Assembly (NCBI RefSeq): GCF_005406215.1
Contig: NZ_NXMA01000010.1
Coordinates: 19,247 to 83,246, forward strand
Source: Campylobacter aviculae
GTDB lineage: Bacteria; Campylobacterota; Campylobacteria; Campylobacterales; Campylobacteraceae
Direction of reading: 5' to 3'
DNA length: 64,000 bases
Made by a program: the position numbers and the translations under genes. Of the stretch, positions 1 to 64,000 are shown one piece after another (within the stretch, counting starts at the first letter, position 1; each line of letters begins with the position of its first letter). The notes under the pieces are model-generated. The model searched no databases. It saw only the letters and a program-made list of their open reading frames with translations, and was not told where the DNA came from.

Positions 1-837
1 GCTAAATTCGATGCCGTGCTTAATTGGATAGATTTGGGCATTGAAAGATCTGATTTAACCGGAAATGAAGCGATTTTTTGGTTAGACTCCAAAAGATCAA
101 GCAATAAAATCATGATCGATTTAGTTCAAAATCGCTTGAAAGAGAAAGGTAAAAATATAGCTATTATGCCCCCAAAAGAAGCTTGTTTGAGAAGTTTAGA
201 GCTTATTCGATCTGGCAAAGATGTTATTTCCATTACAGGTAATGTTTTAAGGGATTATTTGACCGATCTTTTTCCTATTTTAGAACTAGGAACGAGTGCT
301 AAAATGCTTTCTGTTGTACCTATGTTAAATGGAGGTGCTATGTTTGAAACGGGAGCAGGTGGATCAGCACCAAAACAAGTGGAGCAATTGATTAAAGAAA
401 ATCATTTACGCTGGGATAGTTTAGGAGAATTCTTGGCTTTGCAGGCAAGTTTAGAATTTTACGCTAATAAATGCAATAATCATAAAGCTAAAGTTTTAGC
501 AGAATGTTTAGATGAAGCTATTGGAGATTGGCTTGAAAATAATAAAGCCCCCTCAAGAAAAGTTAAAGAAGATGATAATCGCACAAGCCATTTTTATTTG
601 GCTATGTATTTTGCAAATCATTTAGCAAGACAGGCAAATGACATAGAACTTCAAACTTTTTTTAAGGATATTGCCTTAGAACTCTCTTCCAATGAAGAAA
701 AAATTAGGTCTGAATTTAATAATGCTCAGGGGGTTGAGGTTGATTTAGGTGGGTATTATAAATTTGATGATGAAAAAGCAGAAAAGATTATGCGTCCAAG
801 TGCGACTTTTAATGCTATTATAGAAAAAATAGGATAG
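1..837 (+). CDS. icd: Isocitrate dehydrogenase, monomeric NADP type (3' part)
   Basis: Oxidative decarboxylation of isocitrate to 2-oxoglutarate in the cytoplasmic TCA cycle. The reading frame is open from base 1, so the gene begins left of the window; about 278 C-terminal residues are visible, against roughly 730 for the monomeric family. Recognisable stretches are SVVPMLNGGAMFETGAGGSA (about residue 100) and DDNRTSHFYLAMYFA. The internal GTG at 16 is not a real start. Only 2 nt separate its stop from mdh, so the two genes are probably co-transcribed. The product, 2-oxoglutarate, is the substrate of the OorDABC enzyme encoded just downstream. Identification is from overall sequence resemblance and the Campylobacter icd-mdh order. 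Confidence 0.93.
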   Translation, partial: AKFDAVLNWIDLGIERSDLTGNEAIFWLDSKRSSNKIMIDLVQNRLKEKGKNIAIMPPKEACLRSLELIRSGKDVISITGNVLRDYLTDLFPILELGTSAKMLSVVPMLNGGAMFETGAGGSAPKQVEQLIKENHLRWDSLGEFLALQASLEFYANKCNNHKAKVLAECLDEAIGDWLENNKAPSRKVKEDDNRTSHFYLAMYFANHLARQANDIELQTFFKDIALELSSNEEKIRSEFNNAQGVEVDLGGYYKFDDEKAEKIMRPSATFNAIIEKIG

Positions 838-839
838 GG

Positions 840-1748
840 ATGAAAATTACAATTATAGGAGCAGGTAATATCGGCTCAAGTCTTTCATATGCTTTGATTT
901 TACGTGAATTGGTGAGTCAAATTGTTTTGATTGATATTAATGAAGAATTATTGATTGCAAAAGAATTAGAGCTTACTCAAAGTATAGCTGCTTTAAATTT
1001 GAATATTGATTTAATTTGTACTCAAGATTATAAATACACTCAAAATTCCGACATAGTTGTTTTTAGTGCAGGTTTTGTGAGAAAAGATGGACAAAGTAGA
1101 GAAGAGCTTTTGAAGCTAAATGCAAGTATTTTATTAGACTGTGCAAAAAAAATTAAAGAGTTTATTCCTGATCCGCTTTTTATTATCTTGACTAATCCTG
1201 TAGATTTTTTACTTAATACTTTGTATGAAAGTAAGCTTTTTTCACCTAAAAAAATCGTTGCTATGGCTGGAATTTTAGATAATGCACGCTTTAAATATGA
1301 AATTGCTAAAAAATTAAATGTTAAAGTATCAAGAGTGGATACTAGGCTTATAGGTTTTCATAATGATGATATGGTTTTGGTGAAATCCCATACAAAGGTT
1401 AATAACAAAAACATAGATGATTTTTTGAACGAAGAAGAATTTGAAGATTTGGAAAATGAAGTTAAAACAGGTGGTGCTAAGGTTATAAAATATTTAAAAA
1501 ATTCGGCCTATTTAGCACCTGCTAGTGCTTGTATTAGAATGATAGAATCTATTAGAAGTGGAGAATTCTTACCTATGAGTATTATTTTGCAAGGGGATTT
1601 TGGTGTTAAAAATAAGGCTTTAGGAGTTATGGCAAGATTAGGACTTGAAGGCGTGATTGAAATCATGAAAATGGAACTTAGCGCACAGGAAAAAGAAAAA
1701 TTAGAACAATCTTTAATCAAATATCAATATAAAGGAGGAAAAGAGTGA
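840..1748 (+). CDS. mdh: Malate dehydrogenase (LDH-like)
   Basis: Interconverts malate and oxaloacetate with NAD. The 302-residue protein has the Rossmann nucleotide motif GAGNIG at residues 7-12, the NPVD segment near 120, and the substrate-side RKDGQSREELL loop near residue 80, where the Arg-rich loop favours malate over lactate. GFHNDDMV near 175 carries the catalytic His. The start is the ATG just after icd with GGATAGGG immediately upstream. In C. jejuni this gene is followed by sucC and sucD; here only 66 nt separate it from oorD. Lactate dehydrogenase is the only realistic alternative, and the gene context argues for malate. Confidence 0.93.
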   Translation: MKITIIGAGNIGSSLSYALILRELVSQIVLIDINEELLIAKELELTQSIAALNLNIDLICTQDYKYTQNSDIVVFSAGFVRKDGQSREELLKLNASILLDCAKKIKEFIPDPLFIILTNPVDFLLNTLYESKLFSPKKIVAMAGILDNARFKYEIAKKLNVKVSRVDTRLIGFHNDDMVLVKSHTKVNNKNIDDFLNEEEFEDLENEVKTGGAKVIKYLKNSAYLAPASACIRMIESIRSGEFLPMSIILQGDFGVKNKALGVMARLGLEGVIEIMKMELSAQEKEKLEQSLIKYQYKGGKE

Positions 1749-1814
1749 TTAAGAAAGGAAAATTGATATATAATTTAATTTTGATATTGAAATTAATTTA
1801 ATAAAGGAAAAAAT
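1749..1814. other. Short mdh-oorD spacer where sucCD would be expected
   Basis: These 66 nt hold no coding sequence, only AT-rich DNA and an AAAGGA-type ribosome site for oorD. In C. jejuni NCTC 11168, as I remember it, the two succinyl-CoA synthetase genes (about 2 kb) lie here. No remnant of either gene is recognisable. Confidence 0.75.
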
Positions 1815-2126
1815 ATGAGTATAATAGCTCCAAAAGATACACCGGTTTGGGTAGATGAATGTCGATGCAAGGCTTGTAATATTTGTGTAAGTTATTGTCC
1901 AGCTGGAGTTTTAGCTATGCGCGATGATGTGCATGCAGTTTTAGGACAAATGATAGAGGTTGTACATCCGGAATCTTGTATTGGTTGTACTGAATGTGAA
2001 ATACATTGTCCAGATTTTGCAATTATGGTGGCAAAAAGAGATGAGTTTAAATTTGCCAAGCTTACTCCCGAAGCTAAAGATAGAGCTTTGGCTGTAAAAA
2101 ATAATCAATATAGAAAATTAGCATAG
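1815..2126 (+). CDS. oorD: 2-oxoglutarate:acceptor oxidoreductase, delta (ferredoxin-like) subunit
   Basis: Small iron-sulfur subunit of the four-subunit OOR enzyme, which oxidises 2-oxoglutarate to succinyl-CoA and passes electrons to flavodoxin or ferredoxin. The 103 residues contain two 4Fe-4S motifs, CRCKACNICVSYCP near residue 13 and CIGCTECEIHCP near residue 54. It is the first gene of the run D-A-B-C, with 9 nt to oorA. The ATG is preceded by AAAGGAAAAAAT. The order is the standard one for Campylobacter and Helicobacter. Since no sucCD follows mdh here, the fate of the succinyl-CoA produced is an open question. Confidence 0.95.
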   Translation: MSIIAPKDTPVWVDECRCKACNICVSYCPAGVLAMRDDVHAVLGQMIEVVHPESCIGCTECEIHCPDFAIMVAKRDEFKFAKLTPEAKDRALAVKNNQYRKLA

Positions 2127-2135
2127 GAAAAAATA

Positions 2136-3260
2136 ATGAGAGAAGTTATAGCAACAGGTAATGTTTTGATTGCAAAGGCAGCGATTGATTGTGGGTGCAA
2201 ATTTTTCGGAGGTTACCCTATCACTCCAAGTAGTGAAATTGCTCATGAGCTTAGTCATATGTTACCAGCAAATGATGGAACTTTTATACAAATGGAGGAT
2301 GAAATTTCAGGTATTAGTGTGGCTATTGGTGCAGCGATGAGCGGAGTAAAGGCTATGACTGCAAGTAGTGGTCCAGGAATTTCTTTAAAAGCAGAGCAAA
2401 TTGGACTTGCATTTATTGCTGAAATTCCATTAGTAATTGTTAATGTTATGCGTGGGGGTCCATCAACTGGTTTGCCAACTCGTGTAGCACAAGGAGATTT
2501 ATTTCAAGCAAAAGCACCTACTCATGGAGATTTTGCAAGTATTGCTATTGCACCTGCTTCGCTTGAGGAAGCGTATTTGCAAACTATAAGAGCTTTTAAT
2601 TTGGCTGAAAAATATATGACTCCAGTATTTTTACTTATGGATGAAACTGTCGGACATATGAATGGAAAAGCGGTTTTGCCAGATTTAAAGGATATTACAA
2701 TATATAATCGTAAGAGATTTGAAGGAGATAAAAAGGATTATAGACCTTATGCAGCAGCTGAGAATGAACCAGCAACATTAAATCCTTTTTTTACAGGTTA
2801 TCGTTATCATGTAACGGGACTTCACCATGGAGATATCGGTTTTCCAACCGAAGATGGTGCTATAGTTAAGAAAAATATGGAAAGACTTATAGGTAAGATT
2901 AATAATAATCGTGAAGATATTTGTGCTTACGAAGAATATATGCTCGATGATGCTGAATTTTTAATTATAGCTTATGGAAGTGTGAGTCGTTCTGCAAAAG
3001 AAGCTATTAATAGACTTAGAGAAGAGGGAGTTAAGGTAGGTCTTTTTCGTCCTATCACACTTTATCCTGTAGCAGAGAAAAAAATTGCCGAAGTGGTAGG
3101 TAAATTTAAAAAAGTTATGGTAAGCGAACTTAATATGGGGCAATATCTCGAAGAAATTGAAAGAGTATCTTCACGCCGTGATTTTATCAGTTTGCATCGT
3201 GCAAATGGTCGTCCTATAACCCCTAGCGAAATCATTGCAAAAGTAAAGGAGAATATATAA
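2136..3260 (+). CDS. oorA: 2-oxoglutarate:acceptor oxidoreductase, alpha subunit
   Basis: Alpha subunit of OOR, carrying the pyrimidine-binding part of the thiamine diphosphate site. The 374-residue protein opens with a stretch typical of the KorA/PorA family, including GGYPITPSSEIAHEL (about residues 27-41) and QMEDEISGISVAIGAAMSG near 55. The start is the ATG after AGGAAAAAATA. It sits between oorD and oorB with only 1 nt before oorB, consistent with translation as a block. OOR replaces the NAD-linked 2-oxoglutarate dehydrogenase in these microaerophiles and is oxygen-sensitive. Pyruvate oxidoreductase subunits are related, but the four-gene order identifies OOR. Confidence 0.95.
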   Translation: MREVIATGNVLIAKAAIDCGCKFFGGYPITPSSEIAHELSHMLPANDGTFIQMEDEISGISVAIGAAMSGVKAMTASSGPGISLKAEQIGLAFIAEIPLVIVNVMRGGPSTGLPTRVAQGDLFQAKAPTHGDFASIAIAPASLEEAYLQTIRAFNLAEKYMTPVFLLMDETVGHMNGKAVLPDLKDITIYNRKRFEGDKKDYRPYAAAENEPATLNPFFTGYRYHVTGLHHGDIGFPTEDGAIVKKNMERLIGKINNNREDICAYEEYMLDDAEFLIIAYGSVSRSAKEAINRLREEGVKVGLFRPITLYPVAEKKIAEVVGKFKKVMVSELNMGQYLEEIERVSSRRDFISLHRANGRPITPSEIIAKVKENI

Positions 3261-3261
3261 A

Positions 3262-4107
3262 ATGGCGTTTAATTATGATGAATATTTAAGAACTGATAAA
3301 CTTCCAACTCAGTGGTGTTGGGGATGTGGCGATGGTGTTGTTTTAAAATGTATTATCCGTGCGATAGAAAAACTTGGTTGGAATATGGATGATGTATGTC
3401 TTGTTTCAGGAATTGGTTGTAGCGGCAGGATGAGTTCTTATGTCAATTGTAATACTGTGCATACCACACATGGCAGGGCTATTGCTTATGCAACAGGAAT
3501 AAAATTAGCAAATCCTGCTAAGCATGTAATAGTAGTAAGCGGGGATGGTGATACTTTAGCAATTGGTGGAAATCATACCATACATGGTTGTCGTAGAAAT
3601 ATAGATTTAACTCATATAGTGATTAATAATTTCATTTATGGACTTACAAATTCTCAAACTTCACCGACGACTCCAAAAGGTTTTTATACTGTAACTGCAC
3701 AATTTGGCAATATTGATCCAAATTTTGACGCTTGTGAATTAACAAAAGCTGCAGGAGCTTCTTTTGTTGCAAGAGGAAATGTTATAGAGGCTAATAAACT
3801 TGAAAATTTAATCTATAAGGCTTTAGCTCACAAAGGTTATAGTTTTGTAGATGTTTTTTCAAATTGTCATATTAACCTAGGAAGAAAAAACAAAATGGGC
3901 GAAGCAGTGGCTATGCTTGATTGGATCAAAAATCGTGTTGTAGATAAGGCTAAGTTCGAAAGTATGGATTTTGAGGAAAGAAAAGATAAATTTCCAACCG
4001 GAGTGCTACACGAGGATAATTCTCAACCAGAATACTGCCAAGCTTATGAAGAAGTACGCCGTGCAGCCAAGGAAAAAAGAATGGTAGATTTAGGAGCTTT
4101 AAAATGA
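3262..4107 (+). CDS. oorB: 2-oxoglutarate:acceptor oxidoreductase, beta subunit
   Basis: Thiamine-diphosphate-binding beta subunit of OOR. The 281-residue protein carries the N-terminal CWGCGDG cluster (about residues 19-25), the SGIGCSGR segment near 50 and the cofactor-binding GDGDTLAIGGNH near 94, as in KorB. The ATG at 3262 is preceded by AAGGAGAATATAAA. Its last codons overlap the oorC start by 4 nt (ATGA), which suggests translational coupling and equal subunit supply. Confidence 0.95.
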   Translation: MAFNYDEYLRTDKLPTQWCWGCGDGVVLKCIIRAIEKLGWNMDDVCLVSGIGCSGRMSSYVNCNTVHTTHGRAIAYATGIKLANPAKHVIVVSGDGDTLAIGGNHTIHGCRRNIDLTHIVINNFIYGLTNSQTSPTTPKGFYTVTAQFGNIDPNFDACELTKAAGASFVARGNVIEANKLENLIYKALAHKGYSFVDVFSNCHINLGRKNKMGEAVAMLDWIKNRVVDKAKFESMDFEERKDKFPTGVLHEDNSQPEYCQAYEEVRRAAKEKRMVDLGALK

Positions 4108-4664
4108 AATATCAATTAAGATTTGGTGGTGAAGGTGGTCAAGGCGTGATCACTGCGGGAGAGATTTTAGCTGAAGCAGCGATTAAGGAAGGTCGTCAAG
4201 CTTTTAAAGCTTCTACTTATACTTCTCAAGTGAGAGGAGGTCCTACAAAGGTAGATATTATCATTGATGATAAAGAAATTCTTTTTCCTTATGCCGTAGA
4301 AGGAGAGGTTGATTTTATGCTTTCAACTGCTGATAAGGGTTATAAAGGTTTTCGCGGTGGTGTTAAAGAGGGCGGAATTATTGTCGTAGAACCTAATTTA
4401 GTACATCCTGAAAATGAAGATTATAAGAAGTGGCAAATTTTTGAAATTCCTATCATTACCATAGCTAAAGATGAGGTAGGGAATGTTGCAACGCAATCTG
4501 TTGTAGCTTTAGCAATTGCTGCTTATATGAGTAAATGTATTGATTTGGATATTTTAAAAGAAACAATGCTTCATATGGTTCCTGCAAAAACAAGAGATGC
4601 AAATGCAAAGGCTTTTGATTTGGGCATTAAATATGCAAAAGAAACTAAACCAAAATCTTTATAA
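4104..4664 (+). CDS. oorC: 2-oxoglutarate:acceptor oxidoreductase, gamma subunit
   Basis: Gamma subunit of OOR, which joins subunits and helps bind coenzyme A. The 186-residue protein starts with the family signature FGGEGGQGVITAGEILAEA and continues with STYTSQVRGGPTKVDIIID near residue 38. The ATG overlaps the oorB stop. The gene ends the operon: a strong hairpin begins at its stop codon (4663-4690). Confidence 0.95.
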   Translation: MKYQLRFGGEGGQGVITAGEILAEAAIKEGRQAFKASTYTSQVRGGPTKVDIIIDDKEILFPYAVEGEVDFMLSTADKGYKGFRGGVKEGGIIVVEPNLVHPENEDYKKWQIFEIPIITIAKDEVGNVATQSVVALAIAAYMSKCIDLDILKETMLHMVPAKTRDANAKAFDLGIKYAKETKPKSL

Positions 4665-4690
4665 TTTTGAGGTAATACTACCTCAAAATT
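4663..4690 (+). terminator. Rho-independent-type terminator after oorC
   Basis: A perfect 12-bp inverted repeat (AATTTTGAGGTA / TACCTCAAAATT) with a 4-nt loop (ATAC) starts at the oorC stop codon. It is followed by AT-rich sequence. It probably ends the icd-mdh-oor transcript. Confidence 0.85.
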
Positions 4691-4725
4691 ATTTCTAATT
4701 TAGCTACTTTTAACGATTAAAATTT

Positions 4726-4731
4726 TATAAT
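4726..4731 (+). promoter_or_regulatory. Candidate sigma-70 -10 box for the 4759 operon
   Basis: TATAAT preceded by AAAATTT lies 27 nt before the ATG at 4759 and directly after the oorC terminator. No clear -35 is seen, as usual for Campylobacter promoters. Confidence 0.6.
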
Positions 4732-4758
4732 CAAAAACTTATATTTTCAAGGAAAGCA

Positions 4759-5022
4759 ATGGATATTTTTGACGAAATGTTTAATAAAACTCCTAAAGAA
4801 AAATTTATAGAAATTATACAAAATGGAAATTTAGGAGCTTTAGAAAAAGTATTTGAAAATTTTTTCTCTGAATACATTGCTATGATAGAGCTTTTAGAAA
4901 AACAAGGCTTAAATGAAATGGATGTTAAAAATTTTATACTTGAAAATGGAGATTTTGTAAGTCAAAGACAAAATGATATCTATATAGACTTGGGTGCAAA
5001 AATTTTAGGACATGAAGGTTGA
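4759..5022 (+). CDS. DUF2018 family protein
   Basis: An 87-residue acidic cytoplasmic protein with no signal peptide or membrane segment. It resembles the DUF2018 family found almost only in Campylobacterota (Cj0539 equivalent). Its function is unknown. Sequence features are an amphipathic start MDIFDEMFNKTPKEKFIEII and an acidic middle. The ATG follows AAGGAAAGCA. It overlaps the next gene by 11 nt, so the two are probably translated together. I cannot assign a role from sequence. Confidence 0.85.
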   Translation: MDIFDEMFNKTPKEKFIEIIQNGNLGALEKVFENFFSEYIAMIELLEKQGLNEMDVKNFILENGDFVSQRQNDIYIDLGAKILGHEG

Positions 5023-5542
5023 TGCAAAAATTTTGAGTAAATTTTTTATTTTGTTGTTTTTTTTAGGCAGTTTAAATGCGGCTCCAGTTTTTGATTATAC
5101 TTACAAATTTGTTCTTAAAAAAGATGAAAGAGCAAGTGTGCAAATTAAAGAAATCGGCTATGAAGATAAGGTTCAAAATTTTGATTTTTATTGGACTTTG
5201 TTTGATAATACAAATATAATTGTGCATTCTAAATTTCGAAAATATCCACGCCAATTTGTGATGAGTTTGCGTAGAAATTTGGATTGGGTAACGCAAACTT
5301 TAATTCCTGATTATACTAATCCTCATATTGATAGAGCAAGGCTTATTTTAGAATTTAGTGGCTATAATAAAGGTTTGGCAACCTTTACGGTTTATATTGA
5401 AGATAAGGAGTCTCGCGTAATGGTAGAATTTTTAGATCCTAGAAAAAAACCACTCCAAAACCCGCCAAAAAATAATCAGGTTGTACCTATGATTGATTTA
5501 AATAAGCCGCAAGTAAAGCCTCTTACGAGTTGGGAAAAATAG
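5012..5542 (+). CDS. Putative exported protein (Cj0540-like)
   Basis: A 176-residue protein with a signal peptide: basic start MKVDAKILSK, hydrophobic core FFILLFFLGSL and a likely cut after NAA (about residue 24). The rest is a mixed, lysine-rich domain without a motif that I recognise; the tail is proline-rich (KKPLQNPPKNN). A periplasmic location is inferred. It overlaps the DUF2018 gene and lies 16 nt before a polyprenyl synthase gene. The start used is the ATG inside the preceding gene, because the signal peptide begins right there. Confidence 0.8.
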   Translation: MKVDAKILSKFFILLFFLGSLNAAPVFDYTYKFVLKKDERASVQIKEIGYEDKVQNFDFYWTLFDNTNIIVHSKFRKYPRQFVMSLRRNLDWVTQTLIPDYTNPHIDRARLILEFSGYNKGLATFTVYIEDKESRVMVEFLDPRKKPLQNPPKNNQVVPMIDLNKPQVKPLTSWEK

Positions 5543-5558
5543 CAACAAGGAATCAAAT

Positions 5559-6452
5559 ATGGAAGTAATAGATGATTTGATAAAACAATTTTTAAAAGAA
5601 CTTGATTATCAGCCTATTTTAGAAATGCTTGTTAATGTTAGATCAGGCAAAAAATTGCGTTCAAAATTGCTTTTAGCTATTTCAGGAGAGACTAAAGAAG
5701 CTTTTAAAATTTGTGCAACAATTGAGCTTATACATTTAGCTAGTTTATTGCATGATGATATTATTGATGAAAGTAATCTTAGAAGAGGCTCAAAGTCTGT
5801 AAATTACGAATTTGGAACTAAAAACGCTTTAATGTTGGGAGATATTTTATATTCTAAAGCTTTTTATGAATTGAGTCAAATGAATGCAAAATATGCAAGT
5901 ATAATTTCTGATGCAGTTGTTAAGCTTGCCATAGGTGAGCTTATGGATGTAAATTTAAGTAAAAGTTTTAATACGGACAAAGAAAAATATCTTACAATGA
6001 TTTATAATAAAACGGCGATTTTGATCGAGGCAAGTGCAAAATGTGGAGCTATTTTGGCTGGTTTAGATGAAAATTCTTTTGGAGAATATGGAAAAAATTT
6101 AGGACTTGCTTTTCAGATGATTGATGATATTTTAGATATTAAAGGTGATGATGAAATTTTAGGCAAACCTGCTATGGCAGATTTTAAAGAGGGAAAAGCA
6201 ACTTTGCCTTATATATATCTTTTTGAAAGTTTGGATAAGCAAGGAAAGAATCAATTAAAAAATTTATTTAAGAAAGATTTAGACGAAGAAGAAAAAATAT
6301 GGATTAAAACTCAATTTAAACAAAAAGAAATCTTAGAAAAGGCTATTTTGGAAGCTAAAAAATATGCCACAAATGCAGTTAATGCAATACAGAAATATTC
6401 TAATCAAAAGTTAATAAATATTGTTGAGGCAATGATAGATAGGAATTTTTAA
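5559..6452 (+). CDS. Polyprenyl diphosphate synthase
   Basis: Trans-isoprenyl diphosphate synthase that extends isopentenyl units, probably to make the side chain of menaquinone. The 297-residue protein has both aspartate-rich motifs: LLHDDIIDESNLRRG (about residues 66-80) and QMIDDILDIKGDD (near 187). GKKLRSKLLLAISG near 30 is the usual substrate-binding stretch. The start is the ATG after CAACAAGGAATCAAAT. It overlaps hemA by one base (TAATG). C. jejuni also has a separate farnesyl synthase (ispA) elsewhere, so the long-chain (octaprenyl-type) role is the better guess here; chain length cannot be read reliably. Confidence 0.85.
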   Translation: MEVIDDLIKQFLKELDYQPILEMLVNVRSGKKLRSKLLLAISGETKEAFKICATIELIHLASLLHDDIIDESNLRRGSKSVNYEFGTKNALMLGDILYSKAFYELSQMNAKYASIISDAVVKLAIGELMDVNLSKSFNTDKEKYLTMIYNKTAILIEASAKCGAILAGLDENSFGEYGKNLGLAFQMIDDILDIKGDDEILGKPAMADFKEGKATLPYIYLFESLDKQGKNQLKNLFKKDLDEEEKIWIKTQFKQKEILEKAILEAKKYATNAVNAIQKYSNQKLINIVEAMIDRNF

Positions 6453-7747
6453 TGTATTATTGCGTTTCTTTTACTCACAAAAATACCGATATTGCTTTAA
6501 GAGAGAGATTGAGTTTTTCAGATGAGGCAAAAAAATATGAATTTTTACGTATATTAAAAACTCATGAAAATATTGAAGAATGTTTAGTTATTAGTACTTG
6601 TAATCGTGTTGAGATCTTTGCTTTTGTAAAAAATACTTGTTTGGAATATATCATTAAAACTTTAGCTTTATTGTGTGATGTCAATAAAGATGAATTGTTG
6701 GAAAAAGCCGATGTTTTTGAGGATAGCGGAGCCATACACCATCTTTTTTTGGTAGCAAGTTCTTTAGATAGTCTTGTTGTCGGCGAGACTCAAATTGCAG
6801 GTCAAATTAAAGACGCATTTTCTTTTGCCATAAAGAATGAATTTTGCAAAACTCATCTTTCAAGAGCTTTGCATTATGCTTTTAAATGTGCAGCTAAAGT
6901 TCGTAATGAAACTCAAATTTCAAAAAATCCTATTTCAGTAGCAAGTGTTGCAGTAGCTAAAGCAAAAGAGCTTTTAGATTTAACGCAAAAACAAGCTATA
7001 ATTATCGGTGCAGGAGAAATGGCAGAACTTACAGCCAAACATTTAATCACCAGTGGTACCGAAGTTATTATTTTAAATCGTGATACGCAAAAAGCAAAAC
7101 AACTTTGCGAAGAATTAGGCAGTTTAAGTAAATATGATAGTTTGGAAAATCTGAAAAATTATTTGGATAATTATGAGCTCTTTTTTTCAGCTACTAATGC
7201 TCCTAGTGCCATTATAACTAATGCATTAGTTGATGAAGTTAGACATAAGAGATATTTTTTTGATATTGCTGTACCACGTGATATCGATATTAGCGAAAAT
7301 GAGAAAATATCTGTTTTTGCAGTAGATGATCTTCAAGCTGTTGTTCAAAAAAATTTAGCTTTAAGGGAAAATGAAGCACGTATGGCTTATAGTATTATAG
7401 GTCAAGAAACATCGGATTTTTTTAGATATTTAAACGACTTAGCTTTAAATCCAATCATTAAAGCCATACGACTGCAGGCTAAGGAATGTGCAGAAATGCA
7501 ACTTGATATTGCTTTAAAAAAGGGTTATTTAAAGCATTCTGATAAAGATGAGGCACGAAAATTGATTCATCAAGTTTTTAAGGCCTTTCTACATAATCCA
7601 ACTATAAATTTAAAACATATTCAAGGAAAAATTCAAAGTGATACAGTGATTAACGCTATGCGTTATGTTTTTGATTTGAATAACGATCTTGAAGGTTTAA
7701 ATCAATATAAATGTGAATTTGATATGGAGATTGACGATGAAATTTAG
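6452..7747 (+). CDS. hemA: Glutamyl-tRNA reductase
   Basis: First committed step of C5-pathway tetrapyrrole synthesis: glutamyl-tRNA to glutamate-1-semialdehyde, using NADPH. The 431 residues include the catalytic cysteine motif [13 protein letters not shown] near residue 46-58, the segment [18 protein letters not shown] near 105 and a nucleotide-binding region [16 protein letters not shown] near 185. The ATG overlaps the stop of the preceding synthase gene. The 3' end overlaps the proS start. hemC lies three genes downstream, so part of heme synthesis is clustered here. Confidence 0.95.
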
Positions 7748-9443
7748 CCAATTTTATGCACCGAGTACAAAGGAAACTCCTAAAGATGCGAGCTTGCCAA
7801 GCCATATATTTTTGGTGCGTGCAGGATTTATAGAGCAAATTGGTAGCGGACTTTATAATTTTTTGCCTTTAGGGAAAAGAGTTTTAGACAAAATTCGTGC
7901 TATAGTTAAAGAAGAAATGGATAAAGCTGGCGCACAAGAAGTAAATCTTAGTTTTGTTACACCTGCTAGTTTGTGGCAGGAAAGTGGGCGTTATAATGTT
8001 TTTGGAAAAGAACTTTTGCGTTTTAAAGATAGAAAAGAAAATGATTTTGTTTTAGGGCCAACTCATGAAGAAGCGATGGTTTCTTTGGTTAAAAATAAAA
8101 TTACAAGCTATAAGCAACTTCCTTTGCATTTGTATCAAATAACTTGGAAATTTAGAGATGAAGCACGTCCGCGTTTCGGGCTTTTAAGATGTAGAGAATT
8201 TTTAATGAAAGATGGTTATAGCTTTCACAAAAATGAAGAAGATTTGACACGTGAATTTGATTTGATGTATGAGACTTATTCTCGTATTTTACAAAGATTG
8301 GGACTTAATTTTAGAGCCGTTGAAGCTGATAGTGGAGCAATAGGTGGAAGTGGTTCTAAAGAATTTATGGTTTTAGCAAAAAATGGAGAAGATGATATTT
8401 TGCTTTGCGAAAATTGCGATTATGCTGCCAATATAGAAGCGGCAAAAAGAGCTAAAAAAACTTGTAATAAAGAGCGTCCAGAAGCTAATTTTGCAAGTAA
8501 GTTTCATACGCCAAATATTAAGAGTATTAAGGAATTGGCTGATTTTTTTAGAATCGATGAATTTTATACCATTAAAGCAGTTGTAAAAAAAGCCATTTAT
8601 GAAAATGAAAGTAAATTGGTTGTATTTTTTATACGCGGATGTGATGATTTGCAAGAAGTTAAAGCGCAAAATGCTTGTAAGGCTTTAGAGCTTATGGACG
8701 CGGACGAAAGCGAATTGCTTAATGCGGGATTAGTTCCTGGTTTTATTGGATTTGTAGGACTTAAAAATATAGACTTTTATCTTGATAAAGAGCTTGAAAA
8801 TGAAAAACAAATGATTATTGGAGCTAATGAAAAAGATTATCATTTGGTAGGAATTGATGTTGTTAATTTAAATCAAGATCGTTTTAAGGATTTAGTAGAA
8901 GTTAAAGAGAATGATTGTTGCTTAAAATGCGGTGGAAAATTAAGAAAAAGTAAAGGTATAGAAGTAGGACATATTTTTAAGCTTGGACAAAAATATTCTA
9001 AAGCTATGAATGCACATTTCTTAGATGAAAATGGAAAAACTCAAGCATTTTATATGGGATGTTATGGAATCGGGGTTTCACGCTTGGTAGCTGTTGCGAT
9101 TGAGGCTAGTCATGATGAAAAAGGTTGTATTTGGAATCAAACTTTGGCTCCTTTTACGATTGATATTATTATTTCAAATATTAAGGATGAAGAAGCTTTT
9201 AAATTTGCAAATCAAATTTATCAGCAATTACAAGATTTAGGCATCGAGGTTTTACTTGATGATAGAAATGAACGTTTTGGTGTGAAAATGAATGATTTTG
9301 AATTAATGGGTTTTCCTTATGCTTTGGTAATTGGTAAAGGGTTGCAAAACAATGAAGTAGAGCTTATACAAAGAGAAAATTTAAGCAAAGAAATTATTAA
9401 AACAGATCATGTTATAGAAAATTTAAAAAAGAAAATATTATGA
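7737..9443 (+). CDS. proS: Prolyl-tRNA synthetase
   Basis: Charges tRNA-Pro. It is a class II synthetase of bacterial type, 568 residues from the ATG at 7737. Class II motifs are visible: motif 2 region [19 protein letters not shown] near residue 140, and motif 3 [12 protein letters not shown] near 440. An insertion of roughly 180 residues between them matches the editing (YbaK-like) domain. I prefer the ATG at 7737 to an in-frame ATG 24 nt upstream because GGAG lies 9 nt before it and the protein family starts [10 protein letters not shown]. It overlaps hemA by 11 nt. Confidence 0.95.
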
Positions 9444-9820
9444 ATAAACTTAAATTAAGTCCTTTATTGATTTTAGAGCTTGTTTGTAGTTTCTTATTTA
9501 TCGTATTCTTTGGCCTTGGAAATTTTTTAATTTTTATTTTAATAAGTATGATGTTTGGTATGATACTTTTGGGAATTTTTTGGAAAAGTATGCTTGAATT
9601 TCAAGTGATAGGTTTTAAAAATATGCTTACTCAATTTTCTTTTGTGATTGCAGGATTTTTATTTATTTTTCCAGGAGTGATTACGAGTTTTTTTGGATTT
9701 TTAGTTTTTTTATTGGGTATTTTTTTAAAAATTGCCACAAAAACAAAATATACCCATAAACAAAATCGAAACTCTAATGAAGAAATTATTGATGTTGAAA
9801 TTATAGAGGAAGAAAAATGA
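9440..9820 (+). CDS. FxsA-like membrane protein
   Basis: A 126-residue inner-membrane protein with about three or four hydrophobic segments (residues 9-30, 32-50, 66-95) and a charged cytoplasmic tail ending [13 protein letters not shown]. The pattern [10 protein letters not shown]...[11 protein letters not shown], then [23 protein letters not shown], matches the FxsA family, whose E. coli member affects phage T7 exclusion by F plasmids; the native role is unknown. It overlaps proS by 4 nt and hemC by 4 nt. Confidence 0.75.
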
Positions 9821-10743
9821 ATCGATTGATCATAGCAACAAGAAAAAGTGCTTTAGCTCTTTGGCAAAGCGAATATATAGCACAAATTTTAAAAAATAAA
9901 CACAATATAGACGTTGTATTACAAGGATTTAAAACAAAAGGTGATGTTTTACTCGACTCTCCTTTAGCTAAGATTGGTGGTAAGGGGCTTTTTACAAAAG
10001 AACTTGAAGAGAGTATGCTTAGAAATGAAGCACATTTAGCGGTGCATAGTTTAAAAGATGTTCCAAGTTTTTTTCCAAAAGGTTTAGTTTTAGCGGCTGT
10101 GAGTAAAAGAGAAAAAAGCAATGATGCAATGCTCAGTCAAAAATATCAAGATTTTTCTTCTTTACCCAAAGGTGCAAAAATAGGCACTACGAGTCTTAGA
10201 CGTAAAATGCAACTTTTATTACTAAGACCTGATTTAGAGATTATTTCTTTACGTGGAAATGTGAATTCGCGTATAGAAAAGTTAAAAAATGGCGATTTTG
10301 ATGCTATTATACTCGCCATAGCAGGTATTAAACGTTTAGATTTAGACAAAGAAGTTAATTTTATCTATGAATTTAGCAAAGATGAACTCATTCCTGCAGC
10401 CTCTCAAGGTGCTTTGGGCATAGAAAGTATTGAAGATGTGAAAATTCTAGATTTGCTAAAATGTCTAAATGATGAAAATACCTTAATAGAAACGACTATA
10501 GAGAGAGAATTTATCGCTACTTTAGAAGGTGGATGTCAAGTTCCTATAGGGATCAATGCTGAACTTAATGAAGATATGATTTGCGTCCGTGCTATACTTG
10601 GTTTGCCTGATGGGAGTGAAATTTTAAAAGATAAGAGAATGATCAAAAAAAATGAATTTAAAAGATTTGGAGAGATTTTAGCTAAAGAATTTATACATAA
10701 AGGAGCTAAGGAGTTATTAAAAAAAGCAGAGGATATGATATGA
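9817..10743 (+). CDS. hemC: Hydroxymethylbilane synthase (porphobilinogen deaminase)
   Basis: Joins four porphobilinogens into hydroxymethylbilane in heme synthesis. The 308-residue protein starts with TRKSALALWQSEYIAQIL, as is typical, and has GGKGLFTKELEES near residue 53, HSLKDVPSF near 77, and the cofactor cysteine in EGGCQVPIGINAE near 240. The ATG overlaps the preceding stop, and the stop overlaps the ubiD start, so the whole run from 4759 to 12545 is likely one transcript. Confidence 0.96.
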   Translation: MNRLIIATRKSALALWQSEYIAQILKNKHNIDVVLQGFKTKGDVLLDSPLAKIGGKGLFTKELEESMLRNEAHLAVHSLKDVPSFFPKGLVLAAVSKREKSNDAMLSQKYQDFSSLPKGAKIGTTSLRRKMQLLLLRPDLEIISLRGNVNSRIEKLKNGDFDAIILAIAGIKRLDLDKEVNFIYEFSKDELIPAASQGALGIESIEDVKILDLLKCLNDENTLIETTIEREFIATLEGGCQVPIGINAELNEDMICVRAILGLPDGSEILKDKRMIKKNEFKRFGEILAKEFIHKGAKELLKKAEDMI

Positions 10744-12545
10744 AGAATTTTATCCAAATTTTAAAGGAAAATAATTTATTAAAAATCATCGAAGAGCCCG
10801 TCGATGTCAATCTTGAAATCGCACACTTAGCTTATATAGAAGCAAAAAAAATGGAAGAGGGTAAGGCTTTGCTTTTTAAAAACCCTATTGATAAAAAATC
10901 AGAAAAAAAATATAAATTTCCAGTTTTAATGAATACTTTTTGCAATCAAAAAGCCTTAAATTTAGCTTTTGGAAGAGATTTTAATGAGGTAGCAAATGAA
11001 ATTTCAAAATTAACTAAACTTCATATTCCTACAAATTTCAAAGCAAAAGTAGATTTTTTTATGAATTTGTTAAGCCTTAAAAATATTCCTCCTAAAAGAC
11101 TAAACGCCAACAAATTTCTTTATAATTATGAAATTTTAAGTTCTCTTAAGGAACTTCCTATACTCAAAACTTGGGAGGATGATGCTGATAAATTTATCAC
11201 TATGGGGCAAGTTTATACTCATAATTTGGATAAAACTCAAAATAATCTTGGAATGTATCGTTTGCAAGTGAGTGGAGAAAATGAACTTTTAATGCATTGG
11301 CAAATCCATAAAGATGGTGCTAATTTTTATCACGAATACAAAAAGGCAGGTTTTAAAAAAATGCCTGTTAGTGTAGCTATTGGTGGAGATCCGCTTTATA
11401 TTTGGTGCTCTCAAGCTCCACTACCAAAAGGAATTTTTGAACTTTTGCTTTATGGTTTTATCAAAAAGACTCCTGCCAAGCTTACACCTTGTGAAAATGG
11501 TGTTTTTGTCCCTTTTGATAGTGATATAGTTATAGAGGGTTATGTGGATTTGGAAGAATTTAAAATAGAAGGACCTTTTGGCGATCATACGGGTTTTTAT
11601 ACTCCAGCAGAACTTTTTCCTGTCATGAAGGTTGAAAAGATTTATGCCAAAAAAGACGCGATTTATCAAGCAACCGTTGTAGGAAAACCTCCTTTAGAAG
11701 ATAGAATTATGGGACTTGGAACTGAACGTATTTTTTTACCTCTTTTACAAACTTCTGTTCCGGATTTGATCGATTATAAAATGCCTGAAAATGGAGTTTT
11801 TCACAATCTTATTTTGGCTAAAATTGATGCAAAATACCCCGCACACGCACAGCAGATTATGCATGCTTTTTGGGGCGTAGGGCAAATGAGTTTTGTTAAA
11901 CATGCAATTTTTGTAGATAAAGATGCCCCTAATTTGGATGATTATGATACGCTTATCCCTTATATACTCAATCGCTTTTGTATAGAAAAATTACTCATAA
12001 GTGAAGGAATTTGTGATCAATTAGATCACGCTTCACCTAATGCTTGTTTTGGTGGAAAAGCAGGACTTGATGTTTGTGATAAAAATGAGATAGAAGAGCT
12101 TGAAATTTTAGAAGATGAAAAATTAAGAGAGCTTTTTACATCCGAAGTAGAACTCATTGCTTTAAAACAATTTTATAAAGAGTGCAAAAGCCCAATAGTT
12201 TGTATTTTACTTGACAAAAAAGAAAAAATTTCTCAAATTTTTGAAAGATTATTAAAATTTAAAAAGCATTTTAGAATTTTAGTGTTTTTGGATGCAAATA
12301 ATAAATTAGAAAATCCTTATATGCTTGTATGGCGAGTAGTTAATAATATCGATGCGAAAAGAGATTTTTTTATACAAGATAAAAGATTGGGTATAGACGC
12401 AAGTGCTAAGGGTGAAATTGAAGGTTATACTAGATCTTGGCCTAAACAGACTGATTGCAATGAAGGTGTAATACAAGATCTTATTTTGCGTAATATTTTA
12501 GAAAATGATCCACAATTGTTTAAAAAGTTTGAAATTGTAGGTTAA
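10740..12545 (+). CDS. ubiD: UbiD family decarboxylase
   Basis: A prenylated-FMN decarboxylase of the UbiD family, 601 residues as expected. It contains GMYRLQVSGENELLMHWQIH near residue 165-185, the cofactor region IGGDPLYIW near 215, the glutamate motif EGPFGDHTGFY near 278, and a DHASP segment near 425. In organisms that make menaquinone by the futalosine route, as Campylobacter does, such a protein may act on a naphthoate intermediate rather than in ubiquinone synthesis; that is inference. It is the last gene of the run; the next gene, flaG, has its own promoter motifs. Confidence 0.88.
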   Translation: MKNFIQILKENNLLKIIEEPVDVNLEIAHLAYIEAKKMEEGKALLFKNPIDKKSEKKYKFPVLMNTFCNQKALNLAFGRDFNEVANEISKLTKLHIPTNFKAKVDFFMNLLSLKNIPPKRLNANKFLYNYEILSSLKELPILKTWEDDADKFITMGQVYTHNLDKTQNNLGMYRLQVSGENELLMHWQIHKDGANFYHEYKKAGFKKMPVSVAIGGDPLYIWCSQAPLPKGIFELLLYGFIKKTPAKLTPCENGVFVPFDSDIVIEGYVDLEEFKIEGPFGDHTGFYTPAELFPVMKVEKIYAKKDAIYQATVVGKPPLEDRIMGLGTERIFLPLLQTSVPDLIDYKMPENGVFHNLILAKIDAKYPAHAQQIMHAFWGVGQMSFVKHAIFVDKDAPNLDDYDTLIPYILNRFCIEKLLISEGICDQLDHASPNACFGGKAGLDVCDKNEIEELEILEDEKLRELFTSEVELIALKQFYKECKSPIVCILLDKKEKISQIFERLLKFKKHFRILVFLDANNKLENPYMLVWRVVNNIDAKRDFFIQDKRLGIDASAKGEIEGYTRSWPKQTDCNEGVIQDLILRNILENDPQLFKKFEIVG

Positions 12546-12551
12546 AATTTA

Positions 12552-12569
12552 TTGGCACACTTTTTGCTT
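12552..12569 (+). promoter_or_regulatory. Sigma-54 promoter motif upstream of flaG
   Basis: TTGGCACACTTTTTGCTT has the GG-N10-GC spacing (GG at 12554-12555, GC at 12566-12567) required by RpoN. In Campylobacter RpoN drives middle flagellar genes. Confidence 0.8.
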
Positions 12570-12616
12570 GTAAAATTATTGTAGAAAATTTAAAATTTTT
12601 GTTAAAAAAGTGTTCA

Positions 12617-12639
12617 TAAATTTATTTTTTTGTCGATAT
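12617..12639 (+). promoter_or_regulatory. Candidate sigma-28 (FliA) promoter upstream of flaG
   Basis: TAAA at 12617 and CGATAT at 12634-12639, 13 nt apart, resemble the Campylobacter FliA promoter pattern. It lies 46 nt before the flaG ATG and downstream of the sigma-54 motif. Confidence 0.6.
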
Positions 12640-12684
12640 AGGTTTTAACTAGCAATAAATTAAAATTTTAAAAAGGATTTTAAA

Positions 12685-13047
12685 ATGGAAATTTCGAAGG
12701 CAAATGAACAAAGGGACGTGGTTTTGGCTAATATAAGCCAAAAAGTGGATAAAACACAAAAGGCTAGTTCAAGCATTCAAGCTGAAAAGCAAAGCCAACA
12801 TGGTGATGAAAATCAGCAAAATTTGAATGAAAAATTAGCAGATATTACGAAAAAATTAAATGAACAAATGGATTCGCTAGATACTAATGTTCGTTTTGGC
12901 TATAGCGATAAAATAGATTCGTTATATATCAGCGTAACAGAAAAAAATACAGGAAGAGAAATTCGTAAAATTCCTAGCGAAGAGGCTATGAGATTAGCAG
13001 AATATTTTAAAGATGCAATCGGTATGATTTTTGATAAGGAGAGTTAA
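12685..13047 (+). CDS. flaG: Flagellar protein FlaG
   Basis: FlaG influences flagellar filament length in Campylobacter. The 120-residue protein has a polar, disordered start (about residues 1-45) followed by the conserved FlaG domain: LNEQMDSLDTNVRFGYSDKI and a C-terminal GREIRKIPSEEAMRLAEYF. The ATG is preceded by AAAAAGGATTTTAAA. It leads the flaG-fliD-fliS-FliT-like group, with 2 nt before fliD. Sigma-54 and sigma-28 motifs lie upstream, which fits late flagellar expression. Confidence 0.92.
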   Translation: MEISKANEQRDVVLANISQKVDKTQKASSSIQAEKQSQHGDENQQNLNEKLADITKKLNEQMDSLDTNVRFGYSDKIDSLYISVTEKNTGREIRKIPSEEAMRLAEYFKDAIGMIFDKES

Positions 13048-13049
13048 AA

Positions 13050-14987
13050 ATGGCATTAGGTAGTTTATCAAGTTTGGGTTTTGGATCTGGGGTTTTAACA
13101 CAAGATACTTTAGATAAGTTAAAAGAAGCGGAAGAAAAGGCTCGTGTAGATATTTATACATCAAAAATAGAAGAAAACACAACAAAACAAAAAGATTTAA
13201 CTGAAATAAAAACAAAATTGCTTGCATTCCAAACAGCGGTTTCTTCTTTGGGTGATGCAACCGTTTTTGCAAAAAGAAAAGTAAATGCGAGTGTGAGTAC
13301 AAATCCTCCAGCGAGTTTGACGGCTAGTAGCGGTGTGTCTTTGCAAAGTATGAAAGTCAATGTAACTCAACTTGCACAAAAGGATGTTTATCAAAGCAAA
13401 GGTTTAAAGAATGATAGTGGTTACATCAATGCAAGTTTAAAAGATCCTACAAGTCTAACTTTTTTCTCTAATGGTAAAGAATATAGCGTAACTATTGATA
13501 AAAATACAACTTATAAAGATTTAGCAGATAAAATCAATGATGCAAGTGGAGGAGAGATAGTTGCAAAGATTATCAATACTGGAGAAAAGGATACTCCGTA
13601 TCGTTTAACTTTGACAAGTAAAGAAACTGGTGAAGATCATGCGATCAGTTTTTATCCTGGAAAAAAAGATGCTGATGGAAAATATCAAGTTGATGACAAT
13701 GCAAAACAGGTTTTTGAAAGTCTTGGCTGGAAGTTAGATGATGATGCTTTAAATAAAGAAGATTATGATCCTTCTAAAAGCAAAAATGGTGTAGGGATAA
13801 TTGATAATGAAGACAATCCTTTACATATCCAAAAAGCACAAAATGCAGAATTTACTCTTGATGGAATCAAAATGACAAGATCAAGCAACACAGTTACCGA
13901 TCTTGGAGTGGGGATTACTTTAACTTTAAATTCAACTGGAGAAATTAATTTTGACATTCAGCAAGATAATGAAGCTGTAACTAAAGCAATGCAAGAATTA
14001 GTAGATGCTTATAATGATTTAGTGACCAATTTAAATGCCGCTACAGATTACAATGCTGAAACCGGAACCAAAGGGACTTTACAAGGGGTTAATGAGATTA
14101 GTTCTATTCGTTCAAGTATTATTTCAGCTTTGTTTGATTCTCAATCTATAAGTGGAACGGTTGAAGATGATAATGGTAATAAAGTCAGTGCCAATGTTAT
14201 GCTTTCTATGCAAGATTTTGGTTTGGCTTTAGATAAAAATGGGAATTTAAGTTTCGATTCTTCAGTATTTGAAAGCAAGGTAAAAGAAAATCCAGATCTT
14301 GCAGAAAGTTTTTTTGCGGGTATTACAAAATATGAAGATATTAGTCATACTGGAGATTTGATCAAAGAAAGTAGTTTGAAAGATTATTTAGGAGATGATA
14401 AAGGGATAACTTTTGAGTCAGGTAAATTCACCATAGTTTTCAATAATGAAACTTACGATCTTTCAAAAACCGTTGATGGGACTAAGTTTAAGCTTATAGG
14501 CGATACAGAAGAGGAAATGCTACAAAACTTAGCCAGCCATATCAATAGTCTTGGTATTGAAGGGTTGGATGTTAAGGTTACAAGTTATGATAAAGATGGT
14601 GAAAAAGGCTTTAAACTTAAATTTAGTGGCGATGGTAGTTCAGATTTTGCGATTAAAGGAGATGAAGAGTTTCTTAAAAAATTTGGTTTAAGCGAAACAA
14701 CTATTGCTGCAAAACCTATTGAAGGTAAGGGTATCTTTGCTCAACTTAAAGCGACACTTCAAGGAATGACAGGAACTAATGGTTCATTAACTAAATATGA
14801 TGAAAGTTTAACCAATGATACTAAATCTTTAAAAGAGTCAAAAGAATCAGCTCAAGAATTGATTGATGCTAGATATGATACTATGGCAAATCAATGGTTG
14901 CAATATGAAAGTATTTTAAATAAACTCAATCAGCAATTAACCACCGTTACAAATATGATTAATGCTGCAAATAATTCAAATAATTAA
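13050..14987 (+). CDS. fliD: Flagellar hook-associated protein 2 (filament cap)
   Basis: FliD forms the cap at the tip of the flagellar filament and is secreted through the flagellar export system. The 645-residue protein opens with SLSSLGFGSGVLTQDTLDKL, the usual FliD N-terminus, and ends with a heptad-like C-terminal helix (QWLQYESILNKLNQQL... NAANNSNN). The central region is variable, as expected for the exposed domains. It sits in the flaG-fliD-fliS order. Compared with the C. jejuni sequence that I recall, the middle is clearly diverged, one reason for not naming the species as C. jejuni. Confidence 0.96.
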   Translation: MALGSLSSLGFGSGVLTQDTLDKLKEAEEKARVDIYTSKIEENTTKQKDLTEIKTKLLAFQTAVSSLGDATVFAKRKVNASVSTNPPASLTASSGVSLQSMKVNVTQLAQKDVYQSKGLKNDSGYINASLKDPTSLTFFSNGKEYSVTIDKNTTYKDLADKINDASGGEIVAKIINTGEKDTPYRLTLTSKETGEDHAISFYPGKKDADGKYQVDDNAKQVFESLGWKLDDDALNKEDYDPSKSKNGVGIIDNEDNPLHIQKAQNAEFTLDGIKMTRSSNTVTDLGVGITLTLNSTGEINFDIQQDNEAVTKAMQELVDAYNDLVTNLNAATDYNAETGTKGTLQGVNEISSIRSSIISALFDSQSISGTVEDDNGNKVSANVMLSMQDFGLALDKNGNLSFDSSVFESKVKENPDLAESFFAGITKYEDISHTGDLIKESSLKDYLGDDKGITFESGKFTIVFNNETYDLSKTVDGTKFKLIGDTEEEMLQNLASHINSLGIEGLDVKVTSYDKDGEKGFKLKFSGDGSSDFAIKGDEEFLKKFGLSETTIAAKPIEGKGIFAQLKATLQGMTGTNGSLTKYDESLTNDTKSLKESKESAQELIDARYDTMANQWLQYESILNKLNQQLTTVTNMINAANNSNN

Positions 14988-14998
14988 GGATATACTCA

Positions 14999-15382
14999 AT
15001 GCAAAATAGTTTAGCTTATAATGCTTATTCTCAAAGTCAAGTGGGGATTGAATCTCCACAAAAACTTATTGAAATGCTTTATGAAGGCATCTTGCGTTTT
15101 TGTGCTAGGGCTAAAGTAGCGATAAGAAATGAAGATATAGAGCAGAGAGTTTATTTTGTAAAACGAAGCACTGCTATTTTTATTGAGCTGATTAATAATT
15201 TAGATTATGAAAAAGGTGGCGATGTGGCGCACTATCTTAGTGGGCTTTACACGAGGGAAATTCAACTTTTGTCTTTGGCAAATTTGGAAAATAATGAAGC
15301 AAGGATTGACGAAGTGATCAATGTAACTAAAGGCTTGTTAGAAGCTTGGAGAGATGTGCATAATAATGAAGAAATGGCTTGA
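14999..15382 (+). CDS. fliS: Flagellin export chaperone FliS
   Basis: FliS binds flagellin in the cytoplasm and stops it polymerising early. The 127-residue protein has the family start YNAYSQSQVGIESPQKLIEMLYEGILRF (residues 5-32) and VYFVKRSTAIFIELINNLDYEKGGDVAHYL. It lies 11 nt after fliD with AAGGATATACTC before the ATG, and its end overlaps the next small gene. Confidence 0.95.
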   Translation: MQNSLAYNAYSQSQVGIESPQKLIEMLYEGILRFCARAKVAIRNEDIEQRVYFVKRSTAIFIELINNLDYEKGGDVAHYLSGLYTREIQLLSLANLENNEARIDEVINVTKGLLEAWRDVHNNEEMA

Positions 15383-15641
15383 TGATTTTAGACTTGCTTT
15401 AATACAAGAAAATACAGATAAACTAGAAAGTCTTTTGGATGATTTAAATCTTAAAGACTTTGCTATCCATACAGCCCAAAATTCTCAAAACGATGATGAA
15501 CTTAGGGAAAGTATAAATGATACTTTAGTCCAAATTCGAGCTTTATTGCAAGAAGCTATGAAATTGATAATTGAAAAAAAGGATAATAAAGCACTTGAAA
15601 TTCAAAAATTTCAAAGAGCTTTAAAATATTTTAACCCTTGA
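15366..15641 (+). CDS. Small FliT-like protein (Cj0550-like)
   Basis: A 91-residue, highly helical acidic protein (MKKWLDDFRLALIQENTDKL...). Size, helical character and place right after fliD-fliS match FliT, a chaperone for FliD, but sequence similarity to FliT is too weak to be certain. Two in-frame ATGs are possible (15354 and 15366); GGAGAG ends directly before 15354, leaving no spacing, so 15366 is preferred. It overlaps fliS by 17 nt, which implies translational coupling. This is the last gene of the flagellar group before the rearrangement junction. Confidence 0.7.
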   Translation: MKKWLDDFRLALIQENTDKLESLLDDLNLKDFAIHTAQNSQNDDELRESINDTLVQIRALLQEAMKLIIEKKDNKALEIQKFQRALKYFNP

Positions 15642-15800
15642 AAATTCCAAAGTATAATCATTGTAATTTAAATTTGTTAATATATAAAATATCAGAAAAT
15701 GTGCAAATTTTGTCTTTTTAAAGATTTGAAAATAAGCTTTCATTAAATTATAAGCAAGGCAGTGTTAGAATAAACTTTATAAAAATTTTTTGAGGGAATA
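15642..15800. other. Spacer joining the Cj0550 and Cj1204 equivalents
   Basis: These 159 nt hold no gene. As I recall NCTC 11168, the left neighbour would be followed by efp (Cj0551), while atpB belongs to a block near Cj1204. No insertion sequence or tRNA is seen at the joint. Confidence 0.65.
15766..15771 (+). promoter_or_regulatory. Candidate -10 box of atpB
   Basis: TAGAAT in the context AGTGTTAGAATAAAC, 30 nt before the atpB ATG. A further AT-rich run with periodic T stretches lies upstream. Confidence 0.55.
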
Positions 15801-16481
15801 ATGAAAGATTTATTTTTATTCAGTTCTTTGCTTGATACCAGTCATACTTTTTCTTATTTTTTTCATTTAGGTTTGGTAATTTTAATTGCTGTTATTATTG
15901 CTACAACAGCTACTCGTTCTATGCAATTTGTTCCTCGCGGTATGCAAAATTTAGGAGAGGCTTTTTTAGAAGGTGTTCTTTCCATGGGACGCGATACCTT
16001 AGGAGATGAAAAAAATGCTAGAAAATATCTTCCTTTGGTGGCAACTTTGGGTATTATCATATTTTTTAGTAATATTATAGGAATAATCCCTGGTTTTCAT
16101 TCTCCTACGGCAAGTCTAAATTTAACCCTGTCTTTGGCTATTATAGTTTTTGTTTATTATCATTTTGAAGGCATTAGAACTCAAGGAGTGATTAAATACT
16201 TTTCTCATTTTATGGGTCCTATTAAATTTTTAGCACCATTAATGTTTCCAATTGAAATTGTTTCTCATCTTTCTCGTGTTATTTCTTTATCTTTTCGTCT
16301 TTTTGGAAATATAAAAGGTGATGATTTATTTTTAATGGTTATTTTGGCTCTTGTTCCTTATGTAGCACCTCTTCCTGCTTATGTGCTTTTAACTTTTATG
16401 GCATTTTTACAAGCTTTTATTTTTATGATTTTAACCTATGTTTATTTAGCTGGTGCGGTTGCAATCGAGGAAAATCATTGA
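15801..16481 (+). CDS. atpB: ATP synthase F0 subunit a
   Basis: Subunit a of the membrane proton channel of ATP synthase. The 226-residue protein has five or six membrane segments and the conserved [19 protein letters not shown] (near residue 155), which holds the arginine that faces the c-ring, and a C-terminal [23 protein letters not shown]. It stands alone, away from other atp genes, as in C. jejuni. The ATG follows GAGGGAATA. Confidence 0.96.
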
Positions 16482-16675
16482 TCTATATTTTAGAATTTTT
16501 CAAAGGTGCATCTTTGGCTTTAATGCTTTTTGGTGCATTTTTGATGTTTTTTAGATTTAATTCTTATTTATATTTATGCTTAGGGCTTATGCCGGGTTTG
16601 CTTTTAGCTTTAATTTTTATTTTGCTTATAGAAAATTATGAACTTAAAGCGAAAATGCATAATACTTCTTATTAG
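16478..16675 (+). CDS. Small inner-membrane protein (Cj1203-like)
   Basis: A 65-residue protein with two hydrophobic segments (about residues 7-26 and 29-54) and a short polar tail. The function is unknown. It starts with TTG in the overlap TTGA with the atpB stop, so translation is likely coupled to atpB; no ATG exists upstream in frame. In C. jejuni a similar short gene follows atpB. A role near the ATP synthase is only a guess from position. Confidence 0.7.
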
Positions 16676-16781
16676 TTTTTTAGCTTAAATTTTATTGCTT
16701 TTATATTTTTAAAGTCATTTTGAAAGAAAATAATGTTAGAATAATATTTGGAAGATTATATTTAACAATCAAGGAAAATCA
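16676..16781. other. Spacer where metF-metE-luxS genes would be expected
   Basis: A 106-nt AT-rich stretch without coding content. In NCTC 11168, as I remember it, metF, metE, a lipoprotein gene, an oxidoreductase gene and luxS lie between the Cj1203 and gatB genes. None is present and no remnant is recognisable. Confidence 0.7.
16737..16742 (+). promoter_or_regulatory. Candidate -10 box of gatB
   Basis: TAGAAT in AATGTTAGAATAATA, 40 nt before the gatB ATG and in the same context as the atpB -10 (GTTAGAATAA). Confidence 0.6.
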
Positions 16782-18200
16782 ATGTTCGAAGTAGTTATTG
16801 GACTTGAAGTCCATGCTCAACTTAATACTAAAACTAAAATTTTTTGTTCTTGTGCAACTTCTTTTGGGGAAGAACCTAATATAAATGTTTGTCCAACTTG
16901 TTTGGCTTTGCCAGGTGCCTTGCCTGTTTTAAATGAAGAAGCGGTTAAGAAAGCGATTTTTTTTGGCAAAGCTGTCAATGCTACCATTAATAAAAAAAGT
17001 GTTTTTAATCGTAAAAATTATTTTTATCCTGATTTGCCTAAAGCTTATCAAATTTCTCAATTTGATATCCCTATAGTGGAAAATGGGGAACTTTTTATCA
17101 ATGTAAATGGTGAAAATAAGCGTATAGGTATTACTAGGGCACATTTAGAGGAAGATGCTGGAAAAAATATACATGAAAGTAATTTTTCAAAAGTGGATTT
17201 AAATCGTGCGGGAACCCCTTTGCTTGAGATTGTAAGTGAGCCTGAATTAAGAAGTAGTGATGAAGCGGTTGCTTATCTTAAAAAACTTCACTCTATCATA
17301 CGTTTTTTAGATATTTCAGACGCTAATATGCAAGAGGGAAGTTTTAGATGTGATGCAAATGTAAGCATACGTCCTAAAGGAGATACTAAACTTTACACAA
17401 GGGTTGAAATCAAAAATCTTAATTCTTTTCGTTTTATACAAAAAGCAATCGATTATGAAGTGAAGCGTCAAAGTGAAGCGTGGGAAGATGGTACTTATGA
17501 AAAAGAAGTAGTGCAAGAAACAAGGCTTTTTGATACAAGCAGTTTAACAACCCGTTCTATGAGAGGAAAAGAAGAAGCTGCAGAATATCGTTATTTTCCA
17601 GATCCTGATCTTTTGCCAGTCTTACTTAAAGATGAATTTTTAGAACTTAAAATTCCAGAATTGCCTGATGAGAAGAAAAAACGTTATATGCAAGAATTAG
17701 GCATTAAAGAAAGTGATGCAGAAGTACTTATCAGTTCGCTTGAAATGAGTCGTTTTTTTGAAAATTTAATTGCTCAAAATTTAAATGCCAAACTTTGTGT
17801 TAATTGGTTAAATACAGAATTAATGGGACTTTTAAAAGGGGAATTAACCATAGAAAATTCTCCAGTAGATGCACAAAAACTTGGAAATCTCATAAAACGT
17901 ATAGAAGAAGGGGTTATTAGCGCAAAAGCAGGTAAAGAGGTTTTGGCTTATGTGTTTGAAAACACTGAAATAAGTATCGATGAAGCTATTGATAAATTAG
18001 GGCTTAAGCAAGTGAGTGATGATTCAGCGATCGAAGTTGTTATTGAAAAAATTTTAAATGAAAATGCCGATAAAGTTACAGAATATAAAAGCGGAAAAGA
18101 TAAACTCTTTGGCTTTTTTGTAGGTCAAGTGATGAAAGAGGGAAAAGGAGCTTTTAATCCTGCTAAAGTGAATGAAATTTTAAAATCAAAGCTTGGATAA
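16782..18200 (+). CDS. gatB: Aspartyl/glutamyl-tRNA amidotransferase subunit B
   Basis: GatB of the GatCAB complex, which converts Glu-tRNA-Gln (and Asp-tRNA-Asn) to the amide form by an ATP-dependent reaction. The 472-residue protein begins [20 protein letters not shown], then has [15 protein letters not shown] near residue 38 and [12 protein letters not shown] near 122, and ends with a helical YqeY-like domain. The start has AAGGAAAATC before it. Its stop overlaps the gpsA start (TAATG). Confidence 0.96.
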
Positions 18201-19096
18201 TGAGTAAAATTGCGGTTATTGGTGCTGGAAAATGGGGCAGTGCCTTACATCATGCTTTGAGTATTAAAAATATTTGTTTAATTACTTCTCGTTCAAAGCG
18301 AGATTTAGCTGATTTTGTGGATTTAGATACAGCGTTAAAGTGTGATTATCTTGTTTTTGCTTTGAGTTCCCAAGAGATACATCTTTGGCTTAAAGAACAT
18401 TTTAAAAATCAAGGTCAGAAAATTTTAATTGCCTCTAAAGGAATAGAAACTTCCACTTGTCAATTTTTAGATGAGATTTTTTTTGAGTTTGTTGATAAAG
18501 AACAAGTTTGTGTATTAAGCGGCCCTTCTTTTGCGGCTGAAGTAATGCAAGATCTTCCTTGTGCTTTAGTAATCAGTGGTTTCAATCGTGAAGTTTGTCA
18601 AGAATTTGCCGATTTTTTCCCCGATTTTATAAAAACATATACGGATGATGATGTAAGGGGGGCAGAAATTTGCGGAGCCTATAAGAATGTTTTAGCGATC
18701 GCTAGTGGCGTGAGTGATGGCTTGAGTTTGGGAAATAATGCCAGAGCATCTCTTATTTCAAGAGGACTTATAGAGATGCATCGTTTTGGAAATTTTTTTG
18801 GAGCAAAAGAAGAAACTTTTTTAGGACTTGGTGGTGCGGGGGATTTATTTTTAACAGCTTCAAGTCAGCTTTCTAGAAATTATCGTGTGGGTTTAGCTTT
18901 GGCAAAAAATCAAAAATTAGAGGATATCTTAAAAGATTTGGGTGAAGTAGCTGAAGGAGTAAAAACAGCTTATGCTATAGAAAAAATAGCTTTAAAAAAT
19001 AAAATTTATACACCCATAGTTAGTAAAGTAGTAGAAATTTTGCAAGGAAAAAACGCGAAAGTGGCGGTTCAGGAATTGTTAAAAGCTAAAAAATAG
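18200..19096 (+). CDS. gpsA: Glycerol-3-phosphate dehydrogenase (NAD(P)+)
   Basis: Makes sn-glycerol-3-phosphate for phospholipid synthesis. The 298-residue protein has the nucleotide motif IGAGKWGSALHHAL at residues 6-19, SGPSFAAEV near 108, the catalytic lysine region GAYKNVLAIASG near 158 and LGLGGAGDLFLTASS near 213. The ATG overlaps the gatB stop by one base. A G6 run within the gene (near 18657-18662) is too short to be a strong phase-variation site. Confidence 0.95.
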   Translation: MSKIAVIGAGKWGSALHHALSIKNICLITSRSKRDLADFVDLDTALKCDYLVFALSSQEIHLWLKEHFKNQGQKILIASKGIETSTCQFLDEIFFEFVDKEQVCVLSGPSFAAEVMQDLPCALVISGFNREVCQEFADFFPDFIKTYTDDDVRGAEICGAYKNVLAIASGVSDGLSLGNNARASLISRGLIEMHRFGNFFGAKEETFLGLGGAGDLFLTASSQLSRNYRVGLALAKNQKLEDILKDLGEVAEGVKTAYAIEKIALKNKIYTPIVSKVVEILQGKNAKVAVQELLKAKK

Positions 19097-19104
19097 GAGT
19101 TAAA

Positions 19105-20277
19105 ATGCTTATTAAGAATGCAAAAATTTATGGTAAAGAGTTGCAGGATGTTTTAATTCAAAATGGAAAAATTGTAAAAATAGATTTTAATCTAGAGAGT
19201 GATGAAATTTTAGACGCTAAAGGAATGACTTTACTTCCTTCTTTTGTAGATCTAAATGTTAGTTTAAAAGATGATAAATTTTCTTTAGATCATTTAGAGT
19301 TTTTAGAACGCGAATGTTTAGAGAATGGTTTTAGTGCGATTATTTTGCGTGATTGTATGGATTTTGATGAAGAAATTTTTTCGCTTTTTTTGCAAAATTT
19401 AAAAAATAAAGATTTGATGATTTTACCAAGCATACGTGCTTTAGATACTCAAGGGAAAATTAAAAATTTAGCCACACTTTTAAATAAAGGCGCAAATGCT
19501 TTAGAATTTCAAAGCTCTAGCGATACAAATTTTTTACGCGTGGTTATGCAATACGCTTTAATGAAAGAAAAGGCTATTTTTGTTCGATGTGATGATAAGA
19601 ATTTTGATGATAATGGCGTAATGAATGATTGTGAGACGAGTTTTAAGTTAGGACTCATAGGAATGAGTGCGGTTGCAGAAACTAGCGAAGTTGCTAAAAT
19701 AAAAGAAATAGCTAGATTTTACGGTGTAAAAGTGATTTATGATCTGCTTAGCCTCAAAAGATCTTTTGAAATTTTAGATCAAAATGATCTTAAACTCGTA
19801 AGCATACACCATTTGATTAAAGATGATAATGCTTGTGAGAATTTTAATACAGCAGCAAAGCTAAACCCACCTTTAAGAAGTGTAGAGGATAGACAGGCTT
19901 TGAAAGAATTTTTAAAGGAAGGAAAAATTCAATTTTTAACTTCTATGCATAGTCCTAAGTCTGCTTATTTAAAAGAATTAGCTTTTGATGAGGCAGCTTT
20001 TGGAATCGACGGGATATCTGATTTTATCAGTCTTTGTTACACCTTTTTTATTAAAGATGGTTTTTTAACCTGGAAAGAACTTTGCAATTTTACAAGTAAA
20101 AATCCTAATGAATTTTTGGGCTTGAATGCTGGAGTTATTGAAGTAGGAAAAGATGCTAATCTAGTACTTATAGATGAAAATGAAAAAAATTCTACTCCAA
20201 AAAGTTTGCTTTATAAAAATGATAAATTATTTGGAAAAATTAAAATGCATATGATTAAAGGTAGGATATTAAAATAA
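19105..20277 (+). CDS. pyrC2: Dihydroorotase homologue lacking the metal-binding HxH motif
   Basis: A 390-residue amidohydrolase-fold protein of the dihydroorotase family (Cj1195 equivalent, called PyrC2 in C. jejuni). Active type I dihydroorotases have a DxHxHxR motif after the first strand; here the matching stretch is PSFVDLNVSLKDDK (about residues 48-61) with no histidine. Other parts of the fold are kept, including AAKLNPPLRSVEDRQAL near 253 and a HSPKSA stretch near 283. It is therefore probably a non-catalytic partner, as known for PyrC-prime proteins that assemble with aspartate transcarbamoylase. AGGAGTTAAA precedes the ATG. Confidence 0.82.
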   Translation: MLIKNAKIYGKELQDVLIQNGKIVKIDFNLESDEILDAKGMTLLPSFVDLNVSLKDDKFSLDHLEFLERECLENGFSAIILRDCMDFDEEIFSLFLQNLKNKDLMILPSIRALDTQGKIKNLATLLNKGANALEFQSSSDTNFLRVVMQYALMKEKAIFVRCDDKNFDDNGVMNDCETSFKLGLIGMSAVAETSEVAKIKEIARFYGVKVIYDLLSLKRSFEILDQNDLKLVSIHHLIKDDNACENFNTAAKLNPPLRSVEDRQALKEFLKEGKIQFLTSMHSPKSAYLKELAFDEAAFGIDGISDFISLCYTFFIKDGFLTWKELCNFTSKNPNEFLGLNAGVIEVGKDANLVLIDENEKNSTPKSLLYKNDKLFGKIKMHMIKGRILK

Positions 20278-20301
20278 TTATTTTTATTCAAAATCCAATT
20301 T

Positions 20302-20343
20302 AATTTTTGCTAAAAGTTTATTTAGATATTTTTAGCAAAAATT
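20302..20343. terminator. Bidirectional terminator between pyrC2 and pit
   Basis: A 14-bp inverted repeat (AATTTTTGCTAAAA / TTTTAGCAAAAATT) with a 14-nt loop lies between the two convergent genes. T runs are present on both sides, so it can serve both strands. Confidence 0.8.
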
Positions 20344-20379
20344 TTTTATTCTTTCTAAAAGCCCTTGTGTATGTTTAGG

Positions 20380-21906
20380 TTAAATTGCTAAAGCCAATTT
20401 AAATCCTAAAAATACAATGGCTGCCATAATTCCTGCAGCAGGTAAGGTAATAATCCAAGCCAAACCTATAGGCTTCATTAATACCCAATTCGCATTTTTA
20501 TTATATATTCCTATACCTAAAATTGCACCAATTAAAATATGAGTAGAACTTACTGGAATTCCAAATTGAGTGGCTAAAAGTATAACAATACTAGCTCCAA
20601 GTTCAGCGCTAAAACCTGTCGTAGGTTTGATAGTGGCTAATTTTGATCCTACAGTAGCAATCACTTCTTTTCCTAAAAACCAAAGTCCTGCAACTAAAGC
20701 AACTCCAAACATAGCCATAGCGGCAAAAGGGATAGGGGAGTTTGCATTGATTGTTGCATTTTTAAGAACGTCTAAAATTGCCGCAAAGGGACCAATGGCA
20801 TTAGCTATATCATTAGCACCATGAGAAAAAGCAAAGCTTGATGCGGTAAAAATTTGAAACCAAGAAAAAAGTCTATCTGTAGTTTTATTGAGTTCATTTT
20901 TTTTCACAATTTTAACAATAGCAAAAGTGATAACATAACTAATTGTTCCTAAAATTCCTATAATCCAAAAATTTTGTAAAATATCCAAAGTACTAACGTT
21001 ATTTAGCCCTTTAAATAAAAACATTGCAGCTATAATGGCTGCACTAATACACGCAACAATTGGCATGTGTGTTTTTAAGACTGAATAAATATCTATATTT
21101 TTTTCTTTTTCTTTAAATTCCTTAATTTTACTTTTATAAAAATTACTTTCTTGCTCCTCATCATCTAAGGCTATAGCTGAAAGTTCTTTAATTTGTTCTT
21201 CTACTGATTTGCTTTTAAGATTTGATAAATAATTTTCTTTGAATCTTTTTTTATCTTTTTTTACATTTTTCAAATCTTCGCTTAATTTTTCAGAGGGTTT
21301 TAGTATATTTTTATCTATATAAGAATAAATAAGATAAGCTACAAGTCCTCCCAAAAGAGGAGAGGCAACCCAAGATATAGCAATTTTTACAATTCCACTC
21401 CATTTTACCATAGAAAGAGTTTGCGTTCCATCAAATTCTAAAAGTCCCATCATGATACTAGCACCGACAATACCACCCACTATGCTATGAGTAGTGGATA
21501 CAGGCAAACCTTTTTTTGTAGCTATAAATATCCAAAGTCCAGAACTAAGAAGAGCTGCTAACATAATAGCAACAAAAAGCATAGGATTAAATTCTTTAGG
21601 AAAAGAAACTATTCCGCTACGTATAGTTTGTGTAACTTCAGCTCCGGCAAAGATGGCTCCACTTAACTCAAAAACCGCAGCTATAATAAGAGCTTGTTTT
21701 ATAGTAACTGTTTTAGCTCCAACACTTGTTCCAAAAGAATTGGCTACATCATTACCACCTATATTAAAAGCCATAAATATACCGAAAATAGAAGCGAGTA
21801 TAAAGAGTATAAATTGGTGTTGAGATATGTATCCAAATCCCCAAATAATAAAAGCAATTACACTAATAATAAATATAATAAATGCTACAATATTATCTTT
21901 TTGCAT
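20380..21906 (-). CDS. Inorganic phosphate transporter, PiT family
   Basis: A 508-residue inner-membrane phosphate permease (Cj1194 equivalent). The two PiT signatures are present: GGNDVANSFGTSVGAK near residue 50 and GANDIANAIGPFAAI near 364. About ten to twelve membrane segments flank a large charged cytoplasmic loop (about residues 205-270, rich in K and E). It is expressed leftwards, convergent with pyrC2, and shares a 127-nt divergent spacer with the next gene. Cation-coupled uptake of phosphate is the family function. Confidence 0.92.
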   Translation of the reverse strand: MQKDNIVAFIIFIISVIAFIIWGFGYISQHQFILFILASIFGIFMAFNIGGNDVANSFGTSVGAKTVTIKQALIIAAVFELSGAIFAGAEVTQTIRSGIVSFPKEFNPMLFVAIMLAALLSSGLWIFIATKKGLPVSTTHSIVGGIVGASIMMGLLEFDGTQTLSMVKWSGIVKIAISWVASPLLGGLVAYLIYSYIDKNILKPSEKLSEDLKNVKKDKKRFKENYLSNLKSKSVEEQIKELSAIALDDEEQESNFYKSKIKEFKEKEKNIDIYSVLKTHMPIVACISAAIIAAMFLFKGLNNVSTLDILQNFWIIGILGTISYVITFAIVKIVKKNELNKTTDRLFSWFQIFTASSFAFSHGANDIANAIGPFAAILDVLKNATINANSPIPFAAMAMFGVALVAGLWFLGKEVIATVGSKLATIKPTTGFSAELGASIVILLATQFGIPVSSTHILIGAILGIGIYNKNANWVLMKPIGLAWIITLPAAGIMAAIVFLGFKLALAI

Positions 21907-22033
21907 TCAATAACCTTTAGGTATTTTTTCAACGTTTAATTATACCTTTATAATTTTAAAAATGCAAATCTTAAGAAATTTTTATTTTAGTATAATAAAA
22001 TTTATATTAGAATAACATTTTCAAGGAAAATGA

Positions 22034-22843
22034 ATGGTTAAAAATGCTTTGTATTTATTAATTTCCTTTTCTTTGTTAAATGCTACTGAATTGGAAAATA
22101 CTTTAGTAAATAATAATCATTGGCATAGTTTTGATATACAATCTGTAAAAAAACCACCAAGGATTCAAGAGAAAAATTTAGACATTTCAAGTGGTTTAAA
22201 TAATTTGTTATCAAAGGCTTTAGAAAATAGAAATGGTATCGATACGACCGATGGTTTATTAGATCTTCAAAATGAAATTTTGTGGCTTAAAAATTTAAAT
22301 TCAATCTACGAAAGCGACAATGATTCTTTGCTTTTTCAAAAAGAAATTTTTTTAACACAAAATGGATATAATTATTATTCTAGCGGTCTAGTCAATCGTT
22401 ATAAGAAAGATGCTTTTTTATTTGGTTTAAATGGATTTATTGATAGGCAAGAAGATCAACAAAACGATATTAAAAGTTTTGGCGCAGAATTTGGTTATAG
22501 CAATTGCATTAAAGCCTATGGTAATTATTATATTTTAGATGAAATAGAAAAAAGTTTTCAACTAGGCGTTAGTTTTATTGATCCTACATATAGCGTTCTT
22601 ACTTTTGATGTGATTAAAGATGAAGAAAAAACTAATTATCAGTTGATTTATTCTCCTTATAGTATTTTTAATTTAAGTTTAACACGTCGTATTTACACTA
22701 ATGTAGATGTTGATAATGATATAGTGGTGCAGTTAGGATTTAATTTCAATTTTAGAAAAAGTTTTTTAAAACAGCTTCATAAACAAGATAATATTTTCCA
22801 AGAAATCAATCGTTATGATTTCCTGGAAAGAAGAATTTATTAA
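22034..22843 (+). CDS. Exported beta-barrel protein resembling inverse-autotransporter barrels
   Basis: A 269-residue protein (Cj1193 equivalent, usually annotated only as periplasmic). It has a signal peptide (MVKNALYLLISFSLLNATE, cut near residue 17-19). Residues about 105-255 alternate polar and hydrophobic positions like beta strands and read like the beta-domain of intimin/invasin proteins: FLFGLNGFIDRQ, then SFGAEFGYSNCIKAYGNYY, then YQLIYSPYSIFNLSLTRR and a final VVQLGFNFNF. No passenger domain follows, so this would be a barrel alone. AAGGAAAATGA precedes the ATG. It ends in a 4-nt convergent overlap with dctA. The barrel call is my inference from pattern. Confidence 0.65.
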   Translation: MVKNALYLLISFSLLNATELENTLVNNNHWHSFDIQSVKKPPRIQEKNLDISSGLNNLLSKALENRNGIDTTDGLLDLQNEILWLKNLNSIYESDNDSLLFQKEIFLTQNGYNYYSSGLVNRYKKDAFLFGLNGFIDRQEDQQNDIKSFGAEFGYSNCIKAYGNYYILDEIEKSFQLGVSFIDPTYSVLTFDVIKDEEKTNYQLIYSPYSIFNLSLTRRIYTNVDVDNDIVVQLGFNFNFRKSFLKQLHKQDNIFQEINRYDFLERRIY

Positions 22844-24216
22844 CTCATTCCTGCATTATGAAATTTTTCTGGATTATCCATAGCGTAACGGAATTTTTCC
22901 CAATCAATTTGTTTATCCCAAATTGAAACAATTAAAGCCGCGACACTATTACCGCAAAGATTTCCAACCGCTCTCATTTCAGACATAAATTTATCAACAC
23001 CTAAAAGAACACCTATGGCAGCAACTGGCAATACCTGTGCTAAAGTAGCGTTTGCTTCAGATATTTCCATATTTCCTAAAGCTGCTAAAGTGCTACCTAA
23101 AACTATAAATCCAGATCCCGTAACACCTACAGCACCTTTTGAAGCTATCATAAGAACGATTAGAATGCTAATTTCGTGCGCTAAGGTTAGATTGACATTG
23201 AAGGCTTGCGCTAGGAATATTAAACTCATAGCTAGATAAATATTGGTACAATCAAGATTAAAGCTATATCCTGTTGGCAATACTAATCCAACAGTAGCTT
23301 TAGAAAGTCCAGCTTTTTCTAATTTTCTCATCAAAGGAGCAAGAGCTGATTCGCTTGAACTTGTAGCAAAAACAATCAAAACTTCCCTAGAGATAAATCT
23401 CATAAATTTGAAAATATTAACCTTAGCTAAATAGCAAATAATCCCTAAAATTCCAAATATAAAAACAAGACAAGAAATCAGCATTACCAAAAGTAAATAA
23501 GCAAGATTAATTAAAGAACCAATCCCATATTGTGCTATAAGAACGGCCATTGCAGAAAAAGCTGCTATAGGACTAAAATACATTATAATTTGTAAAATTT
23601 TAAAAACAAAATTTTGTAAAACTTCTAATACCCTTTGTATGGCTTGTTTGTCTTCATTTCTCATTAAGGAAATAATCAAAGCCGTAACAACAGCAATAAC
23701 CAAGACTTGTATCGTTTTACCTTCGGTAAAAGGAGTAATGATATCTGTTGGCATAGCGTCTTTTAAAATATGCATGATTTCTGATTCTGCGCTTACTTCT
23801 GTAGTTTGAGAAATATATTTTTGAACACTTTTTGTATCAAGTTGATTAGGATCAAGATTCATCCCGTGCCCTGGTTGCATCACATTTGCCATAAAAATTC
23901 CTATAGCCAAAGCCAAAGTACTTACCACTTCAAAATAAATAACAGCTTTAGCACCTATACTTCCAACTTTTTTTAAACTTTCAAGACTAATAATTCCTAA
24001 AACCAAGGTTACAAAAATAATAGGTCCTATTAGAACTTTTAAAGATTTGATAAAATATTCAACACCAGGTTTGCTTGCTATAGCCAATTCTTTATCCACA
24101 TAGCCAAGTATAACACCTGCAACAATACCCGCAATTACCCAAAAACCTAAGCTTTTAAGTATTCGTTTATATAAAGGCGGTTTAATTTCCGCAAAAGTTT
24201 GACTTAAGGTTTCCAA
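22840..24216 (-). CDS. dctA: C4-dicarboxylate:cation symporter
   Basis: A 458-residue inner-membrane carrier of the DAACS family (Cj1192 equivalent) for uptake of succinate, fumarate, malate or aspartate. It has about eight membrane segments plus the re-entrant loops; the substrate region reads VLPTGYSFNLDCTNIYLA near residue 315 and KGAVGVTGSGFIVL near 355, as in DctA. The ATG is preceded on the minus strand by AAGGAGTTTTTTT. A 208-nt divergent spacer with the cetC promoter lies upstream. Confidence 0.93.
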   Translation of the reverse strand: METLSQTFAEIKPPLYKRILKSLGFWVIAGIVAGVILGYVDKELAIASKPGVEYFIKSLKVLIGPIIFVTLVLGIISLESLKKVGSIGAKAVIYFEVVSTLALAIGIFMANVMQPGHGMNLDPNQLDTKSVQKYISQTTEVSAESEIMHILKDAMPTDIITPFTEGKTIQVLVIAVVTALIISLMRNEDKQAIQRVLEVLQNFVFKILQIIMYFSPIAAFSAMAVLIAQYGIGSLINLAYLLLVMLISCLVFIFGILGIICYLAKVNIFKFMRFISREVLIVFATSSSESALAPLMRKLEKAGLSKATVGLVLPTGYSFNLDCTNIYLAMSLIFLAQAFNVNLTLAHEISILIVLMIASKGAVGVTGSGFIVLGSTLAALGNMEISEANATLAQVLPVAAIGVLLGVDKFMSEMRAVGNLCGNSVAALIVSIWDKQIDWEKFRYAMDNPEKFHNAGMS

Positions 24217-24310
24217 AAAAACTCCTTATAAATTTAAGATATTCTAAATTTTGCTTTAATAAAATCTTAGCAAAAATAATAAAATATAAACTAAAAAATA
24301 GGATTAAATT

Positions 24311-24340
24311 TTGACAAAAAATTAATTTTTTGACTATAAT
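24311..24340 (+). promoter_or_regulatory. Sigma-70 promoter for the cet genes
   Basis: TTGACA (24311-24316) and TATAAT (24335-24340) are separated by 18 nt, an unusually complete promoter for this genome. The leader to the cetC ATG is about 105 nt and AT-rich. Confidence 0.75.
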
Positions 24341-24451
24341 GTTACAAAAATTCTCAATTAATACAATTTAAAATTAATTATATATTGATGTTATATTGTA
24401 TTAGAATTTTATGATTATTAATTTATGTATAGAAAGGATGTTATTATAGTT

Positions 24452-24952
24452 ATGGAAGAAAAAGAAATAGTATTAGATAGTAATGCTTTGATTACTTCAA
24501 AGACGGATCTTAAGGGAGATATTATTTATGCTAATGATGATTTTTTAAAATACGCAGGCTATACAATGGATGAACTATTGTATAAACCCCATAGCATTAT
24601 AAGACATGAAGATATGCCTAGAACGGTTTTTAAATGCCTATGGGATTATATACAAAAAGGTGATGAAATTTTTGCTTTTGTGAAGAATAAGGCTAAAGAT
24701 GGAAGATTTTATTGGGTTTTTGCAAATATAACTCCATCTTTTGATATGGATGGTAATATTATTAATTACTATTCTGTTCGACGTGCTCCAAATCGAAAAG
24801 CTTTGCCTGTTATAGAAGATGTTTATAGAATCTTAAGGGAAAAAGAAAAACAAGGCGGTATGAAAGCTGGACTTGAAGCTTTGACCGAAATTGTCGATTC
24901 ATATAAGGTTACATACAATCAACTTGTTTTTGATTTACAAGAGAATTACTAA
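24452..24952 (+). CDS. cetC: PAS-domain energy taxis protein CetC
   Basis: A 166-residue cytoplasmic PAS protein (Cj1191 equivalent) that works with CetA and CetB in energy taxis in C. jejuni. The PAS core runs SKTDLKGDIIYANDDFLKYAGY (about residues 17-38), then RHEDMPRTVFKCLWDYI and GRFYWVFANITPSFDMDGNI. Related Aer-type domains bind FAD. I use the ATG at 24452, which follows AAAGGATG at a long but usable distance; an in-frame ATG 27 nt upstream has no ribosome site. It is a close paralogue of cetB. Confidence 0.85.
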   Translation: MEEKEIVLDSNALITSKTDLKGDIIYANDDFLKYAGYTMDELLYKPHSIIRHEDMPRTVFKCLWDYIQKGDEIFAFVKNKAKDGRFYWVFANITPSFDMDGNIINYYSVRRAPNRKALPVIEDVYRILREKEKQGGMKAGLEALTEIVDSYKVTYNQLVFDLQENY

Positions 24953-25066
24953 TTTTAGATTAATTGATATTTAAGTTTATCATAGATAAAATTATTATTT
25001 AAATCATTTTTAGTTTGAAGATGGTTTTGTTAAGGTTAAATGAAATTTGAGAAAACAAAGAGATGA

Positions 25067-25076
25067 GGGGGGGGGG
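25067..25076 (+). repeat. G10 homopolymer at the cetA translation start
   Basis: Ten Gs directly after an ATG (25063-25065) and A, and 10 nt before the ATG at 25087. Such runs in Campylobacter vary in length by slippage. Depending on the start used, this tract either lies inside the first codons or forms the ribosome-binding region. Confidence 0.9.
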
Positions 25077-25086
25077 TATAGTCAAT

Positions 25087-26463
25087 ATGAATAACGGATT
25101 GTTTTTGACTATTTTTTTAAGTGTTTTAGGATTTCTTGGATCCTTTTTTATTCATGTGTATATTGGAGTAGCGATTTTTTCTTTGATTATTGCTTTATCT
25201 ATTTATCTTTATATACATCTTAAGGATGAACAAATAATGATAGATAAATTATATAATCTTTGTAAAGAGCTAAAAGAAGGGAATTTTGACAATAGGATTG
25301 TTTATGTTAATACAAAGAGTAAAAAATTTGCAGAAATTGCTGATAACTTAAATAATACTATTGATAATCTTGAAGCTTATTTAAGAGAAATCAATACTTC
25401 TATAAGCTGTTCTCAACATAGAGAATTTTATCGTAAAGCTTTACCTGAAGGGTTAAGAGGTATATTTGCTCATAATATCGAATTTATAAATAAAGCGTTG
25501 AGCAATATTGAAAATACTGCAAAATCTACATTTAAAAATGCCCTATCAAGAACTTTAATGGATTTAAGCCTTGGAAATCAAAACAAGGATATGTCTCAAA
25601 TTTCAACTTCTTTAAATCAGGATATCGGTGTAATGAGGGGTGTCCATGAAGCTGTGAATTCTATAACTCGCACGGCTACAGAGAATGGAAATGAAGTGGA
25701 TTCTTTACAGAATTCTATGGTTTCTTTAATGGAAGTGGTAAATTCTAGCAAAGAAACTGTTCAGACTTTTGTAACCAATTCTCAAAGCATTACTTCTGTG
25801 GTTGAGGTGATTAGGGATATTGCAGATCAAACCAACTTACTTGCTTTAAATGCGGCTATTGAAGCAGCACGAGCTGGAGAGCATGGGCGAGGATTTGCTG
25901 TTGTGGCTGATGAGGTTAGAAAATTAGCAGAAAGAACTCAAAGATCTACAAGTGAAATTTCTATAGCAATTCAGACTATGCAACAAGATTTCGTTAATAT
26001 TCAAAACGATAGTGAACAAGTTTTTGATATAGTCAGTCAATCTGAAGAAAGAATTCATAAGTTTTCTGAAGCCTTTAAAGGTTTGGAGGAAAATAGCTCT
26101 ATGTTAGGGAAGGATTTTGCAGAATTAGCCAATAGATTGATTTTATCTGCCATTAAAATTGATCACATTCTTTATAAATCTAATATTTATTTAAACCTTA
26201 ATGGAGCACAAGAATTTAATCTTTCTAGCACAGATCCAATTTCAAATCTTTGTTTAGATGAAAAAGTAAAAGAGGAGATTGGTAAATTTATTTCAGATTC
26301 AGAATTGGATTCAGCTAAAGAAATAATTAGAGACAATGCGCAAAATGCTATAAAAGAATCAGCTGCGGAACACATAGATCAAAAGATTTATGATTTAATT
26401 GTTAATGATATCAGTGCTTTAGAACAAAAAAGTAGTGAGATTTTAGACAAGTTAAAGATTTAA
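25087..26463 (+). CDS. cetA: Energy taxis transducer CetA (methyl-accepting type)
   Basis: Membrane-anchored chemotaxis transducer that pairs with CetB to signal energy status to CheA/CheW. From the ATG at 25087 it has 458 residues: an N-terminal membrane hairpin (about residues 4-48, no periplasmic sensor), a HAMP-like linker, and the highly conserved signalling tip [30 protein letters not shown] around residue 247. An alternative in-frame ATG at 25063 would add MRGGGIVN, encoded through the G10 tract. The family length and the lack of a ribosome site before 25063 favour 25087. The C-terminal part ([12 protein letters not shown]) resembles the start of a CZB domain. Confidence 0.88.
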
Positions 26464-26473
26464 GGAAAATAAA

Positions 26474-26971
26474 ATGCCAAAAGAAATTTTTTTACAAGAA
26501 GGTACTTTGATAACTTCAAAAACGGATTTAAAAGGTTTGATAGTTTATGCAAATAATGATTTTTTAAAATATGCAGACTTTAGTATGAAAGAAGTTTTAA
26601 ACCAGCCTCATAATATAGTAAGACATTCAGATATGCCTAGAACTGTATTTAAATTTTTATGGGATTATGTGAAAGAAGGCAAAGAAATTTTCGCTTATGT
26701 TAAAAATAGAACTAAAAATAATGACTATTATTGGGTTTTTGCAAATGTAACTCCTTCAATAGATACTAATAATAATGTGATTGGTTATTATTCTGTAAGG
26801 CGTATGCCAAATAGGAATGCCATAGCGACTATAGAGAAGCTTTACAACGATTTGTTAAAAATCGAGCAACAACAAGGTATTAATAAAGGTGTAGAAGCAT
26901 TGAAAGATTTCTGTAAGAGTACAGGAAAAACTTATAATGAATTAATATTTTCTCTTCAAAATTCCAAATAA
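26474..26971 (+). CDS. cetB: PAS-domain energy taxis protein CetB
   Basis: A 165-residue PAS protein (Cj1189 equivalent) that acts as the sensor for CetA, probably through bound FAD. The core is SKTDLKGLIVYANNDFLKYADF (residues 12-33), RHSDMPRTVFKFLWDYV near 53 and YYWVFANVTPSIDTNNNVIGYY near 83. It lies 10 nt after cetA with AAGGAAAATAAA before the ATG. It is similar along its whole length to CetC two genes upstream, which suggests an old duplication. Confidence 0.9.
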   Translation: MPKEIFLQEGTLITSKTDLKGLIVYANNDFLKYADFSMKEVLNQPHNIVRHSDMPRTVFKFLWDYVKEGKEIFAYVKNRTKNNDYYWVFANVTPSIDTNNNVIGYYSVRRMPNRNAIATIEKLYNDLLKIEQQQGINKGVEALKDFCKSTGKTYNELIFSLQNSK

Positions 26972-26980
26972 ACTTTTAGC

Positions 26981-27011
26981 GAGACTTGAAACAGAGTTTG
27001 TTTTAAGTCTC
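26981..27011 (+). terminator. Hairpin after cetB
   Basis: A 13-bp stem (GAGACTTGAAACA / TGTTTTAAGTCTC, one G-U pair) with a 5-nt loop (GAGTT) lies 10 nt after the cetB stop. It lacks a long T tail, so termination strength is uncertain. Confidence 0.65.
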
Positions 27012-27018
27012 AGTATTA

Positions 27019-27024
27019 TATAAT
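27019..27024 (+). promoter_or_regulatory. Candidate -10 box of mnmG
   Basis: TATAAT, 32 nt before the mnmG ATG and right after the cetB hairpin. Confidence 0.55.
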
Positions 27025-27055
27025 CTCACTCTTAAAATCATTCTTAGGAAAAAAT

Positions 27056-28915
27056 ATGTTCGATATTATTGTCATTGGTGGCGGACATGCAGGTATCGAA
27101 GCAAGTGCTGTTGCTGCCAAAATGGGCAAAACAACTTTGCTTTTAACCACGCTTATAGAACAAATTGGTGCGGCAAGTTGTAACCCTGCTATCGGAGGAC
27201 TTGCTAAGGGGCATTTAGTTAAGGAAATTGACGCTATGGGTGGTTTGATGGGAGAAATCACTGATATTGCAGGAATACAATTTCGCGTCTTAAATGAAAG
27301 TAAAGGTGTAGCAGTTCGCGGAAGTAGAGCTCAAATTGATATGGATAAATATCGTATCATTGCACGCAATAAGCTTTTAAAGCTTGAAAATTTGGAAATC
27401 TCACAAGAGCAAGTTTGTGAGCTGATATTTGATAAAAACGCTGTTATTGGAGTAAGAACTAGCTTAAATAATGAATACAAAGCTAAAAAAATCATTCTAA
27501 CTACAGGCACTTTTTTAAATGGACTTATCCATGTGGGAGAAAATAAGCTTGAGGCAGGACGTGTTGGAGAACTTGCTTCTATCAGCCTAGGGAAGAATTT
27601 ATCACACACTGATTTAAGAATGGGGCGTTTAAAAACAGGGACTTGTCCTAGAGTGGATGCAAAAAGTATCGATTTTGATGTTCTTGAAATTCAATACGGA
27701 GATCAAAATCCTAAGGCTTTTAGCTTTAGAACAAAAGATTTCAATCCAACGCAATTACCATGTTATATAGCAAGAACAAATTTGAAAACACATGAGATCA
27801 TCAAAAATAATTTTTATCGAGCCCCTCTTTTTACCGGTCAAATTGAAGGAGTAGGCCCAAGATATTGTCCTTCTATAGAAGATAAAATCAATCGTTTTGC
27901 AGATAAAGAAAGTCACCATCTTTTTATAGAACCTCAAACGATTGATGCTACAGAATATTATATCAATGGTTTTTCAACCTCTTTGCCTTATGAAGTGCAA
28001 AAAGAAATGCTTAATTCTATAAAGGGATTTGAAAAAGCTAAAATTACACGTTTTGGTTATGCTATTGAGTATGATTATATCGATCCTACCGAGCTTTATC
28101 ATACCTTAGAAACTAAAAAAATTAAGAATCTTTATTGTGCCGGACAAATTAATGGTACAACTGGTTATGAAGAAGCTGCAGTACAAGGATTTATGGCAGG
28201 AATTAATGCGGTTTTAGCACTCAATGGTAAAGATCCTTTTATTTTACATAGAGATGAAGCTTATATAGGCGTTTTGATTGATGATTTGGTTACAAAAGGA
28301 ACTAAAGAGCCTTATAGAATGTTTACTTCAAGGGCCGAGTTTAGATTGCTTTTAAGAGAGGAAAATGCCATTATTAGACTTGGACAATATGGAAAAAATT
28401 TCGGACTTTTAAATGATGAAGATTATGATTTTATAAAAAATATAAAAGAAAATTTAGATAAGGGTTTAAATTTTCTTTTAAAAAAAGAATTAACCCCTAA
28501 TAATCAAAATAATGAATTTTTGGCTCATTTGGGTGAAGAAAAAATCACTTCTATAGTAAGTTTGCAAAAAATAGTGGCACGTTCCAGCTTTAACATAGAA
28601 AAATTACAAAAATTAGATGTGATTTTTGAAAAAATGGACGATTATTCCTTAAGAGAAATTTTAAATGAAGCTAAGTATTATCATTATATTGTTATGCAAA
28701 AGGCACAGGTTGAAAAAATGAAAAGTTTAATCGATATGAAAATTCCAGAAGATTTTGATTTTAAAAGCGTGAGTGGTTTAAGCAATGAAGTGATTGAAAA
28801 ACTTAATTTACATAAGCCTTTAACCCTTTTTGCTGCGAGTCAAATCAGTGGTATTACTCCGGCTGCTTTGGATATTTTACAAATTTGCATTAAGATACAG
28901 AAGAAAAAAGTTTAA
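27056..28915 (+). CDS. mnmG: tRNA uridine-5-carboxymethylaminomethyl modification enzyme
   Basis: FAD-dependent enzyme (GidA) that with MnmE modifies the wobble uridine of some tRNAs. The 619-residue protein has the FAD motif [12 protein letters not shown] at residues 5-16, [20 protein letters not shown] near 40, and [13 protein letters not shown] near 148, and [13 protein letters not shown] near 335. The ATG follows TAGGAAAAAAT. The next gene starts directly after its stop codon. Confidence 0.96.
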
Positions 28916-30184
28916 ATGCTTTTTGCTAGCGTAATTTTTTTAGTTACTTTAATTTTTATTTTTTGGCGTCCTTGGAATTTACCTTTATGGATTATTTCTA
29001 GTTTTGGAGCCTTTTTTGTTTTTATTTTTAAACTTGTAAATTTAAAAGATATTATTTTTATTTCCGAACTTGTTTGGGATAGTTCTTTAACCTTGATCGG
29101 ATTGATCATACTTTCTTTTAGTTTAGAAGCTTTGGGTTTTTTTAATTTTATTGCTAGAGAAATTGTAAGCCTTTCAAAAAATAAGAGTAATTACAAAATC
29201 AATACCAACAAATTGATGTTTTTATTGCTTATTTTTGTATTTTTACTTACCGCTTTTTTAGGCAATGATGGTGCCATTTTGGTGATTACTCCGATCGTCA
29301 TTGCTCTTTTTTCTACGCTTAAAGATATTAAGAAAAGTATGATTTTAAATTTATTTTTATTGAGTGTTTCTTTTTTATGCGATGCAAGTTCAAATACATT
29401 TATTATTTCCAATTTAACCAATATCATCACAGCTAAATATTTCAATCTAGGTTTTTTAGAATTTGCAAAAATAATGTTTTTGCCTAATTTACTTGTCTTA
29501 TTTTCAACTCTTTTTATGGTTTATTTTGGTTTTTTAAAGGCTTTGCCTAGAGAAATTGAAATTCGTACTCATTTGGGAAAGGTTATTTCTAAAAAGCTTT
29601 TTATTTTTTGTATTTTTTATTTGACGCTTTTTGTTGCGAGTTTTTTTATGGCTGAATTTTTTAATTTAAATACTAGTTTATTTGCTTTATGCGGATCTTT
29701 ATTTTTTTGGTTTTTGGTTTATTGTATTAAAAAAAGAAAAGCCTTAAATGTAATAAGACAAGCGCCGTGGAGTATTTTTATTTTTAGTTTTGGGCTTTAT
29801 ATGATAGTATTTGCTTTACACAAGTCAGGGGTAAGCAATGTGTTATATATTCTATATGATATTTTATCTCAAAATAAATTAAGTGCTATTTTTGGAACAG
29901 GTTTTATTTCAGCTTTTTTATCTTCGATTTTTAATAATTTACCCATGACTTTAATTGGAAATCTAGCCTTGAAAGATTTTCCAACAGAAATGATATATGC
30001 ACATCTTTTAGGTGTTAATATAGGATCAAAACTCACCCCTATAGGTTCATTAGCTACTTTATTTTGGTTGGGACTTCTGGCAAAAAAAGGTATTCAAATT
30101 TCTTTTTGGCAATATTGCAAATTTAGTTTTTTTGTAACAATACCCATTCTTATGTGTTCTTTTTTAGGGATAATCTTTCAATAA
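28916..30184 (+). CDS. ArsB/NhaD-type membrane transporter
   Basis: A 422-residue protein with about eleven or twelve membrane segments, of the ion transporter superfamily that includes ArsB (Cj1187 equivalent, annotated as arsB). The LLTAFLGNDGAILVITPIVIAL stretch near residue 112 and LGVNIGSKLTPIGSLATLFWL near 365 fit the superfamily signatures. The start ATG abuts the mnmG stop with no spacer. No arsenic regulator or reductase gene lies nearby, so the substrate is open: arsenite export is known for this Campylobacter gene family, but Na+/H+ antiport or another anion cannot be ruled out by sequence. Confidence 0.75.
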   Translation: MLFASVIFLVTLIFIFWRPWNLPLWIISSFGAFFVFIFKLVNLKDIIFISELVWDSSLTLIGLIILSFSLEALGFFNFIAREIVSLSKNKSNYKINTNKLMFLLLIFVFLLTAFLGNDGAILVITPIVIALFSTLKDIKKSMILNLFLLSVSFLCDASSNTFIISNLTNIITAKYFNLGFLEFAKIMFLPNLLVLFSTLFMVYFGFLKALPREIEIRTHLGKVISKKLFIFCIFYLTLFVASFFMAEFFNLNTSLFALCGSLFFWFLVYCIKKRKALNVIRQAPWSIFIFSFGLYMIVFALHKSGVSNVLYILYDILSQNKLSAIFGTGFISAFLSSIFNNLPMTLIGNLALKDFPTEMIYAHLLGVNIGSKLTPIGSLATLFWLGLLAKKGIQISFWQYCKFSFFVTIPILMCSFLGIIFQ

Positions 30185-30272
30185 GTAAATAAAAGATTAA
30201 TAAGCAAAGAAAAAATTTATTTTATTTTGGATAAACTAATGACTTGTTTAAATAAAAACGAAAGGATTAGTT

Positions 30273-30773
30273 ATGGCTACATCTGAAAGCAGACGAAGCT
30301 TTATGGGTTTTGCATTTGGGACAGTAGCTGCTGTAGGCGGTGCTTTTTCACTTGTTGCAATGAAAAAGACTTGGGATCCTCTTCCAAGCGTTAAAGCTGC
30401 AGGATTTACTACAGTAGATTTATCAGGAATGCAAGCTGGAGAGCTTAGAACAATAGAATGGAGAAAAAAGCCTATTTTTATCTTAAAAAAAGATGCAAAT
30501 ATGGCAAAAGATACCAAGCGTGATATTGTGGTTGATAATGCCGCATATACTGTTGTTATAGGACTCTGTACTCATTTAGGCTGTATTCCAGCGTATCACC
30601 CAAGCGAGCAGATTTTTAAATGTGCTTGTCATGGCGGTGAGTTTGATACAAGCGGAAAAAATATTTTTGGACCTCCTCCAAGACCTCTTGATATCCCTCC
30701 TTTTAAAATAGAAGGGACTAAGCTTGTTTTAGGCGAAGAGGGACCAGAATACAAAAAAATGATGGAGGCTTAG
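30273..30773 (+). CDS. petA: Cytochrome bc1 complex, Rieske iron-sulfur protein
   Basis: Rieske 2Fe-2S subunit of ubiquinol/menaquinol:cytochrome c oxidoreductase. The 166-residue protein has a Tat-like N-terminus with twin arginine (ESRRSFMGFAFG) and one membrane anchor. The cluster ligands are in CTHLGC (near residue 109) and CACHGG (near 127). It leads petA-petB-petC, with 1 nt to petB. AAAGGATTAGTT precedes the ATG. The upstream spacer (88 nt) contains TTTTGGATAAACT, a possible -10 region. Confidence 0.95.
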   Translation: MATSESRRSFMGFAFGTVAAVGGAFSLVAMKKTWDPLPSVKAAGFTTVDLSGMQAGELRTIEWRKKPIFILKKDANMAKDTKRDIVVDNAAYTVVIGLCTHLGCIPAYHPSEQIFKCACHGGEFDTSGKNIFGPPPRPLDIPPFKIEGTKLVLGEEGPEYKKMMEA

Positions 30774-30774
30774 T

Positions 30775-32022
30775 ATGGCACATATTAGAAAAGCAAATGG
30801 GCTTGTGGATTGGCTTGATCAAAGATTAGCCATTCATAAATTGCTTGATGTTTTAATGGTAAAATATTGGATTCCAAAGCAGATTAATTTTCTTTGGGCT
30901 ATGGGGGTTATTTTAACCACTCTTTTTGCGGTACTTTTTATTACAGGTCTTTTGCTTGTAATGTATTATAAACCTGATACTGCACTTGCTTTTGATAGTG
31001 TAAATAAGACAATCATGCAAGAGGTGGATTATGGTTGGCTTTGGCGTCATATGCACGGTGTGGCTGCTTCTGTGATTTTCTTGATTATCTATATTCATAT
31101 GCTTACTGGAATTTATTACGGTTCTTATAAACGCGGTAGGGAGATGATTTGGGTAAGTGGTATGCTTCTTTTCGTGGTATTTTCAGCTGAAGCTTTTAGT
31201 GGATATATGCTTCCTTGGGGGCAAATGAGTTACTGGGCTGCACAAGTTATTACTAATCTTTTTGGAGGGATTCCTTTTATAGGTCCTGAACTTGTGATTT
31301 GGATTCGTGGGGATTATGCTGTATCAGATCCAACCTTGACGAGATTTTTTATGCTCCATGTTTGTTTGCTTCCTATAGTGATCATTTCAATCATTGCATT
31401 CCATTTTTATTCTTTAAGAATTCCACATGTAAATAATGAAATTGCCGAAGAATTAGATTTTGATTTAGAAGCAGAAAAATATATGGCAGGAGATACTAAA
31501 AATTCAAAAGTAATTCCTTTTTGGCCAGGCTTTTTGTCTAAGGATTTCATGTATATTTGCTTATTTATGATTTTCTTTTTCTATTTGGTTTGTTTTAAAT
31601 TTGATTTCGCAATGGATCCTATTAATTTCGATCCGGCAAATGCACTTAAAACTCCGGCACATATTTACCCTGAGTGGTATTTTTTATGGAGCTATGAAGT
31701 TTTAAGAGGATTTTTCTTTGATATTGCAGGTATTAAAGCTTTCGATATCGGTTTAGCGGCTTTTGGTATTGCTCAAGTGATTTTCTTTTTACTTCCTTGG
31801 CTTGATAGAAGTGAAGTGGTAAAACCAGCTCATGAGAGACCTTTATTTTTCATTTGGTTTTGGATATTGTTAGTTGATATGATTGTCTTAACCATTTATG
31901 GAAAATTACCTCCAACGGGTGTAAATGCTTGGGTAGGTTTTTATGCTTCTATAGTATTTTTATTACTACTTTTAGTTGTTTTACCTATTATTACTATTAT
32001 GGAAAGAAAAGGAGCTAAATAA
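30775..32022 (+). CDS. petB: Cytochrome b of the bc1 complex
   Basis: Membrane cytochrome b subunit, 415 residues with about eight to nine membrane segments. Histidine ligands for the two hemes are visible in GWLWRHMHGVAASVIF (near residue 85) and in FFMLHVCLLPIV and AFHFYSLRIPH (near 190-215). PEWYFLWSYEVLRGF near 300 corresponds to the quinol-site PEWY motif. It overlaps petC by one base (TAATG). Confidence 0.96.
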   Translation: MAHIRKANGLVDWLDQRLAIHKLLDVLMVKYWIPKQINFLWAMGVILTTLFAVLFITGLLLVMYYKPDTALAFDSVNKTIMQEVDYGWLWRHMHGVAASVIFLIIYIHMLTGIYYGSYKRGREMIWVSGMLLFVVFSAEAFSGYMLPWGQMSYWAAQVITNLFGGIPFIGPELVIWIRGDYAVSDPTLTRFFMLHVCLLPIVIISIIAFHFYSLRIPHVNNEIAEELDFDLEAEKYMAGDTKNSKVIPFWPGFLSKDFMYICLFMIFFFYLVCFKFDFAMDPINFDPANALKTPAHIYPEWYFLWSYEVLRGFFFDIAGIKAFDIGLAAFGIAQVIFFLLPWLDRSEVVKPAHERPLFFIWFWILLVDMIVLTIYGKLPPTGVNAWVGFYASIVFLLLLLVVLPIITIMERKGAK

Positions 32023-33134
32023 TGAGAGAGCTAAAAATATTTTTAGTTGTAGTAGTATTTACTGCCCTTGTATATTGGGGAGTTGAACCCTATGCGCATT
32101 CTATAATGAAACCGCATGTTGCTCCTGCGAATTTTGATTTTTCTGCCGAAGACACAGCTTATGCTAAAAGTATAGTAGAACAAAAAGAACTTGCTTTAGC
32201 TGAAGCTAAAAAAGCTAATGATTCAAAAAGAATAGAAAGCGCTCAAAAAGATCTTGATAAGGCAAAAGAAGATTTAAATCAAGTTGCAACTCTTTGGGAT
32301 AGTGTTGCAAAAATAGACTTAGCCAAAGGTGATGTTGCTAAAGGTAAAGAATTTTTTAATACCAATTGTGTTTCTTGCCATGGTATTAAACAAGATAATA
32401 TACCAGCACCGGTTGCCGATTCTTCCACTTTCGGGGTTATTCCTCCTGATTTAAGTTCAGCTGGAGCTATTTTTGATGAAAAATTTTTAGCCGCTTTGAT
32501 TATGAATCCTTCGGTAGCGTTAAAGGTTTATCATAAATTCGGAGATGCTTTTATAATGCCTCCTTACCAAGATACTCCAGAAGTTATGAATGCAAACATA
32601 GCTAATGTAATCGCTTATCTTAAAGATGTAAGTTCTAAATTTGAGGCTAATGAAGATGCTATGATTAAAAAAGAAGTAGAGGCTAAATATAAAAAATTAG
32701 AAAATAGCCCTGAAAAAACAGCTTTAATCGAAAAAGATATTGCATTTGCTAAAGACAAAGCTACTTTTATAGAAGCTTGTGGTCGTTGCCATGATGTTAA
32801 ATATGATAAATTTTTCACAGCTTCAAATCATAATGATTTGAAAGGTTATTTAGGATCTATACCACCTGATCTTTCAATGATGATTAGATCTCGTGGAGAA
32901 CAATATCTTCACGATTTTATTAATAACACTCAAAAACTCCTTCCAGGAACTGCTATGCCAAGAGTTGGTTTAACAGAATCTGCTCAAGCTAAAGTTGTTT
33001 CTTATATCGAAAAAGTTGGCGATAGTAAAAAAGAAGAAAGAGAAGGCACAGGAATTTATATTATGATTTTCTTTGTCATTTTAAGTATTTTTGCTATAGG
33101 TTGGAAACGTTCAGTTTGGTCTAAACTTCATTAA
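32022..33134 (+). CDS. petC: Cytochrome c1-type diheme subunit of the bc1 complex
   Basis: The electron-accepting c-type subunit. The 370-residue protein has an N-terminal membrane segment (residues 4-20), a lysine/alanine-rich helical stretch (about 48-92), two heme attachment sites CVSCH (near 119) and CGRCH (near 251), and a C-terminal membrane anchor (about 343-360). Two CxxCH motifs in one protein is the epsilon-type arrangement. It closes the pet operon; a strong terminator begins at its stop codon. In C. jejuni the next gene is cfa, which is absent here. Confidence 0.93.
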   Translation: MRELKIFLVVVVFTALVYWGVEPYAHSIMKPHVAPANFDFSAEDTAYAKSIVEQKELALAEAKKANDSKRIESAQKDLDKAKEDLNQVATLWDSVAKIDLAKGDVAKGKEFFNTNCVSCHGIKQDNIPAPVADSSTFGVIPPDLSSAGAIFDEKFLAALIMNPSVALKVYHKFGDAFIMPPYQDTPEVMNANIANVIAYLKDVSSKFEANEDAMIKKEVEAKYKKLENSPEKTALIEKDIAFAKDKATFIEACGRCHDVKYDKFFTASNHNDLKGYLGSIPPDLSMMIRSRGEQYLHDFINNTQKLLPGTAMPRVGLTESAQAKVVSYIEKVGDSKKEEREGTGIYIMIFFVILSIFAIGWKRSVWSKLH

Positions 33135-33162
33135 AATTTTGCCACTAAAGTGGCAAAATTTT
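33133..33162 (+). terminator. Rho-independent terminator after petC
   Basis: A perfect 13-bp inverted repeat (AAAATTTTGCCAC / GTGGCAAAATTTT) with a 4-nt loop (TAAA) overlaps the petC stop and is followed by T-rich sequence. Confidence 0.9.
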
Positions 33163-33239
33163 CTTATATTTTAATCTTTAAATCCATTTTTAAACACTCA
33201 AAATTATAATTTATAAGTGAAAACTAAATTTTATTTTGT

Positions 33240-33245
33240 TATAAT
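33240..33245 (+). promoter_or_regulatory. -10 box of the rpsB-tsf operon
   Basis: TATAAT in TTTTGTTATAATACTAG, an extended -10 typical of Campylobacter. The predicted start near 33252 gives a leader of about 84 nt that contains the hairpin at 33263-33303. Confidence 0.75.
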
Positions 33246-33262
33246 ACTAGCCTAATTTCACA

Positions 33263-33303
33263 CGCACCAACTTCCTTTTTAGCTTGTTGAGTTAAGGGGT
33301 GCG
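33263..33303 (+). promoter_or_regulatory. Structured 5' leader of rpsB (possible S2 autoregulatory element)
   Basis: CGCACC (33263-33268) pairs with GGTGCG (33298-33303), and AACT (33269-33272) pairs with AGTT (33290-33293), leaving an AAGG bulge on the 3' side. The element is GC-rich compared with its surroundings and ends in GCGGAGGAAT, 33 nt before the rpsB ATG. Ribosomal protein S2 leaders with feedback control are known in other bacteria; that this one works the same way is inference. Confidence 0.6.
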
Positions 33304-33335
33304 GAGGAATAAAGCTAAATTTATAAGGAGAAATC

Positions 33336-34124
33336 ATGGTTAGCATGAGAGATTTATTAGAATGCGGTGTTCATTTTGGACATCAAACAAGAAGATGGAA
33401 TCCAAAAATGAAGAAATTTATTTTTGGTGAAAGAAAAGGTATCTATGTTATAGATCTACAAAAAACTTTGAGATATTTTAGATACACTTACAATATCGTT
33501 CGTGATGCTGCAGCTGAAGGAAAAACTATACTTTTTGTGGGAACAAAAAAACAAGCTGGTGGAGCGATAAAAGAATACGCTGAAAAATGTGGTATGCCTT
33601 ATGTAAATCACAGATGGTTAGGTGGTATGATGACTAATTTTGGTACCATTCGTCAATCAATCAGAAAATTAGAAGTTATAGAAAAAATGGAAGAAGATGG
33701 AAGTATCAAGCTTTTAACTAAAAAGGAAGCTTTGATGCTTACAAGAAAAAAAGAAAAATTACTTGCTTATCTTGGAGGAATTCGCCATTTAAAAACTCAG
33801 CCGGATATGATTTTTGTTATTGATACAGTTAAAGAAAAAATTGCAGTGCAAGAGGCAAATAGATTAAGAATTCCTGTTGTAGCTCCGCTAGATACAAATT
33901 GCGATCCTGATTTGGTAACTTATCCTATACCAGGCAATGATGATGCAATTCGTTCTGTGCAACTTTTTTGTCAAGAAATGGCTGAAGCAATCAATGAAGG
34001 TAAAGCTTTAAGAGAGCAAGATGGTGAAATTCCAGCTACAGATCGAGAAATTACAGAAGAAGAGAAAAAAGAAGTTTTAGATGAAGTTATGAGTGAAGAA
34101 GATTTTAAAGAGGAGCAAGAATAA
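33336..34124 (+). CDS. rpsB: 30S ribosomal protein S2
   Basis: Ribosomal protein of the small subunit. The 262-residue protein shows [20 protein letters not shown] at residues 4-23, [19 protein letters not shown] near 88 and an acidic C-terminal tail. The ATG has AAGGAGAAATC before it. Its stop overlaps the tsf start by one base, and rpsB-tsf is the usual operon. A structured leader lies upstream. Confidence 0.97.
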
Positions 34125-35197
34125 TGGCTGAAATTACTGCTGCAATGGTAAAAGAACTCCGCGAAAGTACTGGTGCGGGGATGATGGATTGTAAAAATGC
34201 TTTAAGTGAAACTGATGGAGATTTTGATAAAGCAGTTCAGCTTTTAAGAGAAAAAGGGTTAGGTAAAGCCGCAAAAAAAGCAGATAGACTTGCAGCTGAA
34301 GGTTTAGTCAGTGTAAAAGTAAGTGATGACTTTACATGTGCAACTGTTAGTGAGATCAATTCTGAAACGGATTTTGTGGCTAAAAACGATCAGTTTATTG
34401 CTTTAACAAAAGATACAACAGCTCACATTCAGTGTAATAATTTGCAAAGCGTTGAAGAACTTCACTCAAGTGTAATCAATGGAGTTAAATTTGAAGAATA
34501 TCTAAAAAGCCAAATTGCAACTATAGGAGAAAATTTGGTTGTGAGAAGATTTGCCACTTTAAAAGCGAGTGCAAATGGTGTTGTAAATGGCTATATCCAC
34601 ACAAATGGCCGTGTAGGAGTTATCATTGCGGCTGCTTGTGATAATGCTGATATAGCATCAAAATCAAGAGACTTTTTAAAACAGCTTTGTATGCATATAG
34701 CCGCTATGAAGCCTAGTTATTTAAGTTATGAAGATCTAGATCTTTCTTTTGTAGAAAATGAATATAAAGCTTTGGTTGCTGAACTTGAAAAAGAAAATGA
34801 AGAAAGAAGAAGACTAAAAGATCCAAACAAACCAGAGCTTAAAATTCCTAAATTTGCAAGCCGTAAGCAATTAAATGAACAAATTTTAAAACAAGCTGAA
34901 GAAGATATTAAAGCAGAGCTTAAAGCACAAGGTAAACCTGAAAAAATTTGGGATAATATTATTCTAGGAAAAATGAATAGCTTTATAGCGGATAATTCTC
35001 AACTTGATAGTAAATTGACTTTAATGGGTCAGTTTTATGTAATGGATGATAAAAAAACTATAGAACAGGTTATTGCTGAAAAAGAAAAAGAATTGGGCGG
35101 AAAAATAAAAATTGTCGAATTTGTTCGTTTTGAGGTTGGCGAAGGCTTGGAGAAAAAAACTGAAGATTTTGCCGCTGAAGTAGCTGCACAACTTTAA
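34124..35197 (+). CDS. tsf: Elongation factor Ts
   Basis: Nucleotide exchange factor for EF-Tu. The 357-residue protein begins with VKELRESTGAGMMDCKNAL (the N-terminal UBA-like module), and has SETDFVAKNDQFIAL near 78. An insertion rich in K and E (about residues 225-250) is usual for this group. It overlaps rpsB (TAATG). Ten nt separate it from the ABC transporter gene downstream. Confidence 0.97.
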   Translation: MAEITAAMVKELRESTGAGMMDCKNALSETDGDFDKAVQLLREKGLGKAAKKADRLAAEGLVSVKVSDDFTCATVSEINSETDFVAKNDQFIALTKDTTAHIQCNNLQSVEELHSSVINGVKFEEYLKSQIATIGENLVVRRFATLKASANGVVNGYIHTNGRVGVIIAAACDNADIASKSRDFLKQLCMHIAAMKPSYLSYEDLDLSFVENEYKALVAELEKENEERRRLKDPNKPELKIPKFASRKQLNEQILKQAEEDIKAELKAQGKPEKIWDNIILGKMNSFIADNSQLDSKLTLMGQFYVMDDKKTIEQVIAEKEKELGGKIKIVEFVRFEVGEGLEKKTEDFAAEVAAQL

Positions 35198-35207
35198 ATG
35201 GTTTTCA

Positions 35208-35843
35208 ATGGAACTCTTAAGAGCGGAAAATTTAACTCATAGTTTTGATTATCCGCTTTTTAAGGATTTAAATTTAAAATTAAATACGCAAGATTGTATT
35301 GCCATTCAGGGCAGCAGCGGTTGTGGAAAATCAACCTTGCTGCATATACTTTCTTCTTTACTTTATCCTAATCAAGGCAATGTTTTTTATAAGGATAAAA
35401 ACCTCTATCAATTAAATGAAAACGAAAGACTTCAAATTCGTCGTTATGATTTTGGTGTTATATTTCAAACCCATTATCTTTTTAAAGGCTTTTCAGCTTT
35501 GGAAAATATAGAGCTTGCTAGTGTTTTATCTCACCAAGAATTGGATAAAACAATTTTAGAAAGATTAGGCATTGATAAGCTTTTAAATCAAAAGATAGGA
35601 AAATTAAGTGGCGGACAACAACAGCGTGTCAGTATAGCTAGAGTGCTTTGCAAAAAGCCAAAAATTATATTTGCAGATGAAGCTACTGGAAATTTAGATT
35701 TTGAAAATGCAAAAAATGTCATAGAGCTTTTGATAAATTATGCAAAAGAAAATCATGCAGCTTTATTTTTTGTAACTCATGATGATAAACTTGCGAAATT
35801 TTGTGATAAAACTTATATTTTAAACTCTAATGGAATTTGTTAA
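35208..35843 (+). CDS. ABC transporter ATP-binding protein (LolD/MacB type)
   Basis: A 211-residue ATPase subunit (Cj1180 equivalent). Walker A is GSSGCGKST near residue 35, the signature is LSGGQQQRVSIARVL near 133, and Walker B IIFADEATGNLD near 155. Sequence type matches the LolD/FtsE/MacB group, which works with FtsX-like permeases. No permease gene is adjacent; the gene lies between tsf and fliR and overlaps fliR by 14 nt. Its partner must be elsewhere, so the substrate cannot be named; lipoprotein release is one possibility. Confidence 0.85.
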   Translation: MELLRAENLTHSFDYPLFKDLNLKLNTQDCIAIQGSSGCGKSTLLHILSSLLYPNQGNVFYKDKNLYQLNENERLQIRRYDFGVIFQTHYLFKGFSALENIELASVLSHQELDKTILERLGIDKLLNQKIGKLSGGQQQRVSIARVLCKKPKIIFADEATGNLDFENAKNVIELLINYAKENHAALFFVTHDDKLAKFCDKTYILNSNGIC

Positions 35844-36597
35844 TTATTTAGGCGATAAAAATGTAGCAACTTTTATGTTATTGTTTGCTAGAATGAGTGG
35901 TCTTATAGTTTTTTTTCCTTTCTTTTCTCATAATTCTATCCCTATAATTATCAAAACAACTATAGCACTGTTTTTAACTATGTATTTATATCCTTTGGCA
36001 AGACTTGAGAATTTGCATTTGGATAGTTTTTTTATTATCCAACTTTTAAGCGAAGTTATATTTGGAATGATAGCCGGTTTAATGCTTCAAATTATTTTTG
36101 CCATTATAATGATGGCAGGAGAGCAAATAGCTTTTATTATGGGATTTACCATGGCAAGTGTTTTAGATCCAAGTTCAGGCACAAACATGCCTATCACCTC
36201 TCAAATTTTACATTTAATTGCTTTGCTTTTCTTTTTGGCATTTAATGGACATTATCTTATACTTTTATTTTTAAGTCATTCTTTAGAATACATTAGCTTA
36301 GGCGGTTTTTATCCACATGAAAATTTAATGCAATATTTAAATTCTGGTATTTTAAATATATTTGTTATAGGTTTTACTATGAGTTTTCCTATACTTGGAA
36401 TTTCCCTTCTATCTGATATTATTTTTGGACTTTTGATGAAAACAATGCCACAATTTAACCTTATGGTGATTGGTTATCCTATTAAAATAGCCTTAGGTTT
36501 CGTGGTTTTAATAGCTATTTTACTTGTAATGATGCAGTATTTTAAAGATTTGATTTTGGAAACAATTACTCATATGCAAACTCTCTTTTTTGTCTAA
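35830..36597 (+). CDS. fliR: Flagellar export protein FliR
   Basis: Core membrane component of the flagellar type III export gate. The 255-residue protein has about six membrane segments and the conserved ARMSGLIVFFPFF start, the GFTMASVLDPSSGTNMPITSQ stretch split around residue 110, and a TMPQFNLMVIGYPIKI region near 212 typical of FliR. The ATG lies inside the end of the ABC gene (14-nt overlap). The next gene has its own -10 motif. Confidence 0.94.
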   Translation: MEFVNYLGDKNVATFMLLFARMSGLIVFFPFFSHNSIPIIIKTTIALFLTMYLYPLARLENLHLDSFFIIQLLSEVIFGMIAGLMLQIIFAIIMMAGEQIAFIMGFTMASVLDPSSGTNMPITSQILHLIALLFFLAFNGHYLILLFLSHSLEYISLGGFYPHENLMQYLNSGILNIFVIGFTMSFPILGISLLSDIIFGLLMKTMPQFNLMVIGYPIKIALGFVVLIAILLVMMQYFKDLILETITHMQTLFFV

Positions 36598-36620
36598 GCA
36601 AAGGATAAATGAAAATTTTG

Positions 36621-36626
36621 TAGAAT
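36621..36626 (+). promoter_or_regulatory. Candidate -10 box of the acidic protein gene
   Basis: TAGAAT in TTTTGTAGAATAGTA, an extended -10, 32 nt before the ATG at 36653. Confidence 0.6.
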
Positions 36627-36652
36627 AGTAATTATTTTTAAGGATTAAAGCG

Positions 36653-38143
36653 ATGAAAATTTTACTTTTAAATGAAAATTCGGTTGTATCAAAACTGATA
36701 AGCCTTAGTGCTAAGAAAATGTCTTATGAATTTGAAGAGCTTGATGCTTATGATGAAAATTTAGGACATTATGATGTTATTGTTGTAGATAGCGATACTC
36801 CTGCGCCTCTAAAAATTTTACAAGAAAAATGTGATAAATTAATATTTTTAGCTCCACGTAATCAAACCATAGATATTGATGCACAAGTTTTATATAAACC
36901 ATTTTTACCTACAGATTTTTTAAATTTACTTAATGGAGAAAATTTAAAAATAGATGATACTATCACTACTTTACCAATTGAAGATTCTACTGATGATTTA
37001 ACCGATAATTCTGATACAGAAGATTTGAATTTAGAAGATACTGCAAATAGTGAAGTTGATAATCTTGAATGTGATGAAAATGAACTTTCATTAGATGAGG
37101 ATTTGGAAAAATTATCTTTAGATGATACAGAAGAAATCAAAAATGAAGAAAATGCAGAAGATATAAATTTAGAAGATGAAGAGTCAAAAACTAATGATAT
37201 TGACATTTTAGAAGATGAAAATCAAATAGCTTTAAATGATTCTGCTGAGATAGAAGAAAATATCCAAGAGCAAGATGCTAGTGAACAATTGCAACAAGAA
37301 AATCAAGATCTAGAAATCAATGAAGAAGCTCTTATAGAGGAGATTCAAGCTGACAATATAGGTGAAGCAAATGAAGAAAAAGCTATAGAAGATGAAATTA
37401 TAGAAGAAAAATCTAACGAAGTTTTAGAAGAACAAAATGAAGAAATTTTACAGGAAAAAGAAGTCTTGAATGAAGAGAATGAAAATGTAGCTGATGTTGA
37501 AAAAGAGACTTTAGATGATGAATTGCCTATAGTTGAGGAGCAAGAAAAAGAAGTTGATTTTAATGACATTCCAGAAGACGCTGAATTTTTAGGTGAAGCA
37601 AAAGAAGAAACCCAAGAATTAGAACAAGATTTTTTACCAGTTGTTGAAGGAGAAGAAGAATCACCTTTAGATGAAAGTAATGATTTTGGAAATTTAAGCA
37701 CTCAAGATCAAATAAAAGAAGAATTAGCGGAGCTTGATGAACTTGAACACGAAATAGATGACAATGATAGCCCTCAAATTTTAGAAGATTTTAAAGATGA
37801 GCCAGTTTTTGATACAAAGGATTTACAAGTTGATGATGATGAAGTGATCGTCCCTAATTTATCAGCTAGTGAATTTGATGAGCTTAAAGAAAGTGAAATA
37901 CAACAAGCTTTAGGGGAAGAAGTAACAGCCCAAATCGATGAAGAATTTGAAGAAGAGGCAGAAATTTCAGAAGAATCATCTGTATCTACGAGTAAGGATA
38001 CAGCCGAAGAAGAGATTGTAAATGAATTAAGTCAAAGTATTGCTGGAGCAATCACTTCAAGCATTAAAGATGATACTTTAAAAGCGGCTCTTAAGGGTAT
38101 GAATATGAATATTAATATTAACGTAAGTTTCAATGAGGAATAA
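36653..38143 (+). CDS. Highly acidic protein with degenerate receiver-like N-terminus
   Basis: A 496-residue protein (Cj1178 equivalent; similar to the poly-E-rich protein of Helicobacter). Residues 1-100 follow the pattern of a response-regulator receiver domain: KILLLNEN, then YDVIVVDSD with an aspartate at the phospho-acceptor place, then KLIFLAPR, then LYKPF with the conserved KP. The first-strand acid pair is replaced by NEN and the Thr/Ser by Ala, so phosphorylation is doubtful. Residues about 110-440 are dominated by E and D in repeat-like LEDE/EEN phrases and are probably disordered. The last 50 residues are more regular (NELSQSIAGAITSSIKDD). No function is known. Confidence 0.8.
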   Translation: MKILLLNENSVVSKLISLSAKKMSYEFEELDAYDENLGHYDVIVVDSDTPAPLKILQEKCDKLIFLAPRNQTIDIDAQVLYKPFLPTDFLNLLNGENLKIDDTITTLPIEDSTDDLTDNSDTEDLNLEDTANSEVDNLECDENELSLDEDLEKLSLDDTEEIKNEENAEDINLEDEESKTNDIDILEDENQIALNDSAEIEENIQEQDASEQLQQENQDLEINEEALIEEIQADNIGEANEEKAIEDEIIEEKSNEVLEEQNEEILQEKEVLNEENENVADVEKETLDDELPIVEEQEKEVDFNDIPEDAEFLGEAKEETQELEQDFLPVVEGEEESPLDESNDFGNLSTQDQIKEELAELDELEHEIDDNDSPQILEDFKDEPVFDTKDLQVDDDEVIVPNLSASEFDELKESEIQQALGEEVTAQIDEEFEEEAEISEESSVSTSKDTAEEEIVNELSQSIAGAITSSIKDDTLKAALKGMNMNININVSFNEE

Positions 38144-38146
38144 TGT

Positions 38147-38764
38147 TTGAGTGGTTTTATTTTACTAGTGTCAGGCCCTAGTGGGGCAGGTAAATCTACA
38201 CTTTTAAAAAAACTTTTTGAAGAATTTGAAACAGAGCTTTATTTTTCTATTTCATCTACTACAAGATTACCAAGAGAAGATGAAAAAAATGGAGTGCATT
38301 ATTATTTTGTTAGTCATGATGAATTTCAAGAAGATATAAAAAATGATTATTTTTTGGAATGGGCTAAAGTGCATGAAAATTTTTATGGAACTTCTCTTAA
38401 ATATACAGAAGAAGCACTTAATAATGGAAAAATAGTCGTTCTTGATATAGATGTGCAAGGATATAAAATAGCCAAAAAAAAGTTGCAAGATAAAATTGTT
38501 TCCGTTTTTATCACAACAAAGGATAAAGAAGAGTTAAAAAAAAGACTTATTAAGCGAAATACTGATACAATAACACAATTAGAAAAAAGATTAGAAAATG
38601 CAAGTGATGAAATGAAAGAGCTTTGCGAGTATGATTATTTGATCATAAATGATAAACTCGATCAAAGTTATGAAGCATTGCGAGCGATTTTAATTGCCCA
38701 CAAATTTAAAACAAAAGGGCAAGATCTAGATCGAATTCAAAATACTTGGAATAAAGGAGAGTAA
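38147..38764 (+). CDS. gmk: Guanylate kinase
   Basis: Phosphorylates GMP to GDP. The 205-residue protein has the P-loop [15 protein letters not shown] near residue 8, the GMP-binding [19 protein letters not shown] near 38 and YGTSLKY near 80. It starts with TTG at 38147, 7 nt after AGGA; the ATG at 38143 is in another frame. It lies 3 nt after the acidic protein gene and 1 nt before tatA. Confidence 0.95.
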
Positions 38765-38765
38765 A

Positions 38766-39005
38766 ATGGGTGGTTGGTCAAGTCCTAGTCATTGGTTGAT
38801 TATTTTATTAATTGTTGTATTGCTTTTTGGAGCGAAAAAGATTCCAGAACTTGCAAAAGGTTTGGGCAAGGGTATAAAAACCTTTAAAGATGAGATGAAT
38901 AGCGACGATGAAGCAGCTAAAAATACTCAAAAAATTGAAGAAAAGCAAAACATAACAAATAATACAAATTCAGATGCAAATATAGATGAAACGAAGAAAG
39001 TTTAA
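38766..39005 (+). CDS. tatA: Sec-independent translocase protein TatA
   Basis: Pore-forming subunit of the twin-arginine export system, which would export the Rieske protein among others. The 79-residue protein has the N-terminal [20 protein letters not shown] membrane helix with the [23 protein letters not shown] amphipathic helix split after it. The ATG follows AAAGGAGAGTAAA. TatB/TatC are not in this window. Confidence 0.93.
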
Positions 39006-39014
39006 GGTTTTTTC

Positions 39015-40607
39015 TTGAAAAATATTATTTTTGATGAAGTCAAAAAGGTTTTGCAGTGCGATTTTATACTTGAAAATCCTAAGGATAAAAATCTAGCACA
39101 TTTTGCTACACCTTTAGCCTTTTCTTTAGCTAAGGAATTTAAAAAATCTCCTATGATTATAGCCGATGAATTAGCACAAAAATTTCAAAATCATCATTGT
39201 TTTGAAAAGGTTGAAGCTATCAATGGTTATCTTAATTTTAAAATTTCAAAAAAATTCTTAAATCAACTTGCCAGTGATGCTTTGAAAAATCCAGATGATT
39301 TTGCTAAAGATAAACATAAAACTCAAACTTTTTTACTTGAATACGTGAGTGCAAATCCTACGGGTCCATTGCATATAGGTCATGCAAGAGGAGCTATTTT
39401 TGGAGATACTCTGACAAGAGTAGCAAGACATTTGGGTTATAAATTTGACACAGAGTATTATGTCAATGATGCAGGCAATCAAATTTATCTTCTTGGGCTT
39501 TCTGTTTTATTAAGCGTGAAAGAGAAAATTTTAAAAGAGGAAGTAGAGTATCCAGAGCAGTATTACAGAGGTGATTATATCAGCGATTTGGCTGAAGAGG
39601 CTTATGAAAAATTTGGAAAAGATTTTTTCAAGGAAGAAAATATCCCTTCTTTGTCGGATTGGGCAAAAGATAAAATGCTTGTTTTAATCAAGCAAAATTT
39701 AGATCAAGCAAAAATTAAAATCGATAATTATGTAAGCGAAAGATCCTATTATGATGCTTTAAATTCAACTTTAGAAGCTTTAAAAGAGCATCAAGGTATT
39801 TATGAAAAAGAGGGAAAAATTTGGCTTGCCTCTTCTTTAAAGGGCGATGAAAAAGATCGCGTGATCATCCGTGAAGATGGTCGTGGAACTTATTTGGCTG
39901 CTGATATAGTTTATCATAAAGATAAGATGAGTCGTGGTTATGATAAATGTATCAATATTTGGGGAGCGGATCATCACGGATACATTCCTAGAATGAAAGC
40001 GGCTATGGATTATTTAGGTTTTAATCCTGATAATCTTGAAATCATTTTAGCACAAATGGTCTCTTTGCTTAAAGATGGAGAACCTTACAAGATGAGTAAA
40101 AGAGCAGGAAATTTCATTTTAATGAGCGATGTTTTAAATGAAATAGGATCTGATGCGTTACGTTATATATTTTTAAGTAAAAGATGTGATACTCATTTAG
40201 AATTTGACGTGAGTGATTTACAAAAAGAAGATAGTTCAAATCCTGTTTTTTATATCAATTACGCTCATGCAAGGATTCATCAAGTTTTTGCAAAAGCAAA
40301 TAAAAGCGTCGCAGATATTATTAAAGCCGATTTAGAAAATTTAAATCAAGATGGGATCAACTTGCTTTTTGAGGCTTTAAATTTAAAAGCTGTTTTAAAT
40401 GATGCTTTTGATAGCAAATCTTTGCAAAAAATTCCAGATTATCTAAAAAATTTAGCGGCAAGTTTTCATAAATTTTATAATGAAAATAAAGTAGTTGGAA
40501 CAGAGAATGAAGATAGTTTGTTGAAATTATTTGCAATGGTTGCTTTAAGCATAAGAACCGCTTTTGCTTTGATGGGAATTGAAGCTAAAAATAGAATGAA
40601 TAATTAA
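39015..40607 (+). CDS. argS: Arginyl-tRNA synthetase
   Basis: Class I synthetase for tRNA-Arg, 530 residues. It has the N-terminal additional domain, then EYVSANPTGPLHIGHARGA near residue 110-128 with the HIGH motif, and a KMSKRAGNF motif (KMSKR) near 360; many ArgRS proteins have lost KMSKS, so this is on the canonical side. It starts with TTG at 39015, 9 nt after the tatA stop; no ATG in frame lies near. The C-terminal anticodon-binding helices end with MGIEAKNRM. Confidence 0.94.
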   Translation: MKNIIFDEVKKVLQCDFILENPKDKNLAHFATPLAFSLAKEFKKSPMIIADELAQKFQNHHCFEKVEAINGYLNFKISKKFLNQLASDALKNPDDFAKDKHKTQTFLLEYVSANPTGPLHIGHARGAIFGDTLTRVARHLGYKFDTEYYVNDAGNQIYLLGLSVLLSVKEKILKEEVEYPEQYYRGDYISDLAEEAYEKFGKDFFKEENIPSLSDWAKDKMLVLIKQNLDQAKIKIDNYVSERSYYDALNSTLEALKEHQGIYEKEGKIWLASSLKGDEKDRVIIREDGRGTYLAADIVYHKDKMSRGYDKCINIWGADHHGYIPRMKAAMDYLGFNPDNLEIILAQMVSLLKDGEPYKMSKRAGNFILMSDVLNEIGSDALRYIFLSKRCDTHLEFDVSDLQKEDSSNPVFYINYAHARIHQVFAKANKSVADIIKADLENLNQDGINLLFEALNLKAVLNDAFDSKSLQKIPDYLKNLAASFHKFYNENKVVGTENEDSLLKLFAMVALSIRTAFALMGIEAKNRMNN

Positions 40608-40698
40608 ATCAGTAAGAAAATTCATTTTATTTAATTTTTTAATTATGGTTTGGTTGATTTAGTTAGATTTTGTAATTTTTAAGTTATGGTAGCGGAAT

Positions 40699-41013
40699 TT
40701 ATATATTGAGTAAAATCACAGCCGCTATAGTTAAAAAAACGCCACAAATTCCTATTTTATTTAATTTTTCTTTATATAAAATCCAGCCTCCAGCACAAGT
40801 TCCGATAATCCCTATAGCACCCCAAGTCGAATAAGCAATACTTAAAGGCACGTATTTTAAAGCAAAAGAGAGTAGAAAAAAAGCTAAGATAGCACTAAAA
40901 ATAGCAGCTATTCCCCAAAATTTATATTTAAAACCATCTGATTTTTTAAGTAATAAATTGGCTAGGATATCTAAAAATGCAGATAGAATAATAACTAGTA
41001 GATAAAATTTCAC
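40699..41013 (-). CDS. SMR family transporter, MdtI-like
   Basis: A 104-residue, four-helix small multidrug resistance protein (Cj1173 equivalent). The stretch FLDILANLLLKKSDGFKYKF (residues 13-32) resembles MdtI. In the first helix the site normally held by the essential glutamate carries aspartate (LDILAN). It overlaps the upstream SMR gene by 4 nt, so the two most likely form a heterodimer, as for MdtIJ or YkkCD. Substrates cannot be read: polyamines or cationic drugs are the candidates from the family. Confidence 0.82.
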   Translation of the reverse strand: MKFYLLVIILSAFLDILANLLLKKSDGFKYKFWGIAAIFSAILAFFLLSFALKYVPLSIAYSTWGAIGIIGTCAGGWILYKEKLNKIGICGVFLTIAAVILLNI

Positions 41014-41351
41014 TCTTTAACTTCTCCAATATTGATCATAATAATCCCAGCTATAGAACAAATAATGCCTAGAATTTGACTTAGGGTTAAATTCTCTTTA
41101 AAAATGATAAAAGAAATTGCAAGGATTAAAATAATACCTAGTAATTCCCAGACTGCATATGCAATTCCAATTTGAATTTTTTTTATTGCTTTTCCCATAA
41201 AAAAATAAGAAAAAGCAATAAACATAGCCATAAAAAAATAACCCAAAATCACGTTTTCCATTTTTAAAAAACTTGTGCCTAAAACTTCAAAAACAATCGC
41301 ACATATCAAAAAAAACCAAGCTTTAAAAAGTTCTTTTTTTACTACAATCAC
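41010..41351 (-). CDS. SMR family transporter, MdtJ/EmrE-like
   Basis: The partner SMR protein, 113 residues with four helices (Cj1174 equivalent). It keeps the essential glutamate in the first helix (CAIVFEVLGTSFLK) and the typical IGIAYAVWELLGII stretch in the third. An extension MIVVKKELFKA precedes the first helix. Transcribed first of the pair, leftwards, divergent from yebC across 109 nt. Confidence 0.84.
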   Translation of the reverse strand: MIVVKKELFKAWFFLICAIVFEVLGTSFLKMENVILGYFFMAMFIAFSYFFMGKAIKKIQIGIAYAVWELLGIILILAISFIIFKENLTLSQILGIICSIAGIIMINIGEVKE

Positions 41352-41416
41352 TCTAATCCTTTAAAAATTAAGTGCTGAAATCATATCATTTAAAGCTTTA
41401 ATCAGCCTTTTTGTTT

Positions 41417-41422
41417 TATACT
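41417..41422 (+). promoter_or_regulatory. Candidate -10 box of yebC
   Basis: TATACT in TTTTTGTTTTATACTTTC, 38 nt before the yebC ATG. Confidence 0.5.
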
Positions 41423-41460
41423 TTCAAGCGTAAAAATCTTTTTAAGAAAGTGAGAAAGTT

Positions 41461-42168
41461 ATGGGACGAGCGTTCGAATACCGAAGAGCTTCTAAAGAGG
41501 CTAGATGGGATAAGATGAGTAAGCTTTTTCCTAAGCTTGCTAAGGCTATACAAGTAGCAGCCAAAGAAGGTGGGCCTGATCCTGATATGAATCCAAAATT
41601 AAGAAGTGCTATAGCGACTGCTAAAGCTAATAATATGCCTAAAGATAACATCGATGCAGCGATTAAACGTGCGAGTGGTAAAGATAGCGTGGATATAAAA
41701 AACATCCATTATGAAGGAAAAGCAGCACATGGAGTTTTAGTGATCGTTGAGTGTATGACGGATAATCCTACTAGAACAGTGGCAAATGTAAAAGCTATTT
41801 TTAGTAAAAATGGCGGAGAAATTTTGCAAAATGGATCCTTGGGCTTTATGTTTAATCGAAAAGCGGTTTTTCATCTTGAAAAATTTGCAGGAGACTTAGA
41901 AGAATTAGAACTTGATCTAATCGATGCTGGTCTTGAAGAATTAGAACAAAATGAAGAAGAATTAGTTATCAGTGGAGATTATACTGCCTTTGGAGAATTA
42001 AGCTCGGCTATAGAAGCTAAAGGTTTGGTGCTTAAAAAAGCCGGACTTGAATATATAGCTAACAATCCTTTAAGTTTTAGCGAAGAGCAACTTAACGATA
42101 TAGAAAAGCTTTTAGATAAACTTGAAGAAGATGATGATGTTCAAGCTGTTTATACCAATATAGAATAA
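41461..42168 (+). CDS. YebC/TACO1 family protein
   Basis: A 235-residue protein of the YebC/PmpR family, annotated in the past as a transcription regulator and more recently linked to translation of difficult (proline-rich) sequences. Family stretches are [20 protein letters not shown] (residues 5-24), [20 protein letters not shown] and [17 protein letters not shown], and [20 protein letters not shown]. The ATG is preceded by AAGTGAGAAAGTT. It lies 9 nt before the cyclophilin gene. Confidence 0.92.
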
Positions 42169-42177
42169 GGAGAAAAA

Positions 42178-42663
42178 ATGCTTAAGCAAATAGATATTAG
42201 TAACGCAAGCAAATATAAATTTGCTTTAATTAAAACAGAAAAAGGCACGATGAAAGTTGAGCTTTTTGCGGATGAAGCTCCTCAAACGGTTTGTAATTTT
42301 GCCAATTTGGCTAATGAGGGATTTTATAAAGATTTAACTTTTCATAGAGTGATTCCAAATTTTGTTGTGCAAGGAGGTTGTCCTTATGGCAATGGCACAG
42401 GCGGACCTGGCTATGAAATTCCTTGCGAGTGTGATGATCAAAAGCATCAGCATTTACGTGGAACTTTATCAATGGCACACGCAGGAAGAGATACCGGTGG
42501 ATCACAATTTTTTATTTGCCATAGCCCACAGCCTCATTTAGATGGAGTGCATACTATTTTTGGGCAAATTGATTTGGAAGATAAGGAAAGTTTAGAGGTG
42601 CTAGACTCAATACGCCAAGGAGATAAAATCTTAGATATAGAAATTTTAGAATTTATTGAGTGA
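42178..42663 (+). CDS. ppi: Peptidyl-prolyl cis-trans isomerase, cyclophilin type
   Basis: A 161-residue cyclophilin without a signal peptide, so probably cytoplasmic (Cj1171 equivalent). Visible motifs are [20 protein letters not shown] (residues 57-76; catalytic Arg in FHRVI), the substrate-binding [20 protein letters not shown] around 107 and FGQI. The ATG follows AAGGAGAAAAA. It is separated from omp50 by 113 nt. Confidence 0.94.
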
Positions 42664-42746
42664 ATTTTCTTTAAAGAGATAAATTTCCTAATAAAAAATA
42701 GTTAATGTAATCTAAATTAAAGCTTTCTTTTTTTAAAATTACGATT

Positions 42747-42752
42747 TACAAT
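42747..42752 (+). promoter_or_regulatory. Candidate -10 box of omp50
   Basis: TACAAT in ACGATTTACAATGAA, 25 nt before the omp50 ATG, with T-rich sequence upstream. Confidence 0.5.
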
Positions 42753-42776
42753 GAAATATTAAAAGGAGTTATTATT

Positions 42777-44192
42777 ATGAAAACTAAGTTTTCACTTATT
42801 TTAAGTGCCTGTATCCTTTCATCATCACTTTTTGCACAAACGACAGATGATGAAATTACTAAGCTTCAAAAACAGCTTGCAAAAATTCAAGCAGAATTAA
42901 AAGAAATCAGAAAAGAAAGAGAAGCTCAAGCCAAGCGTAACAAAGAAGTTAGCGCCGAACTTGCTGATCTTAACGATAGAGCAGATGACAATGAATTTCA
43001 AGCTGCTTTAAGCAAGGTTAAATTTGGGCTTGAATTCTCAAATGCTGTTTCAAACACAAACTATAAACTTCCTACTACAAGTTATCATGCAAATAACAAG
43101 TGGATGATGGAACTTCATTTAAATATGAATGCAGATATCAATGATAAGACTAAATTCTATGGTCGTTTGTCTATGGCTAAAAACTGGTCTCAAATGGGAT
43201 GGAGTGGAGATCCACTTGAGTTAGATGCAGGAAGAAACACAAGAACAAGTGGCCCTGTTCTTTATGTAGATAGAGCTTATCTTGATTATTATATCACTCC
43301 TGAGTGGATTGCGACTATAGGAAGACAACCTGGAACAGATGGTCCTGGAACAAATCTTAGAAACAATGCTTTAAGACAATCAACCTATCCAGCTTTAGCG
43401 ATCAATACTTTAGGCGATGCTGCGGTTATCACTTATAAACCTGAAAGCTTACAAGATCATAAAGTAGCTATCCGTGCAGCTTATGGTAAAGCTTATCAAT
43501 GGGATGAAGAAGGAAAAGTAAGAGACTGGATGAGTGATCAACAAGATGCAGATGCAAATCTTTACTATGCAGCAGTAGAAGGAGAACTTCCTTTGGGTAG
43601 TATGGGAAATAACTTGATTATTTTCAATGTGGCTCATATGACAGATTTTTCATTGCCAATTCCTGGAACAAATGTGTTGGATGATGATGAAGTTATTAAT
43701 TTAGGAGCCTTGACTTTAGCAAACATCCATTTTGAAAATTATAATACCTTTGGAACGAATTTCAATTGGTTTGCGTCTTTAGGTTATTCTAATGGAAGCA
43801 ATAATGAAATAAACCCATTAATAAGTGCAGCTCTTGCTAGCCAAGGATATGGTGATGGTAAATTTAACGAAGAAGATGGCTATGCGGTGCATGTAGGTGG
43901 ACGTTATGATTTTACCAAAGCTTTAAAAGTGGGTTATGAGTTCTTCTGGGGAAGCAGATACTGGTATACTATGTCTCGCCCAAGTATCAATGATCCACTT
44001 AATATAAGAATGACTAGAGGTATAGCCAATGATTTCTATGTGATTTATCAGCTTGATAGATATCAATTCTTAAGATTAAGCTATACCAATATCCAAAACA
44101 AATGGGGTAATCGTGGAATTCCATTTGGTGGAGCTAAAAAAGAAAAAGAAAGAGCTGATAATATTATGTTGATGTATAATGTGAAATTTTAA
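42777..44192 (+). CDS. omp50: Outer membrane porin Omp50
   Basis: A 471-residue outer-membrane protein (Cj1170 equivalent). It has a signal peptide MKTKFSLILSACILSSSLFA, then a coiled-coil stretch (about residues 24-70, TKLQKQLAKIQAELKEIRKE) like that of trimeric porins, and then alternating beta-strand sequence ending in the aromatic-type terminus MLMYNVKF. Omp50 is described as a porin of C. jejuni and has also been reported as a tyrosine kinase (Cjtk); no classical kinase motif is obvious to me. The ATG follows AAAAGGAGTTATTATT. The next small gene begins 12 nt after its stop. Confidence 0.9.
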   Translation: MKTKFSLILSACILSSSLFAQTTDDEITKLQKQLAKIQAELKEIRKEREAQAKRNKEVSAELADLNDRADDNEFQAALSKVKFGLEFSNAVSNTNYKLPTTSYHANNKWMMELHLNMNADINDKTKFYGRLSMAKNWSQMGWSGDPLELDAGRNTRTSGPVLYVDRAYLDYYITPEWIATIGRQPGTDGPGTNLRNNALRQSTYPALAINTLGDAAVITYKPESLQDHKVAIRAAYGKAYQWDEEGKVRDWMSDQQDADANLYYAAVEGELPLGSMGNNLIIFNVAHMTDFSLPIPGTNVLDDDEVINLGALTLANIHFENYNTFGTNFNWFASLGYSNGSNNEINPLISAALASQGYGDGKFNEEDGYAVHVGGRYDFTKALKVGYEFFWGSRYWYTMSRPSINDPLNIRMTRGIANDFYVIYQLDRYQFLRLSYTNIQNKWGNRGIPFGGAKKEKERADNIMLMYNVKF

Positions 44193-44204
44193 GGAGTGAG
44201 TGAT

Positions 44205-44432
44205 ATGAAAAGAATACTTTTTTTAAGTTTATTGCCTATCATTGCCTTGGCTGATTGTGCGAGTTTAATGGCAAAATATGAAGCTCCAGAACCAGAATCA
44301 AAAACAATGAAGCAAATTGAACGCTGGGTAAATAAAAAAGTTAAAGACGCTAACGATGCTGCTGTTTTAAAAGAGTGTATGGTTGCTCGTGCAGCGGATA
44401 ATCCAAATCAAGTTTCAGTTGCTGGTAAATAA
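44205..44432 (+). CDS. Small exported protein (Cj1169-like)
   Basis: A 75-residue protein with a signal peptide MKRILFLSLLPIIALADC, probably periplasmic. The mature part has two cysteines (in DCASLM and KECMVAR), which could form a disulfide. The ATG at 44205 has AAGGAGTGAGTGAT before it; a GTG at 44196 would spoil the signal peptide start. It is the second gene after omp50 and ends just before a terminator hairpin. The role is unknown. Confidence 0.75.
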   Translation: MKRILFLSLLPIIALADCASLMAKYEAPEPESKTMKQIERWVNKKVKDANDAAVLKECMVARAADNPNQVSVAGK

Positions 44433-44457
44433 TAAAAGCGGTTTTAAACCGCTTTTA
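44433..44457 (+). terminator. Terminator after the omp50 pair
   Basis: TAAAAGCGG / CCGCTTTTA stem of 9 bp with a TTTTAAA loop, extendable inward by A-T pairs, directly after the stop codon and followed by a T-rich stretch. Confidence 0.85.
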
Positions 44458-44489
44458 ATCTTCTAAATTTCTTTTTTTACAAAATCAAT

Positions 44490-45089
44490 ATGCAAGATTT
44501 TATTTCTTTTATTATCGAAAATGTAAGTGCTTGGGGTTATATTGGTATTATAATTTTAATGACTTTAGAGAGTTGTTTTATACCTTTTCCTAGTGAAGCA
44601 GTGATGATACCTGCTGGATATTTAGCCCATAAGGGAGAGCTTGATATCACTCTTTGTATATTAAGTGGAATTTTAGGCTCTGTTTTGGGTGCTTTGATCA
44701 ATTATTATATTTGTTTTTTTATGGGCAGACGCTTTGTTTTAAGGTGGGGAAAGTATTTTGGTATTACAGAAAAAAAATTTGTAAAATTTGAAAATTTTTT
44801 CAATAAACATGGTGAATTTTCTACTTTTACTTGCCGACTTTTACCAGGAATTCGTCAATATATTTCAATGCCAGCGGGTCTTGTTAAAATGAAGCTTTTT
44901 AATTTTATTCTTTTTACAGCACTTGGCAGTGCTATTTGGGTAAGCATATTGGTTTTTTTAGGTTATTTTTTAGGACAAAATCAAGAACTCATTCAAATTT
45001 ATTTAACTCAAATTATAATTTTTATTATTATTTTTGTGATTATAATGGCTATAATTTATATGAAATTTAAATCTTTGGTTATATTTTAG
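44490..45089 (+). CDS. DedA family membrane protein
   Basis: A 199-residue inner-membrane protein with four to five hydrophobic segments (Cj1168 equivalent). Family features are the FIPFPSEAVMIPAGYLA stretch near residue 31 and FFNKHGEFSTFTCRLLPGIR near 107 with the conserved GxxxxxxxR, then ISMPAGLVKM. DedA proteins help lipid carrier (undecaprenyl phosphate) recycling and membrane balance. In C. jejuni the lactate dehydrogenase gene comes next; it is absent here. Confidence 0.9.
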   Translation: MQDFISFIIENVSAWGYIGIIILMTLESCFIPFPSEAVMIPAGYLAHKGELDITLCILSGILGSVLGALINYYICFFMGRRFVLRWGKYFGITEKKFVKFENFFNKHGEFSTFTCRLLPGIRQYISMPAGLVKMKLFNFILFTALGSAIWVSILVFLGYFLGQNQELIQIYLTQIIIFIIIFVIIMAIIYMKFKSLVIF

Positions 45090-45373
45090 AATTTTAAAAA
45101 GTTTATACCTATTTTAAAAAGTATTGTTTTAGAGCATAAAATCTTAATCATAATAAATGAGGTAATTATAGAATTTAGATTAAAAAACGAATGCTATTTT
45201 TATTTTTAACTACGATTTTTAAGATTATTTATATGTGAGAAATTAAGGTTTTTATAGATAAAATCACTCTTGTTTTATCTTTTATTAAAATCTTTATTAA
45301 AACTATTTTTAATGTTTTATTTTTTATTTTAAAATTTTGCTATAATAATCCAAAAAATTAAAGATCGTATAAT
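45090..45373. other. 284-nt AT-rich spacer where ldh would be expected
   Basis: No gene on either strand. It contains a 12-nt direct repeat ATTTTAAAAAGT at 45091-45102 and 45111-45122 (20-nt period), and an 8-bp inverted repeat AGATAAAA / TTTTATCT at 45256-45280, a weak terminator candidate for dedA. I recognise no remnant of ldh. Confidence 0.7.
45341..45346 (+). promoter_or_regulatory. -10 box of the ThrE-type exporter genes
   Basis: TATAAT in the extended form TTTTGCTATAATAATCC, 28 nt before the ATG at 45374. Confidence 0.7.
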
Positions 45374-46150
45374 ATGCAAAAACCAGATATTCAAAGTTTG
45401 ACAAATTTTCTTATTGTTTATACCAAGACTTTACTAGCAGCTGGAACTTATACATCTAGAGTTTCTAAGTGTGTAGGAAGAATAGCTGAAGTTTATGGTT
45501 ATGAAATTAATATTAATTTCTTTTTTCATCATATTACTTTAAATATTGTCGATAAAAAGGATAATTCTATACATAGAACTTATGTAATTCCTAATGATTA
45601 TGCGTCTATTAATTTTAAAATCATTTTAGATTTAAGTGCTTTAAGTTGGGCTATATATGATCACAAATACGATCTTGAAAAGGCAAAAACAATATTTGAT
45701 CGAGTTACTCATCAAGAAAAGCGTTCCTTTATAATCAATCTTCTTTTAGTCTCTATTGCAAATTCAGCTTTTTGTAGGCTTTTTGGTGGTGATTTTGGTT
45801 CTGGAATTTTGGTATTTTTTGGTACTTTTTTGGGGTTAATTTTAAGATTTATTTTTACAAATATTAAAATAGATTTAAGAATTCAATATATCATTTGTTC
45901 TTTTATTTCTTCAGGTTTTGTTTTTTTGGGTTTAGATATGGGCTACACAAATACATCTGATGTGGCTTTAGGTTCTAGCATTTTATATCTTATCCCTGGA
46001 GTCTTTTTTATCAATTCAGTGATAGATATACTTAAAGATCATATTTTAATGGGAATTAGTCGTATTGTTAGTGTTGGAATTTTGATATCTTGTATCGCAC
46101 TTGGAATTTATATGACGCTTAGTTTATCAGATTTTGGAATTTTACAATGA
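45374..46150 (+). CDS. Split ThrE-type exporter, YjjP-like large subunit
   Basis: A 258-residue membrane protein (Cj1166 equivalent) of the ThrE/YjjP family. The first half, about 120 residues, is soluble (LTNFLIVYTKTLLAAGTYTS and VGRIAEVYGYEININFFF) and the second half has five hydrophobic segments. YjjP works with YjjB as an exporter; the E. coli pair has been linked to succinate export and ThrE itself to threonine/serine export. It overlaps the small subunit gene by 4 nt. No good ribosome site precedes the ATG (GATCGTATAAT). Confidence 0.85.
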   Translation: MQKPDIQSLTNFLIVYTKTLLAAGTYTSRVSKCVGRIAEVYGYEININFFFHHITLNIVDKKDNSIHRTYVIPNDYASINFKIILDLSALSWAIYDHKYDLEKAKTIFDRVTHQEKRSFIINLLLVSIANSAFCRLFGGDFGSGILVFFGTFLGLILRFIFTNIKIDLRIQYIICSFISSGFVFLGLDMGYTNTSDVALGSSILYLIPGVFFINSVIDILKDHILMGISRIVSVGILISCIALGIYMTLSLSDFGILQ

Positions 46151-46641
46151 TAGAATTTGTTTTAAAAGATATGTTTTTTGCAGCTTTAGCTGGTTTTGGA
46201 TTTGCTTATGCTTGCAATCCCCCTTTAAAAACACTTATAGCTTCTGCATGTTTGGCTGCTATAGCACATGGGTTTCGTTTCACTTTAATGGAGTATTTTC
46301 ATTTTCAAACTTTAGCTATAGCGACTTTTATGGCTTCTTTTTGTATAGGATGTTTAGGTATTGTTTTAGCTAAGGTTATGAAAACTCCTGCAGAGATTAT
46401 TGCCTTTCCTGCACTAATACCTATGATACCTGGAATTTACGCTTACAAGGCGATTTTATATCTTATTTCATTTATACGCAGTGATGATCTTCAGGCTAAA
46501 TCTGAATTTTTGGTGCAATTTTTTGATTATTTCTTTACTACCGTTTCTGTAACTTTGGCTTTAGCTATAGGAGTGAGCGTTACTTTGCTTATATTTTTTG
46601 AGCAAAGTTTTATGATGACAAGGCATGCAAAGAAAGATTAA
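46147..46641 (+). CDS. Split ThrE-type exporter, YjjB-like small subunit
   Basis: A 164-residue membrane protein (Cj1165 equivalent) with four to five hydrophobic segments. Family stretches are DMFFAALAGFGFAYACNPPL (residues 7-26) and AFPALIPMIPGIYAYKAI near 92. The start overlaps the YjjP-like gene (ATGA), so equal amounts of the two subunits are expected. Its substrate is open, see the partner. Confidence 0.85.
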   Translation: MIEFVLKDMFFAALAGFGFAYACNPPLKTLIASACLAAIAHGFRFTLMEYFHFQTLAIATFMASFCIGCLGIVLAKVMKTPAEIIAFPALIPMIPGIYAYKAILYLISFIRSDDLQAKSEFLVQFFDYFFTTVSVTLALAIGVSVTLLIFFEQSFMMTRHAKKD

Positions 46642-46708
46642 ATTTTTAAAATAGCTATATTGATTTTTATTCTTTTATTATACAATAATAATAATAAAAA
46701 GGATAAAA

Positions 46709-47650
46709 ATGCAAAAATATCTATCACACCAACCTCTTGTAAAAAAATGCCATCATGAACATCATTCTCATGAACATCATTCTCATCATGATGCACGTTC
46801 TATAGATAAAAAAATTTTAAGAATATCTCTTATTATGACTTTTTTAATGATGCTTGTGCAATTTGTGTATTCTATACTTTCTAATTCTTTAGCATTATTA
46901 AGCGATACTTTACATATGTTTTCTGATGTTTTTGCTTTGGGACTTAGTTTTTTTGCTATTATTGCGATTGAAAAATTTAAAGACAAGCAAAAAACTTTTG
47001 GTTATTTTAGATTGGAGATTTTAGTTGCTTTTGTTAATGCATTGACTATTGTTTTATCTGCAATTTTTATCATTTATGAAGCCATAGAAAAATTATTTAA
47101 TCCTATAGTTATAGATGTTAAGACTATGATCGTTGTTGCAATTTTGGGTTTTTTAGTCAATGCCTTTAACGCCTTTTTGATGTTTAGAGGAGCGAATTTA
47201 GATAATGTCAATATGAAATCTGCTTTTTTGCATATGATGAGTGATTTGTTTGGCTCTTTGGTTGTAATTGTAGGTGGGATTGTGATATATTTTACCAATA
47301 TTTATTATATTGATACCATTTTAGCTTTAATACTTTCATTACTGCTTTTAAGATGGGCTATTAAGCTATTAAGAAAAAGTATCAATATTTTATTAGAAAC
47401 TTCTCCTGTGGATATAAAAAGTGTTGAAGAGCTTATTTTAAAACATAGACAAGTTTGCAAGATCACTGATTTGCATGTAGTTGAAATTACAAATGAGATG
47501 TTTGTAGCGACTTTGCATATTGAAATCAATATTGAAAATTTGGTAGAATTTGAAATTCTTTACAAAGAACTCTCAAAGGAGCTTTTAGAGCATTTTAATA
47601 TAGGACATATTACAATACAACCAAGCATGGTTAAAAAGGAAAATCAATGA
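46709..47650 (+). CDS. Cation diffusion facilitator (zinc-type efflux)
   Basis: A 313-residue CDF transporter (Cj1163 equivalent) that exports Zn2+ or a similar metal by proton antiport. The N-terminus is rich in histidine (CHHEHHSHEHHSHHD, residues 14-28). Six membrane segments follow; metal-site residues are in SLALLSDTLHMFSDVFAL near 54-71 and SAFLHMMSDLFGSLVV near 170, giving the usual HxxxD patterns. A C-terminal soluble domain closes it. The spacer before it has TATACAAT and AAAAAGGATAAAA. It overlaps the next HMA gene by 4 nt. Confidence 0.9.
   Translation: MQKYLSHQPLVKKCHHEHHSHEHHSHHDARSIDKKILRISLIMTFLMMLVQFVYSILSNSLALLSDTLHMFSDVFALGLSFFAIIAIEKFKDKQKTFGYFRLEILVAFVNALTIVLSAIFIIYEAIEKLFNPIVIDVKTMIVVAILGFLVNAFNAFLMFRGANLDNVNMKSAFLHMMSDLFGSLVVIVGGIVIYFTNIYYIDTILALILSLLLLRWAIKLLRKSINILLETSPVDIKSVEELILKHRQVCKITDLHVVEITNEMFVATLHIEINIENLVEFEILYKELSKELLEHFNIGHITIQPSMVKKENQ
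46754..46783 (+). repeat. Two tandem 15-nt repeats in the CDF histidine-rich region
   Basis: CATGAACATCATTCT occurs twice in tandem, without mismatch, and is followed by a partial third copy (CATCATGATG). Each unit encodes HEHHS, so copy-number change keeps the reading frame and alters the number of histidines. Confidence 0.9.
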
Positions 47651-47841
47651 AATTTAAAGTAAAAAATGTCAATTGTATAAATTGTGTCAATTTGATAAAA
47701 AATTCATTACAAGATGAGTATGGTCCCATAGATATAGATTTAGAAAATAAAATTCTAAATGTGAATTTACAAGAAGAGCAATTGGAAAATTTTAAAAATG
47801 AAATTCAAGATTTAGGATTTGAAATCGTAGAGCGTATATAA
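47647..47841 (+). CDS. Small heavy-metal-associated domain protein
   Basis: A 64-residue single-domain HMA protein (Cj1162 equivalent) with the metal motif NCINCVNL near residue 10 and a beta-alpha-beta fold pattern. Likely a cytoplasmic copper chaperone that hands metal to CopA, whose gene starts 2 nt downstream. Note that it reads CINC where CopZ-type proteins usually have CxxC after MxC; here the Met is absent (VNCINC). Confidence 0.85.
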   Translation: MKFKVKNVNCINCVNLIKNSLQDEYGPIDIDLENKILNVNLQEEQLENFKNEIQDLGFEIVERI

Positions 47842-47843
47842 AA

Positions 47844-49949
47844 ATGCAAGAATTCCGTGTAAAAATAGGAAAGATGACCTGTGTTAATTGTTCCAATGCC
47901 ATCGAGCGTGCTTGCAAAAAAATAGAAGGTGTTGAAGAAGCTAGCGTTTCTTATGTGAATTCGAGTGGAATTTTTTTAATCCAAAATGATGAAAAACGCA
48001 AAGAAATTTTAGAAAAAATAAAAAAACTAGGTTTTGAAATTTTAGAAGATGAACAAAGCTTGGAAGAGTATAAGATAAAAAAACACATCGAGCTTAGAAA
48101 AAATTTACTTTTAAGTATAGTTTTAAGCATTGTTGTGATGTATTTTGAAATGTTTGATCAAAGTTTTTTTTCACAAAATATGCAAATGTTTTTAAGCTTT
48201 TTTGGGATTTTTTATTGTGGAAGAGATTTTTTCTTCCATGCTTTTTTAGGATTTAAAAATAAAAACTTAGATATGAATACCCTTATAGTTTTAGGAACTT
48301 TAAGTGCTTTTATATACTCTTGCTTAGAATATTTTAAAGTTTTTAATGAAGGATATTTGTATTTTAGTGGCGCTATGATGATTGTTTCTTTTGTGCTTTT
48401 GGGAAAATATCTTGAAAATAAGATCAAGTTAAAGGCTGAAAACTATCAAAAAACACTTGAAAAAATTGATACAAAAAAGGCAAGAATTTTGCTTGAAAAT
48501 GGTGAAGTTAAAGAAATTTCTAGTGCTTTTGTTAAGGCTGGGGATATTATTTTAGTCAAAGAGGGTGAAAGTATAGTTGTTGATGGGGTAGTATTAAGTG
48601 GAAGTGCCGAAGTTAATATGAGTTTTTTAAATGGAGAATTTTTTCCTGTTTTAAAAAAAGAAAATGATGAGGTTCAAGCTGGTGGCGTGGTTTTAAACGG
48701 GGTTTTGAAAATAAAGGCTACTAAAAAAGCAATGGATAGCACTTTGGAGCAAATAAAAAATTTAGTTTTTTATGCAGGAAATATTAAAACTCCATTAGCA
48801 ACCTTAACAGATAAAATTTCTAAATATTTTGTAGCAAGTATTATTGTTTTAGCTTTATTTGTGTTTTTATTTTGGTTTTTTAAGGCAAATTTAAATACAG
48901 CTTTTTTGCGTGCTTGTGCTGTGCTATTAATTTCTTGTCCTTGTGCTTTAGGACTTGCAACGCCTATTGCATTGGCTATAGCAAGTTCAAATGCAGCTAG
49001 AAATTTTATTTTGCTTAAAAATCCTGCCGCCTTAGAAAGACTTAGCGAAATCAAACTTGTTTATTTTGATAAAACAGGGACACTTACCAAAGAAGAATTA
49101 GATGTTATTAAGCATAATTTAAACGGAGATGGTTTTAAAAAATTATGTGAAATTGAAACTTTAAGTTCTCATCCTATTGCAAAAAGTTTGAGTAAAAATA
49201 TCAATCTTGAATTAAAAGGTGAAGTTAATATTATTTCAGGTGAGGGTATTATCTACAAAGAAGATGATGATATATATTTTATAGGGAGTAGATATTTTTT
49301 AGATAGTAACGGTATTGATACTAAAGAATGCGATCAATTTTTTAATCAATTTAAAAATTTAGGCAGTATCAAGGTGTATTTTGCGAAGAATTTTCGTTGT
49401 TTGGGAGGAGTTTTGCTTGATAGCTCTTTAAAAGAGGGTGCAAAAGAACTTATAATAGGATTGAAAAAACAAGGGATTAAGAGTGTAATTTTAAGTGGAG
49501 ATAATCAAGAAAGCGTTGAAAAGATAGCCAAAGAATTGGATATCAGCGATTTTTACTCTCAATTAAAGCCGGAAGAAAAACTTCAAATCATTCAAAATTC
49601 AAAGAAAGCTTTATTTGTAGGAGATGGGCTTAATGATGCAGCGGGATTATCTTTAGCAAGTGTGAGTATGAGTTTTTCAAAGGCCAATGAGTTGGCTAGG
49701 AAAACGGGAGATTTTATTTTGATTAAGGAAAATTTAGCAAATATTTTATATTGTTTTTTCCTTTCTAAAAAAACGAAAAAGATTATAAAGTTAAATCTTT
49801 TTTGGGCTTTCATTTATAATGTGCTTTGTATTCCCATCGCAGCGGGTTTTGTGCCTTTCATAACTTTAAGTCCGCACTATGCAGCTTTGGCTATGTGTTT
49901 TAGTTCTATAACAGTTGTGCTTAATTCTTTGCGGTTAAAAAATATTTGA
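47844..49949 (+). CDS. copA: Copper-exporting P1B-type ATPase
   Basis: A 701-residue inner-membrane pump for Cu+ (Cj1161 equivalent). It has one HMA domain with MTCVNCSNA (residues 10-18), about eight membrane segments, the transmembrane metal motif SCPCALGLATP near 370, the phosphorylation site DKTGTLT near 410, the HP motif SSHPIAKS near 440 and the hinge VGDGLNDAAGL near 590. It belongs with the HMA and CDF genes upstream as a metal-export group. Its stop is adjacent to the end of the convergent dnaX gene with no gap. Confidence 0.94.
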   Translation: MQEFRVKIGKMTCVNCSNAIERACKKIEGVEEASVSYVNSSGIFLIQNDEKRKEILEKIKKLGFEILEDEQSLEEYKIKKHIELRKNLLLSIVLSIVVMYFEMFDQSFFSQNMQMFLSFFGIFYCGRDFFFHAFLGFKNKNLDMNTLIVLGTLSAFIYSCLEYFKVFNEGYLYFSGAMMIVSFVLLGKYLENKIKLKAENYQKTLEKIDTKKARILLENGEVKEISSAFVKAGDIILVKEGESIVVDGVVLSGSAEVNMSFLNGEFFPVLKKENDEVQAGGVVLNGVLKIKATKKAMDSTLEQIKNLVFYAGNIKTPLATLTDKISKYFVASIIVLALFVFLFWFFKANLNTAFLRACAVLLISCPCALGLATPIALAIASSNAARNFILLKNPAALERLSEIKLVYFDKTGTLTKEELDVIKHNLNGDGFKKLCEIETLSSHPIAKSLSKNINLELKGEVNIISGEGIIYKEDDDIYFIGSRYFLDSNGIDTKECDQFFNQFKNLGSIKVYFAKNFRCLGGVLLDSSLKEGAKELIIGLKKQGIKSVILSGDNQESVEKIAKELDISDFYSQLKPEEKLQIIQNSKKALFVGDGLNDAAGLSLASVSMSFSKANELARKTGDFILIKENLANILYCFFLSKKTKKIIKLNLFWAFIYNVLCIPIAAGFVPFITLSPHYAALAMCFSSITVVLNSLRLKNI

Positions 49950-51479
49950 TTATTCTTGAATTTGAGGTTCTCCAAAACAATCTTTCAAAGCCTCTTTAAC
50001 GTCCTCTTCGGGATTAAATTTTTTAGCACCTTGTTTGAGTTCATTAAAAGATGAATTAAGATCGAGTTTGGAATTTGAAAGAGTACTAGGATCTTGAGTG
50101 ATGGATTGGAGTTTGCTTTCATCAATGGCCATTTCTTTTTGGACAGCAATTTTTGCATTTTGTCCTAATTTATCTTTTAAAAGCTCTTGTATGAGTTTAA
50201 AGCCTTTATTAAGTTGGGTACGATTTTCTCTTGTTGCATTAGAACTTATCGTTAAAATCTCATTTTCATAACTGATAAATTGTGTGCTTTTTTCAAAGCA
50301 TTCCCCAAGTTCATAATCCCTATCATATATAGCCTCTAAAAGCAATTCATAGGCATTTTTTGCTTTTGGTTTTTCCTCAATTTTTTGTTCTAAAATTGGT
50401 GTGATTTTTGGAGTGATATTTTCAGCTTTTCTTTGTTCAATTTCATTGATTTGTGTATCAATTTCTTTAAGATAGCTTGCTTCCATCATCATAAAAGCCA
50501 TCACACAAAGCGTAAAGCCATCATCATCACAAATCATATTTTTAGCACGAGCTAAAATACGGAAAAATCTTTCATAAATTAGAGTTGAAAATTCAGTGCT
50601 TCTAGCAAAAAAACTTTCTTTAAGATAAAATAGCATCTCATCTATAACGCTAGAGGCTTCATATTCTTTGAGTTCATCTAAGAAATCAAAAACTTTTTCT
50701 TTGTTTTTAGTCAAAATAGCATGGTAAAATTCTTTGATTTTATTTGGATCCAAAAAGCCTAACATATCAGTGATTTTAAGTACGCTAATATCGTTTTGAC
50801 AAAAAATAATAGCTTGATCAAGCAAAGTCAGTGTATCTCTTAAAGATCCATTGCCACTTCTTGCAAGAAATTTTAAAGCTTCTTCTTCAAAACGAACATT
50901 TTCTTTGATGAGAATTTCTTTAAGATGATTTTGAATTTCACTTTGTGGAATTTGCTTAAAGCGAAAATGTTGAGTCCTTGATAAAACCGTAGCGGGAAGT
51001 TTTAAAGGATCGGTGGTTGCAAGTATAAATTTTACATAGCTTGGCGGTTCTTCTAGGGTTTTTAAAAGTGCGTTTGCAGCTTGAGGGGTAAGCATATGCA
51101 CTTCATCGATAATGAAAATTTTAAAACGAGCCATAGAAGGAGCGTATTTAGTTTGTTCGATCAAAGCTTGTATATCTTCAAGACCACGATTGCTTGCCGC
51201 ATCCATTTCTATGATATCGATGTGTTTTCCCTCTAAAGCCGCGATACACTGCTTACAAGTTCCACAAGGAGTATCGCTAGGCCCTTGATCGCAAACCAAA
51301 GCTCGAGAAAAAATTCTAGCACTAGAGGTTTTTCCACTACCTCTTAAACCTGAAAAAAGATAAGCATGGGCTAGGCGGTTGTTGTTGAGTGCGTATTTTA
51401 AACTTGTGCTAACAGTTTTTTGCCCTATAAGCTCATCAAAGGTTTTTGGTCTATATTTAACGGCTAGTGCTTGAAGCAT
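49950..51479 (-). CDS. dnaX: DNA polymerase III subunit gamma/tau
   Basis: Clamp-loader subunit, 509 residues (Cj1157 equivalent). The P-loop is FSGLRGSGKTSSARIF near residue 42, the zinc cysteines are in CDQGPSDTPCGTCKQC near 64 and the DEVH box in IIDEVHML near 123, then the sensor region. It is shorter than the E. coli tau form. It lies 2 nt downstream of rho on the minus strand. In NCTC 11168 three small genes are placed between copA and dnaX; here the two genes touch. Confidence 0.94.
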   Translation of the reverse strand: MLQALAVKYRPKTFDELIGQKTVSTSLKYALNNNRLAHAYLFSGLRGSGKTSSARIFSRALVCDQGPSDTPCGTCKQCIAALEGKHIDIIEMDAASNRGLEDIQALIEQTKYAPSMARFKIFIIDEVHMLTPQAANALLKTLEEPPSYVKFILATTDPLKLPATVLSRTQHFRFKQIPQSEIQNHLKEILIKENVRFEEEALKFLARSGNGSLRDTLTLLDQAIIFCQNDISVLKITDMLGFLDPNKIKEFYHAILTKNKEKVFDFLDELKEYEASSVIDEMLFYLKESFFARSTEFSTLIYERFFRILARAKNMICDDDGFTLCVMAFMMMEASYLKEIDTQINEIEQRKAENITPKITPILEQKIEEKPKAKNAYELLLEAIYDRDYELGECFEKSTQFISYENEILTISSNATRENRTQLNKGFKLIQELLKDKLGQNAKIAVQKEMAIDESKLQSITQDPSTLSNSKLDLNSSFNELKQGAKKFNPEEDVKEALKDCFGEPQIQE

Positions 51480-51481
51480 TT

Positions 51482-52780
51482 TTACTCATTCATTATAGAT
51501 AGAAGTTCGACATTGTCTTTAGTTTTTAGCATTTTAGAATATAAAAATTTAAGTGCTTCAACATCATCCATTTGAGAAATAGCCGATCGTATTGCCCAAA
51601 TTTTTTGAAGTTCTGCAACACCTTGTAAAAGTTCTTCTTTTCTTGTTCCTGATTTGATGATATTGATTGCAGGATAAATTCTTCTATCAGAAATATTTCT
51701 ATCAAGTACGATTTCACTATTTCCCGTTCCTTTGAATTCTTCAAAAATCACATCATCCATTCTAGAACCGGTGTCGATTAATGCTGTAGCTATGATGGTT
51801 AAAGATCCACCATTTTCTATATTTCTAGCAGCACCAAAAAAGCGTTTTGGTTTATGGAGTGCGTTTGCATCCACACCACCACTTAAAACTTTTCCACTGC
51901 TAGGAGTTGCTGTATTGTAAGCTCTAGCAAGTCTTGTGATACTATCAAGTAAAATGATAACATCCTTGCCTGTTTCAACCATTCTTTTTGCTTTTTCTAT
52001 AACAAGTTCTGCAACGCGAACGTGATTATAAGCAGGTAAATCAAAAGTAGAACTAAAAACTTCACCCTTAACGCAACGTTGCATATCGGTTACTTCTTCA
52101 GGTCTTTCATCAACCAAAAGAACGATCAAATGCATTTCTGGGTGATTTCTAGCAATTGCAGCTGCTAATTCTTTCATGAGTTCTGTTTTACCTGTTCTAG
52201 GTGGCGCTACAATAAGCCCACGTTGCCCTTTTCCTATAGGGGTAAAAAGATCTAAAACGCGTCCTGTTAATTTCATAGGATCGTATTCGAGTTTGATTTT
52301 TTCAGTAGGAAAAATCGGAGTTAGATTGTCAAATAATGGCCTTTCTTTAGCTTCTTGTAAAGGCATGTAATTGATCGCTTCGATTTTTAAAAGTGCGTAA
52401 TATTTTTCTTGATCTTTAGGTTCTCTAACTTGTCCTGTGACGATATCGCCCACACGCAGTGCAAATTTACGAATTTGTGAGTTTGAAACATAAGCATCAT
52501 TAACACTATCGCTTAAGTTAGAATCCATACCTCTTAAAAAGCCATAACCTTCACTTGAAATTTCTAAGATCCCTGTAAAAAGTATAAAACCACCCTTTTT
52601 AGTCTGTGCTTTTAAAATCTCAAAAATAAGTTCTTGGCGACGAAATTCGCGTGGATTTTCTATTTCGCATTCGTTTGCGATTTTGACTAAATTTTCTAAA
52701 TCAAGTAATTTTAAGTCTTCTATTTTATAACCCTCAACTGGAATATGGGTTCTTTGATGTTGTTTTTTTTCTTTTTCCAT
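51482..52780 (-). CDS. rho: Transcription termination factor Rho
   Basis: RNA helicase that ends transcription, 432 residues. It has the RNA-binding CSD with [22 protein letters not shown] near residue 85 (split), Walker [15 protein letters not shown] near 187, and Walker [17 protein letters not shown] near 270 with the [20 protein letters not shown] secondary RNA site near 296. I start it at the ATG 52780 (MEKEKKQH) rather than the TTG 12 nt upstream, since GCGAGGGCTT lies before it and the family length is matched. Divergent from ccoI. Confidence 0.95.
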
Positions 52781-52882
52781 AAGCCCTCGCAAGAAATTAT
52801 GCAGTCATTTGCAGTAGTAAATTAAAATTGTGATTTTAATAAAAAAATACACTTTTTGTCAAATAATTTGCATATATTTGTT

Positions 52883-52888
52883 TATAAT
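52883..52888 (+). promoter_or_regulatory. Candidate -10 box of ccoI
   Basis: TATAAT in TTTGTTTATAATTATA, 30 nt before the ccoI ATG at 52918. Confidence 0.55.
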
Positions 52889-52917
52889 TATAAAAAAATA
52901 TTTTTTAAAGATTGATT

Positions 52918-55278
52918 ATGAAATGTGAACATTGTAGATTAAGCTACCAAAAATCCCAAATGATTCTTTATAAAGATAAATTTTTTTGTTGTAAAGGATG
53001 CGAGAGTGTTTGGAAAATCTTACATGAAACGGGTTTGGATGAATTTTATGAAAGATTAGGAGATCGGTCTTTAAAGCCTGTAAATTTAGAATTTTCAAAT
53101 AAAAATTATGATGAATTTATCACTCAAACTAAGGAAGGTTTTAGTGAAATTTATCTTATGATTCATGGTATTGAGTGTGCAGCTTGTGTGTGGCTTAATG
53201 AAAAGATTTTAATCAAACAGCAAGGAATTTTAGAACTAGATATCAATCATTTAAGCCATAAAGCAAGGATAGTTTTCGATAAAGAAAGTATTTCTTTGAC
53301 TCAAATTTTAAATTTAATCGAAAGTATAGGTTATAAAGCAAGTGCGTATAATCCTGCTAAAAGCTCGAAAAAAGCTGATTTAATGAAAAGGGAATTTTAT
53401 TCTAAGCTTGTAGTGGGTATTGCTTGTGTGATGAATATCATGTGGATTGCTGTAGCAAAATATGCTGGTTTCTTTAGTGGTATGGATAGAGATATAAAGG
53501 ATATTTTGAATTTTTTTGAATTCATTCTTTGCTCTCCTGTTCTTTTTTATACCGGATCTAATTTTTATAAAAGTGCTTTGAAATCTTTAAAACTCAAAAG
53601 CCTTAATATGGATACTTTAGTCATTAGCGGCGCTACTTTGGCGTATAGTTATTCTTTATGGGCTATGTTTACAAGATCTTCTGAGGTTTATTTTGACTCG
53701 GTTGCAATGATTATTTGCTTTGTATTTATAGGAAAATATCTTGAAATGTTTAGTAAAAAACGTGCCCTAGACACTATAGACGGATTGAATGATTTTTTGC
53801 AAAATGAGGTTATAGTTTTTAATGGAAAAGATTTTTCACCTAAAGAAGTGCAAAAAGTGTGCGTAGGAGATAGAATTTTACTCAAAAGTGGAGATAAAAT
53901 TTTAATCGATGGAATTTGTAAAAAAGGTGAAGCAAGCATAGATACTTCATCCTTAAGTGGAGAAAACGAGCCTTGTTTGATTAAGCAAGGAGATGTGATC
54001 AATTCTGCTTGTATTGTTTTAGATGGAAGTATTGAATATGAGGCGAGTAAAATTTATAATGATTCTAAATTAAGTCAAATCATAAAGCTTTTGGAATTTG
54101 CAAGTATGAAAAAAGCAAAACTTGAAAGTTTGGTTTCTCAAATTTCTTCTTATTTTTCTCGCGTGGTTTTAAGTTTTGCTTTGATATGCTTTTTAGTGTG
54201 GTTTTTTTATTATAAGGCTGGAATTGAAATTTCTTTGATCAATGCCATTTCAGTTTTAATCATAGCTTGTCCTTGTGCCCTAGCTTTGGCTACTCCAGTT
54301 AGCAATCTTGTAGCACTTGGTAGAGCACTAAAAAAAGCAATTTTATTTAAGAGTTCAAGTGTGGTTGAAGATCTTTCAAAATGTAATATGGTTGTGTTTG
54401 ATAAAACAGGAGTTTTAACTAAGCCTAATTTAGAGGTGAAAGATTTTTTCTTACATGAAAAATTAAATATTGATGAAATTTATACCTTTGTTTCGCTTTC
54501 AAATCATCCCATTTCAAAAAGTGTCGCACAATTTTTAAGTCAAAATAAAAACGCTAAACGTTTAAATTTGAATTTTAAAGAAGTGAGCAATATACAAGCA
54601 AAAGGCATTAGGGCTGTAATAAGCGATAAAGTTTTTTTAGGTGGAAATTTGAAATTTTTACAAGAAAATAACATAGTTTTTGATAAAGAATTTAATAATT
54701 CTCATTTTATTTTTGCTAAAAATGATGAGGTTTTAGCTTATTTTGAATTTTCAAGTGTTTTAAGAGAAGGAGCTAAAGACTTGATCACTTATCTTAAATC
54801 TATAAAAACTCAAGTGATGATTTTAAGTGGCGATAATCACAAAGCAGTTGAAAAAATCGCTAATGAGCTTGAAATTTCAGATTTTAAAGCTGCTTGTTTG
54901 CCTGAAGAAAAAATGCAAACTATAGAGCAATTAAGTCAAAATAAAAAAGTTTTGTTTGTGGGTGATGGGGTTAATGATGCTTTGGCATTAAAATACGCTG
55001 CTGTTTCTGTAAGTTTGCGTGAAGGAAGTGATTTGGCGATCGAAAATAGTGATATTTTACTTTTAAAAAATGATTTAAATTCTTTAAAAAATGCTATACA
55101 AATTTCAAAAAATACTTATAAAATCATCAAGCAAAATTTAACTCTTTCTTTACTTTACAATGCCTGTACTATACCTTTAGCTTTTTTAGGACTTATCAAT
55201 CCTTTAATTGCAGCGATTTCTATGTCTTTTAGTAGTATAATGGTGGTTTTAAATGCTTTAAGGATAAAAAATGAATAG
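52918..55278 (+). CDS. ccoI: P1B-type ATPase for cbb3 oxidase assembly (CcoI/FixI type)
   Basis: A 786-residue membrane pump (Cj1155 equivalent) that supplies copper to the cbb3 cytochrome oxidase. It starts with two cysteine pairs, CEHC and CCKGCES (residues 3-30), as CcoI proteins do, followed by an HMA domain GIECAACVWL near 80, eight membrane segments, the metal motif ACPCALALATP near 450 and VGDGVNDALAL near 680. The phosphorylation motif reads DKTGV instead of DKTGT. ATG at 52918 is used; a TTG 6 nt upstream is in frame. The ccoS gene overlaps its end by 8 nt. Confidence 0.9.
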   Translation: MKCEHCRLSYQKSQMILYKDKFFCCKGCESVWKILHETGLDEFYERLGDRSLKPVNLEFSNKNYDEFITQTKEGFSEIYLMIHGIECAACVWLNEKILIKQQGILELDINHLSHKARIVFDKESISLTQILNLIESIGYKASAYNPAKSSKKADLMKREFYSKLVVGIACVMNIMWIAVAKYAGFFSGMDRDIKDILNFFEFILCSPVLFYTGSNFYKSALKSLKLKSLNMDTLVISGATLAYSYSLWAMFTRSSEVYFDSVAMIICFVFIGKYLEMFSKKRALDTIDGLNDFLQNEVIVFNGKDFSPKEVQKVCVGDRILLKSGDKILIDGICKKGEASIDTSSLSGENEPCLIKQGDVINSACIVLDGSIEYEASKIYNDSKLSQIIKLLEFASMKKAKLESLVSQISSYFSRVVLSFALICFLVWFFYYKAGIEISLINAISVLIIACPCALALATPVSNLVALGRALKKAILFKSSSVVEDLSKCNMVVFDKTGVLTKPNLEVKDFFLHEKLNIDEIYTFVSLSNHPISKSVAQFLSQNKNAKRLNLNFKEVSNIQAKGIRAVISDKVFLGGNLKFLQENNIVFDKEFNNSHFIFAKNDEVLAYFEFSSVLREGAKDLITYLKSIKTQVMILSGDNHKAVEKIANELEISDFKAACLPEEKMQTIEQLSQNKKVLFVGDGVNDALALKYAAVSVSLREGSDLAIENSDILLLKNDLNSLKNAIQISKNTYKIIKQNLTLSLLYNACTIPLAFLGLINPLIAAISMSFSSIMVVLNALRIKNE

Positions 55279-55474
55279 TGTGATTATGATGATGATAGCT
55301 GTTTCAATTCTTGGTTTTTGTGTGATTTTAGCTATCTTACTTTGGGGGATAAAAACCAAACAATTTGATGATGATTATAAATTTATTACTTTAAATGATG
55401 ATGAAGAATCTTTGCGTGATGCTATAGAGCTTGAAAATCGTAAAAAAAAGGCCTTAAAAGATAAGAAAGATTGA
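55271..55474 (+). CDS. ccoS: cbb3 oxidase maturation protein CcoS
   Basis: A 67-residue single-helix membrane protein (Cj1154 equivalent). The hydrophobic start MMMIAVSILGFCVILAILLW is followed by GIKTKQFDDD, the CcoS signature FxWAxxxxQFDD in a diverged form. It overlaps ccoI by 8 nt, as in other cbb3 assembly operons. The stop is inside a terminator hairpin. Confidence 0.9.
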   Translation: MNSVIMMMIAVSILGFCVILAILLWGIKTKQFDDDYKFITLNDDEESLRDAIELENRKKKALKDKKD

Positions 55475-55499
55475 GCTTTCATTATAAAAAATGAAAGCT
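55474..55499. terminator. Bidirectional terminator between ccoS and cytochrome c gene
   Basis: AGCTTTCATT / AATGAAAGCT, a perfect 10-bp stem with an ATAAAA loop, lies between two convergent genes and starts at the ccoS stop. Confidence 0.85.
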
Positions 55500-55505
55500 T
55501 TGAAA

Positions 55506-55808
55506 TTATTTTAAAGTTTCAATATATTTATCAACAGCTTCTAAATCAGCTTCGCTTAAGCTATTTAATTGAATTTTCATAATAGCACCTTGGCCGAATT
55601 TGTTTCTTGTACCTGCTTTATATTCTTTAAGTGCTTGTGCTCTTTCTTCAAAGCTTAAAGTTTTAAGAGCTGGAACTTTATTTAAATAAACTTTATCTGC
55701 TTTTGCGCCGTGGCATACTGCACATTTTTTAAATATAGTCGCACCATCAGCAGCAAAAGCTGAAACACCAAGACATGCTAAAGCAGAAATTACTAACATT
55801 TTTTTCAT
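55506..55808 (-). CDS. Periplasmic monoheme cytochrome c (c553 type)
   Basis: A 100-residue class I cytochrome c (Cj1153 equivalent). It has a signal peptide (MKKMLVISALACLGVSAFAA, cut after about 20), a heme site CAVCH near residue 29 and a methionine ligand candidate in GAIMKIQL near 78. It probably carries electrons from the bc1 complex (petABC in this window) to the cbb3 oxidase, whose assembly genes are next door. The ATG follows AAGGAGAAAGTCA on the minus strand. Confidence 0.93.
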   Translation of the reverse strand: MKKMLVISALACLGVSAFAADGATIFKKCAVCHGAKADKVYLNKVPALKTLSFEERAQALKEYKAGTRNKFGQGAIMKIQLNSLSEADLEAVDKYIETLK

Positions 55809-55966
55809 TGACTTTCTCCTTGAATTAATTTAATGTCAAGACTATTATATATCTTAATATTTTATAATTTCCTTAACTAAGATTAAAATAAATATATTTC
55901 GTTTGGCTAACTATATTTTTTAATAAAAATTTTGTTTAAAAAAGCTTGTATTTTCATAAAATATAT

Positions 55967-55972
55967 TATAAT
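55967..55972 (+). promoter_or_regulatory. -10 box very close to the gmhB start codon
   Basis: TATAAT ends 8 nt before the gmhB ATG at 55980, which puts the likely transcription start at or just before the A of the start codon. No ribosome site is present in TGCTTTTT. Confidence 0.55.
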
Positions 55973-55979
55973 GCTTTTT

Positions 55980-56498
55980 ATGAAAAAGGCATTATTTTTA
56001 GATAGAGATGGTGTTATAAATATCGATAAAAAGTATGTTTATAAAATCGAGGACTTTGAATTTTGCGAAGGCATTTTTGATTTGTGCCGTTATTTTTTAA
56101 AAAAGGATTATTTGCTTTTTATCATCACAAATCAATCAGGTATCGCAAGAGGGTATTATAGCGAGGAGGATTTTTCTAAGCTTTGTGATTTTCTCTTGAA
56201 AGAATTTGAAAAGGAAAGAATTCATTTTTCTAAAATTTATCATTGTCCGCATTTACAAGATTGTGATTGTAGAAAGCCTAAACCTGGTATGCTTTTAAAG
56301 GCTAAAAAAGAATTTGATATAGATATGGAAAATTCTGTATTTATAGGGGATAATTTAAGCGATATGCAAGCGGGTTTTAATGCAAATATCAATACTTTGA
56401 TTTTAATCGATCAGGAAAAAAAAGAAGGAAATTTTTTTAAGCAATTTGCAAATTTAAAAGAAGTTTTAAGCTTTTTTGAGAAAGGAAAAAATAAATGA
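55980..56498 (+). CDS. gmhB: D-glycero-beta-D-manno-heptose 1,7-bisphosphate 7-phosphatase
   Basis: HAD-type phosphatase of heptose synthesis for the LOS inner core. From the ATG at 55980 it has 172 residues: FLDRDGVIN near residue 6 (DxD nucleophile), TNQSGIARGYYSEEDF near 47, zinc-loop cysteines in CPHLQDCDCRKPKPGM near 90, and FIGDNLSDMQAG near 118. The frame is open 48 nt further upstream, but that extension (MFKKACIFIKYI...) is hydrophobic and not seen in the family. It overlaps hldD by 4 nt and leads gmhB-hldD-hldE-gmhA. Confidence 0.92.
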   Translation: MKKALFLDRDGVINIDKKYVYKIEDFEFCEGIFDLCRYFLKKDYLLFIITNQSGIARGYYSEEDFSKLCDFLLKEFEKERIHFSKIYHCPHLQDCDCRKPKPGMLLKAKKEFDIDMENSVFIGDNLSDMQAGFNANINTLILIDQEKKEGNFFKQFANLKEVLSFFEKGKNK

Positions 56499-57445
56499 AA
56501 ATAGCCATTACAGGTGGAGCAGGTTTTATAGGATCTGGACTTGCTTTAGAATTGCAAAAAGATCATGAAATTTTAATCATCGATAAAATGTCAAGCAATG
56601 AAGTTTTAGATAATGGAAATTTAGAGTGTTTTGGACATTTTAAAAATTTACTCGATTTTGAGGGTGAGCTTTATGTTGGGGATATTAAAGATGAAAAAAC
56701 TTTACAAAAGATTAAAAACTTTAAGCCCGATGTGATTTTTCATAAAGCAGCTATTTCAGATACTACAGTTTATAATCAAAATCAAGTTTTAACAACCAAT
56801 TTAAATACTTTTAAAGATTTTATAGAATTAAGTATTGATCTTAATGCAAAATTGATTTATGCAAGTTCTGCTTCAGTTTATGGCAACCAACCAAGTCCTC
56901 AAAAGGTTGGGGTTGAAGATCCTAAAAATCCTTATGCATTTTCAAAACTTATGATGGATAAAATCGCAAAAAAATACTATGATAAAGCCCATCTTGTTGG
57001 ACTTAGATATTTTAATGTATATGGAAAAGGTGAATTTTATAAACACAAAACCGCCTCTATGGTGGTGCAATTTGGCCATCAAATTTTAGCAGGTAAAAAT
57101 CCTCGTTTATTTGAAAAGAGTGATCAAATTTATAGAGATTTTGTGTATATTAAGGATGCTATCAGTGCAAATTTAATCGCACTTGATTCTAAATGTGGAG
57201 TTTATAATGTAGGTAGTGGAATAGCAAGGACTTTTCAAGATATAGTCGATATTTTGCAAAAGGAGCTAGGGACTAACTTGCCTTGCGAGTATATTCCAAA
57301 CCCTTATATTAAAGCTTATCAATTCCATACTCAAGCTGATCTTTCTAAAGATTGGAATTATCAACCGAAATTTAGTCTTGAAGATGGGATAAAAGATTAT
57401 TTAGATGAGATCAAGCGTCTTTTTGAAAAGGAAGTGAATGCTTGA
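56495..57445 (+). CDS. hldD: ADP-L-glycero-D-manno-heptose-6-epimerase
   Basis: Epimerase that makes ADP-L,D-heptose, the sugar donor for WaaC and WaaF. The 316-residue SDR protein has [14 protein letters not shown] at residues 7-20, [11 protein letters not shown] near 122 (catalytic Ser) and [11 protein letters not shown] near 149 (YxxxK). It overlaps gmhB (ATGA) and hldE (8 nt). Confidence 0.95.
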
Positions 57446-58826
57446 ATTTTTAAGTCAGCAAAGGCCAAAAATTCTCATTATCGGAGATTTTATGGTAGAT
57501 AATTATACTTGGTGTGATTGTTCTCGCATTAGCCCTGAAGCCCCTGTTTTGGTGGCAAAAACTTCAAAGCAAGATCAAAGGCTTGGTGGAGCTGCAAATG
57601 TTTATGCAAATTTAAAGAGTTTGGGAGCAGATGTTTTTGCATTGGGTGTTATAGGTGATGATAAAAATAGTGAGTTTTTAAAAGAAAATTTAAAGGGTGA
57701 GTTTTTGATCCAAAAGGGACGTAAAATTCCATTTAAAAATCGTATTATGGCACATAATCAGCAAGTATTAAGGCTTGATGAAGAAGATGTAAATGATATA
57801 ACATTAGAAGATGAACTCATCGCTTTATTTTGCAAATATGTTAAAGATTTTCAAGCAGTGGTTTTGAGTGATTATGCTAAAGGGGTTTTAACTTCTAAGG
57901 TGTGTAAGACATTTATACAAAAAGCTAATGAATTAAACATTCCTATTTTAATCGATCCAAAAGGAAGTGATTTTAGCAAATATAGTGGCGCAACTTTACT
58001 TACTCCTAACAAAAAAGAAGCTTTAGAGGCTTTAAAATTTGAAAATTTAGATGGAGAAAATTTAGAAAGAGGCATTAAAAAATTAAAAGATGATTTTAGT
58101 TTAAAATATTCTATGATTACTCTTTCAGAAGCAGGTATTGCTGTGTATGATCAAAAATTACACATTGTACCTGCTAAGGCTTTAGAAGTGTATGATGTTA
58201 CCGGAGCTGGAGATAGTGTGATCGCGGTTTTAGCTTTTTGCTTGGCAAATAAAGTGGATATTTTTAAGGCTTGTGAAATTGCTAATGAAGCAGCAGCGGT
58301 TGTTGTGAGTAAAGTGGGCAGTGTGAGTGTGAGTTTTGATGAGATAAAAAGCTTTAAAAGAAGTGATTTGGAGAAAAAAATTGTTAGTAAAAATGAGCTT
58401 ATGAAAATTTTAAATGATAAAAATAAAAAAATCGTTTTTACTAACGGCTGTTTTGATATAGTGCATTTTGGGCATATAAAATATCTTCAAAAAGCTAAAA
58501 AATTAGGTGATATACTCATAGTAGGGCTAAATTCTGATGAGAGTGTGCGTCGCCTAAAGGGAAATGAAAGACCTATAAATTCAGAGTTTCAAAGAGCTTG
58601 TATGTTGGCAGCTTTTTATTTTGTGGATTTTGTTGTGATTTTTAATGAAGATACACCTTTAAAATTAATCGCAGATTTAAAGCCTGATATTTTGGTTAAG
58701 GGTGCTGATTATGAAGGGAAGGAAGTTGTGGGTGCAAATCTTGTTTCAAGGGTTGAATTGATCGAATTTGAAGAGGGTTTTAGTACGAGTAAAATTATAG
58801 AAAAAATTAGGAAACAAAATGATTAG
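57438..58826 (+). CDS. hldE: Bifunctional heptose-7-phosphate kinase / heptose-1-phosphate adenylyltransferase
   Basis: Two-domain enzyme of heptose synthesis, 462 residues. The N-terminal PfkB-type kinase has [19 protein letters not shown] near residue 50 and the catalytic [14 protein letters not shown] near 253. The C-terminal cytidylyltransferase-like domain begins near 335 with [18 protein letters not shown] (the HxGH motif) and ends [11 protein letters not shown]. It overlaps hldD by 8 nt and gmhA by 8 nt. Confidence 0.95.
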
Positions 58827-59379
58827 CTTAGTAGAAAAAGAATGGCAAGAACATCAAGAAGTATTAAAAGCGAGTGAAGTTCTTAAAGGACAAATTGCAA
58901 AAGTAGGCGAGCTTATATGCAAATGCTTAAAAGAAAATGGCAAAATTCTCATTTGTGGAAATGGTGGAAGTGCTGCAGATTCTCAGCATTTTGCTGCTGA
59001 GCTTAGCGGTCGCTATAAAAAAGAACGCAAAGCTTTAGCGGGTATAGCTTTGACTACCGATACTTCGGCACTTAGTGCTATAGGAAATGATTATGGATTT
59101 GAGTTTGTATTTTCAAGACAGCTTGAGGCTTTGGCAAGTGAAAAAGATATCTTAGTGGGAATATCAACAAGTGGAAATAGCCCTAATGTTTTAGAGGCTT
59201 TTAAAAAAGCAAAAGAGCTTAAAATGCTTTGTATAGGACTGAGTGGAAAAAAGGGTGGAAAGATGAATGAAATTTGCGATTATAACCTTGTTGTGCCAAG
59301 TAATGATACAGCAAGAATTCAAGAAATGCACATTTTAATCATCCATACACTTTGTCAAATTATAGATAAGGAATTTTAA
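58819..59379 (+). CDS. gmhA: Sedoheptulose 7-phosphate isomerase
   Basis: First enzyme of heptose synthesis. The 186-residue SIS-domain protein has [19 protein letters not shown] near residue 44-62, the [20 protein letters not shown] stretch and [15 protein letters not shown] near 115, and ends with [11 protein letters not shown]. It overlaps hldE by 8 nt and its stop overlaps the start of the glycosyltransferase gene downstream (TAATG). In C. jejuni this gene is next to waaF; here three genes lie between. Confidence 0.95.
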
Positions 59380-60135
59380 TGAAAGCGTTTATAATCAATC
59401 TAGAACGTTCTAAGGATAGAAAAGAACATATGCAAAAACAAATTGCTAAGCTTTTTGAATATAATCCTAATTTAAAAGAAAAACTAGAGTTTGTGTTTTT
59501 TAAAGCTGTGGATGCAAAAAATAATGATCATTTAGAATTTAAAGAACATTTTCCTTGGTGGGCTTCTTGGGTATTTGGAAGAGAATTAAGCAATGGAGAA
59601 AAAGCCTGTTTTGCTAGTCATTATAAATTATGGCAAGAATGCATTAGGTTAAATGAGCCTATTATCATCTTAGAAGATGATGTGGAATTTAGTGATGAGT
59701 TTTTAAATAGGGGGGGGGTATTTAGACGATTTAATACAAAGTCGTTATGAATATATAAGATTTTGTTATACCTTCGATAAAAAATTATATGATTTAAATG
59801 ATGGATATTGTATTAGTTTTGCAAGATTAAATGGAACTCAAGGATATTTTCTAAAACCTAGTACTGTAAGGAAATTAATAAATTGTAAAAAATTTATATG
59901 TCCAGTAGATGATTATTTGGATCAATTTTATAAACACAGAGTTTTAAATATAATTAAAAAGCCTTTATTATTGAAACAATCTTTTGATTTTGGAAGTTCT
60001 ATTGATGATCGCAATATCTTAACATATAAAATTCCAATTCATAAAAAAATCATAAGAGAAATTTTTAGATTTTATTCAAGTATTTTTAGAATAGCATTCG
60101 CGTTTTATATAAAGAAAAAAATGAAATTAAAATAG
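59379..60135 (+). CDS. Glycosyltransferase family 25, split by a G9 tract (phase OFF as read)
   Basis: A GT25 (LPS/LOS glycosyltransferase) gene in two frames. The first part, 123 residues to a stop at 59748-59750, has FIINLERSKDRKEHM, GEKACFASHYKLWQECI and IIILEDDVEF, the family motifs. At the G9 run (59710-59718) the frame is lost; the +1-shifted frame then continues without a break to the stop at 60133-60135 with GYLDDLIQSRYEYIRF, GTQGYFLKPSTVRKL and CPVDDYLDQFY, the family C-terminus. With G8 or G11 the two parts join to a protein of about 251 residues. It is the last gene of the heptose operon (start overlaps gmhA). Confidence 0.88.
59710..59718 (+). repeat. G9 homopolymer inside the GT25 gene
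   Basis: Nine Gs after codons TTT TTA AAT A. This is the exact place at which the two halves of the GT25 gene change frame; loss of one G or gain of two restores it. Poly-G tracts of this length switch surface-glycan genes in Campylobacter. Confidence 0.92.
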
Positions 60136-60151
60136 CCTTTTAAAGGCTATT
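60131..60151. terminator. Bidirectional terminator shared by GT25 and SGNH-like genes
   Basis: AATAGCCTTT / AAAGGCTATT, a 10-bp stem with a single central base that in practice forms a loop of a few nucleotides. The stop codons of both convergent genes lie within it, and a T-rich stretch follows on the + strand. Confidence 0.75.
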
Positions 60152-61277
60152 GATTATTTTTTATGTATTGTATGAAAGGATTTAAATCATAGTTTTTAAT
60201 TTTTTCTTCCATGGTTTTAAAATAACTATCCATATTTTGTGGTGTTAAAATGTGAGTTTGTGTTTTTATGGCATCAAGTTGCATAGAATTCATAATGGAA
60301 TTATAGTGCGATGGATCTTTGTAGTTTGCTATATTATCCGCATAATCAAGATCATCAAAACCAAAAATTTTAACGTTAGGGTATTTTTGTGTTTCCAAAA
60401 TGAGCCATTTTAATACTGCTTGATATTTTGAAAATAAAATGCTGTCTTTGTTGTAATACTCTGGATCAAGATATAAAATTCTGTAGAGTAATTTTGAGTG
60501 TGTAGGGATAATTAAATCAAATTGCGTTTTAGGATGTGCTTTGATAAAACTTAAAAGATAAGTTTTTATGTATTGTTTATTTTTTTCTATATCTATATCA
60601 AGTTGTGGTGAAAATTTTTGTGCATTGAGTATCATATTTTTTAATTTTTGTTTATCATCTTCGTTTTTGTATTTCATCCAATTATCAAAACCACCAAAGA
60701 ATTTTTTATATTCTTTTTCCCAATTAAGTAGTTTTTCTAAATTTGCATTTCCGACACAATATTCCTTTGTAGAAAATTCCAATGCACATAAAATGAATTT
60801 TTTATTTAGATAAACTTTAAAATCATTATAGATATTATCATCGTATAAAAAATCAAAAGAATTTATGGGCGGGTGGTTGGGTATTTTTAAGTTTGGATCA
60901 TTTAAGGTAAAAGCATCAAGAGTATAAATAACTTGTTTGATATCTTTGCTTAAAAACAAATAATTTAAAATAATTGCTCTTTCATTAAGATAGCTTCCCC
61001 ACATAGATAAATTAACCCATTTACGACCTAACTTTTTATCAGCTTCTTGTGCTGAGGTATTTTCTGTCATAGAGGTGCCTATGATAACTGAATTAAAATT
61101 TTCATTATCTATAATGCCTTTAGCTGAAAGTCTGATATTGTTTAGGTAAGTTTTTTCTCTAAAATAGGGTTTGTGATAAAGCATCAATGGATCATAAATA
61201 TAAAGCAAAGCAAAAAGGGCAAAAGAAGAAATAAAATTAAAAGCTAGAACAATGAAAATCCATTTTTTATGACTCAT
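60147..61277 (-). CDS. SGNH-hydrolase-like membrane-anchored protein paired with MBOAT
   Basis: A 376-residue protein with one N-terminal membrane segment (WIFIVLAFNFISSFALFALLY) and a large periplasmic part. An SGNH-type block I is seen as IIGTSMTEN near residue 64, and a DPSHYN stretch near 330 gives a D-x-x-H-like pair, so an esterase or acetyltransferase fold is likely. It lies 8 nt downstream of an MBOAT gene; in many glycan O-acetylation systems such a periplasmic protein accepts acetyl groups passed by the MBOAT protein (as PatB or AlgJ/AlgX with PatA or AlgI). The target (LOS or peptidoglycan) is inferred from context only. Confidence 0.72.
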   Translation of the reverse strand: MSHKKWIFIVLAFNFISSFALFALLYIYDPLMLYHKPYFREKTYLNNIRLSAKGIIDNENFNSVIIGTSMTENTSAQEADKKLGRKWVNLSMWGSYLNERAIILNYLFLSKDIKQVIYTLDAFTLNDPNLKIPNHPPINSFDFLYDDNIYNDFKVYLNKKFILCALEFSTKEYCVGNANLEKLLNWEKEYKKFFGGFDNWMKYKNEDDKQKLKNMILNAQKFSPQLDIDIEKNKQYIKTYLLSFIKAHPKTQFDLIIPTHSKLLYRILYLDPEYYNKDSILFSKYQAVLKWLILETQKYPNVKIFGFDDLDYADNIANYKDPSHYNSIMNSMQLDAIKTQTHILTPQNMDSYFKTMEEKIKNYDLNPFIQYIKNNQ

Positions 61278-61285
61278 TTTTTATC

Positions 61286-62785
61286 CTAAAAATTAAAATA
61301 TATAAATTCAACGTAAGGTGCATAAATCAATGTCGTTAAAGCTACAAAGATTAAAAATGCTGTAAAAATAGCACTTTTGTAGTTGATTTTTAAATTTTGT
61401 GTTTTATCAATACTATTTTTAAATACAAGACATAAAATAAAAGCAACGATAAAAAAGCCGATAGTTTTATCATTACCACCTATAGTTTTTAAAACATCAG
61501 GTGCTTTATAAAATTTATGAGGAAGTTCTACCCAAACAATTCCAAACATTGATTTTAAAAGATTTATAGCTCCTGTTAAATTTTCACTTCTAAAGAAAAT
61601 CCAAGTTATATTAATAAAATTAAAAGTAATAAACCAAGCTAAGAATTTATAAATCTTAGAGTTTAGAAATTTTTTACCATCTATATAAAAGCTGTAAATT
61701 CTATGACTTACCATAGCAAGTGCATGCAAAATTCCCCAGATCACAAATCCCCAACCCGATCCGTGCCATACTCCACTTACAAAAGCCACAATAAAAAGAT
61801 TTCTTAAGTTAATAATTTTTCCAGCACGATTTCCACCTAATGGTATATAAAGATAATCTTTTAAAAATCGCCCCAAAGTTATATGCCATCTTCTCCAAAA
61901 ATCAGCAATATTTAAAGCTTTATAAGGAGAATTAAAATTTGAAGGAAGAGTGATACCAAAAAATAAGGCCAAACCTATAGCCATATCACAATACCCACTA
62001 AAATCGAAATAAAGCTGAAAAGTATAAGAAAGGCTAGTAACCCAAGCTTCAAAGATATTTAAAAAACTTCCATCTTGAACCACCTTAAAACCAGCATTTG
62101 CCCATACAGCAAAATTATCTGCTATAAAGATTTTTTTAAAAAATCCAATAGAAAAGATAAACAAGCCTTTAGCCATAAGTTCCCAATTAACCAAAGAATT
62201 GTTTTTATTTAAAAGAGAATGAAATTGAGGCATCATTTCTTTATGATGAACAATTGGACCTGCTATAAGTTGCGGAAAAAAACTGACAAATAAGCAAAAA
62301 TCGATAAAATCAATTTTTTTCTTTTTTGATAGCTCGTCGATATTTACCTTTTTGTAACAATCCACCAAAAAGGCAATTTTTTGAAAAGTAAAAAATGAAA
62401 TTCCTAAAGGTAATAAAATGTGAGGTAGCGGGATATTAAAATCTAAATTAATGAGTTTTGAAAAAAGATTGAAATTTTCTAAGAAAAAATCCGTATATTT
62501 AAAAACGCCTAATAAAATAAGATTAAATGTTATACCAAGGCAAAGTAGCTTATATCCCTCTCCATGATCTTTTCTTAAAATCCAACTTGCAAGAAAATAA
62601 TTCGTAATAGTTGAAAAGGCTAGAATGAAAATGTATTCTACTTTAAAATAGCCATAAAAAAATAAACTTGCTAAAGCTAAAAATACTTTTGCGCTAGTAT
62701 AAAATTTATAAGCTTTTAAAATATAAAACCCTATTAAGGTAACAGGTAAAAAAGCAAAAATAAATACATAAGAACTAAAAAGCAT
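61286..62785 (-). CDS. MBOAT family membrane O-acyltransferase (AlgI/PatA-like)
   Basis: A 499-residue polytopic protein that is expected to move acyl groups across the inner membrane. It shows LYFDFSGYCDMAIGLALFFG near residue 255, then NFNSPYKALNIADFWRRWHI (FWRRWHI family signature) and the essential histidine in SGVWHGSGWGFVIWG near 333. The start is the ATG at 62785, 6 nt after AGGA; a TTG 6 nt upstream is in frame. It lies 41 nt after waaF on the same strand, and just before the SGNH-like gene, so waaF-MBOAT-SGNH is probably one transcript. Confidence 0.88.
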   Translation of the reverse strand: MLFSSYVFIFAFLPVTLIGFYILKAYKFYTSAKVFLALASLFFYGYFKVEYIFILAFSTITNYFLASWILRKDHGEGYKLLCLGITFNLILLGVFKYTDFFLENFNLFSKLINLDFNIPLPHILLPLGISFFTFQKIAFLVDCYKKVNIDELSKKKKIDFIDFCLFVSFFPQLIAGPIVHHKEMMPQFHSLLNKNNSLVNWELMAKGLFIFSIGFFKKIFIADNFAVWANAGFKVVQDGSFLNIFEAWVTSLSYTFQLYFDFSGYCDMAIGLALFFGITLPSNFNSPYKALNIADFWRRWHITLGRFLKDYLYIPLGGNRAGKIINLRNLFIVAFVSGVWHGSGWGFVIWGILHALAMVSHRIYSFYIDGKKFLNSKIYKFLAWFITFNFINITWIFFRSENLTGAINLLKSMFGIVWVELPHKFYKAPDVLKTIGGNDKTIGFFIVAFILCLVFKNSIDKTQNLKINYKSAIFTAFLIFVALTTLIYAPYVEFIYFNF

Positions 62786-62826
62786 TACCAATCCTTAAAA
62801 CAGAAAAGGTAATTATACAAAAAAAA

Positions 62827-63768
62827 TCAAAATAAATTTTTAGCCCTTTCTATAACCAAATCAGGTTTTAAATCTTTCATGCATTTATGATGTTTTAAAG
62901 GACAAGTTTTTTGCATACAAGGCATACATTCTAGATTTAAATGCACTAATTTTGCGTTAGGATTTTGCCAAGGCGAGGTTTGGGTAAATTTGGTAGGACC
63001 AAAGATAGCTATGGTTTTGATTTTATAAGCAGCTGCTATGTGCATAGGACCGCTATCGTTTGTTATGAAAAGATCGCAAAGGGCTATATTTTGACATAGG
63101 GTTTGGATACTTGTTTTATTGCAAAGATTTTTAGCTTTAATGTGTGATTTTTTTAAAAGCCTTTCGATTTCATCGCAAAGAATTTGTTCGCCATTGCCTG
63201 CACCAAAAATTAAAATTTCATGGCTTTTTGAAAATTCTTTTGCTACCTCGGCAAAATACTTAGCATCCCAACGCTTGGCACTTCCAAAGGTGGCTCCTGG
63301 ATTGATTCCTAGAATTTTTTTACCATTTTTAAGTATCAATGGGTGTGAAAATTTTGCTTTAATTGGGAGTTGCAGTTCTTTAGAATGAATTTTGAAATTA
63401 AAAGAATTTTCTATAAAATAAAGGTATTTCAAAACTTGATGTTCTTCTTTAAATTTACGCTTGTTGAAAAAATATCTTTTTTTTGCTTTTAATATATTTA
63501 AAATAATTTTAGAAGATAAGGCCGATCTAAAAGAGATGGCAAAGTCTATTTTAAATTCTTTGCGTAATTTTAAGGCTTGTTTGTAGCGTTTTTTTCTATC
63601 TTCTATGATGATTTTAGAATGAGAAAAATTTTTAAAAAGCTGGGTGGAAGCAAAAGATCCATAAAGGATAAACTCAGCGTCTTTAAAATATTCTTTTATG
63701 CCATATAAAGCTGCTGAAGCCATCACAGCATCGCCTAGCCAAGTGGGAAGATGGATGAAAATTTTCAT
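62827..63768 (-). CDS. waaF: LOS heptosyltransferase II
   Basis: Adds the second heptose to the LOS inner core. The 313-residue GT9 protein begins MKIFIHLPTWLGDAVMASAAL, has LGINPGATFGSAKRWDAKYF near residue 148 and the signature FITNDSGPMHIAAAYKIKTI near 233 followed by FGPTKFTQTSPW. CMPCMQKTCPLKHHKCM near 278 is the usual cysteine-rich tail. AAGGTTTTC precedes the ATG on the minus strand. WaaF marks one end of the LOS locus in Campylobacter; the interior of that locus therefore starts at the right edge of this window. Confidence 0.94.
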   Translation of the reverse strand: MKIFIHLPTWLGDAVMASAALYGIKEYFKDAEFILYGSFASTQLFKNFSHSKIIIEDRKKRYKQALKLRKEFKIDFAISFRSALSSKIILNILKAKKRYFFNKRKFKEEHQVLKYLYFIENSFNFKIHSKELQLPIKAKFSHPLILKNGKKILGINPGATFGSAKRWDAKYFAEVAKEFSKSHEILIFGAGNGEQILCDEIERLLKKSHIKAKNLCNKTSIQTLCQNIALCDLFITNDSGPMHIAAAYKIKTIAIFGPTKFTQTSPWQNPNAKLVHLNLECMPCMQKTCPLKHHKCMKDLKPDLVIERAKNLF

Positions 63769-63880
63769 GAAAACCTTAAAATTTAGATAAAATTTTTTAT
63801 AATTTTAACAAAAAACTAGAGAAAATACGCCAAGAATTAATCTTGTTATTTAGTGATAATTTTATATAGATGATTTTTTG

Positions 63881-63886
63881 TATAAA
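63881..63886 (+). promoter_or_regulatory. Candidate -10 box of the GT2 gene
   Basis: TATAAA in GATTTTTTGTATAAAAAAT, 41 nt before the ATG at 63928, with a T run upstream as in Campylobacter promoters. The same bases can fold as an A/T-only hairpin. Confidence 0.45.
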
Positions 63887-63927
63887 AAATAAATTTTATC
63901 ATCCAAAAAACCTCTTAAAGGATTTTA

Positions 63928-64000
63928 ATGCCTCAAATCTCAATTATCCTACCAACTTATAATGTAGAATTATACATAGCAAGAGCTTTGCAAAGTTGTA
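63928..64000 (+). CDS. Glycosyltransferase family 2 (5' part)
   Basis: The first 24 codons of a GT2 gene that runs out of the window: MPQISIILPTYNVELYIARA is the classical family start (SIILPTYN). AAAGGATTTTA precedes the ATG. It is divergent from waaF and is presumably the first gene inside the LOS locus. The sugar cannot be inferred from this part. Confidence 0.88.
   Translation, partial: MPQISIILPTYNVELYIARALQSC

Follow-up and report, generated by a model that had tools for sequence, protein, structure and literature searches.

Between waaF and gmhA of Campylobacter aviculae lie a gene for an MBOAT membrane O-acyltransferase and a gene for a membrane-anchored protein described as SGNH-like, which raises the question of which glycan this pair acylates. 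Our answer is that the pair is probably an acyl relay of the PatAB/DltBD kind which O-acylates, and most likely O-acetylates, the core of the lipooligosaccharide (LOS) in the periplasm. The window analysed here is a stretch of 64,000 nucleotides (contig NZ_NXMA01000010.1); its end is also the end of the contig (83,246 bases), so the remainder of the LOS locus lies outside view. The features on which the argument rests are as follows.

58819..59379, plus strand: gmhA (TIGR00441, above cut-off), on the strand that converges on the pair
59379..60135, plus strand: GT25 glycosyltransferase gene (PF01755), its frame broken at a G run (frame switch)
59710..59718, plus strand: run of nine G within the GT25 gene
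60131..60151, no single strand: stem of 9 pairs between the convergent genes, terminator-like when read on either strand (terminator scan)
60147..61277, minus strand: SGNH-fold, membrane-anchored predicted acyltransferase of 376 amino acids (AlphaFold; DltD/SGNH fold matches)
60306..60317, minus strand: predicted Asp-321 to His-324 of that protein (DxxH, block V), both residues invariant in 31 aligned sequences
61071..61073, minus strand: its predicted nucleophile Ser-69 (GTS, block I), invariant in 31 aligned sequences and in 13 of 13 diverse ones
61286..62785, minus strand: MBOAT membrane O-acyltransferase of 499 amino acids, intact (ATG at 62785; PF03062)
61289..61306, minus strand: its C-terminal FIYFNF acyl-tyrosine shuttle motif (residues 494-499), a match to the C. 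jejuni PatA motif
61763..61765, minus strand: its predicted catalytic His-341, in WHG, unchanged across an alignment of 26 MBOATs that includes the window's
62555..62563, minus strand: interrupted G run GGA GAG GGA (codons 75-77 of the MBOAT gene), no run here but the site of G8-14 in 25 of 63 copies
62827..63768, minus strand: waaF (LPS heptosyltransferase II), which heads the unit (TIGR02195 at 155.5 bits, above cut-off; PF01075)

The gene order was observed directly. Both open reading frames stand where the preliminary description had placed them, behind waaF and on its strand, with gaps of 41 nt between waaF and MBOAT (62786-62826) and 8 nt between MBOAT and SGNH (61278-61285); an upstream TTG would give an MBOAT of 501 amino acids. 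The converging GT25 gene, which had been called phase-variable, does break frame at its nine G, where homology to four intact relatives moves from frame 3 to frame 1. The stem between the convergent genes is weak evidence of a terminator, as the region contained 4 terminator-like sites against 2.1 (sd 1.9) in shuffles.

The assignment of the first protein as an MBOAT was confirmed by profile search, with a score of 123.1 bits on PF03062 (E 2e-35) against a Pfam gathering cut-off of 27. Its C-terminal motif was observed as F[IL]YFNF in 67 of 68 loci (window included); the function of FXYXXF as an acyl-Tyr shuttle was proved for C. jejuni PatA, and the accessible text of the same paper associates a shuttle motif on the MBOAT with acyl-CoA donors (PMC12148441). 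The top NCBIfam match was DltB, at 152 bits and thus below the equivalog cut-off of 375, DltB was also the closest sequence-related solved structure, and it is among the fold matches of the predicted structure.

For the partner, the term 'SGNH-like' was upheld by predicted structure and not by sequence families. The AlphaFold model (pLDDT 90.4) has an N-terminal helix (residues 2-28) and a predicted SGNH fold, with DltD as its widest solved structural match and at the head of the list of re-examined Foldseek matches, in which the absence of a family was not counted as evidence. By sequence, the single protein gave no meaningful match and no characterised relative in Pfam, NCBIfam or the PDB; a profile of 31 rows identified no family in the PDB (best rows Rab5, E 0.06, taken as chance), and Pfam searches of the 31 members returned scattered chance matches only, with DUF459 in none and no ALGX or DHHW. 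The catalytic positions are conserved: among 13 diverse SGNH sequences the block V His was present in 13 of 13, with Asp in 11 and Glu in 2 at the other position.

The nearest named relative was from Campylobacter estrildidarum (85% SGNH identity). A scan of a collection of genome contigs found 2 loci, and the plasmid collection searched gave no match. The preliminary description did not know of such a locus in C. jejuni; the pair is not restricted to unusual species, since proteins related to it, with 50-61% (SGNH) and 69-77% (MBOAT) identity, carry C. jejuni or C. coli names. In the source annotations, including the C. jejuni and C. coli entries, the SGNH partner is a 'hypothetical protein' and the other is 'MBOAT family'.

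The case for LOS rests on linkage. Within the genus the pair was present in 16 of the 49 genomes surveyed, and SGNH, MBOAT and waaF were consecutive in 14 of these, also where gmhA is not a neighbour. Of the other two, G016 has its MBOAT and its waaF each at the end of a contig, besides a decayed second copy (L041), and in G030 waaF is on a different contig from the pair. Where in view, gmhA lies on the opposite side of the pair, with GT25 between them in several genomes. Five of the 33 pair-less genomes were inspected and had no pair at the site, where waaF (77-95% identical) adjoins gmhA (L128, L129) or GT25-gmhA (L130-L132). Divergence of waaF and SGNH was weakly correlated over 11 loci (Mantel r 0.22, a value equalled or exceeded in 722 of 9999 permutations), and the pair may accordingly be transferred as one unit; the set took one copy each for L029 and L033 and left out L027 (waaF on another contig) and L035, L037, L039, L040 and L041 (broken SGNH frames or missing waaF).

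In a class-wide draw a homologue was found in 64 of 298 genomes, 14 of them in the genus; the other 50 are represented by at least one stretch each rather than by every match, giving 52 stretches in addition to the 5 pair-less sites. Of the 19 distant loci (L120-L124, L134-L147), six (L121, L123, L138, L145, L146 and L147) had selected neighbours typed with Pfam, and the remaining 13 were compared with the window's heptose genes and a few more. In two distant genera the SGNH gene converges on gmhA-hldE-hldD-gmhB (L121 and L123), and L134, which belongs to the genus of L121, has a remnant SGNH beside gmhA. The L123 pair stands behind glycosyltransferases and a gene with an O-antigen-ligase domain (WaaL-like, by Pfam); a gene of this type was also found near the pair with a heptosyltransferase in L138, next door in L145, and with a lipid A acyltransferase nearby in L147. 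The L146 pair sits among sugar-nucleotide genes.

The link to LOS which had been drawn from co-transcription with waaF is thus supported in 14 of the 16 pair-bearing genomes of the genus and in some distant relatives, but not at the non-genus loci closer to the window (L093-L119, L125-L127, L148-L150), where no match to waaF or gmhA was in view and several were cut by contig ends. The Pfam-typed neighbours at six of these (L095, L097, L100, L109, L110, L116) were mostly flagellar, metabolic or tRNA-modification genes, apart from a family-2 glycosyltransferase (L097) and a UDP-sugar dehydrogenase (L116), and glycans other than LOS may therefore be substrates of the enzyme. It is on these loci, together with the pair-less sites in relatives, that one can argue that the pair acylates some other periplasmic glycan (a capsule precursor, a lipid-linked N-glycan or an exopolysaccharide) and that its adjacency to waaF reflects a shared insertion site. 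We regard this as unlikely in view of the waaF linkage in the genus and the linkage to gmhA or LPS-core genes in distant genera. A flagellar link, suggested by loci near flgG, flhA and fliM/fliY, was set aside because the genes differ between lineages.

Some of the stretches differ in makeup. Tandem second and third SGNH copies follow one MBOAT in L118, L150, L095, L119 and L136, which suggests that a single acyl exporter supplies several transferases. In L147 the gene immediately after the MBOAT encodes an ALGX-domain protein (12395-13471), and the usual SGNH homologue stands a few genes beyond it. An intact homologous pair (43% and 39% identity) was found in L044 (277-2894), on a contig titled Candidatus Gastranaerophilales, possibly through cross-phylum transfer or misbinning of the contig.

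The pair could also be a second peptidoglycan O-acetyltransferase, redundant with PatAB, since its enzyme class and shuttle motif are shared with PatA and a periplasmic acceptor is possible. The preliminary description had named, as the outcome that would tell against LOS, that the pair might be the only PatA/PatB homologues in the genome. This was not the case: a complete patA-patB-ape1 row (an MBOAT, a DUF459 protein and an Ape1_N protein) lies elsewhere in the same genome, its PatB matching the solved C. jejuni PatB at E 8e-108 (DUF459 at 207 bits) and its ape1 identified by Ape1_N and PDB matches. Nor is the partner of PatB type by sequence; its widest structural match is DltD, the window SGNH compared with the genome's own PatB by BLASTP gave E 0.53, and it has no DUF459 match. 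Among the 49 genomes, PatB (threshold E < 1e-70) was matched in 32 and Ape1 in 33, one a fragment. Half of the 16 pair-bearing genomes (G001, G013, G019, G020, G021, G022, G024 and G046) have MBOATs at the waaF site only and lack patA, patB (at that threshold) and ape1, while the remaining 8 carry all three besides the pair. The independence from the peptidoglycan genes is thus observed: patA-patB-ape1 has a separate locus here, and half of the pair-bearing genomes do without all three genes. The pair is therefore not the peptidoglycan system, and a redundant role of this kind is improbable.

Equally improbable, in our assessment, is a Dlt-like aminoacylation, in which a DltA-like enzyme would load a carrier protein, the MBOAT would accept the aminoacyl group from this carrier and the SGNH protein would place it on LOS. 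The DltB and DltD matches given above favour it, as does the presence in the genome of two gene pairs of an adenylation enzyme and a 75-aa carrier protein (PF00550), in L152 and L153. The adenylation enzymes score below the DltA cut-off, however, and they do not track the pair (at E 1e-100, they occur in 12 of 16 pair-bearing genomes and 25 of 33 others), being absent from pair-bearing G010, G021, G028 and G029; moreover, the MBOAT has its own shuttle motif, of the sort tied to acyl-CoA donors in the accessible text of PMC12148441. The DltA-like enzymes and carrier-protein ORFs are on contigs other than that of the pair. There are three such adenylation enzymes in the genome (L152:1432-3180, L153:1432-3180 and L151:1432-2946), two of which are 90% and 83% identical to the third, with the middle parts differing most by eye. 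O-linked glycine occurs on C. jejuni LOS; it was considered as the product of the pair and is not claimed.

That the pair is a relic with no present function in this lineage is very improbable, as the window pair is fully open with its catalytic positions kept, although several relatives have split or decayed frames (among them L035 in its SGNH gene, and L039 and L040 in both genes).

Comparison of the MBOAT genes brought out a feature that the preliminary description had not foreseen. Among 70 sequences, the 5' part of the MBOAT gene was readable in 63 copies, that of the window among them, and 25 of these carried a run of 8-14 G at codons about 70-85, 11 in family f1 (that of the window) and 14 in f2, a family which we take to be of Helicobacter type. 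The frame changes at the run in 12 of the 25, while 13 read through in one frame (tblastn); among the latter, stop codons follow the run in L028 and L039, and both L098 copies change frame much later, near residue 331. Copies with a G run elsewhere in the MBOAT gene (L143, L144) were excluded from the 25, and where the frame changes but there is no such run (L040, L112, L135, L137, L141) we read this as ordinary decay. The run thus appears to be a phase switch in the MBOAT gene of many relatives, on data from single assemblies, which cannot show switching. It is absent from the window copy, which with its interrupted run and open frame would be translated without such switching; its near relative in G010 has ten G and a frame change at this site. 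Neither the PhasomeIt paper (PMC6321876) nor a review of phase variation (PMC8355987) names an MBOAT or acyltransferase in its main text; the C. lari entry UPTC4110_0710, described as 'hypothetical protein, G (9-11)', found no match here. Elsewhere in the window, a 466-aa ORF (25063-26463) has ten G (25067-25076) immediately behind its first start codon, and this gene may be phase-variable too.

In the relay that we propose for LOS, the MBOAT would take an acyl group from cytoplasmic acyl-CoA and load it on the tyrosine of its own FIYFNF tail, the tail would hand the group to Ser-69 of the SGNH protein, and this would pass it to a hydroxyl of newly flipped LOS. The acceptor is plausibly the heptose-containing inner core that waaF helps to build, and the G run early in the MBOAT gene of many relatives would make the modification phase-variable.

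An MBOAT-SGNH acyl relay is of a known kind, here most likely serving LOS. C. jejuni PatA-PatB (PMC12148441) likewise has an MBOAT, a separate membrane-anchored SGNH protein, an FXYXXF end and the WHG His, but here the SGNH has no DUF459/PatB match, the pair is sited with waaF rather than ape1, and the genome has a complete patA-patB-ape1 operon besides it. DltB-DltD (lipoteichoic acid D-alanylation) shares the two-protein relay, the nearest solved sequence (DltB) and a predicted DltD-like partner fold, whereas here a C-terminal shuttle on the MBOAT replaces DltX, no DltA or DltC lies beside the pair and the organism is Gram-negative. AlgI-AlgJ/AlgX and the PatA1-PatB1 pair for secondary cell wall polysaccharide (SCWP) also combine MBOAT and SGNH on an exported glycan (PMC9558356, PMC9487903), but on other substrates, and the SGNH protein here has no ALGX or DHHW Pfam match. 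The AT3-SGNH O-acetyltransferases acetylate LPS or LOS outside the cytoplasm (PMC12148441); unlike the pair, they are AT3 proteins fused to SGNH, without an MBOAT.

Searches of the open-licence literature turned up no paper that assigns an MBOAT-SGNH pair to LOS or LPS. As bacterial MBOAT targets, the accessible text of an AT3 review names alginate, cellulose, peptidoglycan and teichoic acid (PMC9558356), to which that of an SGNH review adds SCWP (PMC9487903); the LOS core is named in neither. An MBOAT gene is among the introgressed genes listed in a 2025 study of C. coli, its function only guessed (PMC12102941). In LOS typing (PMC8970381), C. jejuni classes W and E have two unnamed genes between waaF and gmhA and class B has one, and five C. 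coli types have one added gene (by GenBank annotation a beta-Kdo transferase, a phosphoheptose isomerase or glycosyltransferases).

The chances appear evenly balanced that the Campylobacterota have a dedicated MBOAT-SGNH acyltransferase of the LOS core, present as a waaF-MBOAT-SGNH unit and, in distant genera, as units that converge on gmhA or are linked to LPS-core genes, and that in two families a G run at a constant site of the MBOAT gene flips the cell between acylated and bare LOS. If so, the LOS/LPS core would be one more of the few glycans that MBOAT-SGNH relays are known to acylate, and part of the variation in genes between waaF and gmhA recorded by LOS typing (PMC8970381) would be explained. 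Phages, antibodies and antimicrobial peptides could bind differently to an inner core whose acyl cap is switched on and off.
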